64,000 bases of DNA, taken from the NCBI GenBank assembly GCA_951828385.1, contig OX639973.1, positions 5,509,200 through 5,573,199 of the forward strand, written 5' to 3'. Below the pieces are notes generated by a model. That model was not told where the DNA came from. It saw nothing but the letters and a program-made list of their open reading frames with translations, and did no database searches. The position numbers and the translations under genes are program-made. This DNA is from an uncultured Poribacteria bacterium. GTDB taxonomy: Bacteria; Poribacteria; WGA-4E; WGA-3G. This document shows positions 1 to 64,000 of this stretch, piece by piece; positions within the stretch are counted from its first letter, which is position 1; each line of letters opens with the position of its first letter.

Positions 1-284
1 GTCGCAACTCGTTTCGCATCCGCATCAATCATCTCTTTGAGGATTTCACCTTCCGGCAGTTTATTGTACAAGAGAAAGAACATTAAAAGCGAATAGATAA
101 CGAGCGACTCAATGAGTGCCAAGCCGATAATCATTGCAGTTTGGATCTGCGGTGCGGCATCGGGTTGACGTGCGATACCTTCAAGAGCGGTACTCGCGGC
201 ATTTGCTTGTGCTCTTGAGGCGAAAATGACAGCGATCGGCAATCCCAAAGTTACACCGAACGCCAACACTGCTAAATAAATCAT
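1..284 (-). CDS. atpE: ATP synthase Fo subunit c (3' end outside window)
   Basis: Proteolipid ring subunit of F-type ATP synthase. Two membrane helices are joined by the conserved loop GIARQPDA (residues 36-43). The ion-binding carboxylate is E59 in IESLVIY. Q26, S60 and Y64 fall where Na+-coordinating residues lie in Ilyobacter-type c subunits (13 residues before the loop Arg, and E+1, E+5), so Na+ coupling is possible but unproven. The usual GxGxGxG helix-packing motif is missing: the four positions are V19, F21, S23, A25. A charged tail of at least 18 residues follows helix 2, longer than usual. The start ATG at 284-282 has an AGGAGG Shine-Dalgarno. Last gene of the Fo block within the window; the gene continues past base 1. 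Confidence 0.93.
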   Translation of the reverse strand, partial: MIYLAVLAFGVTLGLPIAVIFASRAQANAASTALEGIARQPDAAPQIQTAMIIGLALIESLVIYSLLMFFLLYNKLPEGEILKEMIDADAKRVA

Positions 285-317
285 GAAATGTCCTCCTTGG
301 ACGGATAAGGGCTTGTA

Positions 318-344
318 GTAGGAGCGGGGTTACCCCGCCCCTAC
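318..344. repeat. GC-rich palindromic repeat between atpB and atpE
   Basis: A 27-bp inverted repeat with 13-bp arms GTAGGAGCGGGGT / ACCCCGCCCCTAC around a central T (one mismatch). The same palindrome occurs inside an ABC transporter gene at 23111-23137, with a degraded copy near 5760-5800. In the atp transcript it would form a strong hairpin between atpB and atpE and could tune relative expression (inference). Confidence 0.75.
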
Positions 345-357
345 AAGTCCCACAAAA

Positions 358-1191
358 TTAGTGATGCGCTTCATGCGCGTCGTCATGGTGTTCTATGAAC
401 AGCACGATGTAAATGGTTGTTAAAATAGTAAAAACGAGTGCCTGCAGGAAGCCAACAAACAGCCCGAAGAACAGCATAGGCACTTGCACCGGAATAATCG
501 GTATGGCATCATCTGCAATCAGCACGATAAGTCCGAGTTTTGTAAGTTCAATAACTACCGCTTTCTCACCAAAAATGTTTCCGAAAAGCCGGACAGCCAG
601 TGAGCCTGCCCGCGATAACTGGGCAATCACTTCAAGTGGGAACATTAAGATGCCCAACAACGGTGGGTTACCGGCTAAATGTTTTAGATAGCCCACTATC
701 CCGTTCTCTTTAATAGCAATAATTTGAACGCCTAATACAGCCGTTATACCGAGGGCAAGCGTTGTATTCAAATCTGCTGTTGGAGGTTGAAGCCCCGGAA
801 TGATTCCGAGATAGTTCAAGGCGAGAATAAAGATAAAGAAGGAGCCGACGAATGGAACATACTTTTTACCGTGATCGCCTAAAATCCGCCCGAAGAAGTC
901 CATAATACCGCCGACAAACACCTCTAACAGGGTTTGTCCTTTCCCTTCAGGTATCCGTTTCAACTTCCGGGTGGCGAAGATAAAAAGCAGTGCTAAGACA
1001 AGAACAGCAAAGTATGTGTTGGGAATGAGATCGGGCTGATGCCACCGAGTCGGTTCCGGGATTATTTCATCCGGTAAAAGCTGTGAAATCGGAGAGAGCA
1101 AACTACGGTGACCATTCTCGGCTGCGAAACTCCCGACTCCTATTGCCAAACTGAGTCCCACAACCAAGCAGATAAACGATAGCTTTTTCAT
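358..1191 (-). CDS. atpB: ATP synthase Fo subunit a
   Basis: Membrane stator subunit that forms the ion half-channels facing the c ring. The essential stator arginine is R201 in SLAVRLFGNIFGEK. The conserved segment PTADLNTTLALG lies at 137-148, and five or six hydrophobic helices follow. The N-terminus looks like a cleavable signal peptide (MKKLSFICLVVGLSLAIGVG, then SFAAE), a feature of a subunits in several diderm phyla. The C-terminus is histidine-rich. Length 277 aa is normal for the family. It sits between atpI and atpE on the same strand, 73 bp before atpE, with a hairpin repeat in the gap. Confidence 0.96.
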   Translation of the reverse strand: MKKLSFICLVVGLSLAIGVGSFAAENGHRSLLSPISQLLPDEIIPEPTRWHQPDLIPNTYFAVLVLALLFIFATRKLKRIPEGKGQTLLEVFVGGIMDFFGRILGDHGKKYVPFVGSFFIFILALNYLGIIPGLQPPTADLNTTLALGITAVLGVQIIAIKENGIVGYLKHLAGNPPLLGILMFPLEVIAQLSRAGSLAVRLFGNIFGEKAVVIELTKLGLIVLIADDAIPIIPVQVPMLFFGLFVGFLQALVFTILTTIYIVLFIEHHDDAHEAHH

Positions 1192-1271
1192 ATTTTATTA
1201 CGGTGTCTCTTATAGTAAGCGGTGGTTTTTTTCAGTGCTTTCCTGTTAAGAGTCAATTTGAAAACTTCACC

Positions 1272-1679
1272 TCACGACTGATTCGAATCCTTATTGGAAA
1301 GGATGAGTACCATCAGGCTAATTGCCTTGATGATAATAGCACCCTGTACTAAGGCGATCCCACCAGCGAGTGCGTAAATGTTCATCCACTCCATTTTAAA
1401 CAGAAGATAGAGCAATCCGCCAAGTACTGCGTATTTACCGATCGCGATGAAACCCAGCACATACTTCGCGCGCCTCGTTTTCCCGGGACGCATCAGTCGC
1501 CGAACAGCGAATTCAAGCGACCAGAACAGACTCAAACTGATAGCACTGCCAATCAAGAAGCTCGGGAGCGCAAGACGTTTGAAGACTAACAATACTGCCG
1601 CAATAACGACAGTGAGGCAAATCGTCAAGATGTAGATATGACGGATGGATCGGTCGCCAAATTCTAACACGGGACCCAT
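1272..1679 (-). CDS. atpI: ATP synthase subunit I-like membrane protein
   Basis: A 135-aa protein with about four hydrophobic segments (roughly residues 15-33, 38-58, 72-95, 103-127). Size, topology and place directly before atpB fit the ATP synthase I family, small proteins implicated in c-ring assembly and Mg2+ supply. No catalytic residues are expected. The family is divergent, so the call rests on operon position and topology as much as on sequence. It begins 16 bp after atpZ stops. Confidence 0.8.
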   Translation of the reverse strand: MGPVLEFGDRSIRHIYILTICLTVVIAAVLLVFKRLALPSFLIGSAISLSLFWSLEFAVRRLMRPGKTRRAKYVLGFIAIGKYAVLGGLLYLLFKMEWMNIYALAGGIALVQGAIIIKAISLMVLILSNKDSNQS

Positions 1680-1695
1680 CTAAGCAGCTCCTTTG

Positions 1696-2004
1696 CTACG
1701 CTTCTTCGGTGTCTTGTGCTTGTCCTGAAGTGTCGTGGCGTTTTTTGGCTAAGCGTGCAAGCCGTCGATTCCAGCGTGCGATTGAACGGAACATCTCCAT
1801 GAATCCGGCGGCGACTCCTATGCCGAAACCGATGAAGGATCCAACCGCTGCGTTGCCTAATTTTCCACCGATCCACTTACCCCCGAAATAACCGATACAG
1901 ATCGCGAGCGCAAGCGTTATCCCGATAGATGCGAGGTCAAACATCCCTACATTTTCATGTTTGAATTGGTCAAGCCGACGTTTAAACATGACGGTTGCTC
2001 CCAT
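1696..2004 (-). CDS. atpZ: AtpZ/AtpI-family small membrane protein
   Basis: A 102-aa protein with two hydrophobic helices, the first containing the glycine-rich run GYFGGKWIGG and the second GFGIGVAAGF. This is the pattern of the ATPase gene 1 family (AtpZ) found at the head of Fo operons and implicated in ion supply or assembly of the synthase. The C-terminal third is basic then acidic and probably cytoplasmic. First gene of the atp operon; a near-consensus promoter lies 50-78 bp upstream of its start. Confidence 0.82.
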   Translation of the reverse strand: MGATVMFKRRLDQFKHENVGMFDLASIGITLALAICIGYFGGKWIGGKLGNAAVGSFIGFGIGVAAGFMEMFRSIARWNRRLARLAKKRHDTSGQAQDTEEA

Positions 2005-2053
2005 AAAATGAAAATGGCGTTAGAAACGGATTTCCTCATTAGCAACGCTATAT

Positions 2054-2082
2054 ATTATATCACAAGATTGTGGAGAATGCAA
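2054..2082 (-). promoter_or_regulatory. Sigma-70-type promoter of the atp operon
   Basis: On the minus strand TTGCAT (2082-2077), 17 bp, TATAAT (2059-2054), reading towards atpZ. The spacer contains TCTCC and TCTTGTG, which recur at identical positions in the promoter at 3657-3685. Confidence 0.75.
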
Positions 2083-2136
2083 AAAAAATGGAATATTTTC
2101 TGCACCCAAAGTTGGCGACTTCGCCTTATAATTACC

Positions 2137-3552
2137 CTACTTAGCTTGAATCAAGACTACCCAATGCGTTTTGGTCGGAGCTGATGGTGTTATGCTATCG
2201 CTGAACGGAATTTCTTTTTTCTCTGCCCACTCACTTTTAGCGATATTTAGCCATCTTATTGTTAGCATTTTAGCATCTTTCATAGCACCCAAATTGATAT
2301 CGACCGAGCCGCCATTCGGAAAATAGACAGCGTATTCCCGTCCTGGATTTGCAATGGTATACGCGCCGTTATCTGCTCTATTAGAAAGCAACGCATTGTA
2401 CGGTTCGCACGTGAAGATGTCCATTTCGTCCGTGATAGTTCGCATACTCTTGATGTGCGCTTGCGCCGTTTTGTTCAAACCAGCACCACTATCGGGACGA
2501 TGGAACCGTGCCGAGGCAAATCCGCCGAAGATGTTTCGCCAAAATCGCTCCAATCCATCTTGGGTACTCCCGAACCGTCCGCCATCAGCACCGTAAATCT
2601 TAATATTATTAATAGGGCGGATCGGTAAAAGTTCTGCCCGAATTTTCTGGGCGTTATCCCAATGCCGCTGCCGCTTCTGATGGTTATTCTGCGATATATC
2701 ACAAAACGAGTAAGTTTCAGGATGGTCAAATGTCGCTTTATGTTTTTCATCGGATAGATCCCACGGGTCCCACATCTCCGTCGTTTCAACGTCGCGTCCA
2801 GCTGCCGCTGCTTGTTTTTGAATATATGTTGCCCAGTATTCACCCCATGCAGCCGTGACAGCCGTTTCATTGTCCATACAGTAGAGTATATGCCCGTACG
2901 GAAGCGTCTCGGAGAGGAGTTTATCCACAAATTTTTCCTGATATTTCAAGACAATTTCCTGATTACGTTCTTTCGGTATAGACCAGAAAAAGTTGTTTCC
3001 CGTTGCAACAGGATGGCTGTTGACAGCAGTGGGTAACGCTGTCTCTTCTGCGGTGTAATTGCTATTATTTTTGGGGTTGAAAGGATTCGCAGCCCACGGC
3101 TCGCGGTAATAGGTGAAAGTCGCCCACACCTCAATCTGGACGATAATATCCATCTCGTGGGTCCACGTGATGAAGTTCCGAAAACGGTTCCAAAATTCGT
3201 CGTTCCACTGATTTAAGTCATATAGGTCGCCAACTTTTTTGAAGGGTGGCACATCGCCTTCATCTACCCAACTCATGGTAGACCGGACATAGTTGCCACC
3301 GACGGACTTCAACAGTTCAAGATGTGCTTTGAGATTTGGTATCTGAAACAGATTATCCTCAACGGAACCGCCGACGAGTAGAACGGGTTTACCTTTATAT
3401 TGCCAGTAACGCGGGTTTTCTGAGTATATTTGGATTCGATTTTTTTCCATCTCTATATCCTTTTCGGCTTTAGTTTCTGGTGCTGCTGAACAAAAGGAAA
3501 CGCATACGAGTAGCGCCAACATAAGTTTGTAGGGTCCCCGCAGATTTCGCAT
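2137..3552 (-). CDS. Secreted glycoside hydrolase-like protein (DUF4038-type TIM barrel)
   Basis: A 471-aa protein with an N-terminal signal peptide (hydrophobic residues about 8-23). The body resembles the GH-A clan barrel of the DUF4038/cellulase-like group: an early GGS turn, then NYVRSTMSW (87-95), then N228-E229 in YCMDNET, the usual place of the acid/base glutamate. The C-terminal stretch with ANPGREYAVYFPNGGSVDI resembles the beta-sandwich that follows such barrels. I cannot place the nucleophile glutamate with certainty, so substrate and activity are unknown. The start has a CAGGAG ribosome site and its own promoter. It is monocistronic as far as can be seen. Confidence 0.7.
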   Translation of the reverse strand: MRNLRGPYKLMLALLVCVSFCSAAPETKAEKDIEMEKNRIQIYSENPRYWQYKGKPVLLVGGSVEDNLFQIPNLKAHLELLKSVGGNYVRSTMSWVDEGDVPPFKKVGDLYDLNQWNDEFWNRFRNFITWTHEMDIIVQIEVWATFTYYREPWAANPFNPKNNSNYTAEETALPTAVNSHPVATGNNFFWSIPKERNQEIVLKYQEKFVDKLLSETLPYGHILYCMDNETAVTAAWGEYWATYIQKQAAAAGRDVETTEMWDPWDLSDEKHKATFDHPETYSFCDISQNNHQKRQRHWDNAQKIRAELLPIRPINNIKIYGADGGRFGSTQDGLERFWRNIFGGFASARFHRPDSGAGLNKTAQAHIKSMRTITDEMDIFTCEPYNALLSNRADNGAYTIANPGREYAVYFPNGGSVDINLGAMKDAKMLTIRWLNIAKSEWAEKKEIPFSDSITPSAPTKTHWVVLIQAK

Positions 3553-3656
3553 AAAAAATTCTCCTGAGTATCAAGGTATAATGGCACATTTGGCTACAGT
3601 TGTTACAAGGACGCAACGGTGTTAGAAACAAGCGTCCTCGTTAAGCAACCGGGTAT

Positions 3657-3685
3657 ATTATACCACAAGACCCAGGAGAATACAA
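3657..3685 (-). promoter_or_regulatory. Sigma-70-type promoter for the glycosidase-like gene
   Basis: Minus strand TTGTAT (3685-3680), 17 bp, TATAAT (3662-3657), about 105 bp before the ATG at 3552. Spacer bases TCTCC and TCTTGTG match the atp promoter, as does sequence downstream of the -10. Confidence 0.75.
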
Positions 3686-3725
3686 TTGAACCGTTTATGC
3701 ACAACGCACGGATATAGGTGACAAT

Positions 3726-5699
3726 CTAAAATGCACGGATCACCTTAGCGACTAAACGCTGTTTGAATTCTTGGGCGTTTGGATCGCCGAGGATGATGAA
3801 AAAGTCGGTACCAGCGTATCCAGACCTACGCAATGCGAAATAGATATTAATGTCTTCTACGTGCCAGATTAAACGACTGCCAAGGCTTAAAGCCGGACTG
3901 AAGTCATACGTGAGCGTTAGAATCTGTTGGTAGCGACGCTCGAAATGCCACTGGACTTGGGAGGTCAATCCAGCGGTGAAACCGTAAGCACGCAGATTCA
4001 CATTTCCGCTAATGCGATAAATCGGTTCTCCTGCTTGTTCACCCCAATCATAGTCAACACTGACATTGTTAAAGCGGTCCGAAGCACGGATTCCTAAACT
4101 GACACCAAACAAAGAATCTGTGAATTCCTCAAATCTACCTCCGGACCAGGAAGCAGAAAGCGAGTAATCACTGTGTGTCAAGAGTTGTGTGAATAGTCTA
4201 AGATTACGGCGGAAAACGTCACCTTCAGAGGTGTTAGAAGCCTCAGATTGAACAGAGAGAGAGATGCTGCGGAGGAATCCATCACGCCATTCGTTACGGA
4301 AATAACTCCCTAAACTTAGACCGCGATACCCCGTAAATGGATGGTATCCGAGTCTGTTGACGAAATCTGAATCCACAAAAAATACGGATAAATACGGCTG
4401 AACGAGTTGTCCTTGGTAAATTAAATTGGCGAACCCGTCCCTTCCATTTGATTCGCCTGCCTGACTTTGGGCGAAAGCGGATCTTGCTAAAAGTTTACCA
4501 TGTCGCACATCACCTGACAAGTAACCAACATTGTTTAACCCTTCCTCTCGTTGATGATGGGACAAGAATGCTGCGCTGATATTGGATGTTGCCGTTAGCG
4601 ATTGTGAAGCTTGTAGGATAATATTTTGGTTGTTTCGGTGATACGTGCCGAGGGTGCCAACCGAAGTGTTTTTACCAATTTTTCCAAAGAGTTTGAGCCC
4701 GCCGTCCATATCCATTATCCGTCGCGAGTGGAACAATTGACCGAGACGGTAGACATTACTACCTTCCGAAAAGAAAGGGCGGCGATCAGGCACGTAGCGT
4801 TCACCATAGGAGAAGTCAATGCCTTCCACTGCCTGTTCGATGTTCTCGAAGTCTGGATTGGCTGTGCCGATGAGCCGTAATTGCGGTGTAACCTCATAGC
4901 GGAGGTCTGCGCCTGCGCGGGCAGTATATTCTCTCTCGTCGGTTTCCGTTTCGCTAATACCACCAATCAGATAGGGTAACACCTTTAATTCACGCTTACG
5001 CTGCGGAGGCAGCACATTAACCCAATGTCCATCGTTTTCCCGAAATTCGTTAACGCCAAGATTGCACCACCACGATTTTTCACCAGTGCGTTGCTGTAGT
5101 CTGTCAACATTGATGCCCATCCAGATCGGTTCTTTTGTATCGGGGTAATCCAGCATCTGCCACGGGATTTCCATCTCTACAACCCATCCGTCATCTACAA
5201 TCCGCGCCGCAGTTTTCCAGAGTCCGATCCATTCGCTTTTTTCGGCGCGTCCGGTGGCGAGATGTGCATATTTCGTGCCAAGTGGGTTTACGATAAAGAA
5301 ATTTCTGTCGGAAAACTGGTGTGTGTGAAACGGATCGAGACTAAAGGATACCGAATCTTCGCCGCGAATTCGCGTCTGATCTTTGGTTTGGCGCGCCACA
5401 ATTTTATCGGGCATATCGTCATAAAGGTGAACAGCGACGTAGATAGCTGTGTCTGTATAGACGATCTGAGCGACGGTTTGATTCTTCGCTGGTTTTTCGG
5501 TGCGTTCATCAATGAAACCGGTAGCTTGTGGTGCGTCTTTCCAGCACGCGTCGTTGAGGACACCATCAATGGTGGGGGGGTGATCTGTTTTTAGGGCAGT
5601 TAGATCTTTTTTTACTGTTGGGTCGATTGAAAAAGCCTTTAATTGAAAACCTATAGTGAGTGTTAGGGTGATAATGATTAGCAGCAAATTTGTTTTCAT
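3726..5699 (-). CDS. CBM9-like / DUF5916 outer-membrane beta-barrel protein, copy 1
   Basis: A 657-aa protein: signal peptide (1-24); a carbohydrate-binding family 9-like beta-sandwich (about 35-235: PPTIDGVLNDACW, then VSFSLDP and GWVVEMEIPW); then a long DUF5916-type region of alternating polar and hydrophobic strands ending in a terminal phenylalanine (VIRAF), a typical outer-membrane barrel signature. Ligand unknown; sugar or glycan binding at the cell surface is an inference. A close paralogue is encoded at 18603-20579, with matching upstream DNA. An ECF-type promoter about 205 bp upstream (5905-5934) is shared with that paralogue and with the ECF sigma operon, so both are probably regulon members. 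Confidence 0.82.
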   Translation of the reverse strand: MKTNLLLIIITLTLTIGFQLKAFSIDPTVKKDLTALKTDHPPTIDGVLNDACWKDAPQATGFIDERTEKPAKNQTVAQIVYTDTAIYVAVHLYDDMPDKIVARQTKDQTRIRGEDSVSFSLDPFHTHQFSDRNFFIVNPLGTKYAHLATGRAEKSEWIGLWKTAARIVDDGWVVEMEIPWQMLDYPDTKEPIWMGINVDRLQQRTGEKSWWCNLGVNEFRENDGHWVNVLPPQRKRELKVLPYLIGGISETETDEREYTARAGADLRYEVTPQLRLIGTANPDFENIEQAVEGIDFSYGERYVPDRRPFFSEGSNVYRLGQLFHSRRIMDMDGGLKLFGKIGKNTSVGTLGTYHRNNQNIILQASQSLTATSNISAAFLSHHQREEGLNNVGYLSGDVRHGKLLARSAFAQSQAGESNGRDGFANLIYQGQLVQPYLSVFFVDSDFVNRLGYHPFTGYRGLSLGSYFRNEWRDGFLRSISLSVQSEASNTSEGDVFRRNLRLFTQLLTHSDYSLSASWSGGRFEEFTDSLFGVSLGIRASDRFNNVSVDYDWGEQAGEPIYRISGNVNLRAYGFTAGLTSQVQWHFERRYQQILTLTYDFSPALSLGSRLIWHVEDINIYFALRRSGYAGTDFFIILGDPNAQEFKQRLVAKVIRAF

Positions 5700-5904
5700 C
5701 TGTTTACCTCTTATTTTTTTCCGTTGTGGGATTTATACCAAATTAATCTTAACTTGTAGGGGCGGGTTCCTGTAACTCAGTTTCCCTACCCAGTTTTAGC
5801 AGCGCATTTCTAAACAAAAAATGCTCGGAAATCTATCAAGTGAATCGTGAGACAATACCTTAATTGGGTTGGCTCATAAAACACGACAAGATACTTGTGA
5901 TTGG

Positions 5905-5934
5905 TACTACAAATGGCGTGTAAAAAAGTTGCAC
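5905..5934 (-). promoter_or_regulatory. Predicted ECF sigma promoter, site 1
   Basis: Minus strand: GTGCAAC (5934-5928), exactly 17 bp, then GTAGTA (5910-5905), preceded by CATTT. An AAC core in the -35 element is typical of ECF promoters. Identical geometry occurs at 20803-20832 and 30344-30373. Confidence 0.65.
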
Positions 5935-6117
5935 TTTTTTGCCTATATTCATGCTGATGGCAATAGATATATCGGAGTTTACTGCTGCAGTATGGTACTC
6001 ACCTTTATAGAGACGCGTCTTCTTACAAAGGATAGTAAAAGTATTTTTTCCGGTACTGAATGAGAAAGCTAAGCGAGGAGGGTATTATTCGCGGGGGCTT
6101 CATCGCGCGAACTTCAT

Positions 6118-6187
6118 GAGGGGCGATAGGTGTATAGTTGGGGCATAACACGGATTTAATAAGCCCCAGAGGGGCGACAGGTGTATA
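6118..6187. repeat. Short intergenic repeat pair
   Basis: Two 19-bp copies (6118-6136 and 6169-6187) of GAGGGGCGAYAGGTGTATA differing at one base. An inverted relative (CTGTCACCCC) follows near 6225-6235. Looks like a REP-type array; no coding signal. Confidence 0.6.
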
Positions 6188-6252
6188 AAGAGATTTATTT
6201 CCGATCATCCCTGCTTCTACCGACCTGTCACCCCGCTGCGGAAGAGGGCTCC

Positions 6253-8472
6253 TTATACCGATTCTCGGAAATGCTCATCAAACCAAGAAAGCACCCGCTG
6301 CCAATAGTCAGCTACATTTGGGTAACGCCATGATGTGACTTGTGAATGTCCTTCCCCCTCATATCGCGCTAAAACGACTTTTTTCCCGAGTCTGCGCAAA
6401 CCCGAAAACATTTCTCCTGCCTGTGGAACAGCAGGAACGCCATCTAAAGCACCAACAACCAACAATAGAGGCGTTTCCACCTTGTCAAGGAAAAAAATCG
6501 GTGAGTTTTCAATATATCGGTCCCGGAATTCCCAGAGTGACCCACCAATTTTGCCCTGACCGCTTTCTATATAGTGAATCCACTGGCTATCTCCTTCATC
6601 CGTCAGGTGTCCATAGAAACTAATTAAATTCCCAATCGGGGCACTGCTGACAGCTGCGGCAAACCGTGAGGTTTGTGTAATGAGGGCGTTGACGCAGTAA
6701 CCTCCGTAACTATGCCCCATTATTCCTAAACGGTTGGGATCGGCAATTCCCATGTTAATTAGCGTATCTATACCAGAGAGCACCATCTCTGTTAACTCCT
6801 GGACAGGCGCGTTGGTTTCCATAGGTGTATCTGGGAGAAAGACAGCGTAACCTTGGTGCGTTAGCAGAAAATTGCCTCCATAGTGATCTGTGCCGAAATC
6901 GTTAAATTGATATGAGAGGAATTTGCCACCGTAGACCTGCGTAATTAATGGATAGCATTTACCCTCTACGTAGTCTGATGGGAGCAATAAGGCACCTCTG
7001 AGGTTCTTTCCAGAAGGTGTCTGCCAAGTGACGAGTTGTGAAGTGCCAAGCGGCTCTGTTTCAATGTTTGGATTCAGTTGAGTGAGTTGCCGTGAATTTT
7101 GAAAGTTGGCATCCGCTACCCACACATCGGGAGGATGACGGACATCCTCAATGCTGTAGAAAATGTTTCCCGTTTGCGGTGCTACATCCATGTTTCTACC
7201 CATAGGATTGTAATTACGCTTTTCTTCAACCAACTGTGTGATTTCGCGCGTTTTCAGGTTGACGCGATGAAAACCGTGCTGAGCACTTTTAAAGTGTACT
7301 GTATGAATATATATCACTTCAGCGTTGTCCGGTGTCCAGACGGTGTCTGCCTTGGCACAACGAACAATCCGGACAACATGACGGTCAAATCCATCTGTCA
7401 GTTTCTCAATAGTTTTATCAGCGACAGAGATTCGCCAGAGATCGCCGCGGGCAACCCAGAATAGGTGTTTGCTATCTGAACTCCATAAAGGCGATAAAGG
7501 CGGATGCGAACTATTTGTCAGTTCAATGTCGGTGTCTTGGGTGAGATTCAGTTGGCTACCATCAACTGTTGAAATGAGGAAAAGTTCATCTTTTGCTTCT
7601 TTGTCTTCTGTCATGTATGCAATGTAGCGTCCATTTGGCGACCAAGTGAACGAAAGTCCCCAGTCGGATTTGAGCGAGTCAGCAAGTAGTTTCGGGGGAC
7701 CACCCTTCAGAGGTGAAAGGTAGAGTTCGTAAAATAGTTGGGAGTTACTTTCTATTCTTTGAAAACTCATAAACGCCGCGGATGTTCCATCTGGGGCAAC
7801 GCGAATACCGGATGGATAGAATCCAGGCGCTAACGTTTGGACTTCCCCTGTGGCAACAGTTATTATGCCAATGTCTGCGCGATACCTCGCATCAAACCAT
7901 GCAGTTCGCCGCGGTCGGAATTCATTTTCTGATTGTTCAGCAATCGGACTCTCAAAGACTGTCACTGATGCCTTTTCTTGGTCTGGAGGTGGTTCTTCGC
8001 CTATCTCTGTTTCTGCGTGCAGCCTAACGATAATACGCGTTCCATCAGGTGTCCAGAGCGGTGGGGGTGTGAACGCCAAAAAAGGTCGAATCCTGACATC
8101 ACTCGCGAGTTGTGGTTCATCTTCGCCGACTTCCCATATCCACAGTTGAGCTGTTTCATGTTTATCCGAATAAAAAGCCAGTCTTTTTCCATCCGGTGAC
8201 CAAGCAGGGCAGTAACTTGTTCCCCAATTTGGTGTGAGGTTCCGCGATTTACCACTCTGAACATTGACAAGCCAAATTTCACTGCCTTCCTGCAAGTCAA
8301 GTAAGCCTGTTGGAATATAACCATCGATTCCAGTTCCTACGCGTTTTCTGGAATAACTTTGGACAGCAACAGCAAGACGGGTCCCATCTGGGGAAGCAGC
8401 AATTGGATCAAATAGAGTGAGGAGTTCTATTGACAGAATGTCCTCAATACTTCTTAACATTTCGGTGTGCAT
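6253..8472 (-). CDS. S9-family serine peptidase (prolyl oligopeptidase / acylaminoacyl peptidase type)
   Basis: A 739-aa protein with an N-terminal TolB/WD40-like beta-propeller (repeats such as PAWSPDGKRLAF, SFTWSPNGRYIAY) and a C-terminal alpha/beta hydrolase domain (about 480-739). The catalytic triad can be read: S588 in GHSYGG, D677 in GALDG, H709 in GEGHS. Family members cleave short peptides or acyl-amino acids. No signal peptide is obvious, so a cytoplasmic role is likely. The start at 8472 has a purine-rich AAGGAAAGGCG upstream; M5 is an alternative. A TATAAT at 8527-8522 may serve as its -10. Confidence 0.9.
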   Translation of the reverse strand: MHTEMLRSIEDILSIELLTLFDPIAASPDGTRLAVAVQSYSRKRVGTGIDGYIPTGLLDLQEGSEIWLVNVQSGKSRNLTPNWGTSYCPAWSPDGKRLAFYSDKHETAQLWIWEVGEDEPQLASDVRIRPFLAFTPPPLWTPDGTRIIVRLHAETEIGEEPPPDQEKASVTVFESPIAEQSENEFRPRRTAWFDARYRADIGIITVATGEVQTLAPGFYPSGIRVAPDGTSAAFMSFQRIESNSQLFYELYLSPLKGGPPKLLADSLKSDWGLSFTWSPNGRYIAYMTEDKEAKDELFLISTVDGSQLNLTQDTDIELTNSSHPPLSPLWSSDSKHLFWVARGDLWRISVADKTIEKLTDGFDRHVVRIVRCAKADTVWTPDNAEVIYIHTVHFKSAQHGFHRVNLKTREITQLVEEKRNYNPMGRNMDVAPQTGNIFYSIEDVRHPPDVWVADANFQNSRQLTQLNPNIETEPLGTSQLVTWQTPSGKNLRGALLLPSDYVEGKCYPLITQVYGGKFLSYQFNDFGTDHYGGNFLLTHQGYAVFLPDTPMETNAPVQELTEMVLSGIDTLINMGIADPNRLGIMGHSYGGYCVNALITQTSRFAAAVSSAPIGNLISFYGHLTDEGDSQWIHYIESGQGKIGGSLWEFRDRYIENSPIFFLDKVETPLLLVVGALDGVPAVPQAGEMFSGLRRLGKKVVLARYEGEGHSQVTSWRYPNVADYWQRVLSWFDEHFRESV

Positions 8473-8774
8473 TATTTCGCCTTTCCTTTTCTTCTACCAT
8501 TTCTGATTGACGATTTCTCTTATTATAGTAGATTCTGTAATTACTTATACGCTTTCCCCGTTATGTAAACTTGTGAATGTGCGTCTCATGGAGGCACCGG
8601 AACCAACAGTTTCCTATGCTACAAGTGTAAACATATTTTCGGACTTTACTATAAAGTGTCTACCGTTTTTGGTGATGCCCGGTGCGATTAGGAAATCGCA
8701 CCTACCGGGCCTGGGGGTCTCAGATTTTACTATAAAAAGGGGTGCAAAAGTGTTTCTGGCATTACCTAAAAAAG
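8473..8774. other. Intergenic region rich in dispersed repeats
   Basis: No gene is seen. It contains the hairpin repeat at 8677-8710, two copies of TTTACTATAAA (8645-8655, 8726-8736; another at 30280-30290 and a shortened one near 11757), and a phrase GTTTCCTATGCTACA (about 8610-8624) repeated near 39548-39562. The truncated ftsZ-like reading frame on the minus strand ends directly into this region. Confidence 0.6.
8677..8710. repeat. Palindromic repeat after the sigma-FtsZ gene
   Basis: Inverted repeat GCCCGGTGCGATT / AATCGCACCTACCGGGC with a two-base bulge and a short loop, forming a hairpin of about 15 bp. Resembles REP-type intergenic elements; a terminator role is weak because no T-run follows. 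Confidence 0.7.
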
Positions 8775-10001
8775 TTAGGTGCCTCGGGGCAGGGTGCTTG
8801 AATGAAATTCCGAGATGCTTTTTTCAACGCCGCGGCGCAGCATTTCATCACTGAGATGGAACGCCTCGCGTATTGTTATTGGCAGTTTCTGCTTCTGCTC
8901 TATTGAATCAAGCAATCGTTGGTTCGATACTACAACAACCGAATCAGCATTTCTTTGAAGTTCTTGTAATCCGTGTTCTGCTTTTTTGGCGCGACGTTGA
9001 CCTTCAAAATTGAACGGCTGTGTCACAATGCCCACGGCTAAAGCACCCTGTTCTCTCGCGAGTGATGCAATCACGGGTGCTGCTCCTGCCCCCGTTCCGC
9101 CCCCCATTCCAGCAATGAGAAAGACAAGGTCTGCATCTGCAACGATGGCATTGAGTCTTTCTTTATCTTCTTCAGCGGCTTTTTTGCCTATCTCTGGATC
9201 TGCTCCAGAAAACCCTGGAGTGGTGTTAGCACCGATCAGGATTGGCGTTGTATCATTACATTTGTCGAGTGTTTGTCGATCTATATTCACAACGTAAAAT
9301 TCAATACCTGTCAAACCGGATTCTATCATCCATTTGACGGCGTTACCGCCCGCTCCACCGACACCAATAACTTTAATTTTCGGTTGGATGTGTTTGGATT
9401 TTTCCTGTTTGGTTGACATGGTTCCCCCTCTTTCAAGTTCGACACCGAACTCTTTGCGGAGAAGTTCGCGTGCCTGTCTTAATTGAGTCTTGATAGTGCC
9501 TATCGCTAATCCAAGTTCGCCGTGGATTTCCTTGATACTCCACAATTCCAAGTAGTATAGAATCGCAACGTTACGCACTTTATCTGGGAGGTGAAACACT
9601 GCTTCTCTTAGATCGTTACACAGTTCTGTTTCCCGAAAACGTGCGACCGCGTCCTGATCAATGTGATCGGTCAGGTCAGCGTAACTCTGTGGAATATCAG
9701 TTCTTGAATGATGAACAGATGCATAGTATCGGGTGCAAGCGTTGTAAGCGATGCGCTGCAGCCATCCCCCAAAACTTCCGATATTCCGCAGTCCGCTGAT
9801 GTTTTCCCAGACAGCCCGCCAGATGTCCATGAGTATCTCTTCAGCGTCCCGACGTTGTCTCGAATTTGCGATAACCACTTTCCAGACGCGAGGACTGTAA
9901 CGCGACATCAACTCTGTAAATGCGGATTCATCACCGGCTTGTACAAGTTGGATGAGTTCTTCATCTTTCAAATCAGTGTGCATTGATAGATCCGATTGCA
10001 T
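8775..10001 (-). CDS. ECF sigma factor domain fused to a truncated FtsZ GTPase domain
   Basis: A 408-aa continuous ORF. Residues 12-190 are an ECF sigma factor: region 2 (DEELIQLVQAGDESAF, DAEEILMDIWRAVW) and region 4 (LPDKVRNVAILYYLE with HTH IKTQLRQARELLRK). Residues 195-399 are FtsZ: IKVIGVGGAGGNAV (209-222) and tubulin signature GMGGGTGAGAAP (298-309). FtsZ similarity stops at GVEKSISEF; the T7 loop and whole C-terminal subdomain are missing, so GTP binding is possible but normal polymerisation is not expected. M195 (ATG at 9419-9417) begins the FtsZ part and has its own GAGGGGG ribosome site, so a separate short FtsZ-like product may also be made. The wall gene cluster at 51833-64000 suggests a normal ftsZ lies elsewhere. 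Confidence 0.85.
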   Translation of the reverse strand: MQSDLSMHTDLKDEELIQLVQAGDESAFTELMSRYSPRVWKVVIANSRQRRDAEEILMDIWRAVWENISGLRNIGSFGGWLQRIAYNACTRYYASVHHSRTDIPQSYADLTDHIDQDAVARFRETELCNDLREAVFHLPDKVRNVAILYYLELWSIKEIHGELGLAIGTIKTQLRQARELLRKEFGVELERGGTMSTKQEKSKHIQPKIKVIGVGGAGGNAVKWMIESGLTGIEFYVVNIDRQTLDKCNDTTPILIGANTTPGFSGADPEIGKKAAEEDKERLNAIVADADLVFLIAGMGGGTGAGAAPVIASLAREQGALAVGIVTQPFNFEGQRRAKKAEHGLQELQRNADSVVVVSNQRLLDSIEQKQKLPITIREAFHLSDEMLRRGVEKSISEFHSSTLPRGT

Positions 10002-10174
10002 AGACAGTCCTCAATTTGATTTTAACTTAATGAGCGGGATTCTTCGGGAGGCGGTTTAAAAAAATACAATTTGTTGAGAATTTATTTATGAGGCATTACC
10101 GAAATATGCAGACAATTCAGTCGAATCGCCTGTTGTCAGTTGTGATAATTTTTCGCTGAACCTCTCGCAACGAC

Positions 10175-11626
10175 TTATATCTCTGAACGGAGGAAGACAA
10201 GGAATGCACCTGAAAGAAATATACCGAGCAGTAAAATGAGCAACAGTATATCCATTATAGCCGAGTTGAGTGTATCTTGAAAAGTTAACTTATCCTCAAA
10301 CATCGGGATAGCCGCTGGTGAGACAGGCTTTTCTGACATGCCTTTCGGGATGCCGATGAAGTGAAGGCTTTCTGGATCTGCGCTATCCATTTCAACGATA
10401 AAGTCTCGGAACTGACGGGTATGAAGATGGCAATTTTCTAAGAACTGCAAATGGCGATTAAAACCTGTGCCTGCCATGGATTCAAGGGCGTATTGGACAA
10501 TCGCTGCAGGGGAGCACCGCGTTATTTGTCTTGCGTGTAGGACTTGCGCGCTTTGTGCCGCGAGATGCTGGCGGCTCAGCTGCTCCCGCGTCTCCATGTC
10601 TTTGTTCACGAACTCGCGCTGGATCTCTAATTCCGAAGTCTCTACCTCTGCAACTGCTTCCTGAGAGGTTCCTGCTGATTGACGGCGTTCTTTTAAAGTT
10701 TCCCTTTTATTGAGGAAATCGCTTAAAATTTGGTCGAAGGCGGTACTTTTTGCCTTCCGAAATTGATGGTGCGTTTGGACAGAGGGCATCCATTTTGTCG
10801 AGAGAGTGCCGAGGGTTGATGGCATAAACACTACGGCGGTCACCCAAATTAGCAACAGGACAACGAGGCTTAACCGGCTTTCTCGTGTCATCGCGGAGAC
10901 GATGAGTCCAATTGCGATGAAGATGCCAGCATAGCAAGAAGCGATGAGGACGATGAGCCCTACGCGTCCCCAGTCTGTCCCACTGAGCTGCGTCCAACTC
11001 TCGGTGGAAATGATGGCGAGATTGAACAACACTGCAAAATAGAAAGGGATGAGGACTGCAATCAGCGAGCCAAGGAATTTACCGACTAACAGGGCGGGAC
11101 GCGAGATGGAATTTGCGAGACACAGCCGCAGCGTCCCGCGTTCTCGTTCCCCTGAGAGCGCGTCAAAGGTAAAGAGGAGGGGAATGAAAGAGAGCAGATA
11201 AGTGATGATAAAGACCCAATCAATCACCACGGCGGTCGGGCGGTGATTGCTGATCGCATCCATATTTAGACGTGGAACGCCCATTGCCCAAATGTAGGAC
11301 AGTCCGTATAGCCTCCAGAAACCACCACTTACGCTTTTGCTTGGCAAAAACGCGTCCCCTCCATCGGCAATGAAGGTGAGCGATGAAGGACGTTTGTATA
11401 GTTTACCCGGACCCTTTTGTAGCATCGCATACAACTGGGTGCGGGATTTCAACTCGGTGTGGGAGGCACTAACGTTCTCGGAATATTTCCGAATCCGTTC
11501 CGGATGTGTCTGAAGATGTACAACGGCGTTGGTGACCATTAGTGCTACGAGGATGAGCGTTGTTAAAGCAAAGCGTAGACTCGTAAGATGGTCTAAGAGT
11601 TCGCGTGTAACAATATGCCAAATCAT
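10175..11626 (-). CDS. ABC-2-type permease, type A
   Basis: A 483-aa membrane protein. TM1 follows MIWHIVTRELLDHL. A large external loop spans about 45-130. A helix bundle then includes LLFTFDALSGERERGTLRLCL, the coupling segment of this permease family. A second soluble segment (about 285-440) with a coiled-coil-like stretch precedes a final helix ending in FLRSEI. Related to the protein at 24493-25899. Its neighbour (11894-13462) is a different but related permease, so the two probably form a heterodimer. No stand-alone ABC ATPase is encoded nearby. Substrate unknown. Confidence 0.8.
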   Translation of the reverse strand: MIWHIVTRELLDHLTSLRFALTTLILVALMVTNAVVHLQTHPERIRKYSENVSASHTELKSRTQLYAMLQKGPGKLYKRPSSLTFIADGGDAFLPSKSVSGGFWRLYGLSYIWAMGVPRLNMDAISNHRPTAVVIDWVFIITYLLSFIPLLFTFDALSGERERGTLRLCLANSISRPALLVGKFLGSLIAVLIPFYFAVLFNLAIISTESWTQLSGTDWGRVGLIVLIASCYAGIFIAIGLIVSAMTRESRLSLVVLLLIWVTAVVFMPSTLGTLSTKWMPSVQTHHQFRKAKSTAFDQILSDFLNKRETLKERRQSAGTSQEAVAEVETSELEIQREFVNKDMETREQLSRQHLAAQSAQVLHARQITRCSPAAIVQYALESMAGTGFNRHLQFLENCHLHTRQFRDFIVEMDSADPESLHFIGIPKGMSEKPVSPAAIPMFEDKLTFQDTLNSAIMDILLLILLLGIFLSGAFLVFLRSEI

Positions 11627-11808
11627 TCTTTTAATGTTCCTTGCGGTTCGATTAGAGCAGCTGTAGAAAAAATGATTCTCTCCGTATATCCAGCCCGGCC
11701 CGTTGGTTGGGCTTACATGCCTTGGCCCTATCTGTACCTAACTGAAGCCTGATAACTATAGTAAAGTCTACAATTACTTGGACATGACAGAGAAATAGTT
11801 TTCGGTCT

Positions 11809-11892
11809 TCAGTTGTCGGTTAAAAGGGGATCCGTTAGCCGATAACCTCTAACCTCTTAACTGACGACTGACAACCGATAACTGATAACCAT
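11809..11892. repeat. GATAACTGA-type short-repeat tract
   Basis: Short imperfect units such as GATAACC, ACTGACGACTGACAACC and GATAACTGATAACC. The same vocabulary forms a longer tract at 59047-59242. The rest of 11627-11893 holds a small GC-rich hairpin and a shortened TTTACTATA element near 11757. Confidence 0.65.
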
Positions 11893-11893
11893 T

Positions 11894-13462
11894 TTATACT
11901 TCAATTTTGATGAAGACCAGAAATGTTGCCATGAATAGGACGAGGTTGATGAAGACCAGCAAGAGTAATTCCGGTAGGGCGCGCTGTGCGTTGATGCTGA
12001 TATCTGCCCGCTCAAAACGAAAGTCAGGCAGAATCGACCAGTCTACGGTTCCTTGATTCGTTGAAAACCACTGTAGACTTGCGAAGGCATCTCTCTCATG
12101 AAAAGCGTCAATGAGAGTGCGCCGGTATGTCTGCGCGGCTCGGATATAGTCTGTCATGCTGTCTAAATCGGTACCTGCCCACGCCGCGGTTGCGAACGTG
12201 TAGAGGCTTGCAGGGCTAAGTTTCATGAGTCGTTCATCCCATCGTGCTTGCCTGCGGGATATCTGTGCGACCAGTTGCTCCCCAACTAAGTACACCTTCT
12301 CGGCATTCTGGATTTGCAGTGTCGCGGCAAATTCATAATAACGGCGCAAGTGTGTTACCAAGGGATCCGCGGTATTTTTCAATTCGATTTCGATGTTAAC
12401 CCGAGGGAAATCTCCGAGATACCACCCCCCGCCTTTAAAGAAGTCGGTACCTGTAAATGTATCGAAAAATAGTGGAGGGTCTCCCTTAAGCGGACTGCTC
12501 GCCAAGAACCGATCTCGTTCTCGATCTGCCTCTTCCCGAATCTGTGCTATCTGCTGGTTAGCGGATAATTTCTCTGCACGCATGTCGCCGACTGGATTCA
12601 GGGCAAACCGGCTCCAGTTTGGATAGACAAGCACCAAAATTACCCACAGGAACATACAGAGCATCAGGGACGTGGCAGCCCGGCGGGTTGTTGCGGAAAT
12701 GAGCAGACCAATCAGGTAGAAAACCGATAGATAGACGATTGTTGTCAAAACAATGCCACCGATTCGTAGAAAGTCGTCTGTGCCGAATTGCAGGGAGCGC
12801 GCGAAAGAACACTGAATCAGGGCGAGCAGTAGACTCATTAGCACAGGGAGCAGCAGACAGCCCATCGCTGCGAGATATTTGGCAAGCAGGACGCTCCCGC
12901 GCCCGACAGGGTGTGAAAGCACCAAGCGCAAGGTGCCGGTTTCCCAATCTCCTGCAATGGCATCATAAGCGAAAAGCAGGGACAGCAGACTCAACACAAC
13001 TTGAAAGATAAAGGCAAGATCTATCTGTGAAAAGAGATACAGATATGGATTATTTATACCGAGGGGTACCCCGGGGTTTGAGAGGGACGGGACGCTACCA
13101 AACGCCCACTGTTCTTCCTCTGGTCTGACATCAGCTATTGGGTCTGATAGGGCTGGCACACTGTCAAACGCTATGTCAATATCACTGCCAAAACGCGTCT
13201 CTAAGCCAGCACTAAAGAGACTTAGAGGGTTCGGAGGACGCTGAACTTTCAACTTCAAGACCGAATAGGCAGGTGTTGCGGCGACTGTCTCGCGATTCAC
13301 GGCTTCTTTCTGACTATAGTCGGCGAGACGCTCTTCGTGTGCACCGATCAAGACAAACGTATTGGTAACGACAAGTAAGAGTGTAATGATGACCGCAGCA
13401 AAAAAACGCGCGCTCATCAGATGGGTCAAAAGTTCTTGGCGTATCAGGGTTAGGAATATCAT
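11894..13462 (-). CDS. ABC-2-type permease, type B
   Basis: A 522-aa membrane protein starting MIFLTLIRQELLTHLMSARF. One N-terminal helix is followed by a soluble loop with RPPNPLSLFSAGLE (about 77-90) and an acidic insert holding a degenerate internal repeat (FDSVPALSDP, FGSVPSLSNP). A helix bundle carries FAYDAIAGDWETGTLRLVLSHP, where the usual GERERGT is GDWETGT. The long C-terminal soluble region and last helix end in VFIKIEV. Closest window relative is 25907-27442. It starts directly after the stop of the PhyH gene (TAA then ATG), so the two are probably co-transcribed. Confidence 0.8.
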   Translation of the reverse strand: MIFLTLIRQELLTHLMSARFFAAVIITLLLVVTNTFVLIGAHEERLADYSQKEAVNRETVAATPAYSVLKLKVQRPPNPLSLFSAGLETRFGSDIDIAFDSVPALSDPIADVRPEEEQWAFGSVPSLSNPGVPLGINNPYLYLFSQIDLAFIFQVVLSLLSLLFAYDAIAGDWETGTLRLVLSHPVGRGSVLLAKYLAAMGCLLLPVLMSLLLALIQCSFARSLQFGTDDFLRIGGIVLTTIVYLSVFYLIGLLISATTRRAATSLMLCMFLWVILVLVYPNWSRFALNPVGDMRAEKLSANQQIAQIREEADRERDRFLASSPLKGDPPLFFDTFTGTDFFKGGGWYLGDFPRVNIEIELKNTADPLVTHLRRYYEFAATLQIQNAEKVYLVGEQLVAQISRRQARWDERLMKLSPASLYTFATAAWAGTDLDSMTDYIRAAQTYRRTLIDAFHERDAFASLQWFSTNQGTVDWSILPDFRFERADISINAQRALPELLLLVFINLVLFMATFLVFIKIEV

Positions 13463-14263
13463 TTAATTTAAAAATTCATTGGGGACCTGTGAACTCGGAT
13501 AGTCCTTGTTTTCATCTCGATTCAAAACGGGTTCAGGGATGTCGTCATTCCAATAGTCTGGAATAGTGTTTGGACGGCGAATCCATACGAGAAGCATTGT
13601 GCGTCGTCTGTCCGTATAGTTTTTCCGTACGGAATGCAGAAGGCGCGCGTCTCGCATCACTAATGAACCTGCTTTCACACAAACCTCCACCTGGTCTGGA
13701 TGCTCACTGAACATCACAGCATATTTTTTCTTAGATTCTGATCCTGGCTGTAAAACATTACCTTGTTTGCTTGCATAGAGAAGTTTATCGTGTAAATCAA
13801 TGCGCTTGCGATGTGTGCTCGGAATAACCTTCAAACATCCGTTTTCGGGTGTTGTATCAGTAAGATAATACTTTATAAAAATATCTTGCGGCCAAGGCGC
13901 GCAACTAATTGGATCATTCCAATGGTACCAATCTTGATGCCAATAGAGGGGTGGGGCTCCTGGATCTTTCGTCAGAATAGTGATACCTTTGGCGACTGGG
14001 AAATCGCCAAACCCCATTTCTTCTAACGCATTGAGAGCAGGGGGCCATTCTAACAGTTTCTGAACGAGCGTATTGTCTTTACCTGCAACAAGCATATGAT
14101 GCCCGTGATATCTGGTGTGGTCTGGCGGCACATAATTAGCGATAAGCCGTTCCGATTCGTCACGGAGTTCCTGCAAGGATGCATCTGTGAGAATGTTGTC
14201 TATCACACAGAAGCCATCGCGAATCATTTGCTCTCGTTTTTGTAACGCGACTTCAGGGGTCAT
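13463..14263 (-). CDS. Phytanoyl-CoA dioxygenase (PhyH) family oxygenase
   Basis: A 266-aa Fe(II)/2-oxoglutarate-dependent oxygenase. The metal-binding facial triad is visible: H109-x-D111 in YWHQDWYHW and H210 in RLLHSVRKN, followed by arginines about ten residues on that would bind the 2-oxoglutarate carboxylate. Members hydroxylate very different small molecules; nothing here fixes the substrate. No signal peptide, so cytoplasmic. Head of a probable operon with the type B permease immediately downstream. Confidence 0.88.
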   Translation of the reverse strand: MTPEVALQKREQMIRDGFCVIDNILTDASLQELRDESERLIANYVPPDHTRYHGHHMLVAGKDNTLVQKLLEWPPALNALEEMGFGDFPVAKGITILTKDPGAPPLYWHQDWYHWNDPISCAPWPQDIFIKYYLTDTTPENGCLKVIPSTHRKRIDLHDKLLYASKQGNVLQPGSESKKKYAVMFSEHPDQVEVCVKAGSLVMRDARLLHSVRKNYTDRRRTMLLVWIRRPNTIPDYWNDDIPEPVLNRDENKDYPSSQVPNEFLN

Positions 14264-14316
14264 TAAAGTTCTCCATATAGTTTATTTATACCTACTCAAC
14301 GATAAATAGGTCATTG

Positions 14317-15222
14317 CTATTTTGGATCGTTGGATGCTGCAAATTGTAAGTGATACAACCGAGCATAAAGCCGACCCTGAGCTAGCAACTCCTGATGAGT
14401 CCCTATTTCCACAATTTTACCGTTTTCCATCGCAAGAATCACATCGGCATTTAGCACGGTAGACAATCGGTGTGCAATCACAAAGGAAGTCCTTCCCTTC
14501 ATCAACCGCTCTAAGGCTTCTGTAACGACCCGTTCCGTCTCCGAGTCCAGTGCGGAAGTGGCTTCATCTAAAAGGAGAAGTTTCGGACGCGAGCCCGCAA
14601 TCCCCTCTTGAAGCCGGGAGGAAATACTTTCTTTTTCATGTAAGACCTGCTTTGAAGCGTTCTGCACAGGTCTTCGGAAAAGAACTGGAAGATACACTAC
14701 AGCGAGCGTAAACGGAATACTAAAAAGCCCCAACCAGGGATTCACCCAAAACACGACCGCCAGGGTGATAACAAATTCAACCCCACCAACGACAATCCAT
14801 CCGCTCGCCAAAATCCCTTCCGCGGCGGACGCTGTATCCGTATTGACGTAAGCCATGATCTGTCCGGTTGTATGATTATCGTAGAAACGGCACGGCAGGA
14901 ATCGCAGATGTTGGTAGACCTTCAGTTGCATATCCCGGCGGGTTTGAGCTGTAACCTTGGACACAAAATATCCCGTTCCAAGACTTGTCAGATAAGTCGC
15001 AAGGGCAATCCCGAACCACACGCCCACAAGGACGAATAGATAGTCAGCATCTTTTTCACCAAAGACGCGATCCAGAAATTGGCCTTCCACCCACGGGGTG
15101 AATAGGAAGAGCCCCCGGGACCCCGCATAGACGAGCAGGCACAAAAGTGCTAACCCCCAATACGGTTTGAGAGCACCCAACAAGCGGACAGCAATTTTAG
15201 CACTTCCTAAATTCTGTTTCAT
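14317..15222 (-). pseudogene. ABC exporter with in-frame loss of Walker A and signature motif
   Basis: The first about 215 residues are an ABC exporter membrane domain (TM helices, [23 protein letters not shown]). The sequence then jumps directly to the end of a nucleotide-binding domain: [19 protein letters not shown] (Walker B, D-loop) and [10 protein letters not shown] (H-loop). Walker A, Q-loop and the LSGGQ signature, about 250-280 residues in a normal exporter, are absent although the frame is kept. The product should not hydrolyse ATP. ATG at 15222-15220 is chosen because AAGG lies 8 bp upstream; a GTG at 15231 overlaps the preceding gene. The coding frame is otherwise intact, so the deletion may be recent, or an assembly error. 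Confidence 0.8.
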
Positions 15223-15224
15223 TT

Positions 15225-16493
15225 TCAACACCTTAACGCTTCAATTGGTGACATCCGCGTGGCTTTTATAGCGGGATACAGCCCGAAACTGACACCAAGC
15301 AACATTGAGAAAAAGATGGATATCAATGCCCACTGTACGGAGAGGACTGCGGGCCATTCAGGGACAATTTTCACGATACGCACTGCTATATGTGCCATCC
15401 CTTTGCTTGCCAAAACACCGAGTCCGATGCCGAATATACCACCGATGCTACATAAGAGAATAGATTCACTAAGGAACTGTAATAAAATGTCTGCCCGCTT
15501 CGCACCACACGCGTTTCGCAGTCCGATTTCTCGGGTACGCTCCCCGACAGCAACCAACATCATATTCATAATGCCGATCCCACCGACAAGGAGAGAAAAA
15601 CCGGCGATACCCCCTAATGCGGTCTTTATGATCGTACTGATTTTCATCAGGCGCGCTAGTCCTAAGCGCACGTCGAAAATAGCAAAGAAATCGTCTTGTC
15701 CTCGGTGGCGTTTCCTGATGACGGCTTTAACCGCCTCAATTGCCCGAGGCATGTCCTCTACGGTGGGCACTTGAACAGCAATCTGTGGAATTCGATTGTT
15801 GCCTGTGAAACGTTGCTGAACAGTGGTAATCGGCATAAAAACGAGATCGTCGAAACTGAATCCGAATTCAAGACTCCGTCCACGCGGCACCAGTGTGCCG
15901 ATAACGGTGAGGCGTTCTTTTGTAGCATTTGTTGTACGCCGAGCAATCTTAATCTCTTTTCCGAGTGGAGACACCTCACCGAACAACCCCGTCGCGACAT
16001 TCGCGCCGAGCACAGCGACTTTGGTCGAATTTTTAACGTCTTCCTCGGAGATAAACCGTCCTGTTGCCAATTCCCACGCCAACGCTACGGTGTAATCTTC
16101 ATCTACACCGTTATAGCCAGCACGGATGTTTGTGCCATCTGAGACTTGTATCAGCACACGCGACCACTCTGGAACCCGGGGGGCAACAATCTGCACAGAT
16201 GGGCATTCCCGCTCGATTGCCTGTACGTCGCCATAGTTAAGGTATTCTCCACTCCGGACTCGGACACGACGCCCTGAAACCCATTTGGAAGTGACTTGTA
16301 AAACTGTGAAGACGTTAATCCCACCTATTTTTTCGAGATCCTCAAGGATAATAGTTTTGGCACCGTCGCCAATAGCAACCATTGCGAGCACCGCTGCGAT
16401 ACCAATCGTAATGCCGAGCATCGTCAGTAAAGAACGAAGTTTGCTTGTAAGCAGAGCTCTGATTGCCACGGCGACAGATTCAATGAAAATCAT
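15225..16493 (-). CDS. MacB/FtsX-family ABC permease
   Basis: A 422-aa protein with the typical layout: TM1 ([22 protein letters not shown]), an extracytoplasmic MacB-PCD domain (about 50-245), then three C-terminal helices (about 280-415) with the conserved [20 protein letters not shown]. Such permeases use a separate ATPase for mechanotransmission or export across the envelope; the partner ATPase gene is not adjacent. The downstream ABC exporter remnant starts 2 bp after its stop. Confidence 0.9.
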
Positions 16494-16583
16494 TCGGATT
16501 GCCTTGAGGTGTCAGGTAATAGACCTATCAATTGACACGCTTTCCGCCTGAACCGTTCAGTAAACATCTATCCCGTCTTCCGA

Positions 16584-18311
16584 TTAGGAATCCAGGAGCA
16601 TTGTACAGAGGACGCAGATATGTCCTTCCTCGCCAATTGGTTTAACAACGAGAGGTTCCAGCGCATTCGTGAACTCCAGCGATACCGACTCCGTTTCAAT
16701 GTGCGTGAGCGTCTCTATCAGCAGCTGCGCATTCATACCAATACGGATACTGCCATTGCTGGATTCCACTGCTAATGTCTCATGTGCCTCATCCAGTTCA
16801 GAGGTTTCCGCTGAGACCCGAATCTGTTGTTCATCTATCTCTAAACAGACCTTAAAGGTTTTGGGATCTGATACCAACGCAACCTTACGCATCGCACGCA
16901 AAATAGGTACTTTCGGTACAACTGTCCGCACCTCTGGAGACACCGGAATGATTTTCTCATACGGCGCATATTCAGCGTCTATCAATTGCGTTGTCAGCGT
17001 GGTATACTCATCGGCAAAGAGAATCTGGTTCTCGAGGCGTGAAATCTTTACCTTTGAGGAATTAGCAAAGGTTCGCTCAATTTCTTTGACGGCTTTGAGC
17101 GGTACGATGAACCCATCTTTGTCCTCAGATAACTTGAGCGGTTCACAATGTGCAAGTGCAAGTTGAATGGCATCAGTTGCAACGACTTCGGTTCTATCTT
17201 CAAGAAGATTAAAATAGAGTCCATTTAGAAATTGGCGACGATCCTTTGTGGGTGCAGCAAATGCAGTTTTGTGGAGAATAGACCGTAGAACTTCCCCATC
17301 AATAGCAAATGCTTCTGGATCAACAACTGGGAATTGTGGAAACGCTTTGTCGGGAAACCCAACGATTTTGCGCACACTGTCCCCACAGGTAATTTCGACG
17401 TGATCGTCTTTCGTTGTTGCTAAATCTATCGGTTGCTCGGCGGGCCACGTTTTAACGATATCCGCCAATTTTTCGGCGGGGACGAGGATCGATCCCGCTT
17501 CTTTGACGGTTCCGTCAACCTTCATTCTGATACCCATTTCCGTGTCCGTTGCCATACACTCAATCGTGCTCCCTTCCGCGTGGATGAGAACATTTGAGAG
17601 AATCGGCAAAGTTTCCCTCTCACTCGCGATACTCTGCAGCACTTGTAGGGAGTCCAAAAGGACATCTCTTTGAAAAGTTAATTTCATTCCAAAATCTCCA
17701 TTCAAATGTTTGTGGAAGCGATGCTCGCCTCCAATTGTGATGTCTAACGCCTCTTGAATCATGAACTCATATTTTTTTAAGCGCTGCCGGGCACGGCGAA
17801 GGCGACTCTTGATGGTGTTTTCTGATATACCTAAAAACTCGCTGATTTCTGAAGATGTCATATCCTCAAAGTAGTGGAGTGTGATAACCGTCCGATCGTT
17901 CCGCTTCAACTTCGCAAGCAGCTGCTCGACGAGGACGCGTTGCACCTCAGCAGTTGTTTTCGCGTATTCTGCGGCAACAAATCGCGAATATGCCTCTGTC
18001 TCTATGCCCGTGATATCGGTTTCTTCCAGAGACCCGACTTGTAGTTGATTTTTCCGAAACCATGCAATACAGAGTCGATTCGCAATCTGATACAGCCACC
18101 TTTTGAACTGTGTTGGGTCCTGCAAGGTTTCCAATTTCTGTGAGACTTGAAGGAAAGTCTCTTGTGTAATATCTTCAGCGATATGGAAATCCTTTATTTT
18201 CCGCCATGCGTACGTATGGATCTGCTTCTGGTATTTCTTTACCAGATTGGCAAAGGCATCCTCATCACCTACGAGGGTGCGCTGGATCAACTTAACATCA
18301 TCACTTCTCAT
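16584..18311 (-). CDS. ECF sigma factor domain fused to DNA polymerase III beta sliding clamp
   Basis: A 575-aa continuous ORF. Residues 1-185 are an ECF sigma factor: DDVKLIQRTLVGDEDAF, DFHIAEDITQETFLQV (region 2), then SSEISEFLGISENTIKSRLRRARQRLKK (region 4). After a linker of about 20 residues, 209-575 read as a complete 367-aa DnaN clamp beginning MKLTFQRDVLLDSLQ, with LPILSNVLI and the later clamp domains. No stop separates them. The DnaN ATG (17687-17685) has its own GGAG eight bases upstream, so a clamp alone may be made from the same mRNA. The sigma part is closely similar to the protein at 40367-40987. Whether this is the only dnaN of the genome cannot be seen. Confidence 0.87.
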   Translation of the reverse strand: MRSDDVKLIQRTLVGDEDAFANLVKKYQKQIHTYAWRKIKDFHIAEDITQETFLQVSQKLETLQDPTQFKRWLYQIANRLCIAWFRKNQLQVGSLEETDITGIETEAYSRFVAAEYAKTTAEVQRVLVEQLLAKLKRNDRTVITLHYFEDMTSSEISEFLGISENTIKSRLRRARQRLKKYEFMIQEALDITIGGEHRFHKHLNGDFGMKLTFQRDVLLDSLQVLQSIASERETLPILSNVLIHAEGSTIECMATDTEMGIRMKVDGTVKEAGSILVPAEKLADIVKTWPAEQPIDLATTKDDHVEITCGDSVRKIVGFPDKAFPQFPVVDPEAFAIDGEVLRSILHKTAFAAPTKDRRQFLNGLYFNLLEDRTEVVATDAIQLALAHCEPLKLSEDKDGFIVPLKAVKEIERTFANSSKVKISRLENQILFADEYTTLTTQLIDAEYAPYEKIIPVSPEVRTVVPKVPILRAMRKVALVSDPKTFKVCLEIDEQQIRVSAETSELDEAHETLAVESSNGSIRIGMNAQLLIETLTHIETESVSLEFTNALEPLVVKPIGEEGHICVLCTMLLDS

Positions 18312-18602
18312 CGGACATCTCCAGTAAGGTTATTTTTACGAAGGGGATTGGACGGTTCGTACATTTCTCAGGTAGGTGTGCTTAAAAAGCGTGAAGAATA
18401 GGTAGTCAATTCACTTCACTATATAGTGACGCGAATTTGGAAGAAAAAGGTGCATAATTCTGAAAAAGAATCTAATAGGACGGACGCAAACACCATTGGG
18501 GAAAAAAGCGGACGCTTCGGATGCGGCAAGCGAAACCGTGAAAAGAGAGTCCGCCGAAGCACGGGGACCTCAGCGAACAGAGGCTTGCTGCGTAAACCCT
18601 GT

Positions 18603-20579
18603 TTAAAATGCACGAACCACCTTTGCCACCAAACGCTGTCTGAATTCCAAAGCATTTGGATCACCAAGGATAATGAAGAAATCCGTGCCAGCATATCCAG
18701 AGCGGCGCAATGCGAAATAGATATTAACACCTTCTACTTGCCAGATTAACCGACTCCCAAGGCTTAAAGCAGGACTGAAGTCATACGTCAGCGTTAGGAT
18801 CTGTTGGTAGCGACGCTCGAAATGCCACTGGATTTGGGAAGTCAACCCAGCAGTGAAACCGTAAGCACGCAGATTCAGATTTCCGCTAATGCGATAAATC
18901 GGCTCACCTGCCTGTTCACCCCAGTCATAGTCGACACTGACGTTGTTGAATCGGTCCGTGGCACGAGCTCCCAAACTGATGCTGAACAACGAGTCTGAGA
19001 ATTCTTTAAATTGACCACCGTTCCAGAAAGCAGAAAGTGAGTAGTCATTGTGTGTCAATAGTTTTGAGTAGAACCTGATGTCGCGGCTGAAAACTTCACC
19101 TTCATAGGTGTTTGAAGCGTCAGTATGGACAAAGAGCATAAAACTGCGGACAATCCCGTCACGCCACTCGTTTTTGAACGTGGAGGTGAAGTTGATGCCG
19201 CGGTAGCCTGTGAACGGATGATAGCCAAGATTGTTCACAAAATCCGGATCTGTAAAAAAAGCTCTCGAAGTCGCTTGAATGAGACGGCCGTTGTACCTCA
19301 AACCAACGGTACCTCCTCTTCCATCTGACTCATCCGCCCAAGTTTGGGTGAGATCACTAAATACTGAGAATCTTCCGTGTCGCGCATTACCTGAGACAAA
19401 GCCTACATTGTTCGAAGAATTGCCCTGTTTGTGATGCGATAAGAATGCAGCACTGATTTTAGATGTCGCTGTAATGGATTGGGAGGCACTAAGAATAAAA
19501 TTCTGGTTGTTCCGATGGTACGTGCCTAAGGTACCGACTGAGGTGTTTTTTCCGAGTTTCCCGAAGAGTTTAAGCCCACCGTCCATATCCTCTATCCGCC
19601 GCGAGTAAAAAAGCTGACCAACGTTGTAGACATTGCCCCCTTCTGAAAAGAAAGGACGACGGTCAGGGACGTAGCGTTCACCGTACGAGAAATCAATACC
19701 TTCTACGGCTTGTTCAATATTTTCAAAATCGGGATTGGCAGTGCCAATGAGTCGCAACTGCGGCGTAACCTCATAACGTAGGTCCGCACCTGCGCGGGCA
19801 GTATATGAATATGTACGATCCGTTGTCTCCTGTTCGCTGAACCCACCGATGAGATACGGTAGAAACTTTAGTTCACGTTGCCGAGGCGGTGGCAGAACAT
19901 CAACCCAGTGTCCATCGTTCTCTTTAAATTCGTTAACGCCCAAGTTGGACCACCAAGAACGGGCACCCGTGCGCTGTTGGCCTCTATCAATGTTAATACC
20001 CATCCGAATCGGTTCTTTTGTATCAGGGTAATCGAGCATCTGCCACGGAATTTCCATCTCTACAACCCATCCGTCGTCTACAATCTGCGCAGCAGTTTTC
20101 CAGAGCCCGATCCATTCGCTTTTTTCGGCACGTCCGGTGGCGAGGTGCGCGAATTTCGTGCCGAGTGCGTTCGCCATAAAGAAGTTTCTATCGGAAAATT
20201 GGTGTGTGTGAAAAGGGTCAAGACTGAAAGAGACCCAGTCTTCACCTTGGAATCGGGTCTGATCTTTGGTTTGGCGTGCCACAATTTTGTCGGACATATC
20301 GTCATAGAGATAAACACCAAGGTAAATGGCTGTGTCTGTATAAATGAGACGACCAATAGATTGATCTTTGGCAAGTTTTTCAGTGCGCTCGTCGATGAAT
20401 CCGGTTGCTTGCGGCGCGTCTTGCCAGCAAGCATCGTCGAGAACGCCGTCAATGGTGGGTGGCTGATTTGTTTTTACAGCAGTTAAGTCCTTTTTTATTG
20501 TTAAGTTGATTGAAAAAGCCTTTAATTGAAAGCCTATAGTGAGCATCAGGATGATAATGATTAACCAAGTTGTTTTCAT
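18603..20579 (-). CDS. CBM9-like / DUF5916 outer-membrane beta-barrel protein, copy 2
   Basis: A 658-aa paralogue of 3726-5699 with long identical stretches (for example IEQAVEGIDFSYGERYVPDR and the barrel end). Same architecture: signal peptide, CBM9-like domain with PPTIDGVLDDACW, barrel ending VVRAF. Differences concentrate around residues 395-530 of the barrel, which may be surface loops. The upstream 250 bp are also related to those of copy 1, including the ECF promoter at 20803-20832. Surface glycan binding or uptake is an inference. Confidence 0.82.
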   Translation of the reverse strand: MKTTWLIIIILMLTIGFQLKAFSINLTIKKDLTAVKTNQPPTIDGVLDDACWQDAPQATGFIDERTEKLAKDQSIGRLIYTDTAIYLGVYLYDDMSDKIVARQTKDQTRFQGEDWVSFSLDPFHTHQFSDRNFFMANALGTKFAHLATGRAEKSEWIGLWKTAAQIVDDGWVVEMEIPWQMLDYPDTKEPIRMGINIDRGQQRTGARSWWSNLGVNEFKENDGHWVDVLPPPRQRELKFLPYLIGGFSEQETTDRTYSYTARAGADLRYEVTPQLRLIGTANPDFENIEQAVEGIDFSYGERYVPDRRPFFSEGGNVYNVGQLFYSRRIEDMDGGLKLFGKLGKNTSVGTLGTYHRNNQNFILSASQSITATSKISAAFLSHHKQGNSSNNVGFVSGNARHGRFSVFSDLTQTWADESDGRGGTVGLRYNGRLIQATSRAFFTDPDFVNNLGYHPFTGYRGINFTSTFKNEWRDGIVRSFMLFVHTDASNTYEGEVFSRDIRFYSKLLTHNDYSLSAFWNGGQFKEFSDSLFSISLGARATDRFNNVSVDYDWGEQAGEPIYRISGNLNLRAYGFTAGLTSQIQWHFERRYQQILTLTYDFSPALSLGSRLIWQVEGVNIYFALRRSGYAGTDFFIILGDPNALEFRQRLVAKVVRAF

Positions 20580-20925
20580 GTGTTTACCTCTTATTTTTTT
20601 TGTGGATTTATACCAAATTAATCTTAACTTGTAAGAGTAGGTTCTTGTAAATCGGTTTCCCTACTCAGCTTTAGCCAAGCATCTCTAAACAAAGATTGAA
20701 AGTACTGACCGTGAAGAAATACTCGTAAATCTATCAAGTGAATAGTGAGACAATACCTTGATTGGGTTAGCTCACAAAACACAACAAGAAGCGTGTGATT
20801 AGTACTACAAATGAGACACAAAAGAGTTTCACTTTTTTTACCGGTGAACGGAAGGTTGTACGGTGGGTCGTGGAAGTGGTTTTGGTAACTGTTCGAGTTG
20901 GTGAGATGTTATTAAATTTCTGTGT
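20580..20925. other. Leader and ECF promoter region of copy 2
   Basis: No gene. Bases 20580-20840 correspond to 5700-5945 upstream of copy 1, with a 30-bp addition near 20685-20720. The rest up to 20925 is the short space after the ABC exporter operon. Confidence 0.55.
20803..20832 (-). promoter_or_regulatory. Predicted ECF sigma promoter, site 2
   Basis: Minus strand: GTGAAAC (20832-20826), 17 bp, GTAGTA (20808-20803), preceded by CATTT. Same geometry as sites 1 and 3; about 225 bp before the copy 2 start. Confidence 0.65.
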
Positions 20926-22692
20926 CTAAGCGTACCATGAGGCCTGTGCCTCCCACATTTCGGCGTATAACCCGCCCATAGTGAGTAACTCTTCATGGGT
21001 GCCGTCTTCAACGAGTTGTCCTTCGTCTAAAACGAGGATTCTGTCACAGAGGCGGGCGACTCCAAGCCGATGTGAGATGACAAGGGTAGTACGCGATGCG
21101 TCTTTGGTGAGCAGTTCCCGGATCATTTCAACTTCGGCGACTGGGTCGATGGCGGCAGTGGGTTCATCAAACACGACGAATTGGCTCTGCCGGAAAAGTC
21201 CACGCGCAACGGCGAGGCGCAGCCATTCTCCGCCGGAGACATCACGTCCACCGAATTCGTGTCCCAACCAAGTATCGAGTTCTTGTGAAAAAGTGGAACC
21301 TGCTCTGTCGAGTGTGTGCCGCATACGGTTATCGTCTTGCATGCGATTCAGGTCAGCAAAGCCAACATTGTCTCTGACGGGCAGTAGGAACTTCGTGAAG
21401 TCTTGAAAGACTGCACTTGTTGTGGGTTTTTCAGGAGTTGTATCGCTCTGCGAAAACGTGAGTATTCCGCTATCTGGCGCGTACAGACCGAGTAATATAT
21501 TTGCAAGTGTTGTCTTTCCTGCGCCATTTTTCCCTACGAGTGCAACGGTTTCGCCGGGTGCAATTTTTGCGGTAATCTCTTTAAGAGTTTGCGTCGCTGC
21601 GCGCGGGTATTGGAACGAGAGATCGTTCATGGCAACTGTCATCTCTCTCGCTTCTGAGGTGGGCTGATGTTTCTCTGTTGTATTAGAAACGCTTTCCTCT
21701 TTTGTAGATTGCGTTGTGAACAACGTCGCCAGGTCACGCAAGATACCGCTCTGTTCGGCGAGATTTCCCATGGAGTATGCCATATATGAGAGAAATCCTT
21801 GTAAGCCAGCGGCGGCGGCAATTAAGCCGGTGAAGATACCGGCAATTTTTTCAGGGTCTCCGTTATGTGCGGTTCGGGCTGCGATGAAAACAATCACGCA
21901 ATATCCGAGGATAGAACTGAGGTTGGCGAGTGCGTTCCAAGCGGTTTTCCTTTTGAGTGATCCTATTTCCACCGTAGCGAGCGTATGATATGCGTTTTCC
22001 CATTTTGAAAGCAGCCAGTGTTGCAGTGTAAAGAGACGCACCTCTGGACTGTTGACACGTTGGTAGAGTCGAGCTGCCCACGCTGTCTGTGTTCGGTTAG
22101 GACGTGCCGCCGCCCGGTCTCGTTCGAGTTCAAGCCTCGCAATGGGTTTCCTTGTGAAGAGAATGATGGCGGAACTGACGAGCAAAGCGATCATACACCA
22201 TATATTACGACTTATAATGAAAACTGCGCCCAACAGTCCGCACACACCAGCAATACTATGGACATTTGCCAAAACACTCTGAAACCAGCTGACAACGCGA
22301 TCACTGAAACCTTGTGTCGCCCGGCTAAGATTATCGTGAAAGTCAGCATCCAAAAAATGGAGGAGCGGTGTTTGTCCGGCTTGACGCAGAAGGTCTTGCT
22401 GGAAGTGTAGCACAGCTTTATTGGAGAACCACATCTGTGTTACACCGTTGAAAACATCGGTTAATATCTCCACGGTCATTAGTACGAGATAAACACCCAT
22501 CCAGAAAAGGAGTCCCTCAGCGTTTATTAACGCGTTTGTGAATCCGGCGATGATAATCGGTGAAAAACCGCGATGTCCTGCGTTTATCAAACGGAGCAGA
22601 AGGATGACAAAAAGGGGAAATGGTGCAATCCGTATAAATTGCCAGATTAAGCGAAGCACCGCGCGTCGCGGTAATGTGTTTGTGTTCTTCAT
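20926..22692 (-). CDS. ABC exporter, second half-transporter
   Basis: A 588-aa half-transporter: membrane domain (about 15-325) and a complete ATPase with Walker A GKNGAGKT, signature VSGGEWLRLAVARG, Walker B FVVFDEPTAAIDP and H-loop LVISHRLG. The start ATG at 22692-22690 overlaps the stop of the previous exporter gene as ATGA, a sign of translational coupling; a GTG at 22701 is also in frame. The E in SGGEW is shared with the partner. I infer a heterodimeric peptide, lipid or drug exporter; the substrate is not shown by sequence. Confidence 0.9.
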   Translation of the reverse strand: MKNTNTLPRRAVLRLIWQFIRIAPFPLFVILLLRLINAGHRGFSPIIIAGFTNALINAEGLLFWMGVYLVLMTVEILTDVFNGVTQMWFSNKAVLHFQQDLLRQAGQTPLLHFLDADFHDNLSRATQGFSDRVVSWFQSVLANVHSIAGVCGLLGAVFIISRNIWCMIALLVSSAIILFTRKPIARLELERDRAAARPNRTQTAWAARLYQRVNSPEVRLFTLQHWLLSKWENAYHTLATVEIGSLKRKTAWNALANLSSILGYCVIVFIAARTAHNGDPEKIAGIFTGLIAAAAGLQGFLSYMAYSMGNLAEQSGILRDLATLFTTQSTKEESVSNTTEKHQPTSEAREMTVAMNDLSFQYPRAATQTLKEITAKIAPGETVALVGKNGAGKTTLANILLGLYAPDSGILTFSQSDTTPEKPTTSAVFQDFTKFLLPVRDNVGFADLNRMQDDNRMRHTLDRAGSTFSQELDTWLGHEFGGRDVSGGEWLRLAVARGLFRQSQFVVFDEPTAAIDPVAEVEMIRELLTKDASRTTLVISHRLGVARLCDRILVLDEGQLVEDGTHEELLTMGGLYAEMWEAQASWYA

Positions 22693-24476
22693 TGGTACCA
22701 CTCACTTTGTGCTGCGAACATTTCGGCGTATTTTCCATTTTGTTGTAAGAGTTCAGTGGGATTTCCGATTTCCGCAATGTGTCCATTCTCCAAAACAACA
22801 ACGCGATCGGCAAGCCGTGTGGGTCCGAGTCGATGAGCGATGAGCAGTGCGGTTTTACCCGCTACCAATTCAACGAACTGTTGAAAAATTTCCAACTCAG
22901 CGAGCGGATCCAGGGCTGCCGTGGGTTCGTCAAAAATGACAAAATCGCCTCCTTCTTTAATCAGACTGCGGGCGATAGCGACGCGTTGCCATTCGCCACC
23001 GGAGAAATCTACACCCCCGAATTCAGGACCTAAAAACGTGTTTAGTGGGAACCTTTCTATTGGCAATCCGACTTGGGTTAAAACCGCCTCAACGTATGTA
23101 TCGGCGGCAAGTAGGGGCGGGGTCACCTCGTCCCTACTATCCAAAACCAAATTTTCTTGTAGGGTGGTCGGATAGCGTGCCGGATGCTGAAACACCACGG
23201 TGCAAGCACGCCGGAGGTCTTCGGATGAGATTGCGGCGGTATCTATACCGTCTATTGTGACGTGTCCTGCTGTTGGAGAACGCAAGCCTGCTAAGATGTG
23301 TGCCAAAGTCGTTTTCCCTGCGCCGTTTTCACCGACTATCGCGAGAATTTCACCCGGATGAATATCAATGTTAATATCGGAGAGCGCGTCTGTGTCTGCA
23401 CCCGGATAACGATACGCGACATCATGCAAACGGATACCCTCACGTATCGGATGTGGATAAGGGGTCCGTGTTTCGGGAGCGTCTTCGTCCTGTTTTTTGC
23501 CTAACAGATGGCGAAGGTCTTCTCCGTAACCAGCGTGTTGGACAAAGCCGATGACGAGATACTGCATGGAGTTCATACCTGCAGTGATATTCCGGAGTGC
23601 CTCTAACACCAAAGCAGCGAGTCCGGCTTCGACCTTTCCCTGTGAAAGCGATGTAACGAGTAATGCTCCGGCGATGATGGCTACGAAAATAAACACCTGG
23701 AAAATACCTTGGGAGGCATTTTGAAAATCGATATGCAAGCGTTCCCGAAGATATTGGGCGAGGATCGTCCGCCAGCGTTGGAGAAGGGTTTCGCCGATGG
23801 CCCATAAACGGATTTCGGGGGCACTGCGTCGTTCTGTTAGAAGTTGGGCGTAGTAATCCGCGAGTCGTTTGTTGCGTGTATTTTCCACTTCAAAGTGGCG
23901 CACTCTCGCCCCCATCCGAATTTCAAAAACTCGCAGCAATATTGCGCCGCTAATGATGATGGCGGGGATCCAAATTGAAATCAGTCCTAAAACAACGGTA
24001 CTGGTGAGTAGGACTGGGATAAACTCAATAAGGCTCAGACCATTTTGCATCAATTGGACAACGCTCGAATCCCCGCCAGCAAGGACGCGATTGATGAGGT
24101 CGTGCGATTCTTCGTCGTCAAACGCTTCCAATGGCAGTTTGCCTGTCTTTTGCAGGGCAGCACGCTGCAACGTGAAACCGGCTCTAATGCGGAGTTGTTC
24201 GCGCAAAAGTGGTAGGAGTGTTGAGATCGCTTGTTCCACGAAAAAGAGGAAACAGAGCGCGGCCAGCCATGGAACAGCACTGTTTATAAGGTCTGCATCA
24301 ACGAGGGTGTTAACGGTTTCTCGTAGCACGAGGAGCTGGGCTGCGCCGGCACCTGCGTTGATGAGAACAAGGATTATCCACACTGTAGCGATAAAAGGCG
24401 ATGCTTTCAACACTCGTGCGAACAGCCAGAGTAGGTCCCGAAATGAAGGACGGGTTAATTTTACTTTATCCCACAT
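22689..24476 (-). CDS. ABC exporter, first half-transporter (contains a palindromic repeat)
   Basis: About 595 aa: membrane domain, then ATPase with Walker A GENGAGKT, signature FSGGEWQRVAIAR, Walker B FVIFDEPTAALDP and H-loop LLIAHRLG. The start at 24476 (MWDKVKL) is preferred over the longer ORF because it has AGGTGA upstream and avoids a 50-bp overlap with the permease before it. Codons at 23111-23137 consist of the same palindromic repeat seen between atpB and atpE and encode the insert DEVTPPLL between Q-loop and signature motif. All catalytic motifs are intact. Partner of 20926-22692. Confidence 0.88.
   Translation of the reverse strand: MWDKVKLTRPSFRDLLWLFARVLKASPFIATVWIILVLINAGAGAAQLLVLRETVNTLVDADLINSAVPWLAALCFLFFVEQAISTLLPLLREQLRIRAGFTLQRAALQKTGKLPLEAFDDEESHDLINRVLAGGDSSVVQLMQNGLSLIEFIPVLLTSTVVLGLISIWIPAIIISGAILLRVFEIRMGARVRHFEVENTRNKRLADYYAQLLTERRSAPEIRLWAIGETLLQRWRTILAQYLRERLHIDFQNASQGIFQVFIFVAIIAGALLVTSLSQGKVEAGLAALVLEALRNITAGMNSMQYLVIGFVQHAGYGEDLRHLLGKKQDEDAPETRTPYPHPIREGIRLHDVAYRYPGADTDALSDINIDIHPGEILAIVGENGAGKTTLAHILAGLRSPTAGHVTIDGIDTAAISSEDLRRACTVVFQHPARYPTTLQENLVLDSRDEVTPPLLAADTYVEAVLTQVGLPIERFPLNTFLGPEFGGVDFSGGEWQRVAIARSLIKEGGDFVIFDEPTAALDPLAELEIFQQFVELVAGKTALLIAHRLGPTRLADRVVVLENGHIAEIGNPTELLQQNGKYAEMFAAQSEWYQ
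23111..23137. repeat. Palindromic repeat inside an ABC exporter gene
   Basis: 27 bp, arms GTAGGGGCGGGGT / ACCTCGTCCCTAC around a central C (two mismatches), translated in frame as nine codons. Same family as 318-344. Confidence 0.75.
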
Positions 24477-24492
24477 GGTTTTTTGTTCACCT

Positions 24493-25899
24493 TTACACCT
24501 CAATGCGCACAAATACAAGATATGCCGCAAACGAAAGAACAACGAAAAACAAAACCAACAAAAGCAAATTTATCGCCGCAGCGTTAAAATCGCGACTGAG
24601 GCTGAGCGTATCTTCAAAGGTCGGAATTGATTCTGAACTGATAGGCTTCTTTGACATTCCTTCACGAACTCCAATGATATGGAGACTGTCGGAATCTGCT
24701 CTATCCATATCCGTGACGAATTCTCGGTATTCGCGTGCATAACGATGCACATTCTCTAAAAATTGTTGATGCCGTTCAAACCCTGTTCCGACAAAAACCT
24801 CAAGAAGATGCTGGATAAGTGTAACAGGTGAGATACGGGTAACGGAACGTGCCAGTTGAATTTGGGCAATCTGTTGTGTTAAATGTTCGTGGGTTAAACG
24901 TTCCTCTTGTTCAGTGCCTTTGGTGACATACTCACTATCCAACTGTATCTTTTTATCTGGAAGCCCACGTGTCTCTTGCAAAAGCGCAACGTATTCATCC
25001 CTGAGTTCTTTTTGGTTCTGTATTCGGCGTTTGTAGAATTCATCATAAGTCATCGGGTTTGAGAAACCGCTTGCAATGGAAGCGAGGGTGCTCGGTATAA
25101 AAACGACGAAAGTACACCATGTCAATAGGAGTATCACAAGACTCGCCCCACTATTTTGCACAAATGACGAAACCAACAAACCTAACGCAAGAAACAGACA
25201 GAGATACAAAATCGCAAGAAAGAAAATTATCAATAAACGGATCCATGTATCGGTGCCAAAGTGAACGTTGCTGGACGTAGAAATTACCAATAGATTCATC
25301 AATATCGCAAGTGCGAACGGAACGCTAATACTTACTAATGCCCCTAAAAATTTGCCAATCAATACAGTGTGTCGTGGCACTGAATTCGACAACATCAATC
25401 GAAGCGTACCGCGTTCGCGTTCGCCGGAAATAGAATCAAAGGTGAACAGGACCGCTATCAGGCTCAAAATATATCCGATCACAAATCCCCAGTCCACTTT
25501 GATGGTGGCTGGACGAATATTTGATGAATTAGGAAACGCGCCGGGATAATGCAGCGACCAGAAACGGCTTAAATTATTAGTGATCTGAATGGTAGGCCTG
25601 CCGTAGACAAAATCTGACAAAAAGATGTCCCCCCCTTCTGCACAAAAATAGAGTGGAGATGGCTTTTTGTAAAGATTTCCAGGTCCTTCTTGCGCAATGC
25701 TAAATAAATCCGTCCGAGATCTTAAGGTACTCAGAGATTCTGTGGTAGCATCGTGATATTTCTGCATACGCACAGGGTGTTCCTGAATATGGATAACGGC
25801 ATTGATCAGCATCAAGACGAAAAGCAACGCTGTCGCGAGTGCAAATCGCAAGCTATTGAGGTTGTCGTACAGTTCGCGTTTTATAATATGCCAAATCAT
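24493..25899 (-). CDS. ABC-2-type permease, type A
   Basis: About 468 aa, starting MIWHIIKRELYDNLNSLRFAL, parallel to 10175-11626. Coupling segment LFTFDSISGERERGTLRLMLSNS; last helix ends VFVRIEV. I chose the ATG at 25899 by homology; an upstream GTG at 25917 lies inside the end of the previous gene. Downstream, the exporter gene starts 16 bp after this stop. No ABC ATPase of the matching stand-alone type is in the operon. Confidence 0.8.
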   Translation of the reverse strand: MIWHIIKRELYDNLNSLRFALATALLFVLMLINAVIHIQEHPVRMQKYHDATTESLSTLRSRTDLFSIAQEGPGNLYKKPSPLYFCAEGGDIFLSDFVYGRPTIQITNNLSRFWSLHYPGAFPNSSNIRPATIKVDWGFVIGYILSLIAVLFTFDSISGERERGTLRLMLSNSVPRHTVLIGKFLGALVSISVPFALAILMNLLVISTSSNVHFGTDTWIRLLIIFFLAILYLCLFLALGLLVSSFVQNSGASLVILLLTWCTFVVFIPSTLASIASGFSNPMTYDEFYKRRIQNQKELRDEYVALLQETRGLPDKKIQLDSEYVTKGTEQEERLTHEHLTQQIAQIQLARSVTRISPVTLIQHLLEVFVGTGFERHQQFLENVHRYAREYREFVTDMDRADSDSLHIIGVREGMSKKPISSESIPTFEDTLSLSRDFNAAAINLLLLVLFFVVLSFAAYLVFVRIEV

Positions 25900-25906
25900 A
25901 ACTAAC

Positions 25907-27442
25907 CTACACTTCACTCCTTTGGAAAACCAAATATATTACGAAAAAGAGAATAACGTTCATCATTAGCAACAGGAGTAAATCGGGTAGTGCTCGCATC
26001 GCATTTATATGTACACCACTTCTCTGAAAAGAAAACTGAGGAAAACTGCCCCAATCCACCGCCCCTTTGTCAGCAGAAAACCATCGGCGATCTCCGAACG
26101 CGTTTGTATCGTAGAGATAGTCAATTACAGTCCTCCGGTACTTTCGCGTCGCCTCATAAAAATCTCTGAGTCCGAATAGGTCTGTACCTGCCCATGCTTG
26201 CGTCGCAGCATCATACATCCCGACTGGCGAAAACCTCAAAAAGATGCGATCAACCATCGCTGGCTGAACGAAAACAGATTCAAGTGCCTGTTTTCGCACG
26301 AGCCATGATCGTTCTGCAGCGTCAATCTTCCTCGGTATCATAAAACGGTAATAGTTTTGAACATGCGGCACCTGAGGTTCAAATTCATCAGCAAGTTTCT
26401 CTATGTTTGAACCAGCAACATAGGTGTATAGAAGTGTTGACTGTACTTTATGCCATACCTCATAGTTGAAGCCCGAACCACCTATCATACCAAAATGCGG
26501 ATCTTCCCCTACAATGCCAAAATGTGGATCTTCCCCTGGAATTGAATCATTAGCAAGGAAACCCTTACGTTCTCGGTCAAATTCCTCCCATATCTGTTCA
26601 ATATGATTAAAAGCGGATGCCAGTCGGTCCTGAGAAGGCTGCGCTGGGTTAATCGCAACAAGAATCACATTCGGATATACCAATACCCAAAACCCCCAGA
26701 CAAACATCGCAAGCATTAGGGCAGTGCCGGTTCTGCGGGTTACTGCTGAAATCAACATGCCGATGAAGTAGAATACCGACAGATACGCAATTGAACTCAA
26801 GACAATTCCACCGATACGAAGAAAATCATCAACCTTTAGTGACACTATGGTGGATGTTGTTAGCAAAATCACAACTAAGAGAAGACTCATCAAAAATGGC
26901 ACCAGCAAACATATCATTGCGCTAATGTATTTCGCCAATAAGATTTTACCACGACTCACCGGATGCGTTAGGACAAGACGCAATGTGCCGCGCTCACGTT
27001 CCCCAGCAAGTGCATCGTAGGCGAAAATAAGTGCCATTAGGCTCAGAACGACCTCAAAAATAAAGACAATATCAATCGAAGAGAAGAGATTCAGAAATGG
27101 ATTTGTTGATCCATGCTTCTGACCATCCCACAGTGTGGGCACATAACTGTAAAATACAAATACTTCGTTATTCAGCCGTTTATCCAATCCAACATTGAAG
27201 ATACTCAACAGATTTGGTGGACGGACAACATCCCAACTTACACCCGAATAGGTTTTTCTTTCCAGCACTTGATCGTGATTCGATTTAACAGCAGCATTGT
27301 AACTTGCTAACCGGCGATCATAATCCTTAATCAGCACAATGGTATTTGCAACAACAAGCAGCAGCATAATGAAAACCGCTGCTGCAAATCGGAACGTCAT
27401 TAGATTGTCAAGGAGTTCTCGGCGAATGAGAGTTGTTAACAT
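25907..27442 (-). CDS. ABC-2-type permease, type B, with a 9-residue tandem duplication
   Basis: 511 aa, MLTTLIRRELLDNLMTFRFAA; loop with RPPNLLSIFNVGLDKRL; FAYDALAGERERGTLRLVLTHPVSRG; terminal helix ending VFQRSEV. The soluble domain holds a perfect in-frame 9-aa duplication (GEDPHFGIV, GEDPHFGMI) from a 27-bp tandem repeat at about 26490-26543. The start ATG at 27442 has AGAGGA seven bases upstream. It forms a pair with the type A permease 7 bp downstream. Confidence 0.8.
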   Translation of the reverse strand: MLTTLIRRELLDNLMTFRFAAAVFIMLLLVVANTIVLIKDYDRRLASYNAAVKSNHDQVLERKTYSGVSWDVVRPPNLLSIFNVGLDKRLNNEVFVFYSYVPTLWDGQKHGSTNPFLNLFSSIDIVFIFEVVLSLMALIFAYDALAGERERGTLRLVLTHPVSRGKILLAKYISAMICLLVPFLMSLLLVVILLTTSTIVSLKVDDFLRIGGIVLSSIAYLSVFYFIGMLISAVTRRTGTALMLAMFVWGFWVLVYPNVILVAINPAQPSQDRLASAFNHIEQIWEEFDRERKGFLANDSIPGEDPHFGIVGEDPHFGMIGGSGFNYEVWHKVQSTLLYTYVAGSNIEKLADEFEPQVPHVQNYYRFMIPRKIDAAERSWLVRKQALESVFVQPAMVDRIFLRFSPVGMYDAATQAWAGTDLFGLRDFYEATRKYRRTVIDYLYDTNAFGDRRWFSADKGAVDWGSFPQFSFQRSGVHINAMRALPDLLLLLMMNVILFFVIYLVFQRSEV

Positions 27443-27480
27443 CAAGTATTCCTCTAAAGTTTCAACAACTGGACAATAGG

Positions 27481-28785
27481 TTAAGGTGCTTCCATCGCAC
27501 CTGCCTCCAAGTATTTGAGTGGACTTTCGACGATATAATCCCCCGAATCCTCAAGGAACTGCTGAATCAGGTAGACATGCCCAGCACCGATAATCAGCAG
27601 AATCCGGTCATCGGTGGACTCCGTGATGCGCGTTAGATTCACAAAATTCTTGAGATTATGCGCATACCACCAATGTGAAACCCAATTCGCACCTGGGTAT
27701 TGGTCTTTGAGTCCAATGCGTGCGGTCCGCAGATAACTTTGATGGTCGGCACGTATAGATTCAGGATCGTTGATCCGGATATACATGTCAATTAGAGGTT
27801 CGTATCCTTCACGTTCAACCCAGACCGTGCCGTCTACGTCCGCCCGAACTTTCACCCCGCTTGCGGAAATGGTCGATAAGAGGTGCTCCTGATTATGCGC
27901 CTCCGCAAACGTGGCGTAGTCCATCAAGGGGTCGTCAATTTTATCAAGGATTGGGCGGTGTTCGGGCCAATCAGCGACACAATAAAGTTTCGAGTGTTCC
28001 ATCTGTTTTGCTAACGGAAAACCGATCTGGTCCTCCAGCCTTCGTGTGGCTTCGTAGGTGCCTTCCAAGTAGCCTTGATAGTTTGCGTTAAGTTCAGCAT
28101 CATAGCTTTCGTCTGCATAAACGGCTATCTTGGTAGGACGAAATTCTTTAATTTGTGTCACCAGTTGTTCCATTTCGCTTTGGCGCTTGGGAGCGAGGAC
28201 ATCATCCATTCTATAGTTGAATGTATTGATTCCGGGATTTGTGAAGAATCCGCTGCCGAGAATCATGACTGTCGCTTTCTCTCCGGTGTCTTCTCTTTTC
28301 CATTGCCCCTTCAATTTGTCTCCAAAGTCGATGTCTACCGCGCCGAAATTACTCAAATTGCCGAGCAACTCCTCAACGCGTTCCGGCGCGATTTCTCCAA
28401 CGATGTTGACAAAGGTGGCTTCCCCAGACCTTTTAGCGATAACGATAACGAAAATCCCGTAAACCTTGTCTTCGTCGAACAGGAGATTAATCTCCACCGT
28501 TTCCGTATTTTCCTCAATCTTGACGAGGACTTCCCACTCATCCTTTTCGAGCTTTTCTTTGAAATAGTTAACTAATTTCTTTTCATCAATAGTTCCCCAA
28601 TCGTAGCTGCGGACATAGATGCCATCCAACATCTGAATCAGTTCAACGACTTCTGGATCGTCGCTCACCGATTTGGTAACCAGATTGATGAGTTTCGCGG
28701 GTAAGTTCACTTCGACCTTTGCCGGGAGAGGCTCTGGAAAATCGAAGAGGATCAGTCCTTTTTCTAAATGATTTCGCGGTTTCAT
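27481..28785 (-). CDS. Two-domain protein: DUF4252-like N-terminus, DUF5694-like C-terminus
   Basis: 434 aa. Residues about 25-150 resemble DUF4252 (PAKLINLVTKSVSDDPEVVEL, then IYVRSYDW), here without the usual signal peptide. Residues about 170-430 resemble DUF5694 (ATVMILGSGFFTNPG, and IIGAGHVYLIQQFLEDSGDY near the end), a TraB-like fold of unknown activity. The gene starts 14 bp after the anti-sigma gene, so it is probably part of the ECF operon. DUF4252 genes are known beside ECF/anti-sigma pairs, which fits. Function unknown. Confidence 0.65.
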   Translation of the reverse strand: MKPRNHLEKGLILFDFPEPLPAKVEVNLPAKLINLVTKSVSDDPEVVELIQMLDGIYVRSYDWGTIDEKKLVNYFKEKLEKDEWEVLVKIEENTETVEINLLFDEDKVYGIFVIVIAKRSGEATFVNIVGEIAPERVEELLGNLSNFGAVDIDFGDKLKGQWKREDTGEKATVMILGSGFFTNPGINTFNYRMDDVLAPKRQSEMEQLVTQIKEFRPTKIAVYADESYDAELNANYQGYLEGTYEATRRLEDQIGFPLAKQMEHSKLYCVADWPEHRPILDKIDDPLMDYATFAEAHNQEHLLSTISASGVKVRADVDGTVWVEREGYEPLIDMYIRINDPESIRADHQSYLRTARIGLKDQYPGANWVSHWWYAHNLKNFVNLTRITESTDDRILLIIGAGHVYLIQQFLEDSGDYIVESPLKYLEAGAMEAP

Positions 28786-28799
28786 GGTGTTTCTCCTTT

Positions 28800-29540
28800 T
28801 TAGTTTGAGCAGTGCTGACCTTCCGGCCCTCGAACATTTTCGGGGAACCGGTTAAAGTTCTCCAAACTCCGGTGAATTGCTGATGAAATATTTTTTCTCT
28901 GTTTCGATGCGTAGCGGGAGGCTGTTTCAATCTGAACAAAGGCACGACCGGAAGCCTCATTAATCTGCACATCTGGAAGTTTTTCGCTAACAACGGTGCC
29001 TGTTCGCGCCACAGCGTAATTCAACTTACCGAGGGCGTAAGAAAGATCACGGGAGGCTTGCTTCACTTTCAGATACCGTTGGTACTGATAGATGCTGAAC
29101 AGAACAACGCCTATGAGACACGCCAACCCACCTGCGCGAACGAATGCTAAATTTAAATTATCCCAGAATGTGAACAACAGCACAACCCCAACAAGACATG
29201 CCAGCGCACCTGCGTGAACCCGTGGGAAACTTAGATTATCCCAGAGTGTCGATAATTGAAATATCCGATGCCACCATCTCTGACCCGCGGTTGGGTGTGC
29301 GTGCACATAAGCCGCAACAGCATCAAAGATTTCAGGCGGTGGCTCCGGTTTCGGAAGTTCATGTAACGCGCCGCTAATGGCTTGTGCGAAGCGAACTTCA
29401 TCTTGACACGTTGCACACGATCCGACATGTGATGCGACACTCGCGTGTGTGTCCGCATCCAACTCGTTTCCAAGATACGCCTCTAAGGTATCCTGTACTT
29501 GTGTACACGTTAAATTTTGATGGGAAGGAAATCGGTTCAT
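28800..29540 (-). CDS. Zinc-binding anti-sigma factor with two membrane helices
   Basis: 246 aa. The N-terminal zinc-finger anti-sigma motif H-x3-C-x2-C is visible in HVGSCATC (residues about 39-46), preceded by LEAYLGNELD. Two similar hydrophobic segments (LACLVGVVLLFTFWDNL and LACLIGVVLFSIYQYQ) form a duplicated helix pair at about 110-150. A basic amphipathic tail follows. It overlaps the sigma gene by 4 bp (ATGA), the classic coupling of ECF sigma and cognate anti-sigma. It should hold the sigma factor at the membrane until a signal releases it. Confidence 0.85.
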   Translation of the reverse strand: MNRFPSHQNLTCTQVQDTLEAYLGNELDADTHASVASHVGSCATCQDEVRFAQAISGALHELPKPEPPPEIFDAVAAYVHAHPTAGQRWWHRIFQLSTLWDNLSFPRVHAGALACLVGVVLLFTFWDNLNLAFVRAGGLACLIGVVLFSIYQYQRYLKVKQASRDLSYALGKLNYAVARTGTVVSEKLPDVQINEASGRAFVQIETASRYASKQRKNISSAIHRSLENFNRFPENVRGPEGQHCSN

Positions 29541-30082
29541 TCGTCATTTCTCCAATAAGGACGCAGCAGCTCCCGCAATTTCTTTCGGGCACGGAATGCT
29601 GTTGATTTCACGGTACCTTCAGGTTGCTCTAACACCTCAGCAATCTCCTTGAAACTCATACCGTTCAATTCTCGCATAATTATCACCGCTCGCATATCTG
29701 GCGGCAATTTCTTGATAGCACAATGCATGGAATCCTTGAGTTCCTGCTGAACCACAATTTCATCTGGCGATGGATTTGAGCGACCAGAATGTGTGTGCAT
29801 TAAAGTTTCGAGTTCTGTTTCGGGATCCGTATCATCGCTATCCGTTAAATGCACCTGAAATTTATGTCGCTTGAGCAGATTGAAACAGAGATTCTGGGCA
29901 CATTTTAGTAGCCATGAACGCGCGGTTTTCGCACGCAACTTAGCACGGTATTCCCACGCCTTGATGAACGTCTCTTGTGTTATGTCCTCTGCATCTTCCG
30001 GATTTCCGAGTAGATAGAGAGTGTGTTGATAAATCTGAGTCTTGTGCTCATGGAAAAGCGCAAGAAATTTATCTTCTGTCAT
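29537..30082 (-). CDS. ECF RNA polymerase sigma factor
   Basis: 181 aa starting MTEDKFLALFHEHKTQIYQH; the longer ORF upstream is rejected because this ATG has GGAG eight bases before it and matches the family start. Region 2: YLLGNPEDAEDITQETFIKAW. Region 4: LPPDMRAVIIMRELNGMSFKEIAEVLEQPEGTVKS, then a basic helix. It heads the operon sigma, anti-sigma, DUF4252/5694, two permeases, two exporter halves. The ECF-type promoter 265 bp upstream suggests autoregulation, as is usual in this family. Confidence 0.92.
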   Translation of the reverse strand: MTEDKFLALFHEHKTQIYQHTLYLLGNPEDAEDITQETFIKAWEYRAKLRAKTARSWLLKCAQNLCFNLLKRHKFQVHLTDSDDTDPETELETLMHTHSGRSNPSPDEIVVQQELKDSMHCAIKKLPPDMRAVIIMRELNGMSFKEIAEVLEQPEGTVKSTAFRARKKLRELLRPYWRNDE

Positions 30083-30099
30083 ACTGCAACTCCGCCTTT

Positions 30100-30322
30100 T
30101 TGGCGTAGCTTGCAAGCCAAAACTTGCTATTATAGTGAAGCCGATAAATAAGTGGACATCTTTGTAGCATGATGCACTTCGCATCTGGGCGAGTACGCCG
30201 CAAAACTGTTAGTTTGTGCCAGTCTGAATGCCTGTCATAGGTATTCAGACTGTTTGGGAGTGCCCAATTAACTATAGGTTTTACTATAAAAAGTTGGCGT
30301 AGCTTGCAAGCCAAAACTTGCT
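30100..30322. repeat. 29-bp direct repeat pair enclosing a hairpin
   Basis: Copies at 30100-30128 and 30294-30322, identical, beginning TTGGCGTAGCTTGCAAGCCA; the first 21 bases form a small palindrome (TTGGC / GCCAA). Between them lies an inverted repeat at 30220-30252 with 10-bp arms CAGTCTGAAT / ATTCAGACTG and an inner CCT/AGG stem. Confidence 0.8.
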
Positions 30323-30343
30323 GTTAAAAAGTGAGGTTATCGT

Positions 30344-30373
30344 TACTACAAACGAGTTGCGAAAAAGTTGCAC
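30344..30373 (-). promoter_or_regulatory. Predicted ECF sigma promoter, site 3 (sigma operon)
   Basis: Minus strand: GTGCAAC (30373-30367), 17 bp, GTAGTA (30349-30344), preceded by CGTTT. Same spacing and flanking poly-A/T as sites 1 and 2. Confidence 0.7.
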
Positions 30374-30515
30374 TTTTTTGTAATTTAAGATTTTTGAAGG
30401 CATTTAGGTAGGATAGTTTGGATACCGTAGACTCGGCTTAAGAAAATTGAGGAAACCCTAATAATTGCGTGATGGGCGCGCCTGTCCGTGTTGTATAGGC
30501 AGGCGCAATTAGCAC

Positions 30516-31466
30516 TTATTCCCATTCAAATACGGTTCCGAGCAGGCGCATCGGTTCATCGCGGAGCCATCTGTATATCTGTGGTGCTTCGTCAACAGGC
30601 ACGCGGTGTCGAATTAATGGGGCAATCTTGATAGAACCTTGGCGCAAAAATCGACACAGATTTTCCAAATCATCACGAGTGAAATGGCTGCATTGAAGGA
30701 TGCTAATCTCCTTAAATTGTCCCGTGTTAAAGGTATAATTGACATCAAACCGTCCAGCGACTAAAAGGAGTCGTCCACGGGTTTTGCAGGCATGAATCAT
30801 CGGTGTGACCATGTCCGGCACACCGGCGAAGTCCATGACAGCATCAAATGCACCGTCTTGAATCTGTGCATTCCAACCGTCTCCACTTGTATTAAAAACT
30901 TGTTCTGCAACACCTAATTGGCGAACCTGTTCCAGTCGGGATTCTTCAATATCGCACACAGTGACGCGTGCCCCCATGGCGTAGGCGATCTGCGCTGCAA
31001 ACATACCGATACATCCCTGTCCCACAATAAGCACTCTTTCGCCGATACGTGGATCGATGCGACGACAGCAGTGCATCGCAACCCCGGAAATGCCGAAAAG
31101 GGCAGCATCCGCCGGATCAACATCTTCTGGCAATTTTAGCAACAATCCATCCTCCGGGATGGTGAACCGTTCAACATGGTCTACGCTGGCATAGATAAGA
31201 TCGCCGACCTGAAGCTGCGTCACGTCCGGTCCCGTCTCAATGACTCTACCGACGTTCTGGTACCCGCCGCCTGCTGGGAGACGGTCATCGGGTGCTGAAT
31301 AGTTTCCACCAATAATCTGATTCCGTTCCGTGCCGTTGGTAAGCCCCGTAAAGACGGCTTGGCAGAGTACCTCGTTGCGGACAGGGGGTGCGGGTTCTTT
31401 CCAGTCGGTAACAACAGTTTTTTCGCGTCGTTTGTCTGGTAGTAACTTGGTGACAAATGCTTTCAC
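30516..31466 (-). CDS. MDR-superfamily (zinc-type alcohol dehydrogenase-like) oxidoreductase
   Basis: 316 aa. GroES-like N-terminal domain (EVLCQAVFTGLTNGTERN), then a Rossmann domain with VLIVGQGCIGMFAAQIA (about 144-160) and the acidic end of the next strand VTVCDIEE, which suits NAD(H). The catalytic zinc motif GHE is replaced by GGGYQNVG, so it is probably a zinc-independent or unusual MDR member. It is divergent from the aldolase-like genes at 31724 and 32727, with an operator-like palindrome between. Role in sugar-acid or aromatic breakdown is an inference from neighbours. Confidence 0.8.
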   Translation of the reverse strand: MKAFVTKLLPDKRREKTVVTDWKEPAPPVRNEVLCQAVFTGLTNGTERNQIIGGNYSAPDDRLPAGGGYQNVGRVIETGPDVTQLQVGDLIYASVDHVERFTIPEDGLLLKLPEDVDPADAALFGISGVAMHCCRRIDPRIGERVLIVGQGCIGMFAAQIAYAMGARVTVCDIEESRLEQVRQLGVAEQVFNTSGDGWNAQIQDGAFDAVMDFAGVPDMVTPMIHACKTRGRLLLVAGRFDVNYTFNTGQFKEISILQCSHFTRDDLENLCRFLRQGSIKIAPLIRHRVPVDEAPQIYRWLRDEPMRLLGTVFEWE

Positions 31467-31562
31467 GATGCTAATGCCCCTTATAAAAATTTGCGTTTGT
31501 AATTTGTTTTTTTAGCGTAAATGAAACCGTCGGATTTGTCAAGACCAAAGTTGTCTAAGATC

Positions 31563-31594
31563 AAAATTCGCGATTTTTATTGTTTGCGAATTTT
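31563..31594. promoter_or_regulatory. Operator-like inverted repeat in divergent intergenic region
   Basis: Perfect 9-bp arms AAAATTCGC (31563-31571) and GCGAATTTT (31586-31594) with a 14-bp spacer. It ends 10 bp before the -35 of the plus-strand promoter, a good position for a dimeric regulator. Confidence 0.5.
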
Positions 31595-31604
31595 AAAAAA
31601 ATTA

Positions 31605-31633
31605 TTGACAGATTGTCGCGTTTGCTATACAAT
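31605..31633 (+). promoter_or_regulatory. Sigma-70 promoter for the HpcH/HpaI gene
   Basis: TTGACA (31605-31610), 17 bp, TACAAT (31628-31633), about 90 bp before the ATG at 31724, which has AAGGAG eight bases upstream. Confidence 0.8.
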
Positions 31634-31723
31634 ATTTATTTAAATTATTCTACGAAAAAATGTTCGGAAATAACCGAAACCATGTTACACTTTGTCCGTT
31701 AATTTTTTTAAGGAGAATCCGTA

Positions 31724-32602
31724 ATGCCAAAACGCGTTAATAAAGCGATTGAATTACTGGAAGGTGATCTGCCTGTCTTCTACACTGGCAGTCACACAGG
31801 CGCGAACCTGAACTATGATGCGGGGCTCGCGATGGCAAAGACTTGGGCAGACTATATCAACGTCGGCATGGAGCACGGAAGTTTCGATCTCGGCGGTTTG
31901 GATAACTTCATGCGCGGGCTTGCTGACGGCGGTCCAACGAATAGTGGACACAAAACCCCAGCAGTCATTGTCGAATTGCCCGTAGATGGCATCAGCGCAG
32001 ATGTAATTCGTGCCAACGGTTGGCAGATGCGGCAGCTCCTTGCACGCGGTGTGCATGGACTCCTACTTTGTCACGCTGAATCTCCAGAAGCGGTCAAAGC
32101 GTTTGTTGAGGCGTGCCGGTACCCGTTCCAGACAATCGGTGTTGGCACGCAGTTGGATGTCGGCAGACGCGGGTCAGCAGGTCAAGGCTCCGCCGCACCT
32201 ATCTGGGGCATTTCCGCTAACGAATATCTCGATGTCGCCGACCCATGGCCCCTGAACCCAAATGGTGAACTCTTCTTAGGTCTCAAATTTGAAAATAAAC
32301 GTGCGTTGGCGAACGTCGAAATCACCGCGCAGGTACCCGGCATCGCTTTCGCTGAGTGGGGACCCGGTGATATGAGTATGTCGTTCGGCTACAAAAATCC
32401 ACCGAATCCGCGTCCAAAGGAATTGCAAGACGCTCGTGATCGAGTCTATGCAGCATGCAAAGCAACAGGCATACATTTTTTAGAAAGCACGTCCCCTGAT
32501 ACAATCGAGGCAAGCATAGACGCTGGCGTACGAATCACCGGTGGTGGCGAAGAAGCTGCACGCATCGGACGAGCGTATGCCGGCAGGACAATGCCTGTCT
32601 AA
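31724..32602 (+). CDS. HpcH/HpaI aldolase family protein
   Basis: 292 aa, PEP-utilising TIM-barrel class II aldolase type. Visible features: VGMEHGSFDLGGLDNFMRGL (metal-side glutamate and histidine), GVHGLLLCHAESPEAVKAFVEACRYP, and IAFAEWGPGDMSMSFGY, the family's EiGP-DLs-like segment. Family members cleave or form 2-oxo-acid aldols with a divalent metal. It is followed by an RraA-type gene, also linked to oxo-acid aldol chemistry, which supports a small catabolic operon. Exact substrate unknown. Confidence 0.85.
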   Translation: MPKRVNKAIELLEGDLPVFYTGSHTGANLNYDAGLAMAKTWADYINVGMEHGSFDLGGLDNFMRGLADGGPTNSGHKTPAVIVELPVDGISADVIRANGWQMRQLLARGVHGLLLCHAESPEAVKAFVEACRYPFQTIGVGTQLDVGRRGSAGQGSAAPIWGISANEYLDVADPWPLNPNGELFLGLKFENKRALANVEITAQVPGIAFAEWGPGDMSMSFGYKNPPNPRPKELQDARDRVYAACKATGIHFLESTSPDTIEASIDAGVRITGGGEEAARIGRAYAGRTMPV

Positions 32603-32726
32603 AACCTATCTTTTTACCCATAGTGCGAGGCTCCACGCCTCGCCTGAACGATAACGACTGCAACGCGAGATTCCTATACCTCGTATCGGCGCGGTGTATA
32701 TACGATTCAAAAAAGGGAAATCATCT

Positions 32727-33461
32727 ATGGCATTAACAGAACAGGAAATGTTGGCAGAATTGCGGAAATACGACACACCCTCAATTACAAATGTGGTTGC
32801 TACGTACCCGGGGAGCCCCCTCTGTCTTGGACTTTACAACCCGTGGACTGAGAATTGGTATACGGATACGACGCTCCGTTGTATGTACCCTGAACTCGGC
32901 GCGGTGGCTGGGTACGCGGTGACCTGCGTCTACGGTTTACCTGACCCCAACTATTCAGAACTCTCTTTTATGGATGTTATTGATGCGTTAGGTGCTTCCA
33001 AACAGCCAACAATCTTAGCGTTTGAGCAAAAATTTCCACCCGAATTCGCGAATAAAGTCGGCTTAGCCGGTGGAAACATGACGGCAGCGATGAAATCAAT
33101 CGGTTGCTTAGGCGCGATTTCAAACGGTCCATCCCGCGATATTGACGAAATCCGACCAATGGAATTTCAGTACTTGTTAAGCGGTATCACACCCGGACAC
33201 GGGGCGATGGCGGTTCAGGCTGTCAACGTGCCCGTCTCAATAGCAGGAATGGATGTCGCACCAGGTGAAATCATCCACATGGACGAAAATGGTGCCTGCA
33301 AGTTCCCTGGGGACAAACTGGAGGCGGTGCTGACGAATGTTAAGGCGTTGCTTGAAGAGGAAGGCGATCGCATTGGGAAACTACTTTCAGGTCCAAAAAC
33401 AGCCAAGCAGGTCCGCGCCATTTTCAGTGGACACTCTTATGCCGAAGATGACGAAGAATAG
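32727..33461 (+). CDS. RraA-family protein (4-hydroxy-4-methyl-2-oxoglutarate aldolase-like)
   Basis: 244 aa. The RraA hallmark GGNMTAAMKSIGCLGAISNG followed by PSRDIDEI gives the metal-binding S-R-D motif (usually DG.xRD). The gene name RraA is historical; many members are aldolases or decarboxylases of 4-hydroxy-2-oxo acids. The start at 32727 (MALTEQ) is preferred to an ATG 33 bp upstream because of the GGGAAA before it and family length. Same strand as the HpcH/HpaI gene, 124 bp downstream. Confidence 0.85.
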   Translation: MALTEQEMLAELRKYDTPSITNVVATYPGSPLCLGLYNPWTENWYTDTTLRCMYPELGAVAGYAVTCVYGLPDPNYSELSFMDVIDALGASKQPTILAFEQKFPPEFANKVGLAGGNMTAAMKSIGCLGAISNGPSRDIDEIRPMEFQYLLSGITPGHGAMAVQAVNVPVSIAGMDVAPGEIIHMDENGACKFPGDKLEAVLTNVKALLEEEGDRIGKLLSGPKTAKQVRAIFSGHSYAEDDEE

Positions 33462-33853
33462 AATATTCTTTGCTTAACTCGCAACACCGATTTCGACATC
33501 AACCTCAATATATTGCAAGACAGTTTTGACATCTAAGCAAAATTTGCCGTAACATTAGGTGGTGCCTCAAGAGTGAAAAATATCAGAAAAAATTGTTTGC
33601 AAGAGAGACTAAAATCTATTATAATTCTATGAAGCAAAAAATTTGAGGCAGAAGTCGTTTCCCAAATTTCTGTATTAGATTGCAGTCATAAATTTGCTAT
33701 CAAATTCCTATCGTATACCTTAGTATATTGGTCTGCGAACGGTGCGTTATACGGTTAAGTTTGCAGGTTTCCGATATTGAGATGTGAACCGCGCGAATCA
33801 AATTCCTTTAACACAATACAATCCAAAAAGTCTAAACCGAAACAGGATAAGAA
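33462..33853. other. AT-rich intergenic region before tyrS
   Basis: No gene is seen. It contains the tyrS promoter (33597-33625), giving a leader of about 220 nt. I looked for the T-box core and did not see a clear TGGNACCGCG-type sequence. Confidence 0.5.
33597..33625 (+). promoter_or_regulatory. Sigma-70 promoter upstream of tyrS
   Basis: TTGCAA (33597-33602), 17 bp, TATAAT (33620-33625). Confidence 0.7.
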
Positions 33854-35131
33854 ATGCACAACGTCTTTGAAGCCCTGAAAGAACGGGGTTTTATCAAACA
33901 GACTACAAACGCTGAGCAGATCGCCAACCTGTTAGCTGAGCAACAAGTCACCTATTATGTCGGCTTTGAGCCAACAGCGTCGAGTCTGCATATCGGAAGC
34001 CTGGTCCCTGTAATGGTGATGGCACACCTACAGCGCGCAGGACACAAACCGATTGCAATCATCGGCGGTGGCACAGGAATGATAGGCGATCCAACTGACA
34101 AGACCGAGATGCGTCCTATGTTGTCGCAGGAACAAATTGCAGCCAACGGTAGGGGGATCCTCGCGCAGCTACAACGTTACTTAAATCTGGATAATGAGAT
34201 AGCGGATGCTAATGATTCGCAAACTGTCTCAAAAGCGGGTAGGTTTCTCAACAACGCTGACTGGCTGCTCTCCATAAATTATATTGAATTTCTACGCGAT
34301 ATCGGCAAACACTTTCGGGTGAATGAGATGATTAAGGCAGAAGGCTATCGGCAACGACTCGAACGCGAGCTCGGTCTCTCATTTCTCGAATTTAATTATC
34401 AACTCCTCCAAGCTTATGATTACTTGTGTCTTTTTCAGGAATATGGGTGCCGTCTCCAACTCGGCGGGGACGACCAATGGGGCAATATCCTGGCCGGTGT
34501 CGGTCTCGTCCGCCGGATCGAAGGCGAACAGGTTCACGCTGTCACTTTTCCACTGCTCACTACGGCAGATGGTGCGAAAATGGGAAAAACTGCAGGCGGC
34601 GCGGTTTGGCTTGATGCTGCACGGACATCACCGTATGAATTTTATCAGTACTGGATCAATGTGGACGACCGCGATGTCTCGCAATTCTTAGCGTATTTCA
34701 CCTTCCTGCCGATGGATGAAGTCCGACGGCTCGGTAGTTTAGAGGATGAAGCCATTCGCGAGGCAAAGGAAGTTCTCGCTTACGAAGCCACACAACTGGC
34801 ACACGGAAAGGCGGAAGCCGACAAAGCACAAGCAGCATCGCGCGCTGCGTTTGGCGGAGGCAATCTCAATGAAGCCGAGATGCCAACTTCTGTGATTCCA
34901 TTAGAACGGCTTGACGGTGGCATTTCAATCATGGCACTGTTCCATGAAGTCGGGTTAGCAAATTCACGCAGCGAAGCGCGACGGCTCATTCAACAAGGTG
35001 GTGCCTACATCAATGAAAAACAGTATCGTGCGATAGATATGGTCGTTGGTACTGACTTGCTTGAGGGGGACGCTTTACTTCTCCGTGCTGGCAAGAAACG
35101 TTATCATCGAATTGTTTTAAAAGAAAATTAA
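33854..35131 (+). CDS. tyrS: Tyrosyl-tRNA synthetase
   Basis: 425 aa class I aminoacyl-tRNA synthetase. HIGH motif as H46-I-G-S49 in ASSLHIGSL; KMSKS motif as K242-M-G-K-T246; the tyrosine-site segment GGDDQWGNI is intact. The C-terminus (about 350-425) is an S4 RNA-binding domain (SRSEARRLIQQGGAYINEK). Length and architecture are typical of bacterial TyrRS. Confidence 0.97.
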   Translation: MHNVFEALKERGFIKQTTNAEQIANLLAEQQVTYYVGFEPTASSLHIGSLVPVMVMAHLQRAGHKPIAIIGGGTGMIGDPTDKTEMRPMLSQEQIAANGRGILAQLQRYLNLDNEIADANDSQTVSKAGRFLNNADWLLSINYIEFLRDIGKHFRVNEMIKAEGYRQRLERELGLSFLEFNYQLLQAYDYLCLFQEYGCRLQLGGDDQWGNILAGVGLVRRIEGEQVHAVTFPLLTTADGAKMGKTAGGAVWLDAARTSPYEFYQYWINVDDRDVSQFLAYFTFLPMDEVRRLGSLEDEAIREAKEVLAYEATQLAHGKAEADKAQAASRAAFGGGNLNEAEMPTSVIPLERLDGGISIMALFHEVGLANSRSEARRLIQQGGAYINEKQYRAIDMVVGTDLLEGDALLLRAGKKRYHRIVLKEN

Positions 35132-35233
35132 TCATAATTCAGAAATATTTATAGACGTGCTTCTAAGCACACATCATAAAACGGTTTTCACGGGTACTTT
35201 CTTCAGTGCACCGATAACCAGAGAGGTATGAGT

Positions 35234-38200
35234 ATGGCAGTTGATAATCCGAAAGAGGTTGATGAAGGGGCAACCTCTCCAAAACCTCCTAACGGAGGCG
35301 ACCGGACAGGGCTCACTTTCACACCCTATTTTACGACATCCGGTGTTCATCCGTACGATTTGTTGGAGTGGGAACGTCGCGACGCAGTCATCTATAACGA
35401 AAAAGGCGATGTCATCTTCAAACAGGAGCAGGTTGAGGTACCAGCGGACTGGACACAACTCGCGACAGATATCGCGGCATCAAAGTATTTCCGCAAAGCC
35501 GGGGTTCCGGAGGTAGAAGCAGAGGACAGCGTTCGCCAACTGGTGACCCGTGTGGCGCGCACGCTTCGCCGCGCCGGAGAAGAACTCGGTGGTTATTTTG
35601 CCACACCTGAAGACGCGCAAACATTTGAGATGGAATTAACGCATATCCTCGTTACACAACGGGGCGCCTTCAACTCGCCCGTCTGGTTTAACTGCGGTTT
35701 GTGGCATGAATATAAGATTGAGGGGGGCGGTGGTAACTATTATTGGGACCAGGACGCAGAAAAAGTCAAGGTCACTACCAATGCATATCAACACCCGCAA
35801 AATTCCGCCTGTTTCATTCAAAGCGTTGACGATTCTCTGGACTCTATGTTGGAGCTCCAGAAGTCTGAGGTACGTCTCTTTAAATACGGCAGTGGCACAG
35901 GCTCTAACTTTAGTAAAGTTCGCGCCAAAGGTGAACTCCTCTCCGGCGGCGGTGAGAGTTCTGGCGTTCTTTCGTTCCTTGAAGGCTTTGATCGATGGGC
36001 AGGCAGTATCAAGTCCGGCGGTACGACGCGACGCGCAGCCAAAATGGTCATCCTTGACATGGACCACCCGGAGATTGTTGACTATATCGATTGGAAGTTA
36101 AGGGAAGAAGATAAAGCGAAGGCACTTATCGCTGCAGGATACCCAGCCGATTTCAACGGTGAGGCATACAGTACGATTAGCGGACAGAACAGCAACAACT
36201 CTTTACGGATCCCTGATGACTTCATGAACGCCTATCTACAGGGCGATTCCTGGAAAACGACATATCGGACGAGCGGCGACGTTGCTGACGAATATGATGC
36301 CAGAACACTGATGGAGAAGATCGCTTATGCTGCTTGGGCATGCGCGGATCCGGGGGTCCAATTTGACAGCACGATTCAGAAGTGGCACACCTGTAAAAAC
36401 ACGGGGCGGATTAATGCCAGCAACCCGTGCAGTGAATACCTCTTCTTAGATGATTCCGCCTGCAACCTCGCCAGTATTAATCTCGCTAAATTCTTAAGAG
36501 ATGATAACACCTTCGACATTGACGGTTTCCGTGCGGCTGTTCGTGTTTTCGCCACTGCAATGGAAATCATAGTAGATCTCTCCTCGTATCCGACAGAAAA
36601 TATAGCACAACGTTCCCATGAATATCGTCCGCTCGGACTCGGTTACGCTAACTTGGGCGCACTCTTGATGCGGTTAGGCGTTCCTTACGATAGCGAGCAG
36701 GCTTGTGCTTACGCAGGTGCTATTACGGCGATCCTGAGTGGACGCGGATATCAGACAAGTGCCGAGATTGCTGCGAGTGTTGGTACTTTCGCTGGGTACG
36801 TCAAGAATAGCGACGCTATGTTGAACGTTATGCGGATGCACCGCGAGGCTGCCTATAATATTGACCCAGCGGTATGTCCACCTGAACTCTTTGAAGCGGC
36901 AAAAGCAGATTGGGATATCTGCGTCGAAAAAGGCGAGCAGTCGGGTTACCGGAATTCCCAAATTAGCGTCATCGCACCGACGGGAACAATCTCCTTCCTA
37001 ATGGATTGCGATACGACCGGAATTGAACCTGAGTTCGCGCTTGTCAAGTTCAAGAAGTTGGCAGGCGGCGGGTACATGAAGATCGTCAACCAGAGCGTCA
37101 GAGATGCCTTGTACAACTTAGATTACACGCTCCAGCAAACCGAAGCGATTATTACGTATCTGGTGGGGACGGGAACTTTTGAAGGCGCACCGCACATCAA
37201 TCCGGATACATTGAAGCGGAAAGGTTTCAGGCAGGAAGATATCGATCGCGTCGCAGAGATGTTACCAACTGCATTCGACCTGAATCTCGCCTTTGCCCCT
37301 GGTTTTCTCGGCGCAGAGTGTCTTGAACGGTTAAGCATAACTGAGGAAGAAGCCGCAGATCCGAATTTTGAACTTCTCTCTGCAATCGGATTCAGTGAAG
37401 ATGAAATTAGTAAGGCTGAGGAATTCATCTGCGGTACAGGCACAGTTGAAGGCGCACCCCATCTCTCTCCGACACACTATGCTGTTTTTGATTGCGCTGT
37501 CCAATGTGGTAAGAATGGAACGCGTTATATAAATCACATGGGACCGTTGAAAATGATGGCGGCTGTGCAACCCTTTATTTCCGGTGCTATTTCCAAAACC
37601 GTCAACGTTCCTCATGACGCAACAGTAGATGACATCAAGACGTTATACGTAGAAGCGTGGCGACGCGGCGTCAAATGTCTCGCTGTTTATCGGGACGGTA
37701 GCAAAGGCAGTCAACCCCTTTCAACCCGGAGCCAACAGGAAGCAGAAAGCGAAACCGATGAGGTGGTTACGGATGCACCTGGTGAACGCCCTATTAGAAA
37801 ACGTCTCCCTGACACGCGTACTTCTCTGACGCACAAATTTAGCGTTGGCGGTCATGAAGGCTATATTCATGTCGGCTTTTATGAGGACGGTAGCCCTGGC
37901 GAAGTCTTTCTACGTATGAGCAAAGAAGGAACGGCTGTCTCTGGCTTGATGGACTCTGTCGCGGTCCTGACTTCTATTGCGTTGCAGTACGGCGTACCGT
38001 TAGAGTCGCTTGTTAATAAGTTTAGCCATGTTCGGTTTGAACCGTCAGGTTTCACGGCTGATCCTGACATTCCGATGGCGAAGTCGATTATAGATTACGT
38101 TTTTCGGTGGCTCGGTATACGGTTTCTCTCTCAAGAACCCCATGGCGGCTCCAACGCACTGGATTTTGATGAAGAGATGGTGCCGCCCGAGGAACTCCAT

Positions 38201-38371
38201 CCCTATGGACACGGTAGTAACGGCGAGACCGACGCTTGGGACGAACGTGAAAAGCAGGTTGTGCTACAGCATGCGGATGCACCACCGTGTCTTGAGTGCG
38301 GTGCACTTATGGTGAGAAGTGGTGTCTGCTATCGTTGCGCAAATTGTGGCGCGACAAGTGGATGTTCCTAA
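35234..38371 (+). CDS. nrdJ: Adenosylcobalamin-dependent (class II) ribonucleotide reductase
   Basis: 1045 aa. Makes deoxyribonucleotides using a B12-derived thiyl radical. Active-site motif N397-P-C399-S-E401; upstream FNSPVWFNCG and the glycine-rich GSGTGSNFSKV; also SVIAPTGTISFLMDCDTTGIEP. Residues about 685-760 carry HLSPTHYAVFDCA, then NGTRYINHMGPLKMMAAVQPF typical of the NrdJ family. The C-terminus has a cysteine zinc-ribbon (CLECGALMVRSGVCYRCANCG), the shuttle for reductant. ATG at 35234 is chosen because GAGAGG lies seven bases upstream; ATG at 35228 is one base from it. Implies a B12 requirement or supply. Confidence 0.96.
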   Translation: MAVDNPKEVDEGATSPKPPNGGDRTGLTFTPYFTTSGVHPYDLLEWERRDAVIYNEKGDVIFKQEQVEVPADWTQLATDIAASKYFRKAGVPEVEAEDSVRQLVTRVARTLRRAGEELGGYFATPEDAQTFEMELTHILVTQRGAFNSPVWFNCGLWHEYKIEGGGGNYYWDQDAEKVKVTTNAYQHPQNSACFIQSVDDSLDSMLELQKSEVRLFKYGSGTGSNFSKVRAKGELLSGGGESSGVLSFLEGFDRWAGSIKSGGTTRRAAKMVILDMDHPEIVDYIDWKLREEDKAKALIAAGYPADFNGEAYSTISGQNSNNSLRIPDDFMNAYLQGDSWKTTYRTSGDVADEYDARTLMEKIAYAAWACADPGVQFDSTIQKWHTCKNTGRINASNPCSEYLFLDDSACNLASINLAKFLRDDNTFDIDGFRAAVRVFATAMEIIVDLSSYPTENIAQRSHEYRPLGLGYANLGALLMRLGVPYDSEQACAYAGAITAILSGRGYQTSAEIAASVGTFAGYVKNSDAMLNVMRMHREAAYNIDPAVCPPELFEAAKADWDICVEKGEQSGYRNSQISVIAPTGTISFLMDCDTTGIEPEFALVKFKKLAGGGYMKIVNQSVRDALYNLDYTLQQTEAIITYLVGTGTFEGAPHINPDTLKRKGFRQEDIDRVAEMLPTAFDLNLAFAPGFLGAECLERLSITEEEAADPNFELLSAIGFSEDEISKAEEFICGTGTVEGAPHLSPTHYAVFDCAVQCGKNGTRYINHMGPLKMMAAVQPFISGAISKTVNVPHDATVDDIKTLYVEAWRRGVKCLAVYRDGSKGSQPLSTRSQQEAESETDEVVTDAPGERPIRKRLPDTRTSLTHKFSVGGHEGYIHVGFYEDGSPGEVFLRMSKEGTAVSGLMDSVAVLTSIALQYGVPLESLVNKFSHVRFEPSGFTADPDIPMAKSIIDYVFRWLGIRFLSQEPHGGSNALDFDEEMVPPEELHPYGHGSNGETDAWDEREKQVVLQHADAPPCLECGALMVRSGVCYRCANCGATSGCS

Positions 38372-38383
38372 GACTGTATATGC

Positions 38384-38437
38384 CAGAGTCATTCAAAAGC
38401 AAGAACGGAATAGCTTTGAATGGCTCTGTTTTTTTAT
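38384..38437 (+). terminator. Rho-independent terminator after nrdJ
   Basis: Stem CAGAGTCATTCAAAAGC / GCTTTGAATGGCTCTG (38384-38400 with 38413-38428; one mismatch and one bulge), 12-base loop, followed by a run of T. Confidence 0.85.
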
Positions 38438-38475
38438 TTTTTACGACTTGTCACCGTGAAAATCAAGGAGAAAGT

Positions 38476-38940
38476 ATGGAGGAAAAGACTTCGCAAAAAG
38501 TTTTCATCGCCCATGGGCACGACACGGAAGCCATAACAACTGTTGCTGAGTTCGTAGAGAACTTGGGTTTAAAGCCAACTGTTCTTGACGAACAGCCTGG
38601 CAACGATCCAACGGTTATTGAGAATCTCGAAAGATATGCAGACGACACAGGGTTTGCAATTGCCTTGTTAACCCCTGACGACGTTGGGGCATTAAAAGAT
38701 GAAGCAGACCGACAACTCAACCCCAGAGCCCGCCAGAACGTCATACTTGAACTTGGCTATTTCATTGGTAAACTGAACCCGCACCAAGTTTGCCTTCTTT
38801 ATAAAGAAGGTGTTGAATTACCATTGGGGATTCGGGACGTAACCTATGTGCCCATGGATAGTGCTGATGCTTGGAAACTGAAACTTCGTCAGGGCATGCG
38901 AAAGGCGGGATTGCCTGTTGATGTAAGTGATGTTTTGTAG
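38476..38940 (+). CDS. TIR-like NAD-binding protein (CAP12/Pycsar effector TIR type)
   Basis: 154 aa. Matches the predicted nucleotide-binding TIR family (PF10137): VFIAHGHDTEAI at the N-terminus, VLDEQPGNDPTVIENLERYA, AIALLTPDDVG, NPRARQNVILELGYFIGKL (the ELGYF glutamate is the candidate NADase residue) and VPMDSADAWKLKLRQGMRKAGL. Such domains act as NAD+-degrading effectors in CBASS, Pycsar and related antiphage systems. Here it stands alone, without an attached STING or cyclic-nucleotide sensor. The start at 38476 has AAGGAG five bases upstream. Relics of a second TIR gene and a DNA methyltransferase follow. Confidence 0.87.
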   Translation: MEEKTSQKVFIAHGHDTEAITTVAEFVENLGLKPTVLDEQPGNDPTVIENLERYADDTGFAIALLTPDDVGALKDEADRQLNPRARQNVILELGYFIGKLNPHQVCLLYKEGVELPLGIRDVTYVPMDSADAWKLKLRQGMRKAGLPVDVSDVL

Positions 38941-39201
38941 AACAAATGTCGTTTTCATCTAATGACCGAGACTGGTGAATTGAGTGGATACGGAAAATCA
39001 GTAGTGCTACTTATCGACAACAAATAAGGGACAAATTGCCAAACCTCTAAAAATTACATTTCGCTAAGCGATAGAATACAATGAGCAAGAAACCATCAGT
39101 GGATGAAAGGCGAGTCTTATGAAGTCGCCATTTGAATTTATTATGAGTGTGAAAAGCGAGTCTGATCTATTTGAGTCTAAAACAGCTTCTAAGGAAACCT
39201 T

Positions 39202-39324
39202 GAGTTACCTTCAGATATTCAGGGCGTAGTTTATGTCCCTATGGATGAAAGCGGTGAGTGGAAACAGAAGATAGTTAGAGAAATGGAAGCCGTTGGTCTC
39301 CTTATAGATGGGAATGAAATTTGA
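39202..39324 (+). pseudogene. C-terminal relic of a second TIR-like (CAP12-type) gene
   Basis: Frame at 39202 reads ELPSDIQGVVYVPMDES then GEWKQKIVREMEAVGLLIDG and a TGA at 39322. This parallels the C-terminus of the intact protein (LPLGIRDVTYVPMDSADAWK) and keeps the family's PSDIxGV and VPMD residues. No start and no N-terminal domain remain upstream. Confidence 0.7.
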
Positions 39325-39359
39325 CGGAACATTACTGACTACCATTACAAAGGAAACCC

Positions 39360-39434
39360 ATGCCCACGCTCGACTTCAAAGGCAAACAATTCATATACGG
39401 ACACCACCTCACCATCCCTGTCCGCACTCTACAG
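39360..39434 (+). pseudogene. N-terminal relic of a site-specific DNA methyltransferase
   Basis: An ATG with AAAGGAA upstream starts MPTLDFKGKQFIYGHHLTIP, which resembles the start of type III/N6-adenine methyltransferases (MPTL..KGK....HH..VP). Similarity ends after about 25 codons and the frame closes soon afterwards. The identification rests on a short N-terminal pattern and should be treated as tentative. Confidence 0.4.
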
Positions 39435-39629
39435 ACGCATTTCGGATGCGTCGCGAGCGGTTTACGTCGTTCATATTTGACTTGATCTTACTAAACTTTG
39501 GACGATTCGTCCCACATACATTGTCGTCTACAGGGTCACAAGCTAACGGTTTCCTATGCTACAGAAGAAGGCATCTATTGAACGAAACAATCACTTCAAC
39601 ATAATCCTATAACGAACGTTCCGATTTTG

Positions 39630-39659
39630 TTGCCTTTAAAGTGTCAGTTAGGATATAAT
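39630..39659 (+). promoter_or_regulatory. Promoter of rnpB
   Basis: TTGCCT (39630-39635), 18 bp, TATAAT (39654-39659). The predicted start is within a few bases of the P1 stem of RNase P RNA. Confidence 0.75.
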
Positions 39660-39667
39660 AGAAAGGC

Positions 39668-40020
39668 TTGAGTTGAGCAGATGGTCGCGTCCTGATTGTC
39701 GTATTGCCAGCAGGATGAGGAAAGTCCGGACTCCGTAGGGCAGGATGCTGGGTAACCCCCAGGAGCGGCGACGCTATGGAAAGTGCAACAGAAAGTAAAC
39801 TACAACGCCTCAAAACGTTGTACAGGTGAAACGGTGCGGTAAAAGCGCACCAGTCCATAAGGCGACTTATGGAGCTATGTAAACCCCATCTGGAGCAAGG
39901 TAAATCGGGGGCACATACAGGTTGCCCGCCTCGTCCCCAGGTAACCGCTTGAGGTGGATGGTAACATCCATCCCAGATGAATGATCATCACATACAGAAT
40001 CCGGCTTATTCTCAACTCAA
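39668..40020 (+). ncRNA. rnpB: RNase P RNA (bacterial type A)
   Basis: The catalytic RNA of RNase P, which matures tRNA 5' ends. Terminal P1 stem: TTGAGTTGAG at 39668-39677 pairs with CTCAACTCAA at 40011-40020. Conserved cores are present: GAGGAAAGTCCGGACTCC (from 39717), AGTGCAACAGAAA, GGTGAAACGGTGCGGTAA, and near the end ACAGAATCCGGCTTAT. About 353 nt, normal for type A. Transcribed from the promoter at 39630-39659. Confidence 0.95.
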
Positions 40021-40366
40021 GTTTTCAGTTTTGACGCTAAGCGGATGAATTTTGACGTTCATGTTCGGTAGGCTTAGGGGTACAAAACCCTACACCTTGG
40101 AAATCGTAGAGGTGTGGTCACCGCATCCATTGGATTGAGAGACCCAGCGGAAACTCCCTAGCAAAAACACCTCTACGCCTGCCATTACCGATTTTGTTTG
40201 TCAAATTTCATTAGGAGCCAGCTGTGCTCGCGATATTTACTTCCTATTTCAAATTTCCCCACTTTAAATGATAGAATTTTTCCTAAATCTTGTATTTTAT
40301 GCAACCTTTCTGTCATCAATTCCTATCTTAACGTTTTGAGAGACAACATATTTTAGGAGATGTTGC
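40021..40366. other. Region between rnpB and the sigma gene, with a structured segment
   Basis: No ORF of note. A perfect 11-bp inverted repeat, CGTAGAGGTGT (40105-40115) and ACACCTCTACG (40167-40177), encloses 51 bases that can form an inner GGTC/GACC stem with a TCCATTGGA hairpin. A TGCAAC (about 40301-40306) might be an ECF -35 for the downstream sigma gene, but the -10 does not match sites 1-3. Confidence 0.45.
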
Positions 40367-40987
40367 ATGAAAAATGATGACGTGCAATTGATTGAACGGA
40401 CGTTGGCGGGTGACGAGTCTGCGTTCAGCACACTTGTGCGGAAATACCAAAAACCGGTCCACGCGTTCGTACGCCGGAAAATCGGTGATTTCCACATTGC
40501 TGAAGAAATCACGCAAGATATATTCCTCAGAGTTTACGAAAAACTGCCGACCCTGAAAAACCTGAATACGTTTGCCGGATGGCTTTATGTGATTGCTGCT
40601 CGTCAGTGTTTCGCGTGGTTTGAAAAGAAGCGGATTCCGATGGAATCGTTAGATGCAATGTCGCCAGCGGAATTAGAAGAATTGGCTTATACGCGATACT
40701 GTGCTGAACAACAAAAAGAATTCGTGAGTGAACGCCAACGCGAAGTCGTCGAACGCCTCCTGCAAAAGTTGCCGGAGGGTGAACGGAGCGTTGTAACGCT
40801 TCATTATCTCAATAGTATGACATGCGAAGACGTTAGCAAGTTTTTGGGTGTATCACCGAACACCGTCAAGAGTCGGCTCCACCGCGCCCGCAAGCGGTTG
40901 AAGAGGGAGGAACCTACAATTCGCGAGATTTGGGGGGAGGCCAAAGGAGATTTTATCAGATTTCGGTGTCAAAACCCAATCCTTTAG
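40367..40987 (+). CDS. ECF RNA polymerase sigma factor, C-terminus altered
   Basis: 206 aa, strongly similar to the sigma half of the sigma-DnaN protein (MKNDDVQLIERTLAGDESAF versus MRSDDVKLIQRTLVGDEDAF). Region 2: DFHIAEEITQDIFLRV. Region 4: MTCEDVSKFLGVSPNTVKSR then RARKRLKREEP. The last residues (FIRFRCQNPIL) are encoded by the left hairpin of the element at 40975-41636, so the original C-terminus was probably lost by that insertion. Good ribosome site TAGGAG. The DNA-binding core is intact. Confidence 0.85.
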   Translation: MKNDDVQLIERTLAGDESAFSTLVRKYQKPVHAFVRRKIGDFHIAEEITQDIFLRVYEKLPTLKNLNTFAGWLYVIAARQCFAWFEKKRIPMESLDAMSPAELEELAYTRYCAEQQKEFVSERQREVVERLLQKLPEGERSVVTLHYLNSMTCEDVSKFLGVSPNTVKSRLHRARKRLKREEPTIREIWGEAKGDFIRFRCQNPIL

Positions 40988-40999
40988 GTTTGGGATGTT

Positions 41000-41084
41000 T
41001 GGGAAAATCGGGCTTTTGTTTGTGAAAGCCAAACAAAAGGTAACGTTCTGCGGGCTGAAACCCGCCAGAACCCCGATTTTCCCA
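41000..41084. other. Three-way-junction structure inside the element
   Basis: Outer stem of 13 bp (41000-41012 with 41072-41084, TGGGAAAATCGGG / CCCGATTTTCCCA) closes two hairpins: CTTTTGTTTG / CAAACAAAAG (41013-41022 with 41030-41039) and GTTCTGCGGG / CCCGCCAGAAC (41045-41054 with 41061-41071, one bulge). Both loops contain TGAAA. Confidence 0.8.
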
Positions 41085-41127
41085 CGACACCGCCTCTGTT
41101 AATTAGACCAAACCTCTGAAAATAAAT

Positions 41128-41156
41128 TTGACATTCAGTCTAAAATGTTGTATAAT
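41128..41156 (+). promoter_or_regulatory. Consensus sigma-70 promoter inside the element
   Basis: TTGACA (41128-41133), 17 bp, TATAAT (41151-41156): the best match to consensus in the window. No protein gene starts within 450 bp downstream. Confidence 0.85.
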
Positions 41157-41162
41157 ACTACG

Positions 41163-41241
41163 AATCACTGGTTGAGAGTTACAACGTCCGCACCTTGCGG
41201 AATGTTCTCAACCAACCTCTTTGTAACGAGGTAGAGTGATT
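41163..41241 (+). ncRNA. Candidate structured RNA beginning at the predicted +1
   Basis: AATCACT at the predicted start (41163-41169) pairs with AGTGATT (41235-41241), closing two hairpins: GGTTGAGA / TCTCAACC with an inner TCCGC/GCGGA stem, and ACCTC / GAGGT. The 3' strand AGTGA can alternatively pair with TCACT at about 41252-41256. The transcript probably extends further to the element's right end. A role as omega RNA or another regulatory RNA is inference. Confidence 0.5.
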
Positions 41242-41625
41242 GTGATTAATACTCACTGAAAACAACGCTTGTGAAATGGATTCTCTATACAACGCTGTCT
41301 GTCCGTGAGCGGGACAGAGGGTTTGATTGTATATCCCATAGTAGCCCTAAAATGCGTTAGGTTTGAAGCAAGAAATACTTGCCAAACGTATCGGTCGTCT
41401 CTGAAGGTTCAAGGATATTTCCGTAGTGTGCCCTATGCCTCGCACCTTGCAATTGTATGCATGTTGGTTCGGATTAAACCCGAACAAGCGATCAAAGCCT
41501 ACTTCGTAGGAAATAGGTCGTAAGAGAAGCCGCTACCGCAGAACGACAAATGGTCGTTGTGGTAGAAACCTAAAAGAACCGTTTGGGAGTTCCGTCAAAG
41601 GAATCCCAATCCTTTAGGTTTGGGA

Positions 41626-42168
41626 GGAGGTCAAATCCTAACAAGCATTGTATGTATCGTTTTATGTGTAGTTTCTATCGTTTTAATGTCGCACGACTAC
41701 CAACACCGAGAGAAACAGTCAAATGTGGCGCGTGGTATCTCCAGACCTCCACAACCCCTGAGCCTAATCGCGAAAGGGACAAATGAAGTCCGCCCAGTCA
41801 TCCCAAATTATCATCCCCGATATAACGTCATCGGACAGGTTTTCATGCGTTTTGGCGAAGAACGTCACATCTTTGAACTCTTTGAGACTCCGGACTTTGT
41901 CTGGGATTTCTCAAAAGCACTCAGAGGTTTCCACTATCTATCAACGTTCTCTCAATACGCGGTTATGAAAATGCTAAAAACGATCATTGATAGATTTCTA
42001 TTGCGTGAAAAACACACCTTGTTTTCAATACAAAATAGAATAAAATCGTCCATTAAATGGTTTTTTTATAGGTATTTCGTATTGATGTTATTAGGTTTAG
42101 AGGAATTAGAAAACTTTCACTCCTGTAAAATATATGTGCGTTTGTTTTCACGAAGCCAATGGCCATAG
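41626..42168 (+). pseudogene. 5'- and 3'-truncated ABC-2 permease relic
   Basis: The reading frame begins in the middle of a first membrane helix (ILTSIVCIVLCVVSIVLMSH, then DYQHREK and RPPQPLSLIAKG), the layout of the ABC-2 permeases elsewhere in the window. Similarity to that type appears to fade after FELFETPDFVWDF (about 41910). The remainder to 42168 has no recognisable domain. The natural start and first half-helix are missing at the junction with the element. Bases 42169-42283 hold no other feature. Confidence 0.55.
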
Positions 42169-42283
42169 GGGTAAAAAGTTTCATTTGCACTTATTTTTTA
42201 CATGAACCGAGCAATTGTGAGAAATCCCAGCAGGGTACAAACTCAAAGACTATCTGTATACCAACAAGTATAGTTGGTACTGG

Positions 42284-43465
42284 ATGAACCGGGACCTTCC
42301 GACATTGCGGGTTTTGGCAACAGGATTGGATGAGGAACTCTCTTTGAACGCCAATAGTAGGGCGACAAATGGTCCTCAATTTGAGAACAATCGACAATTT
42401 GTTAACAACCCAAATCGGTATCTTTTTTCCCAATTAGATTTTGTGTTTTTCTTTAACATCGTTGGGAGTCTGTTAGCATTTGTGTTTACGTATGACGCTA
42501 TTTCAGGGGAGTATCGTCGCGGGACCTTACGGGTGGTGCTGATAAATTCCATCTCACGTCCTTTGCTTTTGGCCGCGAAGTTCGTTGGAAGTTATCTCAG
42601 CCTAATCACTTCTCTACTGCCGGCACTGATGAGTGTGATGCTGCTCTTATACCTGATGCCGAATGTCAATCTTCGTCCCTCCGATTGGGTAGCAACCTTA
42701 TTTCTTTTTCTATTGGCTCTGCTTTACCTATCCGTTTTTTGCGCGCTTGGGCTTTTTGGATCGTGTTTGACGAAACATCCGAAAACGACCCTAACTGTCT
42801 TGATGGTGTTGTGGGTCGTCATGGTTTTAGTGATACCCAACTTCAGTCCATTTTTAACCTCCTATTTGCGTCCTATACCTATAGTGTATGAGGTCCGTGA
42901 GAATATGCGCAGACTAGCAGGAGACATTTGGCAACAGAACCAGGAGGAGATAAAAGAATTCATACAGGAACATGGCGGCGATTCAGCAGCATTGAGTGAT
43001 GTAGAAAAACGGATTATAAACGAACTTCGCGCGAAATCGGAGCAGAAACAGATGAACCTAAGCGTAGGAAAGGCAGCAGCAATTCGGCAAGGTTTCATCA
43101 ACAAAGTTGAGGCACAAGCTGATCTGAATCTGTCCATATCCGTAATCTCACCGTCAGCAGCATTTGTTTATTTAGCGACTGATGTAGCGAATACCGGAAT
43201 TCTCAGTGAATGGAATTTCCGTCGCGCTGTTATTCGATACCGGCACCAATACGCCGAACACGTTAATCGCTACATTGAAGAAACGGGAGACTATGAAATC
43301 TTACAACGTATTTTGAAATCAGATCCACCAGACTTTGTTCCACCGAAGTTTTTCCTTTCAGACGTAATATCGATGCATTTCAATCTACTGGTGGTTCTTT
43401 TGCTTTATAACGTTGTATTTTTCTTTGCAGGTCAAGTCGTGTTCATTCGCAGACCACTAACATGA
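42284..43465 (+). pseudogene. ABC-2-type permease, type B, lacking its N-terminal helix
   Basis: 393 aa readable. It starts in what is the external loop of type B permeases (LRVLATGLDEELSLN aligns with PLSLFSAGLETRF of 11894-13462) and then contains the helix bundle with FTYDAISGEYRRGTLRVVLINSISR and the C-terminal soluble domain and last helix. The frame stays open upstream to a TGA at about 42217 but has no start codon or TM1. With the relic before it, this marks a decayed permease pair like those at 10175-13462 and 24493-27442. A shortened protein could still be expressed. Confidence 0.7.
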
Positions 43466-43522
43466 CCTACAAAGTGGATCGATCCGACCAATTGAGTCAA
43501 TCAGCACTTTCTATTCATCCCT

Positions 43523-44437
43523 TTACTCAATGCGACCAAAATCTTTCAATGTTTTCAAAGTATCAACCGTGAACCTGGATTGCCATTCCCGCTTGGCTGT
43601 TCGCCATGCCTCCGGATACTGATCGCCCCAGGAGAAATTCGGGGACCAAGAGCCGTCCTCGCCCTGCTGTTCAATCTCAAAGTCCAAGTTCATCTCCACT
43701 TCATCCTTGAGCCCAGCAGCTAAGGGTGATTCTGGAGAAGGCACCAACCACAAAGGTTTGAGAACATAGCCAGTCAACTGATCTACGTTCCGAGCAACAC
43801 CGGGCGCAGCCGATCGAGCGAGCTTCGCCCAGACCTTGTCCCTATTCGGCAGAGCCTCTGTCTCCGCGAGCCTTACGAAACAGAGGGAGTCGTGCATCTC
43901 CATTTCATCGGGTAGCGAATATAGATGCTCCAAAACGGTCGCTGTTAATGTCTTCAGCAATTTCGTCGGCACGCCATCGCTAAATTCGTGCAAATATCCG
44001 ACAATCTCAGCGCGGGGGTTGACCAGAAACTGACCGAAGGTTTCGGTACTATTCTCATAATTCCACCAAGGCGCGTGAGGCGCATCATCCACTTCAGGTG
44101 GAACAATAGGCCATACCTGCTGAGATGCCTCATAGGTAGCGATAAAATACTGGATTCCCTGCCGTACTAATACGTGACTTACAGGTGCCCGAATTTCTCT
44201 GAGAATTTGGAAACCTACCGTGGTCACAATTGCAGACGAAAAAGGTGTTCTGATGTCAGGTTCCAAACTGTGGCCGAAACCACCGTCGTCGTTTTGATAA
44301 AGTGTTAGCGCGGCAAGGACAGCATCAGTGGATCCATCTTCAAAATGGAATTCAAAACGCCTTTGGTCCAACGCTCTGCCCTGATCCATTATAAAGTTCT
44401 TTGCTCGCTGAAATGCTGATTGCGTCAGTTTTTTCAT
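43523..44437 (-). CDS. Terpenoid-cyclase-fold (prenyltransferase/squalene-oxidase-repeat-like) protein
   Basis: 304 aa, soluble. Repeats resembling QW motifs of the alpha/alpha-toroid fold: YQNDDGGFGHSLEPD (about 48-62) and GEDGSWSPNFSWGDQYPEAW (about 263-282). No cyclase DxDD motif or farnesyltransferase zinc site is visible, so enzymatic function is doubtful. Its start is 22 bp downstream of the hydantoinase B gene's stop, so the two may be co-transcribed. Confidence 0.6.
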   Translation of the reverse strand: MKKLTQSAFQRAKNFIMDQGRALDQRRFEFHFEDGSTDAVLAALTLYQNDDGGFGHSLEPDIRTPFSSAIVTTVGFQILREIRAPVSHVLVRQGIQYFIATYEASQQVWPIVPPEVDDAPHAPWWNYENSTETFGQFLVNPRAEIVGYLHEFSDGVPTKLLKTLTATVLEHLYSLPDEMEMHDSLCFVRLAETEALPNRDKVWAKLARSAAPGVARNVDQLTGYVLKPLWLVPSPESPLAAGLKDEVEMNLDFEIEQQGEDGSWSPNFSWGDQYPEAWRTAKREWQSRFTVDTLKTLKDFGRIE

Positions 44438-44458
44438 TTTTGCTCTCCGTGTTAATTA

Positions 44459-46036
44459 CTAAGACGAAAATCCTCCGCCACCGGGGGTTTCTATACGAAT
44501 AACATCGTCTTCGCGCGTAGAAACGGAAACTTTGCCCGCTAACGGGTGCTCTTCGCCACCAGAGATTAACACATTACACCCGGGTTGTCCTGATTCCCCA
44601 CCTTGCAAACCGTAAGGACCGCGGGTTCGGCGTTCTGAAAGGATCGTAACTTCCGCATCTGTCAAGATCTTCAGGGCTCGGATAACACCCGCGCCACCGC
44701 GGAATTTCCCTGTGCCACCTGTTCCGCGTCGGATTGCATATTCCACCACCTGCATCGGATAGTTCGTCTCAATCGCCTCTATCGGAGTGTTCATTGTATT
44801 CGTCATGTGTGTGTGAATTGCGTCAATACCATCTCGGTTCGGGCGTGCACCCATCCCACCTGCGATCGTTTCGTAGTAGGTAAAATCCTTTCCACGCGAA
44901 GCATCATAGCCGCCGATTGTGAGGTTATTCATAGTGCCGGAACTCGCAGCAGGAATCTGGTCCGGACAGGCTTGTGCCAAGGCACCGAGGAGTACATCAA
45001 CAATGCGCTGTGATGTTTCGACATTCCCACCAGCAACCGCCGCAGGAAAATTCGCGTTCACAACGGTACCCTCTGGTGCAATAACTCGGATGGGTTCTAA
45101 ACAGCCAGCATTGGCGGGAACGTCTGCCCCAACGATACATCGGAAAGTGTAAAAAACTGCGGAAAGCGTAATCGCGTAAATCGCATTGACAGACCCACGT
45201 ACTTGCGGTGCTGTGCCAGTAAAATCGACAACCGCTTCATCATTTTCCACCTCAATCGCGACCTGTATTTCAATCGGATCATCCGTAATACCGTCGTTGT
45301 CAAGTACATCGGCGTATACGTAACGCCCGTCAGGGATTTCTCGGAGGCGTGCCCGGATCATTCGACTGGCGTACGCGCACAATTCCTGCATGTACGCTGC
45401 AATTTCTGTCGTGCCGTATTTGGTTATCATTTCTCGCAATCGACGTTCGCCGACACGGTTCGCTGCGAGTTGTGCTTCCATATCGCCACGGCGTTCTTCA
45501 GGCGTACGTACATTGGCAAGAATCAGTTCCCAGAGGTCAGTATCCAATTCGCCAGCCCGGATAAGCTTGACAGGTGGAATACGGATACCTTCTTGGATGA
45601 CACTTGTTGCAATCGGCATTGAACCCGGAGCCATCCCACCGACATCAGCGTGATGGGCGCGGTTCGCGACAAAAAAGATGGGACGTTTTTTTTCGTTGCT
45701 TATCTTTTCATCTGAAAAAACAGGGGCGACGAGCGTTATATCCGGTAAATGGGTACCACCGCGATATGGATCGTTGAGGGCGATCATGTCACCGGGTGCC
45801 ATTTCGGTATGTTCAATCGCTGCGAGGACAGAAAGCGGCATAGAGCCGAGATGCACCGGAATGTGCGCGGCTTGCGCTACCATCTTGCCTGTCCTGTCAA
45901 ACACTGCACATGAAAAATCGAGCCGTTCTTTGATGTTCGGTGAGAACGCTGTGCGTTGTAACGTTACGCCCATCTCTTCCGCTACCGATGTCAGCATATT
46001 TTTGTAAAGTTCTAATTTGATAGGATCAGCATTCAT
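44459..46036 (-). CDS. Hydantoinase B / oxoprolinase family protein
   Basis: 525 aa. Typical HyuB start (DPIKLELYKNMLTSVAEEMGVTLQRTAFSPNIKERLDFS), metal-site region LNDPYRGGTHLPDI, RAHHADVGGMAPGSMP and the glycine-rich C-terminus (GGTGKFRGGAGVIRAL, ETPGGGGFSS). The B subunit normally works with an A subunit (HyuA) in ATP-dependent opening of hydantoin or 5-oxoproline rings; no hyuA lies in this window, so the partner is elsewhere. Cytoplasmic. Confidence 0.92.
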   Translation of the reverse strand: MNADPIKLELYKNMLTSVAEEMGVTLQRTAFSPNIKERLDFSCAVFDRTGKMVAQAAHIPVHLGSMPLSVLAAIEHTEMAPGDMIALNDPYRGGTHLPDITLVAPVFSDEKISNEKKRPIFFVANRAHHADVGGMAPGSMPIATSVIQEGIRIPPVKLIRAGELDTDLWELILANVRTPEERRGDMEAQLAANRVGERRLREMITKYGTTEIAAYMQELCAYASRMIRARLREIPDGRYVYADVLDNDGITDDPIEIQVAIEVENDEAVVDFTGTAPQVRGSVNAIYAITLSAVFYTFRCIVGADVPANAGCLEPIRVIAPEGTVVNANFPAAVAGGNVETSQRIVDVLLGALAQACPDQIPAASSGTMNNLTIGGYDASRGKDFTYYETIAGGMGARPNRDGIDAIHTHMTNTMNTPIEAIETNYPMQVVEYAIRRGTGGTGKFRGGAGVIRALKILTDAEVTILSERRTRGPYGLQGGESGQPGCNVLISGGEEHPLAGKVSVSTREDDVIRIETPGGGGFSS

Positions 46037-46080
46037 TGCATTAGTGCTGTTTATACGAGTTGGATGAATCCATTTTATAT

Positions 46081-46198
46081 AGGACTTACGCGTTTCTCTT
46101 AAAGTCCCCTGATAATGGAAATTTAGGGGTTAAAACATTCAAAGTGACGATTTTTTCAGCAAAAAATGTGTCTCCTTTGTTCAATTTGCGTAAGTCCT
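46081..46198. mobile_element. MITE-like element with 11-bp terminal inverted repeats
   Basis: AGGACTTACGC (46081-46091) and GCGTAAGTCCT (46188-46198) are perfect inverted ends of a 118-bp AT-rich, non-coding segment. This TIR type is known from bacterial MITEs and small IS elements. No target duplication is obvious. Placed between two minus-strand genes. Confidence 0.65.
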
Positions 46199-46242
46199 GT
46201 GAGGTTTAGAAACAAGTAGCCAAGATTAAATTTCTCACATTA

Positions 46243-46833
46243 TCAATCGAACTTGTAGGAGTAATACGCGTAACAGAGATGACGAATATTGATGCGATTC
46301 GCCCGTAAGTATTCGCAGATACCGTCAACGAAGGGCGAAAAATCTGTTCCTATAATAAATAATCGAAGTCTTCCTTCAGATGCTATTTTGATAGTTCTAC
46401 TGATAGATTGATTCGGAAAATCTGTCCGCCAATAAGCATACGCATACTCTAAAATCTGCCCCACAGAAGCACGACCAGGGCACCCCATTTTTACTTCAAC
46501 AATAACTGGGGTGCCATCGGAGTCTTTGCCGAGCAAATCTGGATATATGGGTCCACTTTCTCCCTGAAGCATCGGAGAGATGTCCCAATAAATTTCCTCA
46601 CTAAAGAAACGTCGAGAGTGGTTTTTTATCCAATTCTCAAACGCTTTCTCGTCTTCAAAAGGGTTGCGAGACACATACCTAATTTTTTGAAGACAATGCC
46701 ATACTGAATTTAGCCCGATGTCCAGTTCCTCTGCGATTTCCCGCTGATTCATGTGTGGATGCTCTTCCTTTAATCGCCGGACAGCATATATTTTCTCCTG
46801 AGTTGGGGCATTTCTGTAACTGATTTTCCTCAT
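46243..46833 (-). CDS. HTH domain plus PD-(D/E)xK nuclease-like protein
   Basis: 196 aa from the ATG at 46833 (MRKISYRNAPTQEKIYAV). Residues about 10-55 form a helix-turn-helix (NQREIAEELDIGLNSVWHCL). The C-terminal part has a nuclease core pattern: YPDLLG, then VIVEVKMG (about 115-133: D, then E-x-K) and a following helix with Q (ASVGQILEYAYAYW), as in NucS-like and other restriction-type endonucleases. Could be a stand-alone nuclease of a mobile or defence module. No partner methylase is adjacent. Confidence 0.65.
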   Translation of the reverse strand: MRKISYRNAPTQEKIYAVRRLKEEHPHMNQREIAEELDIGLNSVWHCLQKIRYVSRNPFEDEKAFENWIKNHSRRFFSEEIYWDISPMLQGESGPIYPDLLGKDSDGTPVIVEVKMGCPGRASVGQILEYAYAYWRTDFPNQSISRTIKIASEGRLRLFIIGTDFSPFVDGICEYLRANRINIRHLCYAYYSYKFD

Positions 46834-47221
46834 ATTTATACGCCCCCCGAACTTAATAAAAGCAGGATGTTTCTCTAAGTCCTCGCACACCCTGCAAAGC
46901 AACGGTTGTTTGAATAGAAGTCCTCGACAGGCCGCTTGGCGCACGTGTGTGTCGCGAGGTTAACAAACTCGCCATCCGCTGAATCAACGTGCAGGCATTG
47001 TGTTAAGAGGTTCATGGACAGGGGTTCGCGATTCACGCATGGAAACTGCAATCCAGTTGGGAATCTCAACAATCTTTTTACTTATAGTTTGTATCAAATA
47101 CCCCCATGAGTTATACTTATCGTATGAGTTAACCTAACAGGTAGATGTATTTGCAGCCCGCCCCGTCTCTTCATGGAAGTCGATAGGAACCGCACAGCTG
47201 ATGGCTCGCTTTTCTTTCGGC
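46834..47221. other. Intergenic region, no gene recognised
   Basis: A 65-codon minus-strand frame (46875-47072) has two C-x(3-4)-C-like clusters but no recognisable family, start signal or promoter. The rest looks non-coding. Confidence 0.4.
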
Positions 47222-48298
47222 TTATGCGTCTACTCGTTCTTGGAAGGCGTGAAAGGCATCTACGACAGATGCCTCGATATTGAGTTGCTTGAGTCGGTTG
47301 AGGTCCGCAATGGCTTCGAGTGCAGGCGTGAGTGTCTGAACGTCAGCGTCAGGGAATCGAGTGTTGAGGATAGCGAGTGTGCTTTCGATACTCGTCCGCC
47401 GCGCCCCTTGTTCTATGCCTTGTTCTATGCCGAGTTGATGTCCGCGTTGTTCGCTGAGTTCAATGATGGATTCTGCCATGTTGACGATCTCCTGATTCTG
47501 TGTATGCTCTGTGGTGAGGATATGAAGTAACTCTTGATGTTCATCGGCATCTCTGCGGTGTAGGATGAGCAGGAAGATATACAAAATCGCACGCCTATAC
47601 TGATCCGCATCGTGTGTTTGCAAGTCCCGGAGCCCTTCTAAAGCATCAAGGAGAACTTCCCGCATAACAGGCGCACCGGATGCCTCATGCTGTAAGACAG
47701 TCAACAACCAGCCCAAGGCGTGACCAGTTTGCGTCAGTTCCTCGGGGGATGTCGCTTTGACATCGAGCAGCAATGTGTCGAAAGTCGGGACGAAGCGAGT
47801 CAGGACTTCCGGGATGTCCAGGAGAGCGGTCAGAGAGAGCGGAACCCCCCAGGCACCTTTACCGGTGTAAAAGACGATCGGCACGACCGGAGTCAACCGC
47901 CACTCGCGCTGCGGACGTTTCTCTTCTTGCCACTGCCGCCGCTCCTCCATCCATATCTGAACCATGTAAGAGAGCAACCGAAGTGCCATAGACGGGTCCA
48001 CCGTCGATTGGTGCTCTATGAGAAGATAGACGAGGACTTCCCGACGTGTTTGCGTCGGAGACCGAAACGGCACCCTGAAGATCATATCGGACTCTTGGGA
48101 CCGCAGCTCATCGGAGATGAAACTCCGATTGAGTTGCTCAACGTGCTCAAAGTCAAGGGCATCGGCGATCTGACCCCCAACCATTCTCAGTAACCCCTCA
48201 AGGTGTTCGCGCTGACGGATCAACCATTTCGCGCTTCTATCGGGGAAGTGGCTGCTCGAAACATTCGACAACTCCCGCAAATCGCGTTCTATCAACAT
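47222..48298 (-). CDS. Rpn-family recombination-promoting nuclease / putative transposase (PF04754-like)
   Basis: 358 aa from the ATG at 48298, which has AGAGGAGAA directly upstream; the longer ORF lacks such a site. N-terminal PD-(D/E)xK region: ESDMIFRV, then EVLVYLLIEHQSTVDP (D ... E-H-Q). Features usual in the family follow: RLTPVVPIVFYTG, and a C-terminal Glu/Gln-rich repeat QLGIEQGIEQG that tends to vary in copy number. RpnA-type proteins cut DNA and promote RecA-independent recombination. No inverted repeats were seen at its borders. Confidence 0.82.
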   Translation of the reverse strand: MLIERDLRELSNVSSSHFPDRSAKWLIRQREHLEGLLRMVGGQIADALDFEHVEQLNRSFISDELRSQESDMIFRVPFRSPTQTRREVLVYLLIEHQSTVDPSMALRLLSYMVQIWMEERRQWQEEKRPQREWRLTPVVPIVFYTGKGAWGVPLSLTALLDIPEVLTRFVPTFDTLLLDVKATSPEELTQTGHALGWLLTVLQHEASGAPVMREVLLDALEGLRDLQTHDADQYRRAILYIFLLILHRRDADEHQELLHILTTEHTQNQEIVNMAESIIELSEQRGHQLGIEQGIEQGARRTSIESTLAILNTRFPDADVQTLTPALEAIADLNRLKQLNIEASVVDAFHAFQERVDA

Positions 48299-48516
48299 GC
48301 GTTCTCCTCTTCGGACACGGATGCCTCTGCAGCACACGCCTCCTCCTTATATCAGAGAGTCTAACACACTTCAGGTCCCTTTGTCAACACTTTTTCTCGC
48401 CCGAAACGCAGCATTTCTCGAGGCAGCTGCCAACGAACTCAACGCAATCCACTCAACAACGATCGCTGGGAAGTCAATAAACATAAGCATTCCAGCTATC
48501 ATAAGGTCATTTGATA

Positions 48517-50571
48517 CTATTTCCTTATTAACAGCTTCCGCGTCGCGGTAAAGTCTCCTGCGGTCAACGTATAGAAATAAACACCACTCGCCACAGGTTC
48601 CCCGAGTGCGTTCCTACCATCCCAATGCGCTGCGTTACGCTTACCGGTGTAATGATCTGCTTGTTTATGCCCAAGGGCCAATGTCCGAACGATACGACCT
48701 TTTGTATCGTAAATCGTAATCCATACGTCGCTGGGATTCGCCAATTGATACGGTATCCACGTCTCCGGGTTAAACGGGTTGGGATAGTTAGGCAATAGCA
48801 TCGTTTCCTTTGGAGTCAACACTGCCAAGAGGTGTTCTAAGATGAGTATCCCTTTTTGAGAAGTATCATCTGCGAGTGTCAAACCTTGGGCCTGGATGAG
48901 CCAACTCTGGACATCGGCGGCGGTAAGCATTGCAAGTGTTTGTGGATGGACGGAAGGCGCATCTGCCGTGTTGCCAAGTGCAGCAGCCACCTTAACTAAG
49001 TCTACTATATCAACGACACCATCGCCGTTGATGTCCGCCTTGTTCTCTCCCTTCCTCCCAAAGTTTGCACTAACAAGCACCAAATCTTGGATATTCACTA
49101 CGCCATCATCGTTGATATCCTCGGCGCGATATACCAGTTCAATCACCTCATCTTCCATCGTGTCATCTCTCACTATATCATTTTCAATACAAGGGAACAA
49201 ACGCTCACCATCCGGATCAACAAGCGTAACTTGGGATAAGAATAACACTGATGCTTTGGCATCAAGTACCTGAAATGTGATTGTCGCCAGTGTGCCATCT
49301 CCATTGCTGCCCCCGGCGAGTGAAGCTGATTCCAGCGTTACATAATTTTTCTCAACGACCGGGACCGCTAAGAACGCCTCGCCAGATAGATAATCGCCGT
49401 TGGCACTTGAAAAATAGATGAGGACATCGGGGTCAAACACCACTGTTGCTTGATAACCCATCACATTTTCTCCGCCTACAATGTTGAGGGAGACAGTGAG
49501 TTTTTCTCCAATCGTCAGTGGTTCTATTGATATCGGAGAGATACTTAAAACAGCGGGGGTCGTCGCAGAGGCTGTGAGGTCCCATAAGATGACCGTTCTA
49601 TCCTCTCTTTCACCACCACTTGCGAGGGTGCTACCATCGGGAGAAAACGCTACACTCGTAACCCTATCAGTGTGTCCAATGAGAACGGCTATAGGTTGTC
49701 CCGATGCCATATCCCATAAACGCACTGTTTTATCATCACTTGCACTTGCGAGGGTGCTACCATCGGGAGAAAACATTATACTCCGGACACTCTCTGAATG
49801 TCCTGTAAGCATTGTTTTACGTTGCCCTGATGCCACGTCCCATAAATGCACTATGTCACCACTTCCAGTTGCGAGGGTGCTACCATCCGGACTGAATGCT
49901 ACACTATTAACCCTCTCCGAATGCTCTATGAGGACCGCTTTGGGCTGTTCCGATACCACATCCCATAAACGCACCGTTCTATCGTGACTCCCACTTGCGA
50001 GGGTGCTACCATCCGGGCTAAAGGCTACACTCAAAACATTATCTGTATGTCCTATAAGAATGGCTTTGGGTTGTTCTGATACCACATTCCAAAGTCTCAC
50101 TGTTTTATCAAGACTGGCACTTGCGAGGATGCTACCATCCGGACTAAAGGCTACACTATTAACCCTCTCCGAATGCCCTGTGAGGACCGCTTTGAGCTGC
50201 CCTGATGCGACATCCCCTAAATGCACCTTTTTATTCCAACTTCCACTTGCGAGGATGCTACCATCCGGACTAAAGGCTACACTTATAATAGTCTGGTCTG
50301 GATACTCTATAGAGGTGGATTTGGGCTTTCCTGACATCACGTCCCATAAATCTATTCCAAAACGAGGCCACGCCCTACCACTTGCGAGAGTGCTGCTATC
50401 CGGACTAAACGCTACACTCAAGACTGCACCCGTGTCCGGTTTGAGGACACCTTTCTGTCGTGGTGGAGAATCTGCGGCGAAGATGTTGATTGAAAGCACG
50501 GTTAAAAGTATAAGTAGGCTTACAATTGTTTTCTTCATCTGAACCTGCTTTTTCTTAAATGAGGTTTTCAT
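48517..50571 (-). CDS. Secreted WD40 propeller-cohesin-dockerin protein with sorting-like C-terminus
   Basis: 684 aa. Signal peptide (MKKTIVSLLILLTVLSINIFAA after an 11-residue lead). About seven WD40 repeats (VAFSPDGSTLASGS...VRLWDV, 45-345). A cohesin-like domain (about 355-480: TVSLNIVGGENVMGYQATVVFDP). A dockerin type I pair of EF-like loops (DINDDGVVNIQDLVLV and DINGDGVVDIVDLVKV, about 495-535). Finally NYPNPFNPETWIPYQL to the end (SGVYFYTLTAGDFTATRKLL), a FlgD/type-IX-like sorting domain. Cohesin and dockerin in one chain could allow self-assembly on the surface (inference). Start at 50571 has GGAGG ten bases upstream; M12 is the alternative. Confidence 0.85.
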   Translation of the reverse strand: MKTSFKKKQVQMKKTIVSLLILLTVLSINIFAADSPPRQKGVLKPDTGAVLSVAFSPDSSTLASGRAWPRFGIDLWDVMSGKPKSTSIEYPDQTIISVAFSPDGSILASGSWNKKVHLGDVASGQLKAVLTGHSERVNSVAFSPDGSILASASLDKTVRLWNVVSEQPKAILIGHTDNVLSVAFSPDGSTLASGSHDRTVRLWDVVSEQPKAVLIEHSERVNSVAFSPDGSTLATGSGDIVHLWDVASGQRKTMLTGHSESVRSIMFSPDGSTLASASDDKTVRLWDMASGQPIAVLIGHTDRVTSVAFSPDGSTLASGGEREDRTVILWDLTASATTPAVLSISPISIEPLTIGEKLTVSLNIVGGENVMGYQATVVFDPDVLIYFSSANGDYLSGEAFLAVPVVEKNYVTLESASLAGGSNGDGTLATITFQVLDAKASVLFLSQVTLVDPDGERLFPCIENDIVRDDTMEDEVIELVYRAEDINDDGVVNIQDLVLVSANFGRKGENKADINGDGVVDIVDLVKVAAALGNTADAPSVHPQTLAMLTAADVQSWLIQAQGLTLADDTSQKGILILEHLLAVLTPKETMLLPNYPNPFNPETWIPYQLANPSDVWITIYDTKGRIVRTLALGHKQADHYTGKRNAAHWDGRNALGEPVASGVYFYTLTAGDFTATRKLLIRK

Positions 50572-50784
50572 CGTCTTGCATCCTCCGTGCGTTTGAGAGG
50601 TTTTGCGTGAGCGACGACATAAATTTCACGCACGAAGCGTCTCTTTTCCTATAAATCCTTGAATCCTGTAGATCCTGATTCAGACAATGAACACCGCACA
50701 TTACCGATTAATATTCAGAAGTTGATTGCAATTTTAACACCTTCTCCTATAACATGCAAGAAAACATTTTCAGGAGGATCCGAG

Positions 50785-51750
50785 ATGAAAAAAGTCAATA
50801 TTGCCTTAATTGGGGCGGGTGGCATGGCAAACAGTGTTCATTACCCGTCGCTCCGAGAGTGCGAAGATGTTAATCTTGTCGGATTGTGCGATCTGGTGCC
50901 ATCAAAACTTCAGGCAACAGCAGAACAGTTCGAGATTGATCAGACGTTTACCGACTATCGACAGATGCTTGAGAAAACATCACCAGATGCTGTTTATATA
51001 TTGATGCCGCCGCAACACCTGTTCCCGCTCGCTATCCACTGCCTCTCACAGGGGCATCATGTTTTTATTGAGAAACCACCGGGTGTCACACTCCATCAAA
51101 CAAAAGAGATGGCACTTGCTGCAGAGAAGAACGACTGTAAAACAATGGTTGGTTTTAATCGCCGTTTCATTCCACTGTTGCAAAGGGTTAAAACAGTTGT
51201 TGAAACGCACGGTCCGATTATCCAATGCATGTCAACCTTCCATAAAAACACACCCAATGCGCTCTACTACGAGGGTGTGATAGACGTTTTGACCTGTGAT
51301 GCGATTCACGCCGTAGATGCGCTCCGGTGGCTTGGTGGGGGCGAGGTGAAAGCCGTTGCAAGCGACATCAATAACTTCTATTCCGAGCGTGAGAACAGTT
51401 TCAACGCACTCGTCAAATTTACGAGTGGTGCTTCTGGATACCTTGGCACGAATTGGGCAGTTGGCGGACGCATCCATACATTTGAAATGCACGCCCGTGG
51501 AATTTCGGCTTATATCAATCCCGACGCGGGTGGACGCGCCGTACTTCACACACCCGAAGGCACAACCGAAATCACACCGGAAGCAGCGGCGGATTCTGAC
51601 AAACTGCACAGAACCTATGGCTTTTATGGCGAAAGTCGGCACTTTGTGGATTGTATCCAGCAGAATCAGCAGCCGTTAACCTGTTTCGCGGATGCAGTCA
51701 AGACAATGGAACTTGTAACGGCTATCTATCGAAATCGGATAGATATTTGA
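50785..51750 (+). CDS. Gfo/Idh/MocA-family oxidoreductase
   Basis: 321 aa. N-terminal Rossmann fold (NIALIGAGGMANSVHYP), conserved EKPPG in HHVFIEKPPGVTLHQ (catalytic lysine region), and the H of DAIHAVDALRW on the C-terminal half. NAD(P)-dependent oxidation of sugars, inositols or related compounds is typical. The start has a strong AGGAGG nine bases upstream. Substrate not determinable. Confidence 0.9.
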   Translation: MKKVNIALIGAGGMANSVHYPSLRECEDVNLVGLCDLVPSKLQATAEQFEIDQTFTDYRQMLEKTSPDAVYILMPPQHLFPLAIHCLSQGHHVFIEKPPGVTLHQTKEMALAAEKNDCKTMVGFNRRFIPLLQRVKTVVETHGPIIQCMSTFHKNTPNALYYEGVIDVLTCDAIHAVDALRWLGGGEVKAVASDINNFYSERENSFNALVKFTSGASGYLGTNWAVGGRIHTFEMHARGISAYINPDAGGRAVLHTPEGTTEITPEAAADSDKLHRTYGFYGESRHFVDCIQQNQQPLTCFADAVKTMELVTAIYRNRIDI

Positions 51751-51773
51751 CGTGGCCCCTAACGCACGGACAA

Positions 51774-51803
51774 TTGGCACGTTTCTTGCTACGCAGCTAT
51801 AAG
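51774..51803 (+). promoter_or_regulatory. Possible promoter of the division and cell wall cluster
   Basis: TTGGCA (51774-51779), 18 bp, TATAAG (51798-51803), 30 bp before the rsmH start. Confidence 0.5.
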
Positions 51804-51832
51804 AAGTGACTAAGGTATAACGTTATATTGGA

Positions 51833-52792
51833 ATGAGTATGGATACGCACCATATACCAGTTTTATGTGATAAAGTGGTTGATTTTCTCAACCCGAAGCC
51901 GGAGGGCGTTTATATAGATGGGACTGTAGGATTAGGCGGGCATAGTGCAGCTATCCTGGAAATCTCCGCTCCCAGCGGGCGTCTGATTGGCATAGATCTG
52001 GATGGTGAAGCTCTCACTATCGCTGAAAATAGACTACACACCTTCGGAGAGCGGGCCTCGCTTATTAACGGCAATTTTGCTGAAATGGATGTCTTACTGG
52101 CAAGGCATTCCGTTCATGCTGTTGACGGCATCCTACTTGACTTAGGCGTATCATCCTTACAGTTAGATACACCACACCGTGGGTTTAGTTTCAACCACAC
52201 CGGTCCTTTAGACATGCGTATGAATCTCGGACAGGGGCTGGATCGTGCTCAGCAGGCACCCCTAACGGCTATGCAGGTCGTCAACGGTAGCACAATGGAG
52301 GACCTTGTTGATATTTTTAGGCGATATGGCGAGGAACGATTCGCTAAACGGATTGCCGATCGGGTTGTCCGAGCGAGACAACAGGCACTGATAACAACAA
52401 CAACGCAGTTCGCAGAAATTGTCAAGAAAGCCGTCCCGCAAAAGAAATTCAAAATCCATCCAGCGACGCGTGTGTTTCAGGCACTGCGGATTCACGTCAA
52501 CGCAGAGTTGGAAAACCTTGTGTCAGGTTTAGATGTTGCGATCTCACTTTTGAAACCAGGGCGGTGCTTGTGTGTTATCACGTTTCATTCGCTTGAGGAC
52601 AGAATAGTCAAACGTTGCTTTCAGACATGCGCCAGGATGTGTATCTGTCCACCGAAAACGCCTATCTGTATTTGTGAGCACAAGCCATCGGTAGAAATTG
52701 TCACCAAGCGTCCGGTGTTACCGGGTGGCGATGAAACTCAACAGAACCCGCGAGCGAGAAGTGCCAAACTACGTGTCGTTCGTAAATTGTAA
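51833..52792 (+). CDS. rsmH: 16S rRNA (cytosine-1402-N4)-methyltransferase
   Basis: 319 aa. S-adenosylmethionine site DGTVGLGGHSAAILE, LIGIDLDGEAL, then DGILLDLGVSSLQLD and HRGFSFNHTGPLDMRM, all RsmH hallmarks. The C-terminus has CVITFHSLEDRIVKR and a cysteine-rich stretch. It modifies the ribosomal P site and is normally the first or second gene of dcw clusters, as here; mraZ is absent. ATG at 51839 is an alternative start. Confidence 0.96.
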   Translation: MSMDTHHIPVLCDKVVDFLNPKPEGVYIDGTVGLGGHSAAILEISAPSGRLIGIDLDGEALTIAENRLHTFGERASLINGNFAEMDVLLARHSVHAVDGILLDLGVSSLQLDTPHRGFSFNHTGPLDMRMNLGQGLDRAQQAPLTAMQVVNGSTMEDLVDIFRRYGEERFAKRIADRVVRARQQALITTTTQFAEIVKKAVPQKKFKIHPATRVFQALRIHVNAELENLVSGLDVAISLLKPGRCLCVITFHSLEDRIVKRCFQTCARMCICPPKTPICICEHKPSVEIVTKRPVLPGGDETQQNPRARSAKLRVVRKL

Positions 52793-52913
52793 CCGCTCGA
52801 CGCTACGAAAAATTGTATCTTTAATACAATTTTCAACGTTTAGAAAGTAATAAGTTTTTGCGACGAATAGTATGTTCCGAAAGCAGTTATAATCGATTAG
52901 AAAGCTCAATAAG

Positions 52914-53237
52914 ATGCAGACCGCAGATATCTATTCAGCACGCTCCACGAAAGTAGAGGAACCTAAGCCCAAAAAGAGGTTTCCATTAGTTTATGTCGTT
53001 TTAGGGTTATCATTCTGTACCTTCGCTGGTAGCATCTGGTTCTCATCTTACGCGAAAAATGTCGCTTTACTGCGGCAGCCTGTCTACGAAAGACAGAAAC
53101 ACTCTGTCCAAGATGAAATTCATCAACTTGAATTGGAGGAGTCGGCGTTAACCAGTATCCAAAGGGTTCAACAAATCGCAACTGAGCTTGAAATGGTTGA
53201 ACCGACAGATGCTTCGCAGATCGTGTGGGACAAATAG
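52914..53237 (+). CDS. ftsL: FtsL-like cell division protein
   Basis: 107 aa: short basic cytoplasmic tail, one membrane helix (PLVYVVLGLSFCTFAGSIWF, about 25-44), then a periplasmic heptad-like segment (VYERQKHSVQDEIHQLELEE). Sequence is weakly conserved in FtsL; the call depends on topology and position between rsmH and ftsI. FtsL-FtsB-type complexes recruit and activate the FtsW-FtsI synthase. Confidence 0.75.
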   Translation: MQTADIYSARSTKVEEPKPKKRFPLVYVVLGLSFCTFAGSIWFSSYAKNVALLRQPVYERQKHSVQDEIHQLELEESALTSIQRVQQIATELEMVEPTDASQIVWDK

Positions 53238-53308
53238 TTTCGTTTTTTAGTGTTGTTTTTCGCCTTTTTGAAAGGCATTTGGATTCATCTTAATTTTATA
53301 GGTCAAAC

Positions 53309-55105
53309 ATGAAAAACAATTTGCATTTATCCGTCCGCCGCCTCGTTTTCGTACTTATAGTGCTACAGGTTGGATTTCTGTTGCTCGTTGGTAAACTCTT
53401 CAAAGTGCAGATCGCCAACAGCACAGCACATCAAGAGATAGCTGAGCGCACTTGGCACTCTCCGCGTACAGCCACAATCAAGCGAGGCAAAATTTTGGAC
53501 CGGCATGGCAATATTTTAGCTTTGAGTCGTCACAGCCTCTCTGTTTATGCCGACCCGAAGTATATAAAAGCTGATCCGATAAAAGTTGCCGAAAGGCTAT
53601 CACCCGTTCTCGGCGTTGCTGAATCTGAATTGATCTCGCAACTCCGCCGTAAAGATAAACGGTTCGTGTGGCTCAAAAAGGATCTGGATTATGAATTGCT
53701 TGATGAGATTCGTTCTATCGAGCGCGACATCCGTGGTATAAAGCACCAAGTTGAACAAAAGCGTACCTATCCGAAGGGGCCACTTGCAGCGCAAGTCATC
53801 GGGCATATGAATGATGAAAATATGGGTGAAGGCATCGAGTATCATTACAACAATTACCTGTTGAGCGCGAAGGAACGTAAAGCCGCACAGCGTGCAGCCG
53901 ATGCCCGAAATGAACCCATTAAGCTGCTAACGCGTGGGAAATCCACCGATGATTACGGGTATAGCGTCGTTTTGACACTCGACGAATACATCCAAAATGT
54001 TGCTGAAAAAGAATTGGCAGCAGCTTGCAAACAGTGGAACGCGCCGCGAGGGACAGTGATTGTCATGGCATCACAAACGGCTGAAATATTAGCACTCGCG
54101 AGTTACCCGACGTACGATTTGAACAGATATGCCTATAGCAGTGAAGAAGCAAAACGGAACTTTGGGGTTTGGTTTGCGTATGAACCGGGTTCCATTTTTA
54201 AGATTATCGCGTCTTCCGCTGTACTCAATGAAGGGGTGATGACCCCTGAATCAACAGTTTTCTGCGAGAATGGTCGATATCGGCTCTCAAACGGTAGGGT
54301 TATCCGGGACGTTTCCGCAAAAGGTGTCCTAACACTGGAGCAGGTGATTCAAAAATCCAGCAATATCGGTATGATTAAGGTTGTGAACCGGTTAGGGCGC
54401 GCGGATTTTAGCACTTACATCGAAACATTCGGTTTTGGAAAACCAACAGGTGTGGACCTGCCCTATGAGCACAGTGGCAGCCTTTATGCAGTCAAGCATT
54501 GGGATACGCACTCTCTCGGTTCTGTGCCTTTTGGTCAAGGGATTATGGTAACACCCCTTCAGATGGTCAACGCTTTAAATGTCATCGCGAATGGTGGCAC
54601 GCTCCTCCATCCGCATATCACACGAGAAATCCGAGACAGCAATGGGACAGTCATTAAAAAGATCTACCCGATCAAAGTTCGACAAGTCCTGCACCCACAA
54701 GTGGCGAAACAGATGACAGATATACTTGTTGGTGTTGTTGAGGGCGGTAGTGGTCGGCGCGCACGTGTTGAAGGGTATCGCGTGGCAGGAAAGACAGGCA
54801 CCGCCCAAAAAGCAGAACCCGATGGTAAAGGTTACGCTGGAAAAGAGATTATGTCCTTTATGGGGTTCCTACCCGCGGAAAATCCGATGGTCTCAATAAT
54901 CGTTATGCTTGATGAACCGACAGGGGCACGCTTCAGCGGGCAGATCGCTGGACCCCTTTTCCAGAAAGTTGCCGCCCAAACGATGCAATACTTGAAACAG
55001 ACAGAGTTTTTCGGACCCCAACACCAAAAAATATCCGAATTTGCTCCTGTTGCAACAGAGGAAACCTCAACGCAACGCCTGACCGCAGAAGGAGGCGGGT
55101 TGTGA
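53309..55105 (+). CDS. ftsI: Division-specific penicillin-binding protein (transpeptidase)
   Basis: 598 aa class B PBP. N-terminal membrane helix (LVFVLIVLQVGFLLLVG), pedestal domain with RGKILDRHGNILA, and the transpeptidase domain with S295-I-F-K (nucleophile), S350-S-N352 and K495-T-G. Cross-links septal peptidoglycan with FtsW. No PASTA domains. Its stop overlaps murE (GTGA). Confidence 0.95.
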   Translation: MKNNLHLSVRRLVFVLIVLQVGFLLLVGKLFKVQIANSTAHQEIAERTWHSPRTATIKRGKILDRHGNILALSRHSLSVYADPKYIKADPIKVAERLSPVLGVAESELISQLRRKDKRFVWLKKDLDYELLDEIRSIERDIRGIKHQVEQKRTYPKGPLAAQVIGHMNDENMGEGIEYHYNNYLLSAKERKAAQRAADARNEPIKLLTRGKSTDDYGYSVVLTLDEYIQNVAEKELAAACKQWNAPRGTVIVMASQTAEILALASYPTYDLNRYAYSSEEAKRNFGVWFAYEPGSIFKIIASSAVLNEGVMTPESTVFCENGRYRLSNGRVIRDVSAKGVLTLEQVIQKSSNIGMIKVVNRLGRADFSTYIETFGFGKPTGVDLPYEHSGSLYAVKHWDTHSLGSVPFGQGIMVTPLQMVNALNVIANGGTLLHPHITREIRDSNGTVIKKIYPIKVRQVLHPQVAKQMTDILVGVVEGGSGRRARVEGYRVAGKTGTAQKAEPDGKGYAGKEIMSFMGFLPAENPMVSIIVMLDEPTGARFSGQIAGPLFQKVAAQTMQYLKQTEFFGPQHQKISEFAPVATEETSTQRLTAEGGGL

Positions 55106-56580
55106 AGTTTCGTGAGATGCTCCATGGACTCAACCTTACTGCAAGTACCGGGTCGCTTGATATAGATATTACCGGTATTGTTAGCGACAATCGCGAGGTT
55201 GAACAAGGTAATATCTTTGTCTGCTACCAAGGTATTAGTGTGGACAGCCACATTTTCGTTGCGGATGCACTTCAAAAGGGAGCCGCAGCTATTATTGGCG
55301 AAAAGCCAGTGACCGCGTTAGAAATACCAACAATATCTGTCACCTATGTACAGGTCCCTAACGGGCGGCGCGCGATGTCCTTGCTCGCCGCGAACTGGCA
55401 CGGAAATCCTGCAAAATACCTCAAACTCATCGGTATCACAGGCACCAACGGTAAAACATCAACCGCACATCTCATACATACGATCCTCAAAGCAAGTGGA
55501 CGAAAAACCGCACTCATTGGGACGGTTGGACATCAGTACACGAACGCTCAAGGCGAAGTGAAAACACTCCCTGCTTCCCTTACAACTCCTGATGCTTTCG
55601 CTCTCCATGACCTCCTCAAACAATTCGTTAAGGACGAAGTAGAATACGTCACGATGGAAACCTCCTCACAAGGGTTAGCACTACAACGATTAGCAGGGCT
55701 CGTCTTTGATACTGCTGTCTTTACCAATTTTACTCAGGACCATCTCGATTACCATCAGACGATGGAGGCATATTTGAAGGCGAAACTCATGCTATTTGAG
55801 CAACTCAGTGAAGAAGGCGTTGCGGTTTTGAATAGCGACGCGCCTGTGTCAAAACGTATCTCGGAAACATGCCTGCGTTCACAACTGTTGATGTATGGAC
55901 TTGATAATAAAACTGACCTACATGCCGAAGATATAGCGTTTGCACACAACCGGTTGGCATTTACAGCAGTTACGCCAGAAGGGCGGTTCCCTGTTAAGTT
56001 ACGATTGCTCGGAGAATATAACCTTTATAACGCGCTCGCCGCTATCGCTGTAGGGATCCGTTACGGTTGTCCGATGTCAGCTATCCAAGAAGGGCTTGCT
56101 GCTACGGTGGTCCCCGGTCGGTTTGAACTCATTGATCAAGGACAAGACTTTGCTGTTATCGTCGATTACGCGCATACACCCGACGGTTTAGAGAATGTAC
56201 TAACTGCCGCAAAGCGTATCACTGAACAGAAGTTGATTTGCGTTTTCGGGTGCGGGGGTGACCGAGATAACGGAAAACGTCCCAAAATGGGGAATATTTC
56301 TGCCCAAATTGCGGATTACAGCGTAATTACATCGGACAATCCGCGAACAGAAAATCCTGATGCAATTATTGCACAGATTGTGTCAAATTTACCACATGAT
56401 ACCAAATATGTGTGTATTTCGGAGAGGCGAGACGCTATCCATCACGCAATCGCTACAGCAAAATCTGGAGATGTGGTCGTAATTGCGGGTAAAGGTCATG
56501 AGGATTACCAAGAAATTCACGGCAAAAGATTTCCCTTTGACGACAGGGTTATCGCTTCAGATATCTTGGAATCTCTCTAA
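55102..56580 (+). CDS. murE: UDP-MurNAc-tripeptide synthetase (meso-DAP type)
   Basis: 492 aa Mur ligase. ATP site GITGTNGKTSTAHL, central domain KTDLHAED, and VFGCGGDRDNGKRPKMG. The motif DNPRTENPDAI contains DNPR, which marks enzymes adding meso-diaminopimelate rather than lysine. GTG start overlapping ftsI by 4 bp, with GGAGG upstream, so translation is coupled. Confidence 0.96.
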   Translation: MKFREMLHGLNLTASTGSLDIDITGIVSDNREVEQGNIFVCYQGISVDSHIFVADALQKGAAAIIGEKPVTALEIPTISVTYVQVPNGRRAMSLLAANWHGNPAKYLKLIGITGTNGKTSTAHLIHTILKASGRKTALIGTVGHQYTNAQGEVKTLPASLTTPDAFALHDLLKQFVKDEVEYVTMETSSQGLALQRLAGLVFDTAVFTNFTQDHLDYHQTMEAYLKAKLMLFEQLSEEGVAVLNSDAPVSKRISETCLRSQLLMYGLDNKTDLHAEDIAFAHNRLAFTAVTPEGRFPVKLRLLGEYNLYNALAAIAVGIRYGCPMSAIQEGLAATVVPGRFELIDQGQDFAVIVDYAHTPDGLENVLTAAKRITEQKLICVFGCGGDRDNGKRPKMGNISAQIADYSVITSDNPRTENPDAIIAQIVSNLPHDTKYVCISERRDAIHHAIATAKSGDVVVIAGKGHEDYQEIHGKRFPFDDRVIASDILESL

Positions 56581-56605
56581 GGCTTCGCAAGCGCGATGTT
56601 TAATA

Positions 56606-57367
56606 ATGCCAAGTACGGAAATTAACAACCTCAATATCTCATATCAGGTTGCCGGGGAAGGCGATGTTATTCTCCTGCTACACGGTTGGGGCGGGGAGGC
56701 TGCAAGTTTTCAACCGGTTTTTGAATGGCTTGCGCAATCCCATAAAGTCTACGCGCTGGATTTGCCAGGATTCGGGAAGAGTCAAATCCCACCTACAGCA
56801 TGGAACACGTCCAACTACGCGCAGTTTGTTACAGCGTTTTTGGAAAAATTTTGCATCCCAAAGGCACATCTCATCGGTCACTCCTTTGGCGGTCGGATTT
56901 CGATTATCCTTTCAGCGGAGCACCCTGAAAAAGTTGATAAACTTATCCTTGTTGACAGTGCCGGGATTAGACCGCCGCGAACTACCAAATATTATCTTCG
57001 AGTAGGTATGGCAAAAGTTGGTAAATTGCTCCGCCGATGTGGGAAGTCTGGTGTACAACTTGCGAACGCGATGGCTGCCCGCGCCGGTTCCAAAGACTAT
57101 CAGGAGGCTGCGGAAATGCGAGCCACGCTTGTTAAGGTCGTAAACCAAGACCTGCGTTCTCTATTACCGCGGATATCGGCATCTACCCTGCTCATCTGGG
57201 GTGAAAACGATAAGGATACACCCGTAGCATTCGGAAAAATCATGGAAAAGGAGATACCCGACGCAGGGTTGGTCGTTCTCAAGGAGGCAGGACACTTTTC
57301 TTACCTTGATCAGTTTCCACAATTTTGCCGGATTGTCGCCAGTTTTTTGAAGATCGCAAACGCATAG
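56606..57367 (+). CDS. Alpha/beta hydrolase inserted in the wall cluster
   Basis: 253 aa. Lipid- or ester-hydrolase fold: oxyanion segment LLLHGWGGEAAS, nucleophile Ser in GHSFGGRIS, acid in WGENDKDTP, His in EAGHFSYLD. The longer upstream ORF overlapping murE is rejected; the ATG at 56606 is 26 bp after the murE stop, although its ribosome site is weak. Not a standard dcw member. Its placement between murE and murF suggests a role in envelope metabolism, but nothing in the sequence fixes the substrate. Confidence 0.85.
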   Translation: MPSTEINNLNISYQVAGEGDVILLLHGWGGEAASFQPVFEWLAQSHKVYALDLPGFGKSQIPPTAWNTSNYAQFVTAFLEKFCIPKAHLIGHSFGGRISIILSAEHPEKVDKLILVDSAGIRPPRTTKYYLRVGMAKVGKLLRRCGKSGVQLANAMAARAGSKDYQEAAEMRATLVKVVNQDLRSLLPRISASTLLIWGENDKDTPVAFGKIMEKEIPDAGLVVLKEAGHFSYLDQFPQFCRIVASFLKIANA

Positions 57368-57408
57368 GAAACATTACAGACACAGTTTCAATACAAGGAA
57401 AAAGGAAA

Positions 57409-59046
57409 ATGACGTTGGGGAACATAAGTACAATACTTTTCTACTTCGCGACGTTAACGTGTTTAGCAAGGGCTATCGTCAGAACAACAAGTGGACTCCA
57501 TATACTTCAACTTGATGGTTATAAAACCGGCAGATATCTGAAATGGATACGTCAGCATCTGAAGAACTGTTTTGAAGTTAAAGAGATTCTCGTCATTGGG
57601 GGTTTGCTGGTTCTCACAGCGTTTTATCCACAGTATCACGACACGTGGTTCTTCCCTGTGTTGTGCGTTACTTGGGGTGGGTTCCAAGTTTATCTGAGCA
57701 CGAGAGAGAAAAAGGTTGAGGTGAAAAAACCGCTTGTCTACACGGCGCGTGCAAAACGGGTGTTCGGGCTTTCGATCTGTTTGCTTGTAAGTCTTGCGAC
57801 AACACTCGTTTTGATAGCAAAGACGAGTCCATGGCGGACTGCTATTTTCCTTTTTAGTGAAATATCCGTCATTAACTTAACGATCGCGAATCTTCTCATT
57901 TATCCTTTGGAACGGACAATAAACGGGGCATACCTCTTTTCAGCGAGAAAACGGATTAGGACCCTTCAACCGAGAGTCATCGGTATTACTGGAAGTTATG
58001 GCAAAACGAGTACAAAGTATATTTTGCATCAAATTTTATCCCAGAAATTTAATACCTTGATGACCCCTGACAGTTACAACACACCGATGGGAATCTGCAA
58101 GGTGATTCGTGGTGAGTTGACCGCCGAACACGAGATATTCATTGTTGAGATGGGTGCTTATAAGCGCGGCGACATTCGTGAATTGTGCAACTTGGCAGCC
58201 CCTGAAATCGGTATTCTCACGGCTGTCGGTCCACAACACTTAGAACGCTTTAAAAGCATTGAGAATATAGCACAGACAAAATATGAACTGATTGAATCAT
58301 TACCATCGGATGGACTTGCTATCTTCAATTGCGACAACGAAATTTGTGCCGGGCTTTCTGATAAACGCGAGCAAGGGGGAAGTCCGGTACGGCGCTACGC
58401 CACAGAACCTTTTTCTGTAGATTCGGCTTCTGATAGGGCAGATTTAACTGCCACGAATATTCGGCACACCCCCGAAGGACTTGCTTTCACGGTGCATGCC
58501 AATGTAGGCATATCGGAAATCCGGACGCGGCTTTTAGGGAGACATAACGTATCCAACATCCTCGCGGCTATAGCCGTTTCGATGGAGTGCGGGATGACAC
58601 TTGCAGAAATTCAGGAAGCGATCGTCAATGTCGAACCCGTGCCGCATCGGTTACAACTGACAAGCGGTGCGGGTAACGTGACCATCATTGATGACAGTTT
58701 CAACGCGAATCCTGTCGGTGCGAAAGCGGCACTTGAAGTGCTTACCGAGATTGGAGAGGGAAAAAAAGTTTTGGTGACACCCGGTATGGTAGAACTCGGT
58801 GAAAGAGAATACGAAGAAAACAGACGACTCGGAGAACAAGCCGCCGATGTCTGTGATCTGGTTATTTTAGTCGGCCCTACACGTACTACACCGATTTTAG
58901 AGGGCTTAAAGGCTGCTGAATACCCGAGCCAGCAGACTATTGTCGCTCTTAACCTCGAAGAAGTCAAACAGCATTTAGCAACACAGGTACAGGCAGGTGA
59001 TGTTGTTCTTTTTGAGAACGACCTCCCGGACAACTATAAGGAATAG
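57409..59046 (+). CDS. murF: MurF-type ligase with an N-terminal membrane domain
   Basis: 545 aa. Residues 1-185 are a membrane domain with about five hydrophobic segments (ISTILFYFATLTCLARAIV, EILVIGGLLVLTAFY, FFPVLCVTWGGFQVYL, FGLSICLLVSLATTLVLIA, TAIFLFSEISVINLTIANLLI). The rest is a Mur ligase: GSYGKTSTKYIL (ATP loop), NTPMGICK, EMGAYKRGDI, HRLQLTSG and IDDSFNANPVGAKAALE, the last diagnostic of MurF. It adds D-Ala-D-Ala to the UDP-MurNAc tripeptide; ddl, which makes D-Ala-D-Ala, is next. Membrane tethering would place it beside MraY. The start at 57409 has AAAGGAAA upstream. Confidence 0.9.
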   Translation: MTLGNISTILFYFATLTCLARAIVRTTSGLHILQLDGYKTGRYLKWIRQHLKNCFEVKEILVIGGLLVLTAFYPQYHDTWFFPVLCVTWGGFQVYLSTREKKVEVKKPLVYTARAKRVFGLSICLLVSLATTLVLIAKTSPWRTAIFLFSEISVINLTIANLLIYPLERTINGAYLFSARKRIRTLQPRVIGITGSYGKTSTKYILHQILSQKFNTLMTPDSYNTPMGICKVIRGELTAEHEIFIVEMGAYKRGDIRELCNLAAPEIGILTAVGPQHLERFKSIENIAQTKYELIESLPSDGLAIFNCDNEICAGLSDKREQGGSPVRRYATEPFSVDSASDRADLTATNIRHTPEGLAFTVHANVGISEIRTRLLGRHNVSNILAAIAVSMECGMTLAEIQEAIVNVEPVPHRLQLTSGAGNVTIIDDSFNANPVGAKAALEVLTEIGEGKKVLVTPGMVELGEREYEENRRLGEQAADVCDLVILVGPTRTTPILEGLKAAEYPSQQTIVALNLEEVKQHLATQVQAGDVVLFENDLPDNYKE

Positions 59047-59242
59047 TCGTCAGTTATCAGGGGAATAGTTTTCAGTTTTCAGTTATCGGTTATCAGTTAA
59101 GAGACAACTTGTGGCAGTTATAGATGATGTTACTACCATAGCAACCCTCTTTAACTGATAACTGAAAGGTTTTTCGTAGAAAAACCGAACTGATAACTGA
59201 CGACTCTAACTCTGACAACTGATAACTGACAACTGATAAAAA
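59047..59242. repeat. GATAACTGA-type short-repeat tract before ddl
   Basis: About 190 bp of units such as CAGTTATC, GATAACTGA and TGACAACTGATAACTGACAA in both orientations, so it can fold back on itself. Same family as 11809-11892. ddl begins right after it without a clear ribosome site. Confidence 0.75.
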
Positions 59243-60448
59243 ATGTCAAAACACAATGTAGCCCTCATATTTGGCGGATGCACACCTGAACACGAAGTGT
59301 CAATCGTAACCGCACATCAGGTCTGCCTCGCTTTACAAGAAAACTATCACGTCATTCCTATTTACGTCACAAAAAACGGCGAATGGTTGACCGGTGATGC
59401 ACTTCGAGATTTATCCACCTTTACAGACGGGACACTGCCACATCCGTCCAATTTCGACAAAGTTACCGTCGAATTCCATCCAGAGCCGAAGTTCGTTGTG
59501 AGTTCCAACCACTGGCTCGGTCAGAAAGTTCGAAAAAGAACTGTTCTTCCGATAGATGTCGTTTTCCCATCAATCCACGGCATGCATGGCGAAGATGGAA
59601 CACTCCAAGGATTGTTAGAACTCATGAATTTGCCCTACGTTGGTGCGGGGGTTGTCGGTTCCGCTGTCGGTATGGACAAAATCATGATGAAGGCGATTCT
59701 CAACGAAAATCAACTTCCAATACTTCCATATCTGTGGTGGGATCACCGTGAGTGGGAAACTGGACGCAACGAGATTATCGAAGACGTAGAGACAACACTC
59801 GCCTATCCTGTCTTCGTCAAACCCGCGATGGGGGGGTCAAGCATTGGTGTCAGTCATGTCAAAAATCAGACTGAGCTTGTCAGTGCCGTCGAGGTCGCTG
59901 GACATTACGCGCGTCGGATACTCGTTGAGAAAGCCGTTGAGGATCCTGTTGAAATCAATTGCGCCGTGATGGGTACAGATGAACCAACAGTATCTGTATG
60001 CGAGCAACCCGTAACACAAGCGAATTTGCTGAGTTTTGATGATAAATATATCCATCAAGGGGAAAGCTCTTCGGGGATGGCGGGGGCGGATCGAAAAATT
60101 CCTGCACCCATTTCAGAAGAATTGACGTTACATATACAACAACTTGCCGCACGCACCTTTCAGGTTTTAGATTGTGCCGGTGTAGCACGTATTGACTTCC
60201 TCGTAGATGCCGATCAAAATGTTTACGTGAATGAAATTAATACTATCCCCGGTTCATATAGTTATTACTTGTGGGCACATCAAGGTATTGAGTTTCCGCA
60301 ACTTGTATCGGAACTCATTGATTTAGCATTTACCGCGCATACGCAGAAAAATGCGTTAACCTATACGTATACGACCAACCTCCTAAGCCAAGCAGGTGCG
60401 GGCTTTGCCAAATTGAAGAAAGGTGAAAAACTTGGGGGCACAGCGTAA
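59243..60448 (+). CDS. ddl: D-alanine--D-alanine ligase
   Basis: 401 aa ATP-grasp enzyme. N-terminal FGGCTPEHEVSI, SIHGMHGEDGTLQGLLE, FVKPAMGGSSIGVS, ARIDFLVD and NEINTIPGSYSYYLW (metal ligands E and N). In the last, the usual PGxT is PGSY. The C-terminus is about 35 residues longer than usual. Makes the dipeptide used by MurF, encoded directly upstream. Confidence 0.93.
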   Translation: MSKHNVALIFGGCTPEHEVSIVTAHQVCLALQENYHVIPIYVTKNGEWLTGDALRDLSTFTDGTLPHPSNFDKVTVEFHPEPKFVVSSNHWLGQKVRKRTVLPIDVVFPSIHGMHGEDGTLQGLLELMNLPYVGAGVVGSAVGMDKIMMKAILNENQLPILPYLWWDHREWETGRNEIIEDVETTLAYPVFVKPAMGGSSIGVSHVKNQTELVSAVEVAGHYARRILVEKAVEDPVEINCAVMGTDEPTVSVCEQPVTQANLLSFDDKYIHQGESSSGMAGADRKIPAPISEELTLHIQQLAARTFQVLDCAGVARIDFLVDADQNVYVNEINTIPGSYSYYLWAHQGIEFPQLVSELIDLAFTAHTQKNALTYTYTTNLLSQAGAGFAKLKKGEKLGGTA

Positions 60449-60490
60449 ACTATCGTAATAAGATCGCTACTGCTGTTCTTGTGGGAAAAC

Positions 60491-61609
60491 ATGTTCTACC
60501 ATCTCCTCTACGAGAATCTCGTTGAAATCTTTTCGCCATTCAATATCTTTCGCTATATTAGTTTTCGCGCAATATATGCGACAGCTACAGCCCTCCTCAT
60601 TTCCCTCGCTTTGGGACCCTTTATGATAGGGAAGTTGAAGCAGCTGCGCATTGGTGAACATATTCAGGAGGAGGTCGCAGAAGCCCAGCAGAATACTGAA
60701 AATCAGAACAAAGCCGGCATACCAACAATGGGGGGAGTCCTCATCATTGTGTCTGTGCTGATATCGGTCGTATTTTGGTCGCGTTTAGATCAGCCTTATA
60801 TCTACTTGATGATATTGACAACACTCTGGTTCGGCGGCCTCGGATTTCTTGATGATTACAGCAAACTGGTAAAACAACAATCCTTAGGGCTGCGGGGGTG
60901 GCACAAAATCGCGCTTCAAACGGTGGGTGCGTTGGCGATTGCGGGGTATCTCTACCATTGGGGACCCGCCCAAGCTGACGATCCGGCAACACGGACATCC
61001 CTAATCCTCCCTTTTTTCAAAGATGCCCAGCCAGATTTGGGCATCCTATTTATCCCTTTCGCGACGCTCGTCATCGTTGGGACTTCCAATGCTGTCAACC
61101 TAACCGATGGGATGGATGGATTGGCGATTGGGTGCACACTGTTTGTTGCTGGCACTTTAGGGATAGTCGGGTACATGACGAGTCACAACGAGATTGCAGC
61201 GTACCTGAACATCTTTCATCTACCGGTAGGCGGCGAAGTTACGGCGATTTTTTGTGCAGCGCTGGTCGGGGCAGGCTTAGGATTCTTATGGTATAACGGG
61301 CATCCAGCGCAAATCTTTATGGGAGATACCGGGTCGTTAGTACTCGGTGCAACGCTCGGAACAGTGGCAGTACTTATAAAGCAGGAGTTCTTGCTCGTCG
61401 TCGTCGGTGCTATCTTTGTCGCCGAAGTCTTATCGGTTATCATCCAAGTCTGGTCGTATCGGACATTTGGCAAACGCGTGTTCAAAATGTCGCCGATTCA
61501 CTATCACTTCTTGCTTTCGGGTTGGAAAGAATCGAAAGTCGTCATCAGATTTTGGATTGTCGGACTGATTTTAGTCTTGATAGCCTTAAGTACGCTGAAA
61601 CTTCGGTAG
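60491..61609 (+). CDS. mraY: Phospho-MurNAc-pentapeptide transferase
   Basis: 372 aa polytopic enzyme forming lipid I. GIPTMGGVLII, the catalytic aspartates in FLDDYSK, NLTDGMDGLAIG, YNGHPAQIFMGDTGSL and SPIHYHFLLSGW are all present. ATG at 60491 (MFYHLLYENLVEIFSPFNIF) matches the family start; a TTG 12 bp upstream is in frame. Confidence 0.96.
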   Translation: MFYHLLYENLVEIFSPFNIFRYISFRAIYATATALLISLALGPFMIGKLKQLRIGEHIQEEVAEAQQNTENQNKAGIPTMGGVLIIVSVLISVVFWSRLDQPYIYLMILTTLWFGGLGFLDDYSKLVKQQSLGLRGWHKIALQTVGALAIAGYLYHWGPAQADDPATRTSLILPFFKDAQPDLGILFIPFATLVIVGTSNAVNLTDGMDGLAIGCTLFVAGTLGIVGYMTSHNEIAAYLNIFHLPVGGEVTAIFCAALVGAGLGFLWYNGHPAQIFMGDTGSLVLGATLGTVAVLIKQEFLLVVVGAIFVAEVLSVIIQVWSYRTFGKRVFKMSPIHYHFLLSGWKESKVVIRFWIVGLILVLIALSTLKLR

Positions 61610-61643
61610 ATATGGTTTTAAACTGCACGCTGGAGGGATCTCG

Positions 61644-63059
61644 GTGGAATTACAGGGAAAACGTGTAACAGTCTTTGGTTTAAACCGAAGTGGGGTCGCC
61701 GTTGCAAAATTACTACGTTCATACGGCGCCGCTGTCACGGTTACAGATACGCGTTCTGCCGAAGCGTTGTCAACAGAAATCGCTGCGCTCAATGCGTTTC
61801 TCAAATCGGACGAAACTTGTAATCTATACCGAAAATTTTTCGATGGGCATCCGGCGGAATGCATTGCAGACACCGATTTTATAGTCGTTTCACCCGGTGT
61901 GCCTCTTAACATTCCGATGCTTCGCGAAGCACGCGCGCGTGACCTTCCGATCCTCGGGGAATTAGAGGTCGCTGCAAGCGTATGTCCAGCACCAATTGTT
62001 GCCATTACTGGCACAAAAGGTAAATCAACGACGACACTCCTCACAGCGGCAATACTAAAGGCAGGAAATAAGTTCCCGAACATCTGTGTTGCTGGCAACA
62101 TTGGGGTTCCACTATCAGCGGAGGTGCAAAAACTTACAAGCGCAGATATTGTTGTTGTTGAGGCAAGCAGTTTTCAGTTGGAAAGTACTGTCACTTTTCA
62201 TCCGATGGTTAGCGTAGTGCTTAACCTATCGCGCGATCACCTGGACCGACATAGAACGATGTCCGCGTATCAAGCAGCAAAACAGAAGATTTCTGATAAT
62301 CAGACGAGTGCTGACTGGATAATCCTCAACAGTTTGGAGGCATCTGTCAAGGATTTCGAGGCATCAACTGCAGCGAAAAAGGTCTATTTTACAGACAGAG
62401 GTACGCCTGAAGATGCGTCGTTTTTAGGGGTATTTAGAGAGGGTTCAATGCTTTTGGCGCAATGGAACGGCACGCGTAAACGGATATGTACTATTACGGA
62501 TATTCCACTTCGAGGCGCGCACAACGTACAAAACACCCTCGCCGCTATTGCTGTAGGGCTGATTTTTGGTGTGCCAGAAACACAAATTCGAGAAGCTCTT
62601 CAACAGTTCGACCGATCGCATCCTGCTTTATCGCATGCGTTTGAACCCGTAAGAACTTTGACCGGTGTTGAATTCATAGATGATTCAAAGGCAACAAATG
62701 TGGCGGCTGTTAAAGCCGCTCTTGAGTCAATAAAAGACTCTCAAATCGTCCTGATAATGGGGGGCTACGACAAGGGGAATGATTACACACCCCTACGTGA
62801 AATTGTTCAGACCCGGGTCAAAGTCGCTGTGATGCTTGGTGAATATACCCAGCAGATTGAAAAAACGCTTGCCGATACAACAGAGATCATAAAAGCGAAA
62901 ACAATGGCACAAGCGGTACAGGTTGCCTACAAACTCGCGTCACCAGGAGATGTCGTTCTATTGTCACCTGCAAATGCAAGTTTTGATATGTACACCGACT
63001 ATAAGGCACGCGGTGCTAACTTTAAAGCAGCGGTTGACGCGCTTCAACCGCTTCATTAA
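61644..63059 (+). CDS. murD: UDP-MurNAc-L-alanine--D-glutamate ligase
   Basis: 471 aa. Rossmann-like N-terminus (VTVFGLNRSGVAVAKLL), ATP loop ITGTKGKSTTTLL, LNLSRDHLDRH, FIDDSKATNVAAVKAALES and GGYDKGNDY. The GTG start has GGAGG seven bases upstream. Between mraY and ftsW, the classic order. Confidence 0.96.
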   Translation: MELQGKRVTVFGLNRSGVAVAKLLRSYGAAVTVTDTRSAEALSTEIAALNAFLKSDETCNLYRKFFDGHPAECIADTDFIVVSPGVPLNIPMLREARARDLPILGELEVAASVCPAPIVAITGTKGKSTTTLLTAAILKAGNKFPNICVAGNIGVPLSAEVQKLTSADIVVVEASSFQLESTVTFHPMVSVVLNLSRDHLDRHRTMSAYQAAKQKISDNQTSADWIILNSLEASVKDFEASTAAKKVYFTDRGTPEDASFLGVFREGSMLLAQWNGTRKRICTITDIPLRGAHNVQNTLAAIAVGLIFGVPETQIREALQQFDRSHPALSHAFEPVRTLTGVEFIDDSKATNVAAVKAALESIKDSQIVLIMGGYDKGNDYTPLREIVQTRVKVAVMLGEYTQQIEKTLADTTEIIKAKTMAQAVQVAYKLASPGDVVLLSPANASFDMYTDYKARGANFKAAVDALQPLH

Positions 63060-63118
63060 AAAGTCAACAAATTAGGTTTTTAAGGATCGAAAGTAACGCA
63101 GGAAGGAAAAACACCACG

Positions 63119-64000
63119 ATGCTACGCCACTACCAAAACTCGCCCCGTAGCAAGCGAAATTTCAAGGCTAAACGAAAAAAATCTGGACCTTGGTGGACAA
63201 ACACGCGCATCTACTCTGTTGCTGAGGATCAACAGGAACAGATAACGGAAACACCATCTGGCGTAAACTCTGGGCGAATGGACAGAGGATTAATAGCTTT
63301 CACCCTCTGCCTCATTGCTATCGGCATTTTGATGGTATACAGTTCAAGCCATCTCCTTTCCTCAAGGCACTATGACGGCTATAGTTACCGTTACTTGCAA
63401 ATACACATCATCGCATGTACAATCGGTTTAGTTGGTATGTTCATGACTGCCTATGTACCCTATAGATTTTATGCGAAGTACGCGAACCTCCTTTTGATTC
63501 TCTCTTTTATCGGGTTATTATTGGTTTTCGTGCCAAGTTTAAGTGTGAGTGTGCAAGGTGCAGAAGGCGGCAGATTTAAACGCTGGATCAACATAGGGTT
63601 GCCTATCAATTTTCAACCTGTTGAATTCGCAAAAATAGCTTTGGTTATTCATGTGGCGAATTTCATAAGCCGCAACCCAGAACGTATTAGAAGTCTCTTT
63701 AATGGCGTGCTTCCGAATATTTTAATTGTAACCGCCGCTTTCGGCCTTGTGGTCAGTCAACCAGATTTTGGGTCGGCATTTTTATTAGCACTCACCGTCT
63801 GTATCGTACTGTTTCTCGGTGGCATGCGGATATGGCATGTATTGATGCTTGCTGGTGCCGGAGGCGGGCTTCTCAGTTTAATCGTCATTCGGGATTCTTA
63901 TAAGTTAAAGCGGATCATGGACTATCTCGCGATGTTGAAGTCGCCGGATGCAGCGAATTATCACTTAACGCGTTCGCTGGATGCTCTTGAAGGCGGTGGA
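63119..64000 (+). CDS. ftsW: SEDS peptidoglycan glycosyltransferase (3' end outside window)
   Basis: First 294 codons. A basic cytoplasmic extension of about 60 residues (MLRHYQNSPRSKRNFKAKRK) precedes TM1 (LIAFTLCLIAIGILMVYSSS). Family motifs: GGRFKRWINIGLPINFQPVEFAK and VVSQPDFGSAFLLAL. Glycan polymerase paired with FtsI. Start with GGAAGGA upstream. Confidence 0.95.
   Translation, partial: MLRHYQNSPRSKRNFKAKRKKSGPWWTNTRIYSVAEDQQEQITETPSGVNSGRMDRGLIAFTLCLIAIGILMVYSSSHLLSSRHYDGYSYRYLQIHIIACTIGLVGMFMTAYVPYRFYAKYANLLLILSFIGLLLVFVPSLSVSVQGAEGGRFKRWINIGLPINFQPVEFAKIALVIHVANFISRNPERIRSLFNGVLPNILIVTAAFGLVVSQPDFGSAFLLALTVCIVLFLGGMRIWHVLMLAGAGGGLLSLIVIRDSYKLKRIMDYLAMLKSPDAANYHLTRSLDALEGGG

What the first reader, a model, noticed from the sequence alone, without database searches (positions are those of the whole stretch)
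41128..41256. Strong promoter whose +1 starts a closed RNA domain with two alternative pairings
The first seven transcribed bases pair with 41235-41241 to close a two-hairpin domain, but AGTGA can instead pair with TCACT just downstream. Mutually exclusive stems at a 5' end are typical of switches or of processing control.
Basis: partly seen in the sequence, partly recalled or inferred. Interest (0 to 1): 0.6.

Follow-up and report, generated by a model that had tools for sequence, protein, structure and literature searches.

The report
Pseudoknotted RNA leader of TnpB transposons
The promoter and folded RNA start belong to a small jumping element of a Poribacteria genome; the same knotted RNA, kept by matched mutations, sits in front of dozens of genes for RNA-guided DNA-cutting proteins (TnpB) and a few other genes, where it probably controls their translation, and no catalogue we could search lists it.

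Summary
The region is the 5' part of a non-coding IS200/IS605-type element (40957-41634) inserted in a sigma-factor gene. The same promoter and leader precede 38 of 54 tnpB genes in this genome (0 of 8 that have tnpA) and hundreds of loci across one Poribacteria genus. In 103 aligned leaders 97.5% of 3277 pair cells are canonical, with 529 two-sided changes; 97 of 103 form all seven pseudoknot pairs although its core is hypervariable. The leader matches no Rfam family. None of 91 such genes has a Shine-Dalgarno-like motif. Leaders without transposon ends precede a conserved chromosomal gene and a phage gene. Most likely function: control of translation initiation (inferred). The window copy has no tnpB; there it heads a non-coding transcript.

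The parts
40957..41634 (+). whole non-coding IS200/IS605-type element (left end to right end), inserted in the 3' part of an ECF sigma-factor gene
   Evidence: several relatives match the window up to 40956 and again from 41635, with about 1.16-1.3 kb of native sequence between
40964..41092 (+). left end: outer stem CGGTGTC/GACACCG around the hairpin CCCAATCCTTTAGGTTTGGGA, interrupted here by an inserted palindromic segment of about 87 bp (40999-41085)
   Evidence: recurs before the same promoter in other copies without the insert; inverted repeat I2
41128..41156 (+). sigma-70 promoter TTGACA-17-TATAAT
   Evidence: sequence; 91 of 100 homologous leaders have at most 2 mismatches in the 12 promoter positions, against 10 of 2000 shuffles
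41163..41169 (+). P1 5' strand 'a' (AATCACT), starting at the predicted +1
   Evidence: pairs with 41235-41241; covaries in homologues
41170..41213 (+). P2 (41170-41177 with 41206-41213) enclosing P3 (41187-41192 with 41196-41201)
   Evidence: covariation
41178..41184 (+). pseudoknot 5' strand GTTACAA, a bulge between P2 and P3
   Evidence: complementary to 41221-41227; the 7-bp pseudoknot is complete in 97 of 103 homologues
41215..41232 (+). P4 hairpin ACCTC/GAGGT whose loop holds the pseudoknot 3' strand TTGTAAC 41221-41227
41235..41241 (+). P1 3' strand a'1 (AGTGATT)
41242..41247 (+). a'2 (GTGATT), partial second copy of the P1 3' strand; in tnpB-bearing homologues it lies directly before the start codon
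   Evidence: covaries with 'a' in 103 homologues
41242..41256 (+). P5 hairpin GTGA-ttaatac-TCAC, compatible with P1; the non-coding siblings L060 and L061 have ATGG-loop-CCAT here
   Evidence: MFE; sequences
41257..41600 (+). non-coding body between leader and right end; no tnpB reading frame
   Evidence: all three frames interrupted; stretches shared with L061 and L062
41541..41634 (+). omega-RNA-like 3' part and right-end hairpin (CCCAATCCTTTAGGTTTGGGAGGAGGTCAA)
   Evidence: sub-threshold Rfam HgcC match, E 0.00079, 26.9 bits against a gathering score of 50

Best explanation
The region is the promoter and 5' leader RNA of a family of small, tnpA-less IS200/IS605-type (IS1341-like) elements that fills one Poribacteria genus, seen here in a non-coding member of 678 bp. 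Shown by sequence: a near-consensus promoter precedes an RNA of about 100 nt that can fold as P1 (its first 7 nt with a'1), P2, a 7-nt bulge, P3 and P4, where the bulge pairs with the P4 loop (pseudoknot PK). In coding members a'1 is repeated as a'2 in the place where a Shine-Dalgarno sequence would lie, just before the tnpB start codon, and the 5' strand can pair with either copy. Inferred: the leader controls translation initiation of the gene behind it. With a:a'1 the start region is free; with a:a'2 it is shut; the pseudoknotted core sets the balance, alone or by binding something (TnpB, its guide RNA, a ribosomal component or a small molecule). In the window copy tnpB is gone, so the leader is only the folded 5' module of a non-coding transcript that could run into the omega-RNA-like right end.
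For: Recurrence of left end, promoter and leader in the own genome. 54 tnpB genes, 38 with the leader; none of the 8 with an adjacent tnpA has it (Fisher p = 1.2e-5). 119 of 129 leaders have tnpB behind them, with the start codon at one fixed distance in 86 of 100. Covariation: 16 sequences, 98.2% of cells paired, 22 of 32 pairs with two-sided changes; 103 sequences, 97.5%, 28 of 32 pairs, 529 cells with two-sided changes against 139 in shuffles and 41-67 in slid controls. a:a'2 covaries as P1 does (91.9% paired, 90 cells with two-sided changes against 24 in shuffles). In L102 the two copies are separated by extra bases, a'2 contains the start codon and is still a perfect copy. No SD-like motif before 91 of 91 leader-borne starts, against 18 of 38 control ORFs with one. 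All 26 sampled genomes of the genus carry 2-47 copies. Element borders by comparison with relatives.
Against: No RNA or protein data exist for any copy; promoter use, +1, fold and translation effect are all predictions. The window's own copy is too divergent for the covariance model built from tnpB leaders (no match at E up to 1); its membership rests on shared flanks, DNA similarity and the same helices. The non-coding copies keep P1 and mostly PK without a gene to translate, so translation cannot be the only role. The a'1/a'2 repeat could partly be kept by replication slippage. The SD control used first ATGs, not proven starts.
Confidence: 0.55

Rival explanations
1. The leader is a structural or protein-binding 5' module of the whole transcript (stabiliser, processing signal or TnpB/omega-RNA handle), not a translation switch; a'2 is incidental.
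For: Non-coding families keep P1, P2 and PK without tnpB, and in most of them a'2 is replaced by a hairpin.
Against: a:a'2 covariation in coding copies, its survival at a different spacing in L102, and the absence of SD motifs tie the leader to the start codon.
Confidence: 0.25
2. The leader is a riboswitch-like or factor-sensing cis-regulatory RNA of the host lineage that selfish genes (tnpB, a phage gene) have picked up.
For: Leaders without a transposon left end precede a chromosomal small-membrane-protein gene in several genomes, with compensated PK changes, two other small membrane/coiled-coil genes (L142/L271, L190) and a phage gene (L231).
Against: The large majority of copies are in tnpB elements; no ligand-binding pocket of conserved unpaired bases was shown; the downstream genes share no obvious pathway. 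Not exclusive of the best explanation.
Confidence: 0.25
3. The arms matter as DNA (TnpA recognition, replication hairpins) and the RNA fold is a by-product; paired changes come from quasi-palindrome correction.
For: IS200/IS605 ends are recognised as DNA hairpins (established for the family, from own knowledge); PK changes fast in a coordinated way.
Against: The pairing starts at the predicted +1, lies away from both element ends, is found without transposon ends, and forms a pseudoknot between a bulge and a loop rather than a simple palindrome.
Confidence: 0.07
4. The fold and its alternative stem are chance features of one intergenic region.
For: Only that the window copy is not found by model R1.
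Against: z -5.2 and massive covariation in homologues, including the window's own sub-family.
Confidence: 0.01

Closest known systems
IS200 tnpA 5' leader / 5'tnpA RNA of Salmonella (PMC12594629)
   Same: structured 5' end of an IS200-group transposon transcript; there a stem-loop sequesters the ribosome-binding site and limits transposase translation
   Different: that is a stem-loop before tnpA; here a P1-P4 pseudoknotted domain before tnpB (or no gene), with a duplicated P1 strand; no sequence relation was tested
TnpB omega RNA / reRNA (e.g. PMC8612924, PMC10278001, PMC11061315)
   Same: same kind of element; the window's right end has an omega-RNA-like hairpin
   Different: omega RNAs derive from the 3' end of the element; this RNA is at the 5' end
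HgcC RNA (Rfam RF00062)
   Same: weak match to the right end
   Different: below the gathering score, and concerns the 3' part, not the leader
Riboswitches with kissing-loop or pseudoknot cores
   Same: 5' leader, compact pseudoknotted core closed by a stem that can exchange partners near the start codon
   Different: no ligand known; no match to any Rfam family in the window or in 20 homologous loci; PK core hypervariable

Membership tests
IS200/IS605 element (tnpA-less, IS1341-like) | subterminal hairpins at left and right ends, no terminal inverted repeats, insertion next to a short T-rich motif | tested here: met
   CCCAATCCTTTAGGTTTGGGA hairpin at both ends; left flank TTTTAT; borders from relatives
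IS200/IS605 element (tnpA-less, IS1341-like) | tnpB gene | tested here: not met
   absent in the window copy; present in 38 leader-bearing copies of the genome, so this copy is a non-coding derivative
Any Rfam family (release 15) | match at gathering score over the leader | tested here: not met
   none in the window or in 20 homologous loci
Riboswitch | 5' leader with conserved structure and alternative pairing near the start codon | tested here: met
   in tnpB-bearing homologues:
Riboswitch | specific ligand that changes structure and expression | not testable with these tools
   needs probing and expression assays
TnpB omega RNA | 3'-terminal scaffold followed by guide at the right end | tested here: inconclusive
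   only the window's right end resembles it; the leader itself is 5' terminal
IS200 tnpA-type leader | Shine-Dalgarno sequence sequestered in a stem | tested here: not met
   no SD-like motif in -18 to -4 in 91 of 91 leader-borne starts

The most novel reading that the evidence does not exclude
A new class of cis-regulatory RNA of Poribacteria, whose pseudoknot core diversifies copy by copy while keeping complementarity, governs SD-less translation by choosing between two copies of the P1 strand, and is shared between selfish RNA-guided nuclease genes, a phage gene and a vertically kept chromosomal gene. The fast PK turnover (57% of core positions differ between leaders that are under 5% different elsewhere) would then mark each copy with its own identity and prevent cross-pairing between copies.
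Probability: 0.25. Interest if true: 0.85.

Novelty: new variant of a known kind. Interest (0 to 1): 0.65.

Why it matters
How tnpB expression is set in tnpA-less elements is little described in the papers found. A pseudoknotted, strongly covarying leader in dozens of copies per genome offers a ready test system, and its presence before chromosomal and phage genes suggests traffic of a regulatory RNA between hosts and selfish genes. The hypervariable but always matched pseudoknot asks for an explanation of its own.

Tried and rejected
Rfam at gathering and permissive thresholds gave nothing for the leader. The idea that the 41305-41523 ORF or the body is a tnpB remnant was dropped: no frame and no similarity to tnpB coding sequence. 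A regular-expression search for leaders gave too much noise and was replaced by scored extraction and a covariance model. Pattern matches outside Poribacteria in genome contigs (L121, L127, L133, L147, L151, L184, L196, L199) lack P2 and give no model match: chance. The same pattern in viral contigs led to one contig with real leaders; two further patterns added nothing. Literature searches turned up no description of such a leader; the library holds open-licence papers only, and only hit lists and abstracts were scanned, so absence there is weak evidence.

Full report
Place. The window is G000:C1:5509200-5573199 of a 6.66-Mb single-contig genome. Its genus mates G038, G046 and G020 have the lengths of Poribacteria assemblies OX639992.1, OY282374.1 and OX638316.1, and the real homologous leaders found in named genomes are in Poribacteria.

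Observation. The promoter TTGACA (41128-41133), 17 nt, TATAAT (41151-41156) is perfect. The predicted +1 (41163) opens AATCACT, which pairs with AGTGATT 41235-41241. The 94-nt domain folds far better than shuffles (z -5.2, 0 of 200). Inside lie P2 (41170-41177/41206-41213), P3 (41187-41192/41196-41201) and P4 (41215-41219/41228-41232).

Element. A DNA search of the own genome returned the promoter-leader segment and the CCCAATCCTTTAGGTTTGGGA hairpin as repeated units, and reading the copies showed the order left-end hairpin, promoter, leader, tnpB start. The right end at 41602-41634 repeats the hairpin and gives a sub-threshold HgcC match. Several relatives have the uninterrupted sigma-factor gene: their similarity to the window stops at 40956 and resumes at 41635, with 1.16-1.3 kb of native sequence missing in the window. 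The sigma-like ORF of the relatives is 560 aa; in the window it ends in the element after 206 aa. The window element has no tnpB frame. L061 and L062 are complete siblings of the same non-coding kind.

Leader family. PF07282 gives 54 TnpB genes above the cut-off in this genome. A covariance model from 16 leaders finds 40 leaders; 38 of the 54 tnpB have one upstream, none of the 8 tnpB with an adjacent tnpA does (Fisher p = 1.2e-5). Of 58 genomes of the phylum, all 26 of the genus have leaders (2-47 copies each), 5 of 16 others of the family have 1-3, and beyond the family there is one marginal match. Other lineages with more diverged versions are not excluded.

Covariation. A2 (16 leaders): 98.2% of 510 cells paired, 22 of 32 pairs with two-sided changes, PK 100% paired. 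A3 (103 leaders, aligned to a model without PK or a'2): 97.5% of 3277 cells, 28 of 32 pairs, 529 two-sided cells against 139 in shuffles. Part of A3 was found with a pattern that fixed P4 bases but left PK free. 97 of 103 form all seven PK pairs with 51 different PK 5' strands. Among leader pairs under 5% different elsewhere, PK core positions differ in 57%, like the unpaired spacer (47%) and linker (54%), while P2 and P1 differ in 1%. This rate is descriptive; no tree-based test was made. In the window's own sub-family (window, L060, L061, L062, L244, L253) P1 and P2 hold in all six sequences and PK in five.

Two copies of the P1 strand. In tnpB leaders a'1 and a'2 are adjacent; 'a' forms at least 6 of 7 pairs with a'1 in 96 of 103 and with a'2 in 89 of 103. 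The a:a'2 helix covaries on its own. In the commonest type a'1 carries a mismatch (CTTGAGA) and a'2 is perfect (CTTGATA). In L102 the copies are separated and a'2 includes the start codon. No SD-like motif lies in -18 to -4 of 91 leader-borne starts; 18 of 38 long window ORFs have one at their first ATG. The a:a'2 pairing thus covers the initiation region; that it represses translation is inference.

Outside transposons. Own-genome leader C1:3817252-3817354 has no left end and precedes a small membrane/coiled-coil protein gene; the pair recurs in other genomes of the genus, with PK changed and compensated (A5: 95.6% paired, 11 two-sided cells against 3.4 in shuffles). L142/L271 and L190 precede other small membrane/coiled-coil genes, L231 a phage gene whose repeated DGTHxFL motif recalls NUMOD3 (from memory; Pfam gave no match). 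The phage record G070 holds three leaders.

Mechanism and alternatives. Best supported is a 5' leader that governs initiation at the gene behind it by exchange of P1 partners. Against a purely translational role stands the survival of P1/P2/PK in two non-coding families (window type; L068/L070/L072 type). A general transcript module and a host regulatory RNA taken up by selfish genes remain open.

Known relatives. The nearest known kind is the IS200 tnpA leader, whose stem-loop hides the ribosome-binding site (PMC12594629). No Rfam family and no paper found describes this leader; the literature check was by hit lists and abstracts in an open-licence library only.

Noticed in passing
window 40999-41085: An inserted palindromic segment (inverted repeat I2, TGGGAAAATCGGGCTTTTG...CAGAACCCCGATTTTCCCA) splits the left-end outer stem of this copy; other copies read GGGATGTAGACACCG without it.
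   Followed up: partly
window 41901-42200: A second repeat family: copies 84-95% identical elsewhere in this and other genomes of the genus, several in one genome.
   Followed up: no
window 40367-40987: ECF sigma-factor gene truncated by the element; relatives have a 560-aa protein with a long C-terminal extension.
   Followed up: partly
L068, L070, L072 (own genome): A second non-coding element family: left end, promoter, leader with another P1/PK, about 350 nt of conserved structured-looking sequence, right-end hairpin; could be a free-standing guide-RNA cassette.
   Followed up: no
L261:440-515 (own genome C1:3817139-3817213): A 75-bp palindromic repeat with many near-identical copies in most genomes of the genus.
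   Followed up: no
window 38296-38940: ORF with sequence like TIR-like nucleotide-binding effector proteins (VFIAHGHDTEAI...), next to a ribonucleotide reductase-like ORF; judged by eye only.
   Followed up: no
window 39669-40023: RNase P RNA class A, full length.
   Followed up: no
L142, L190, L261, L271: Leaders before small membrane/coiled-coil protein genes of unknown function, without transposon ends.
   Followed up: partly
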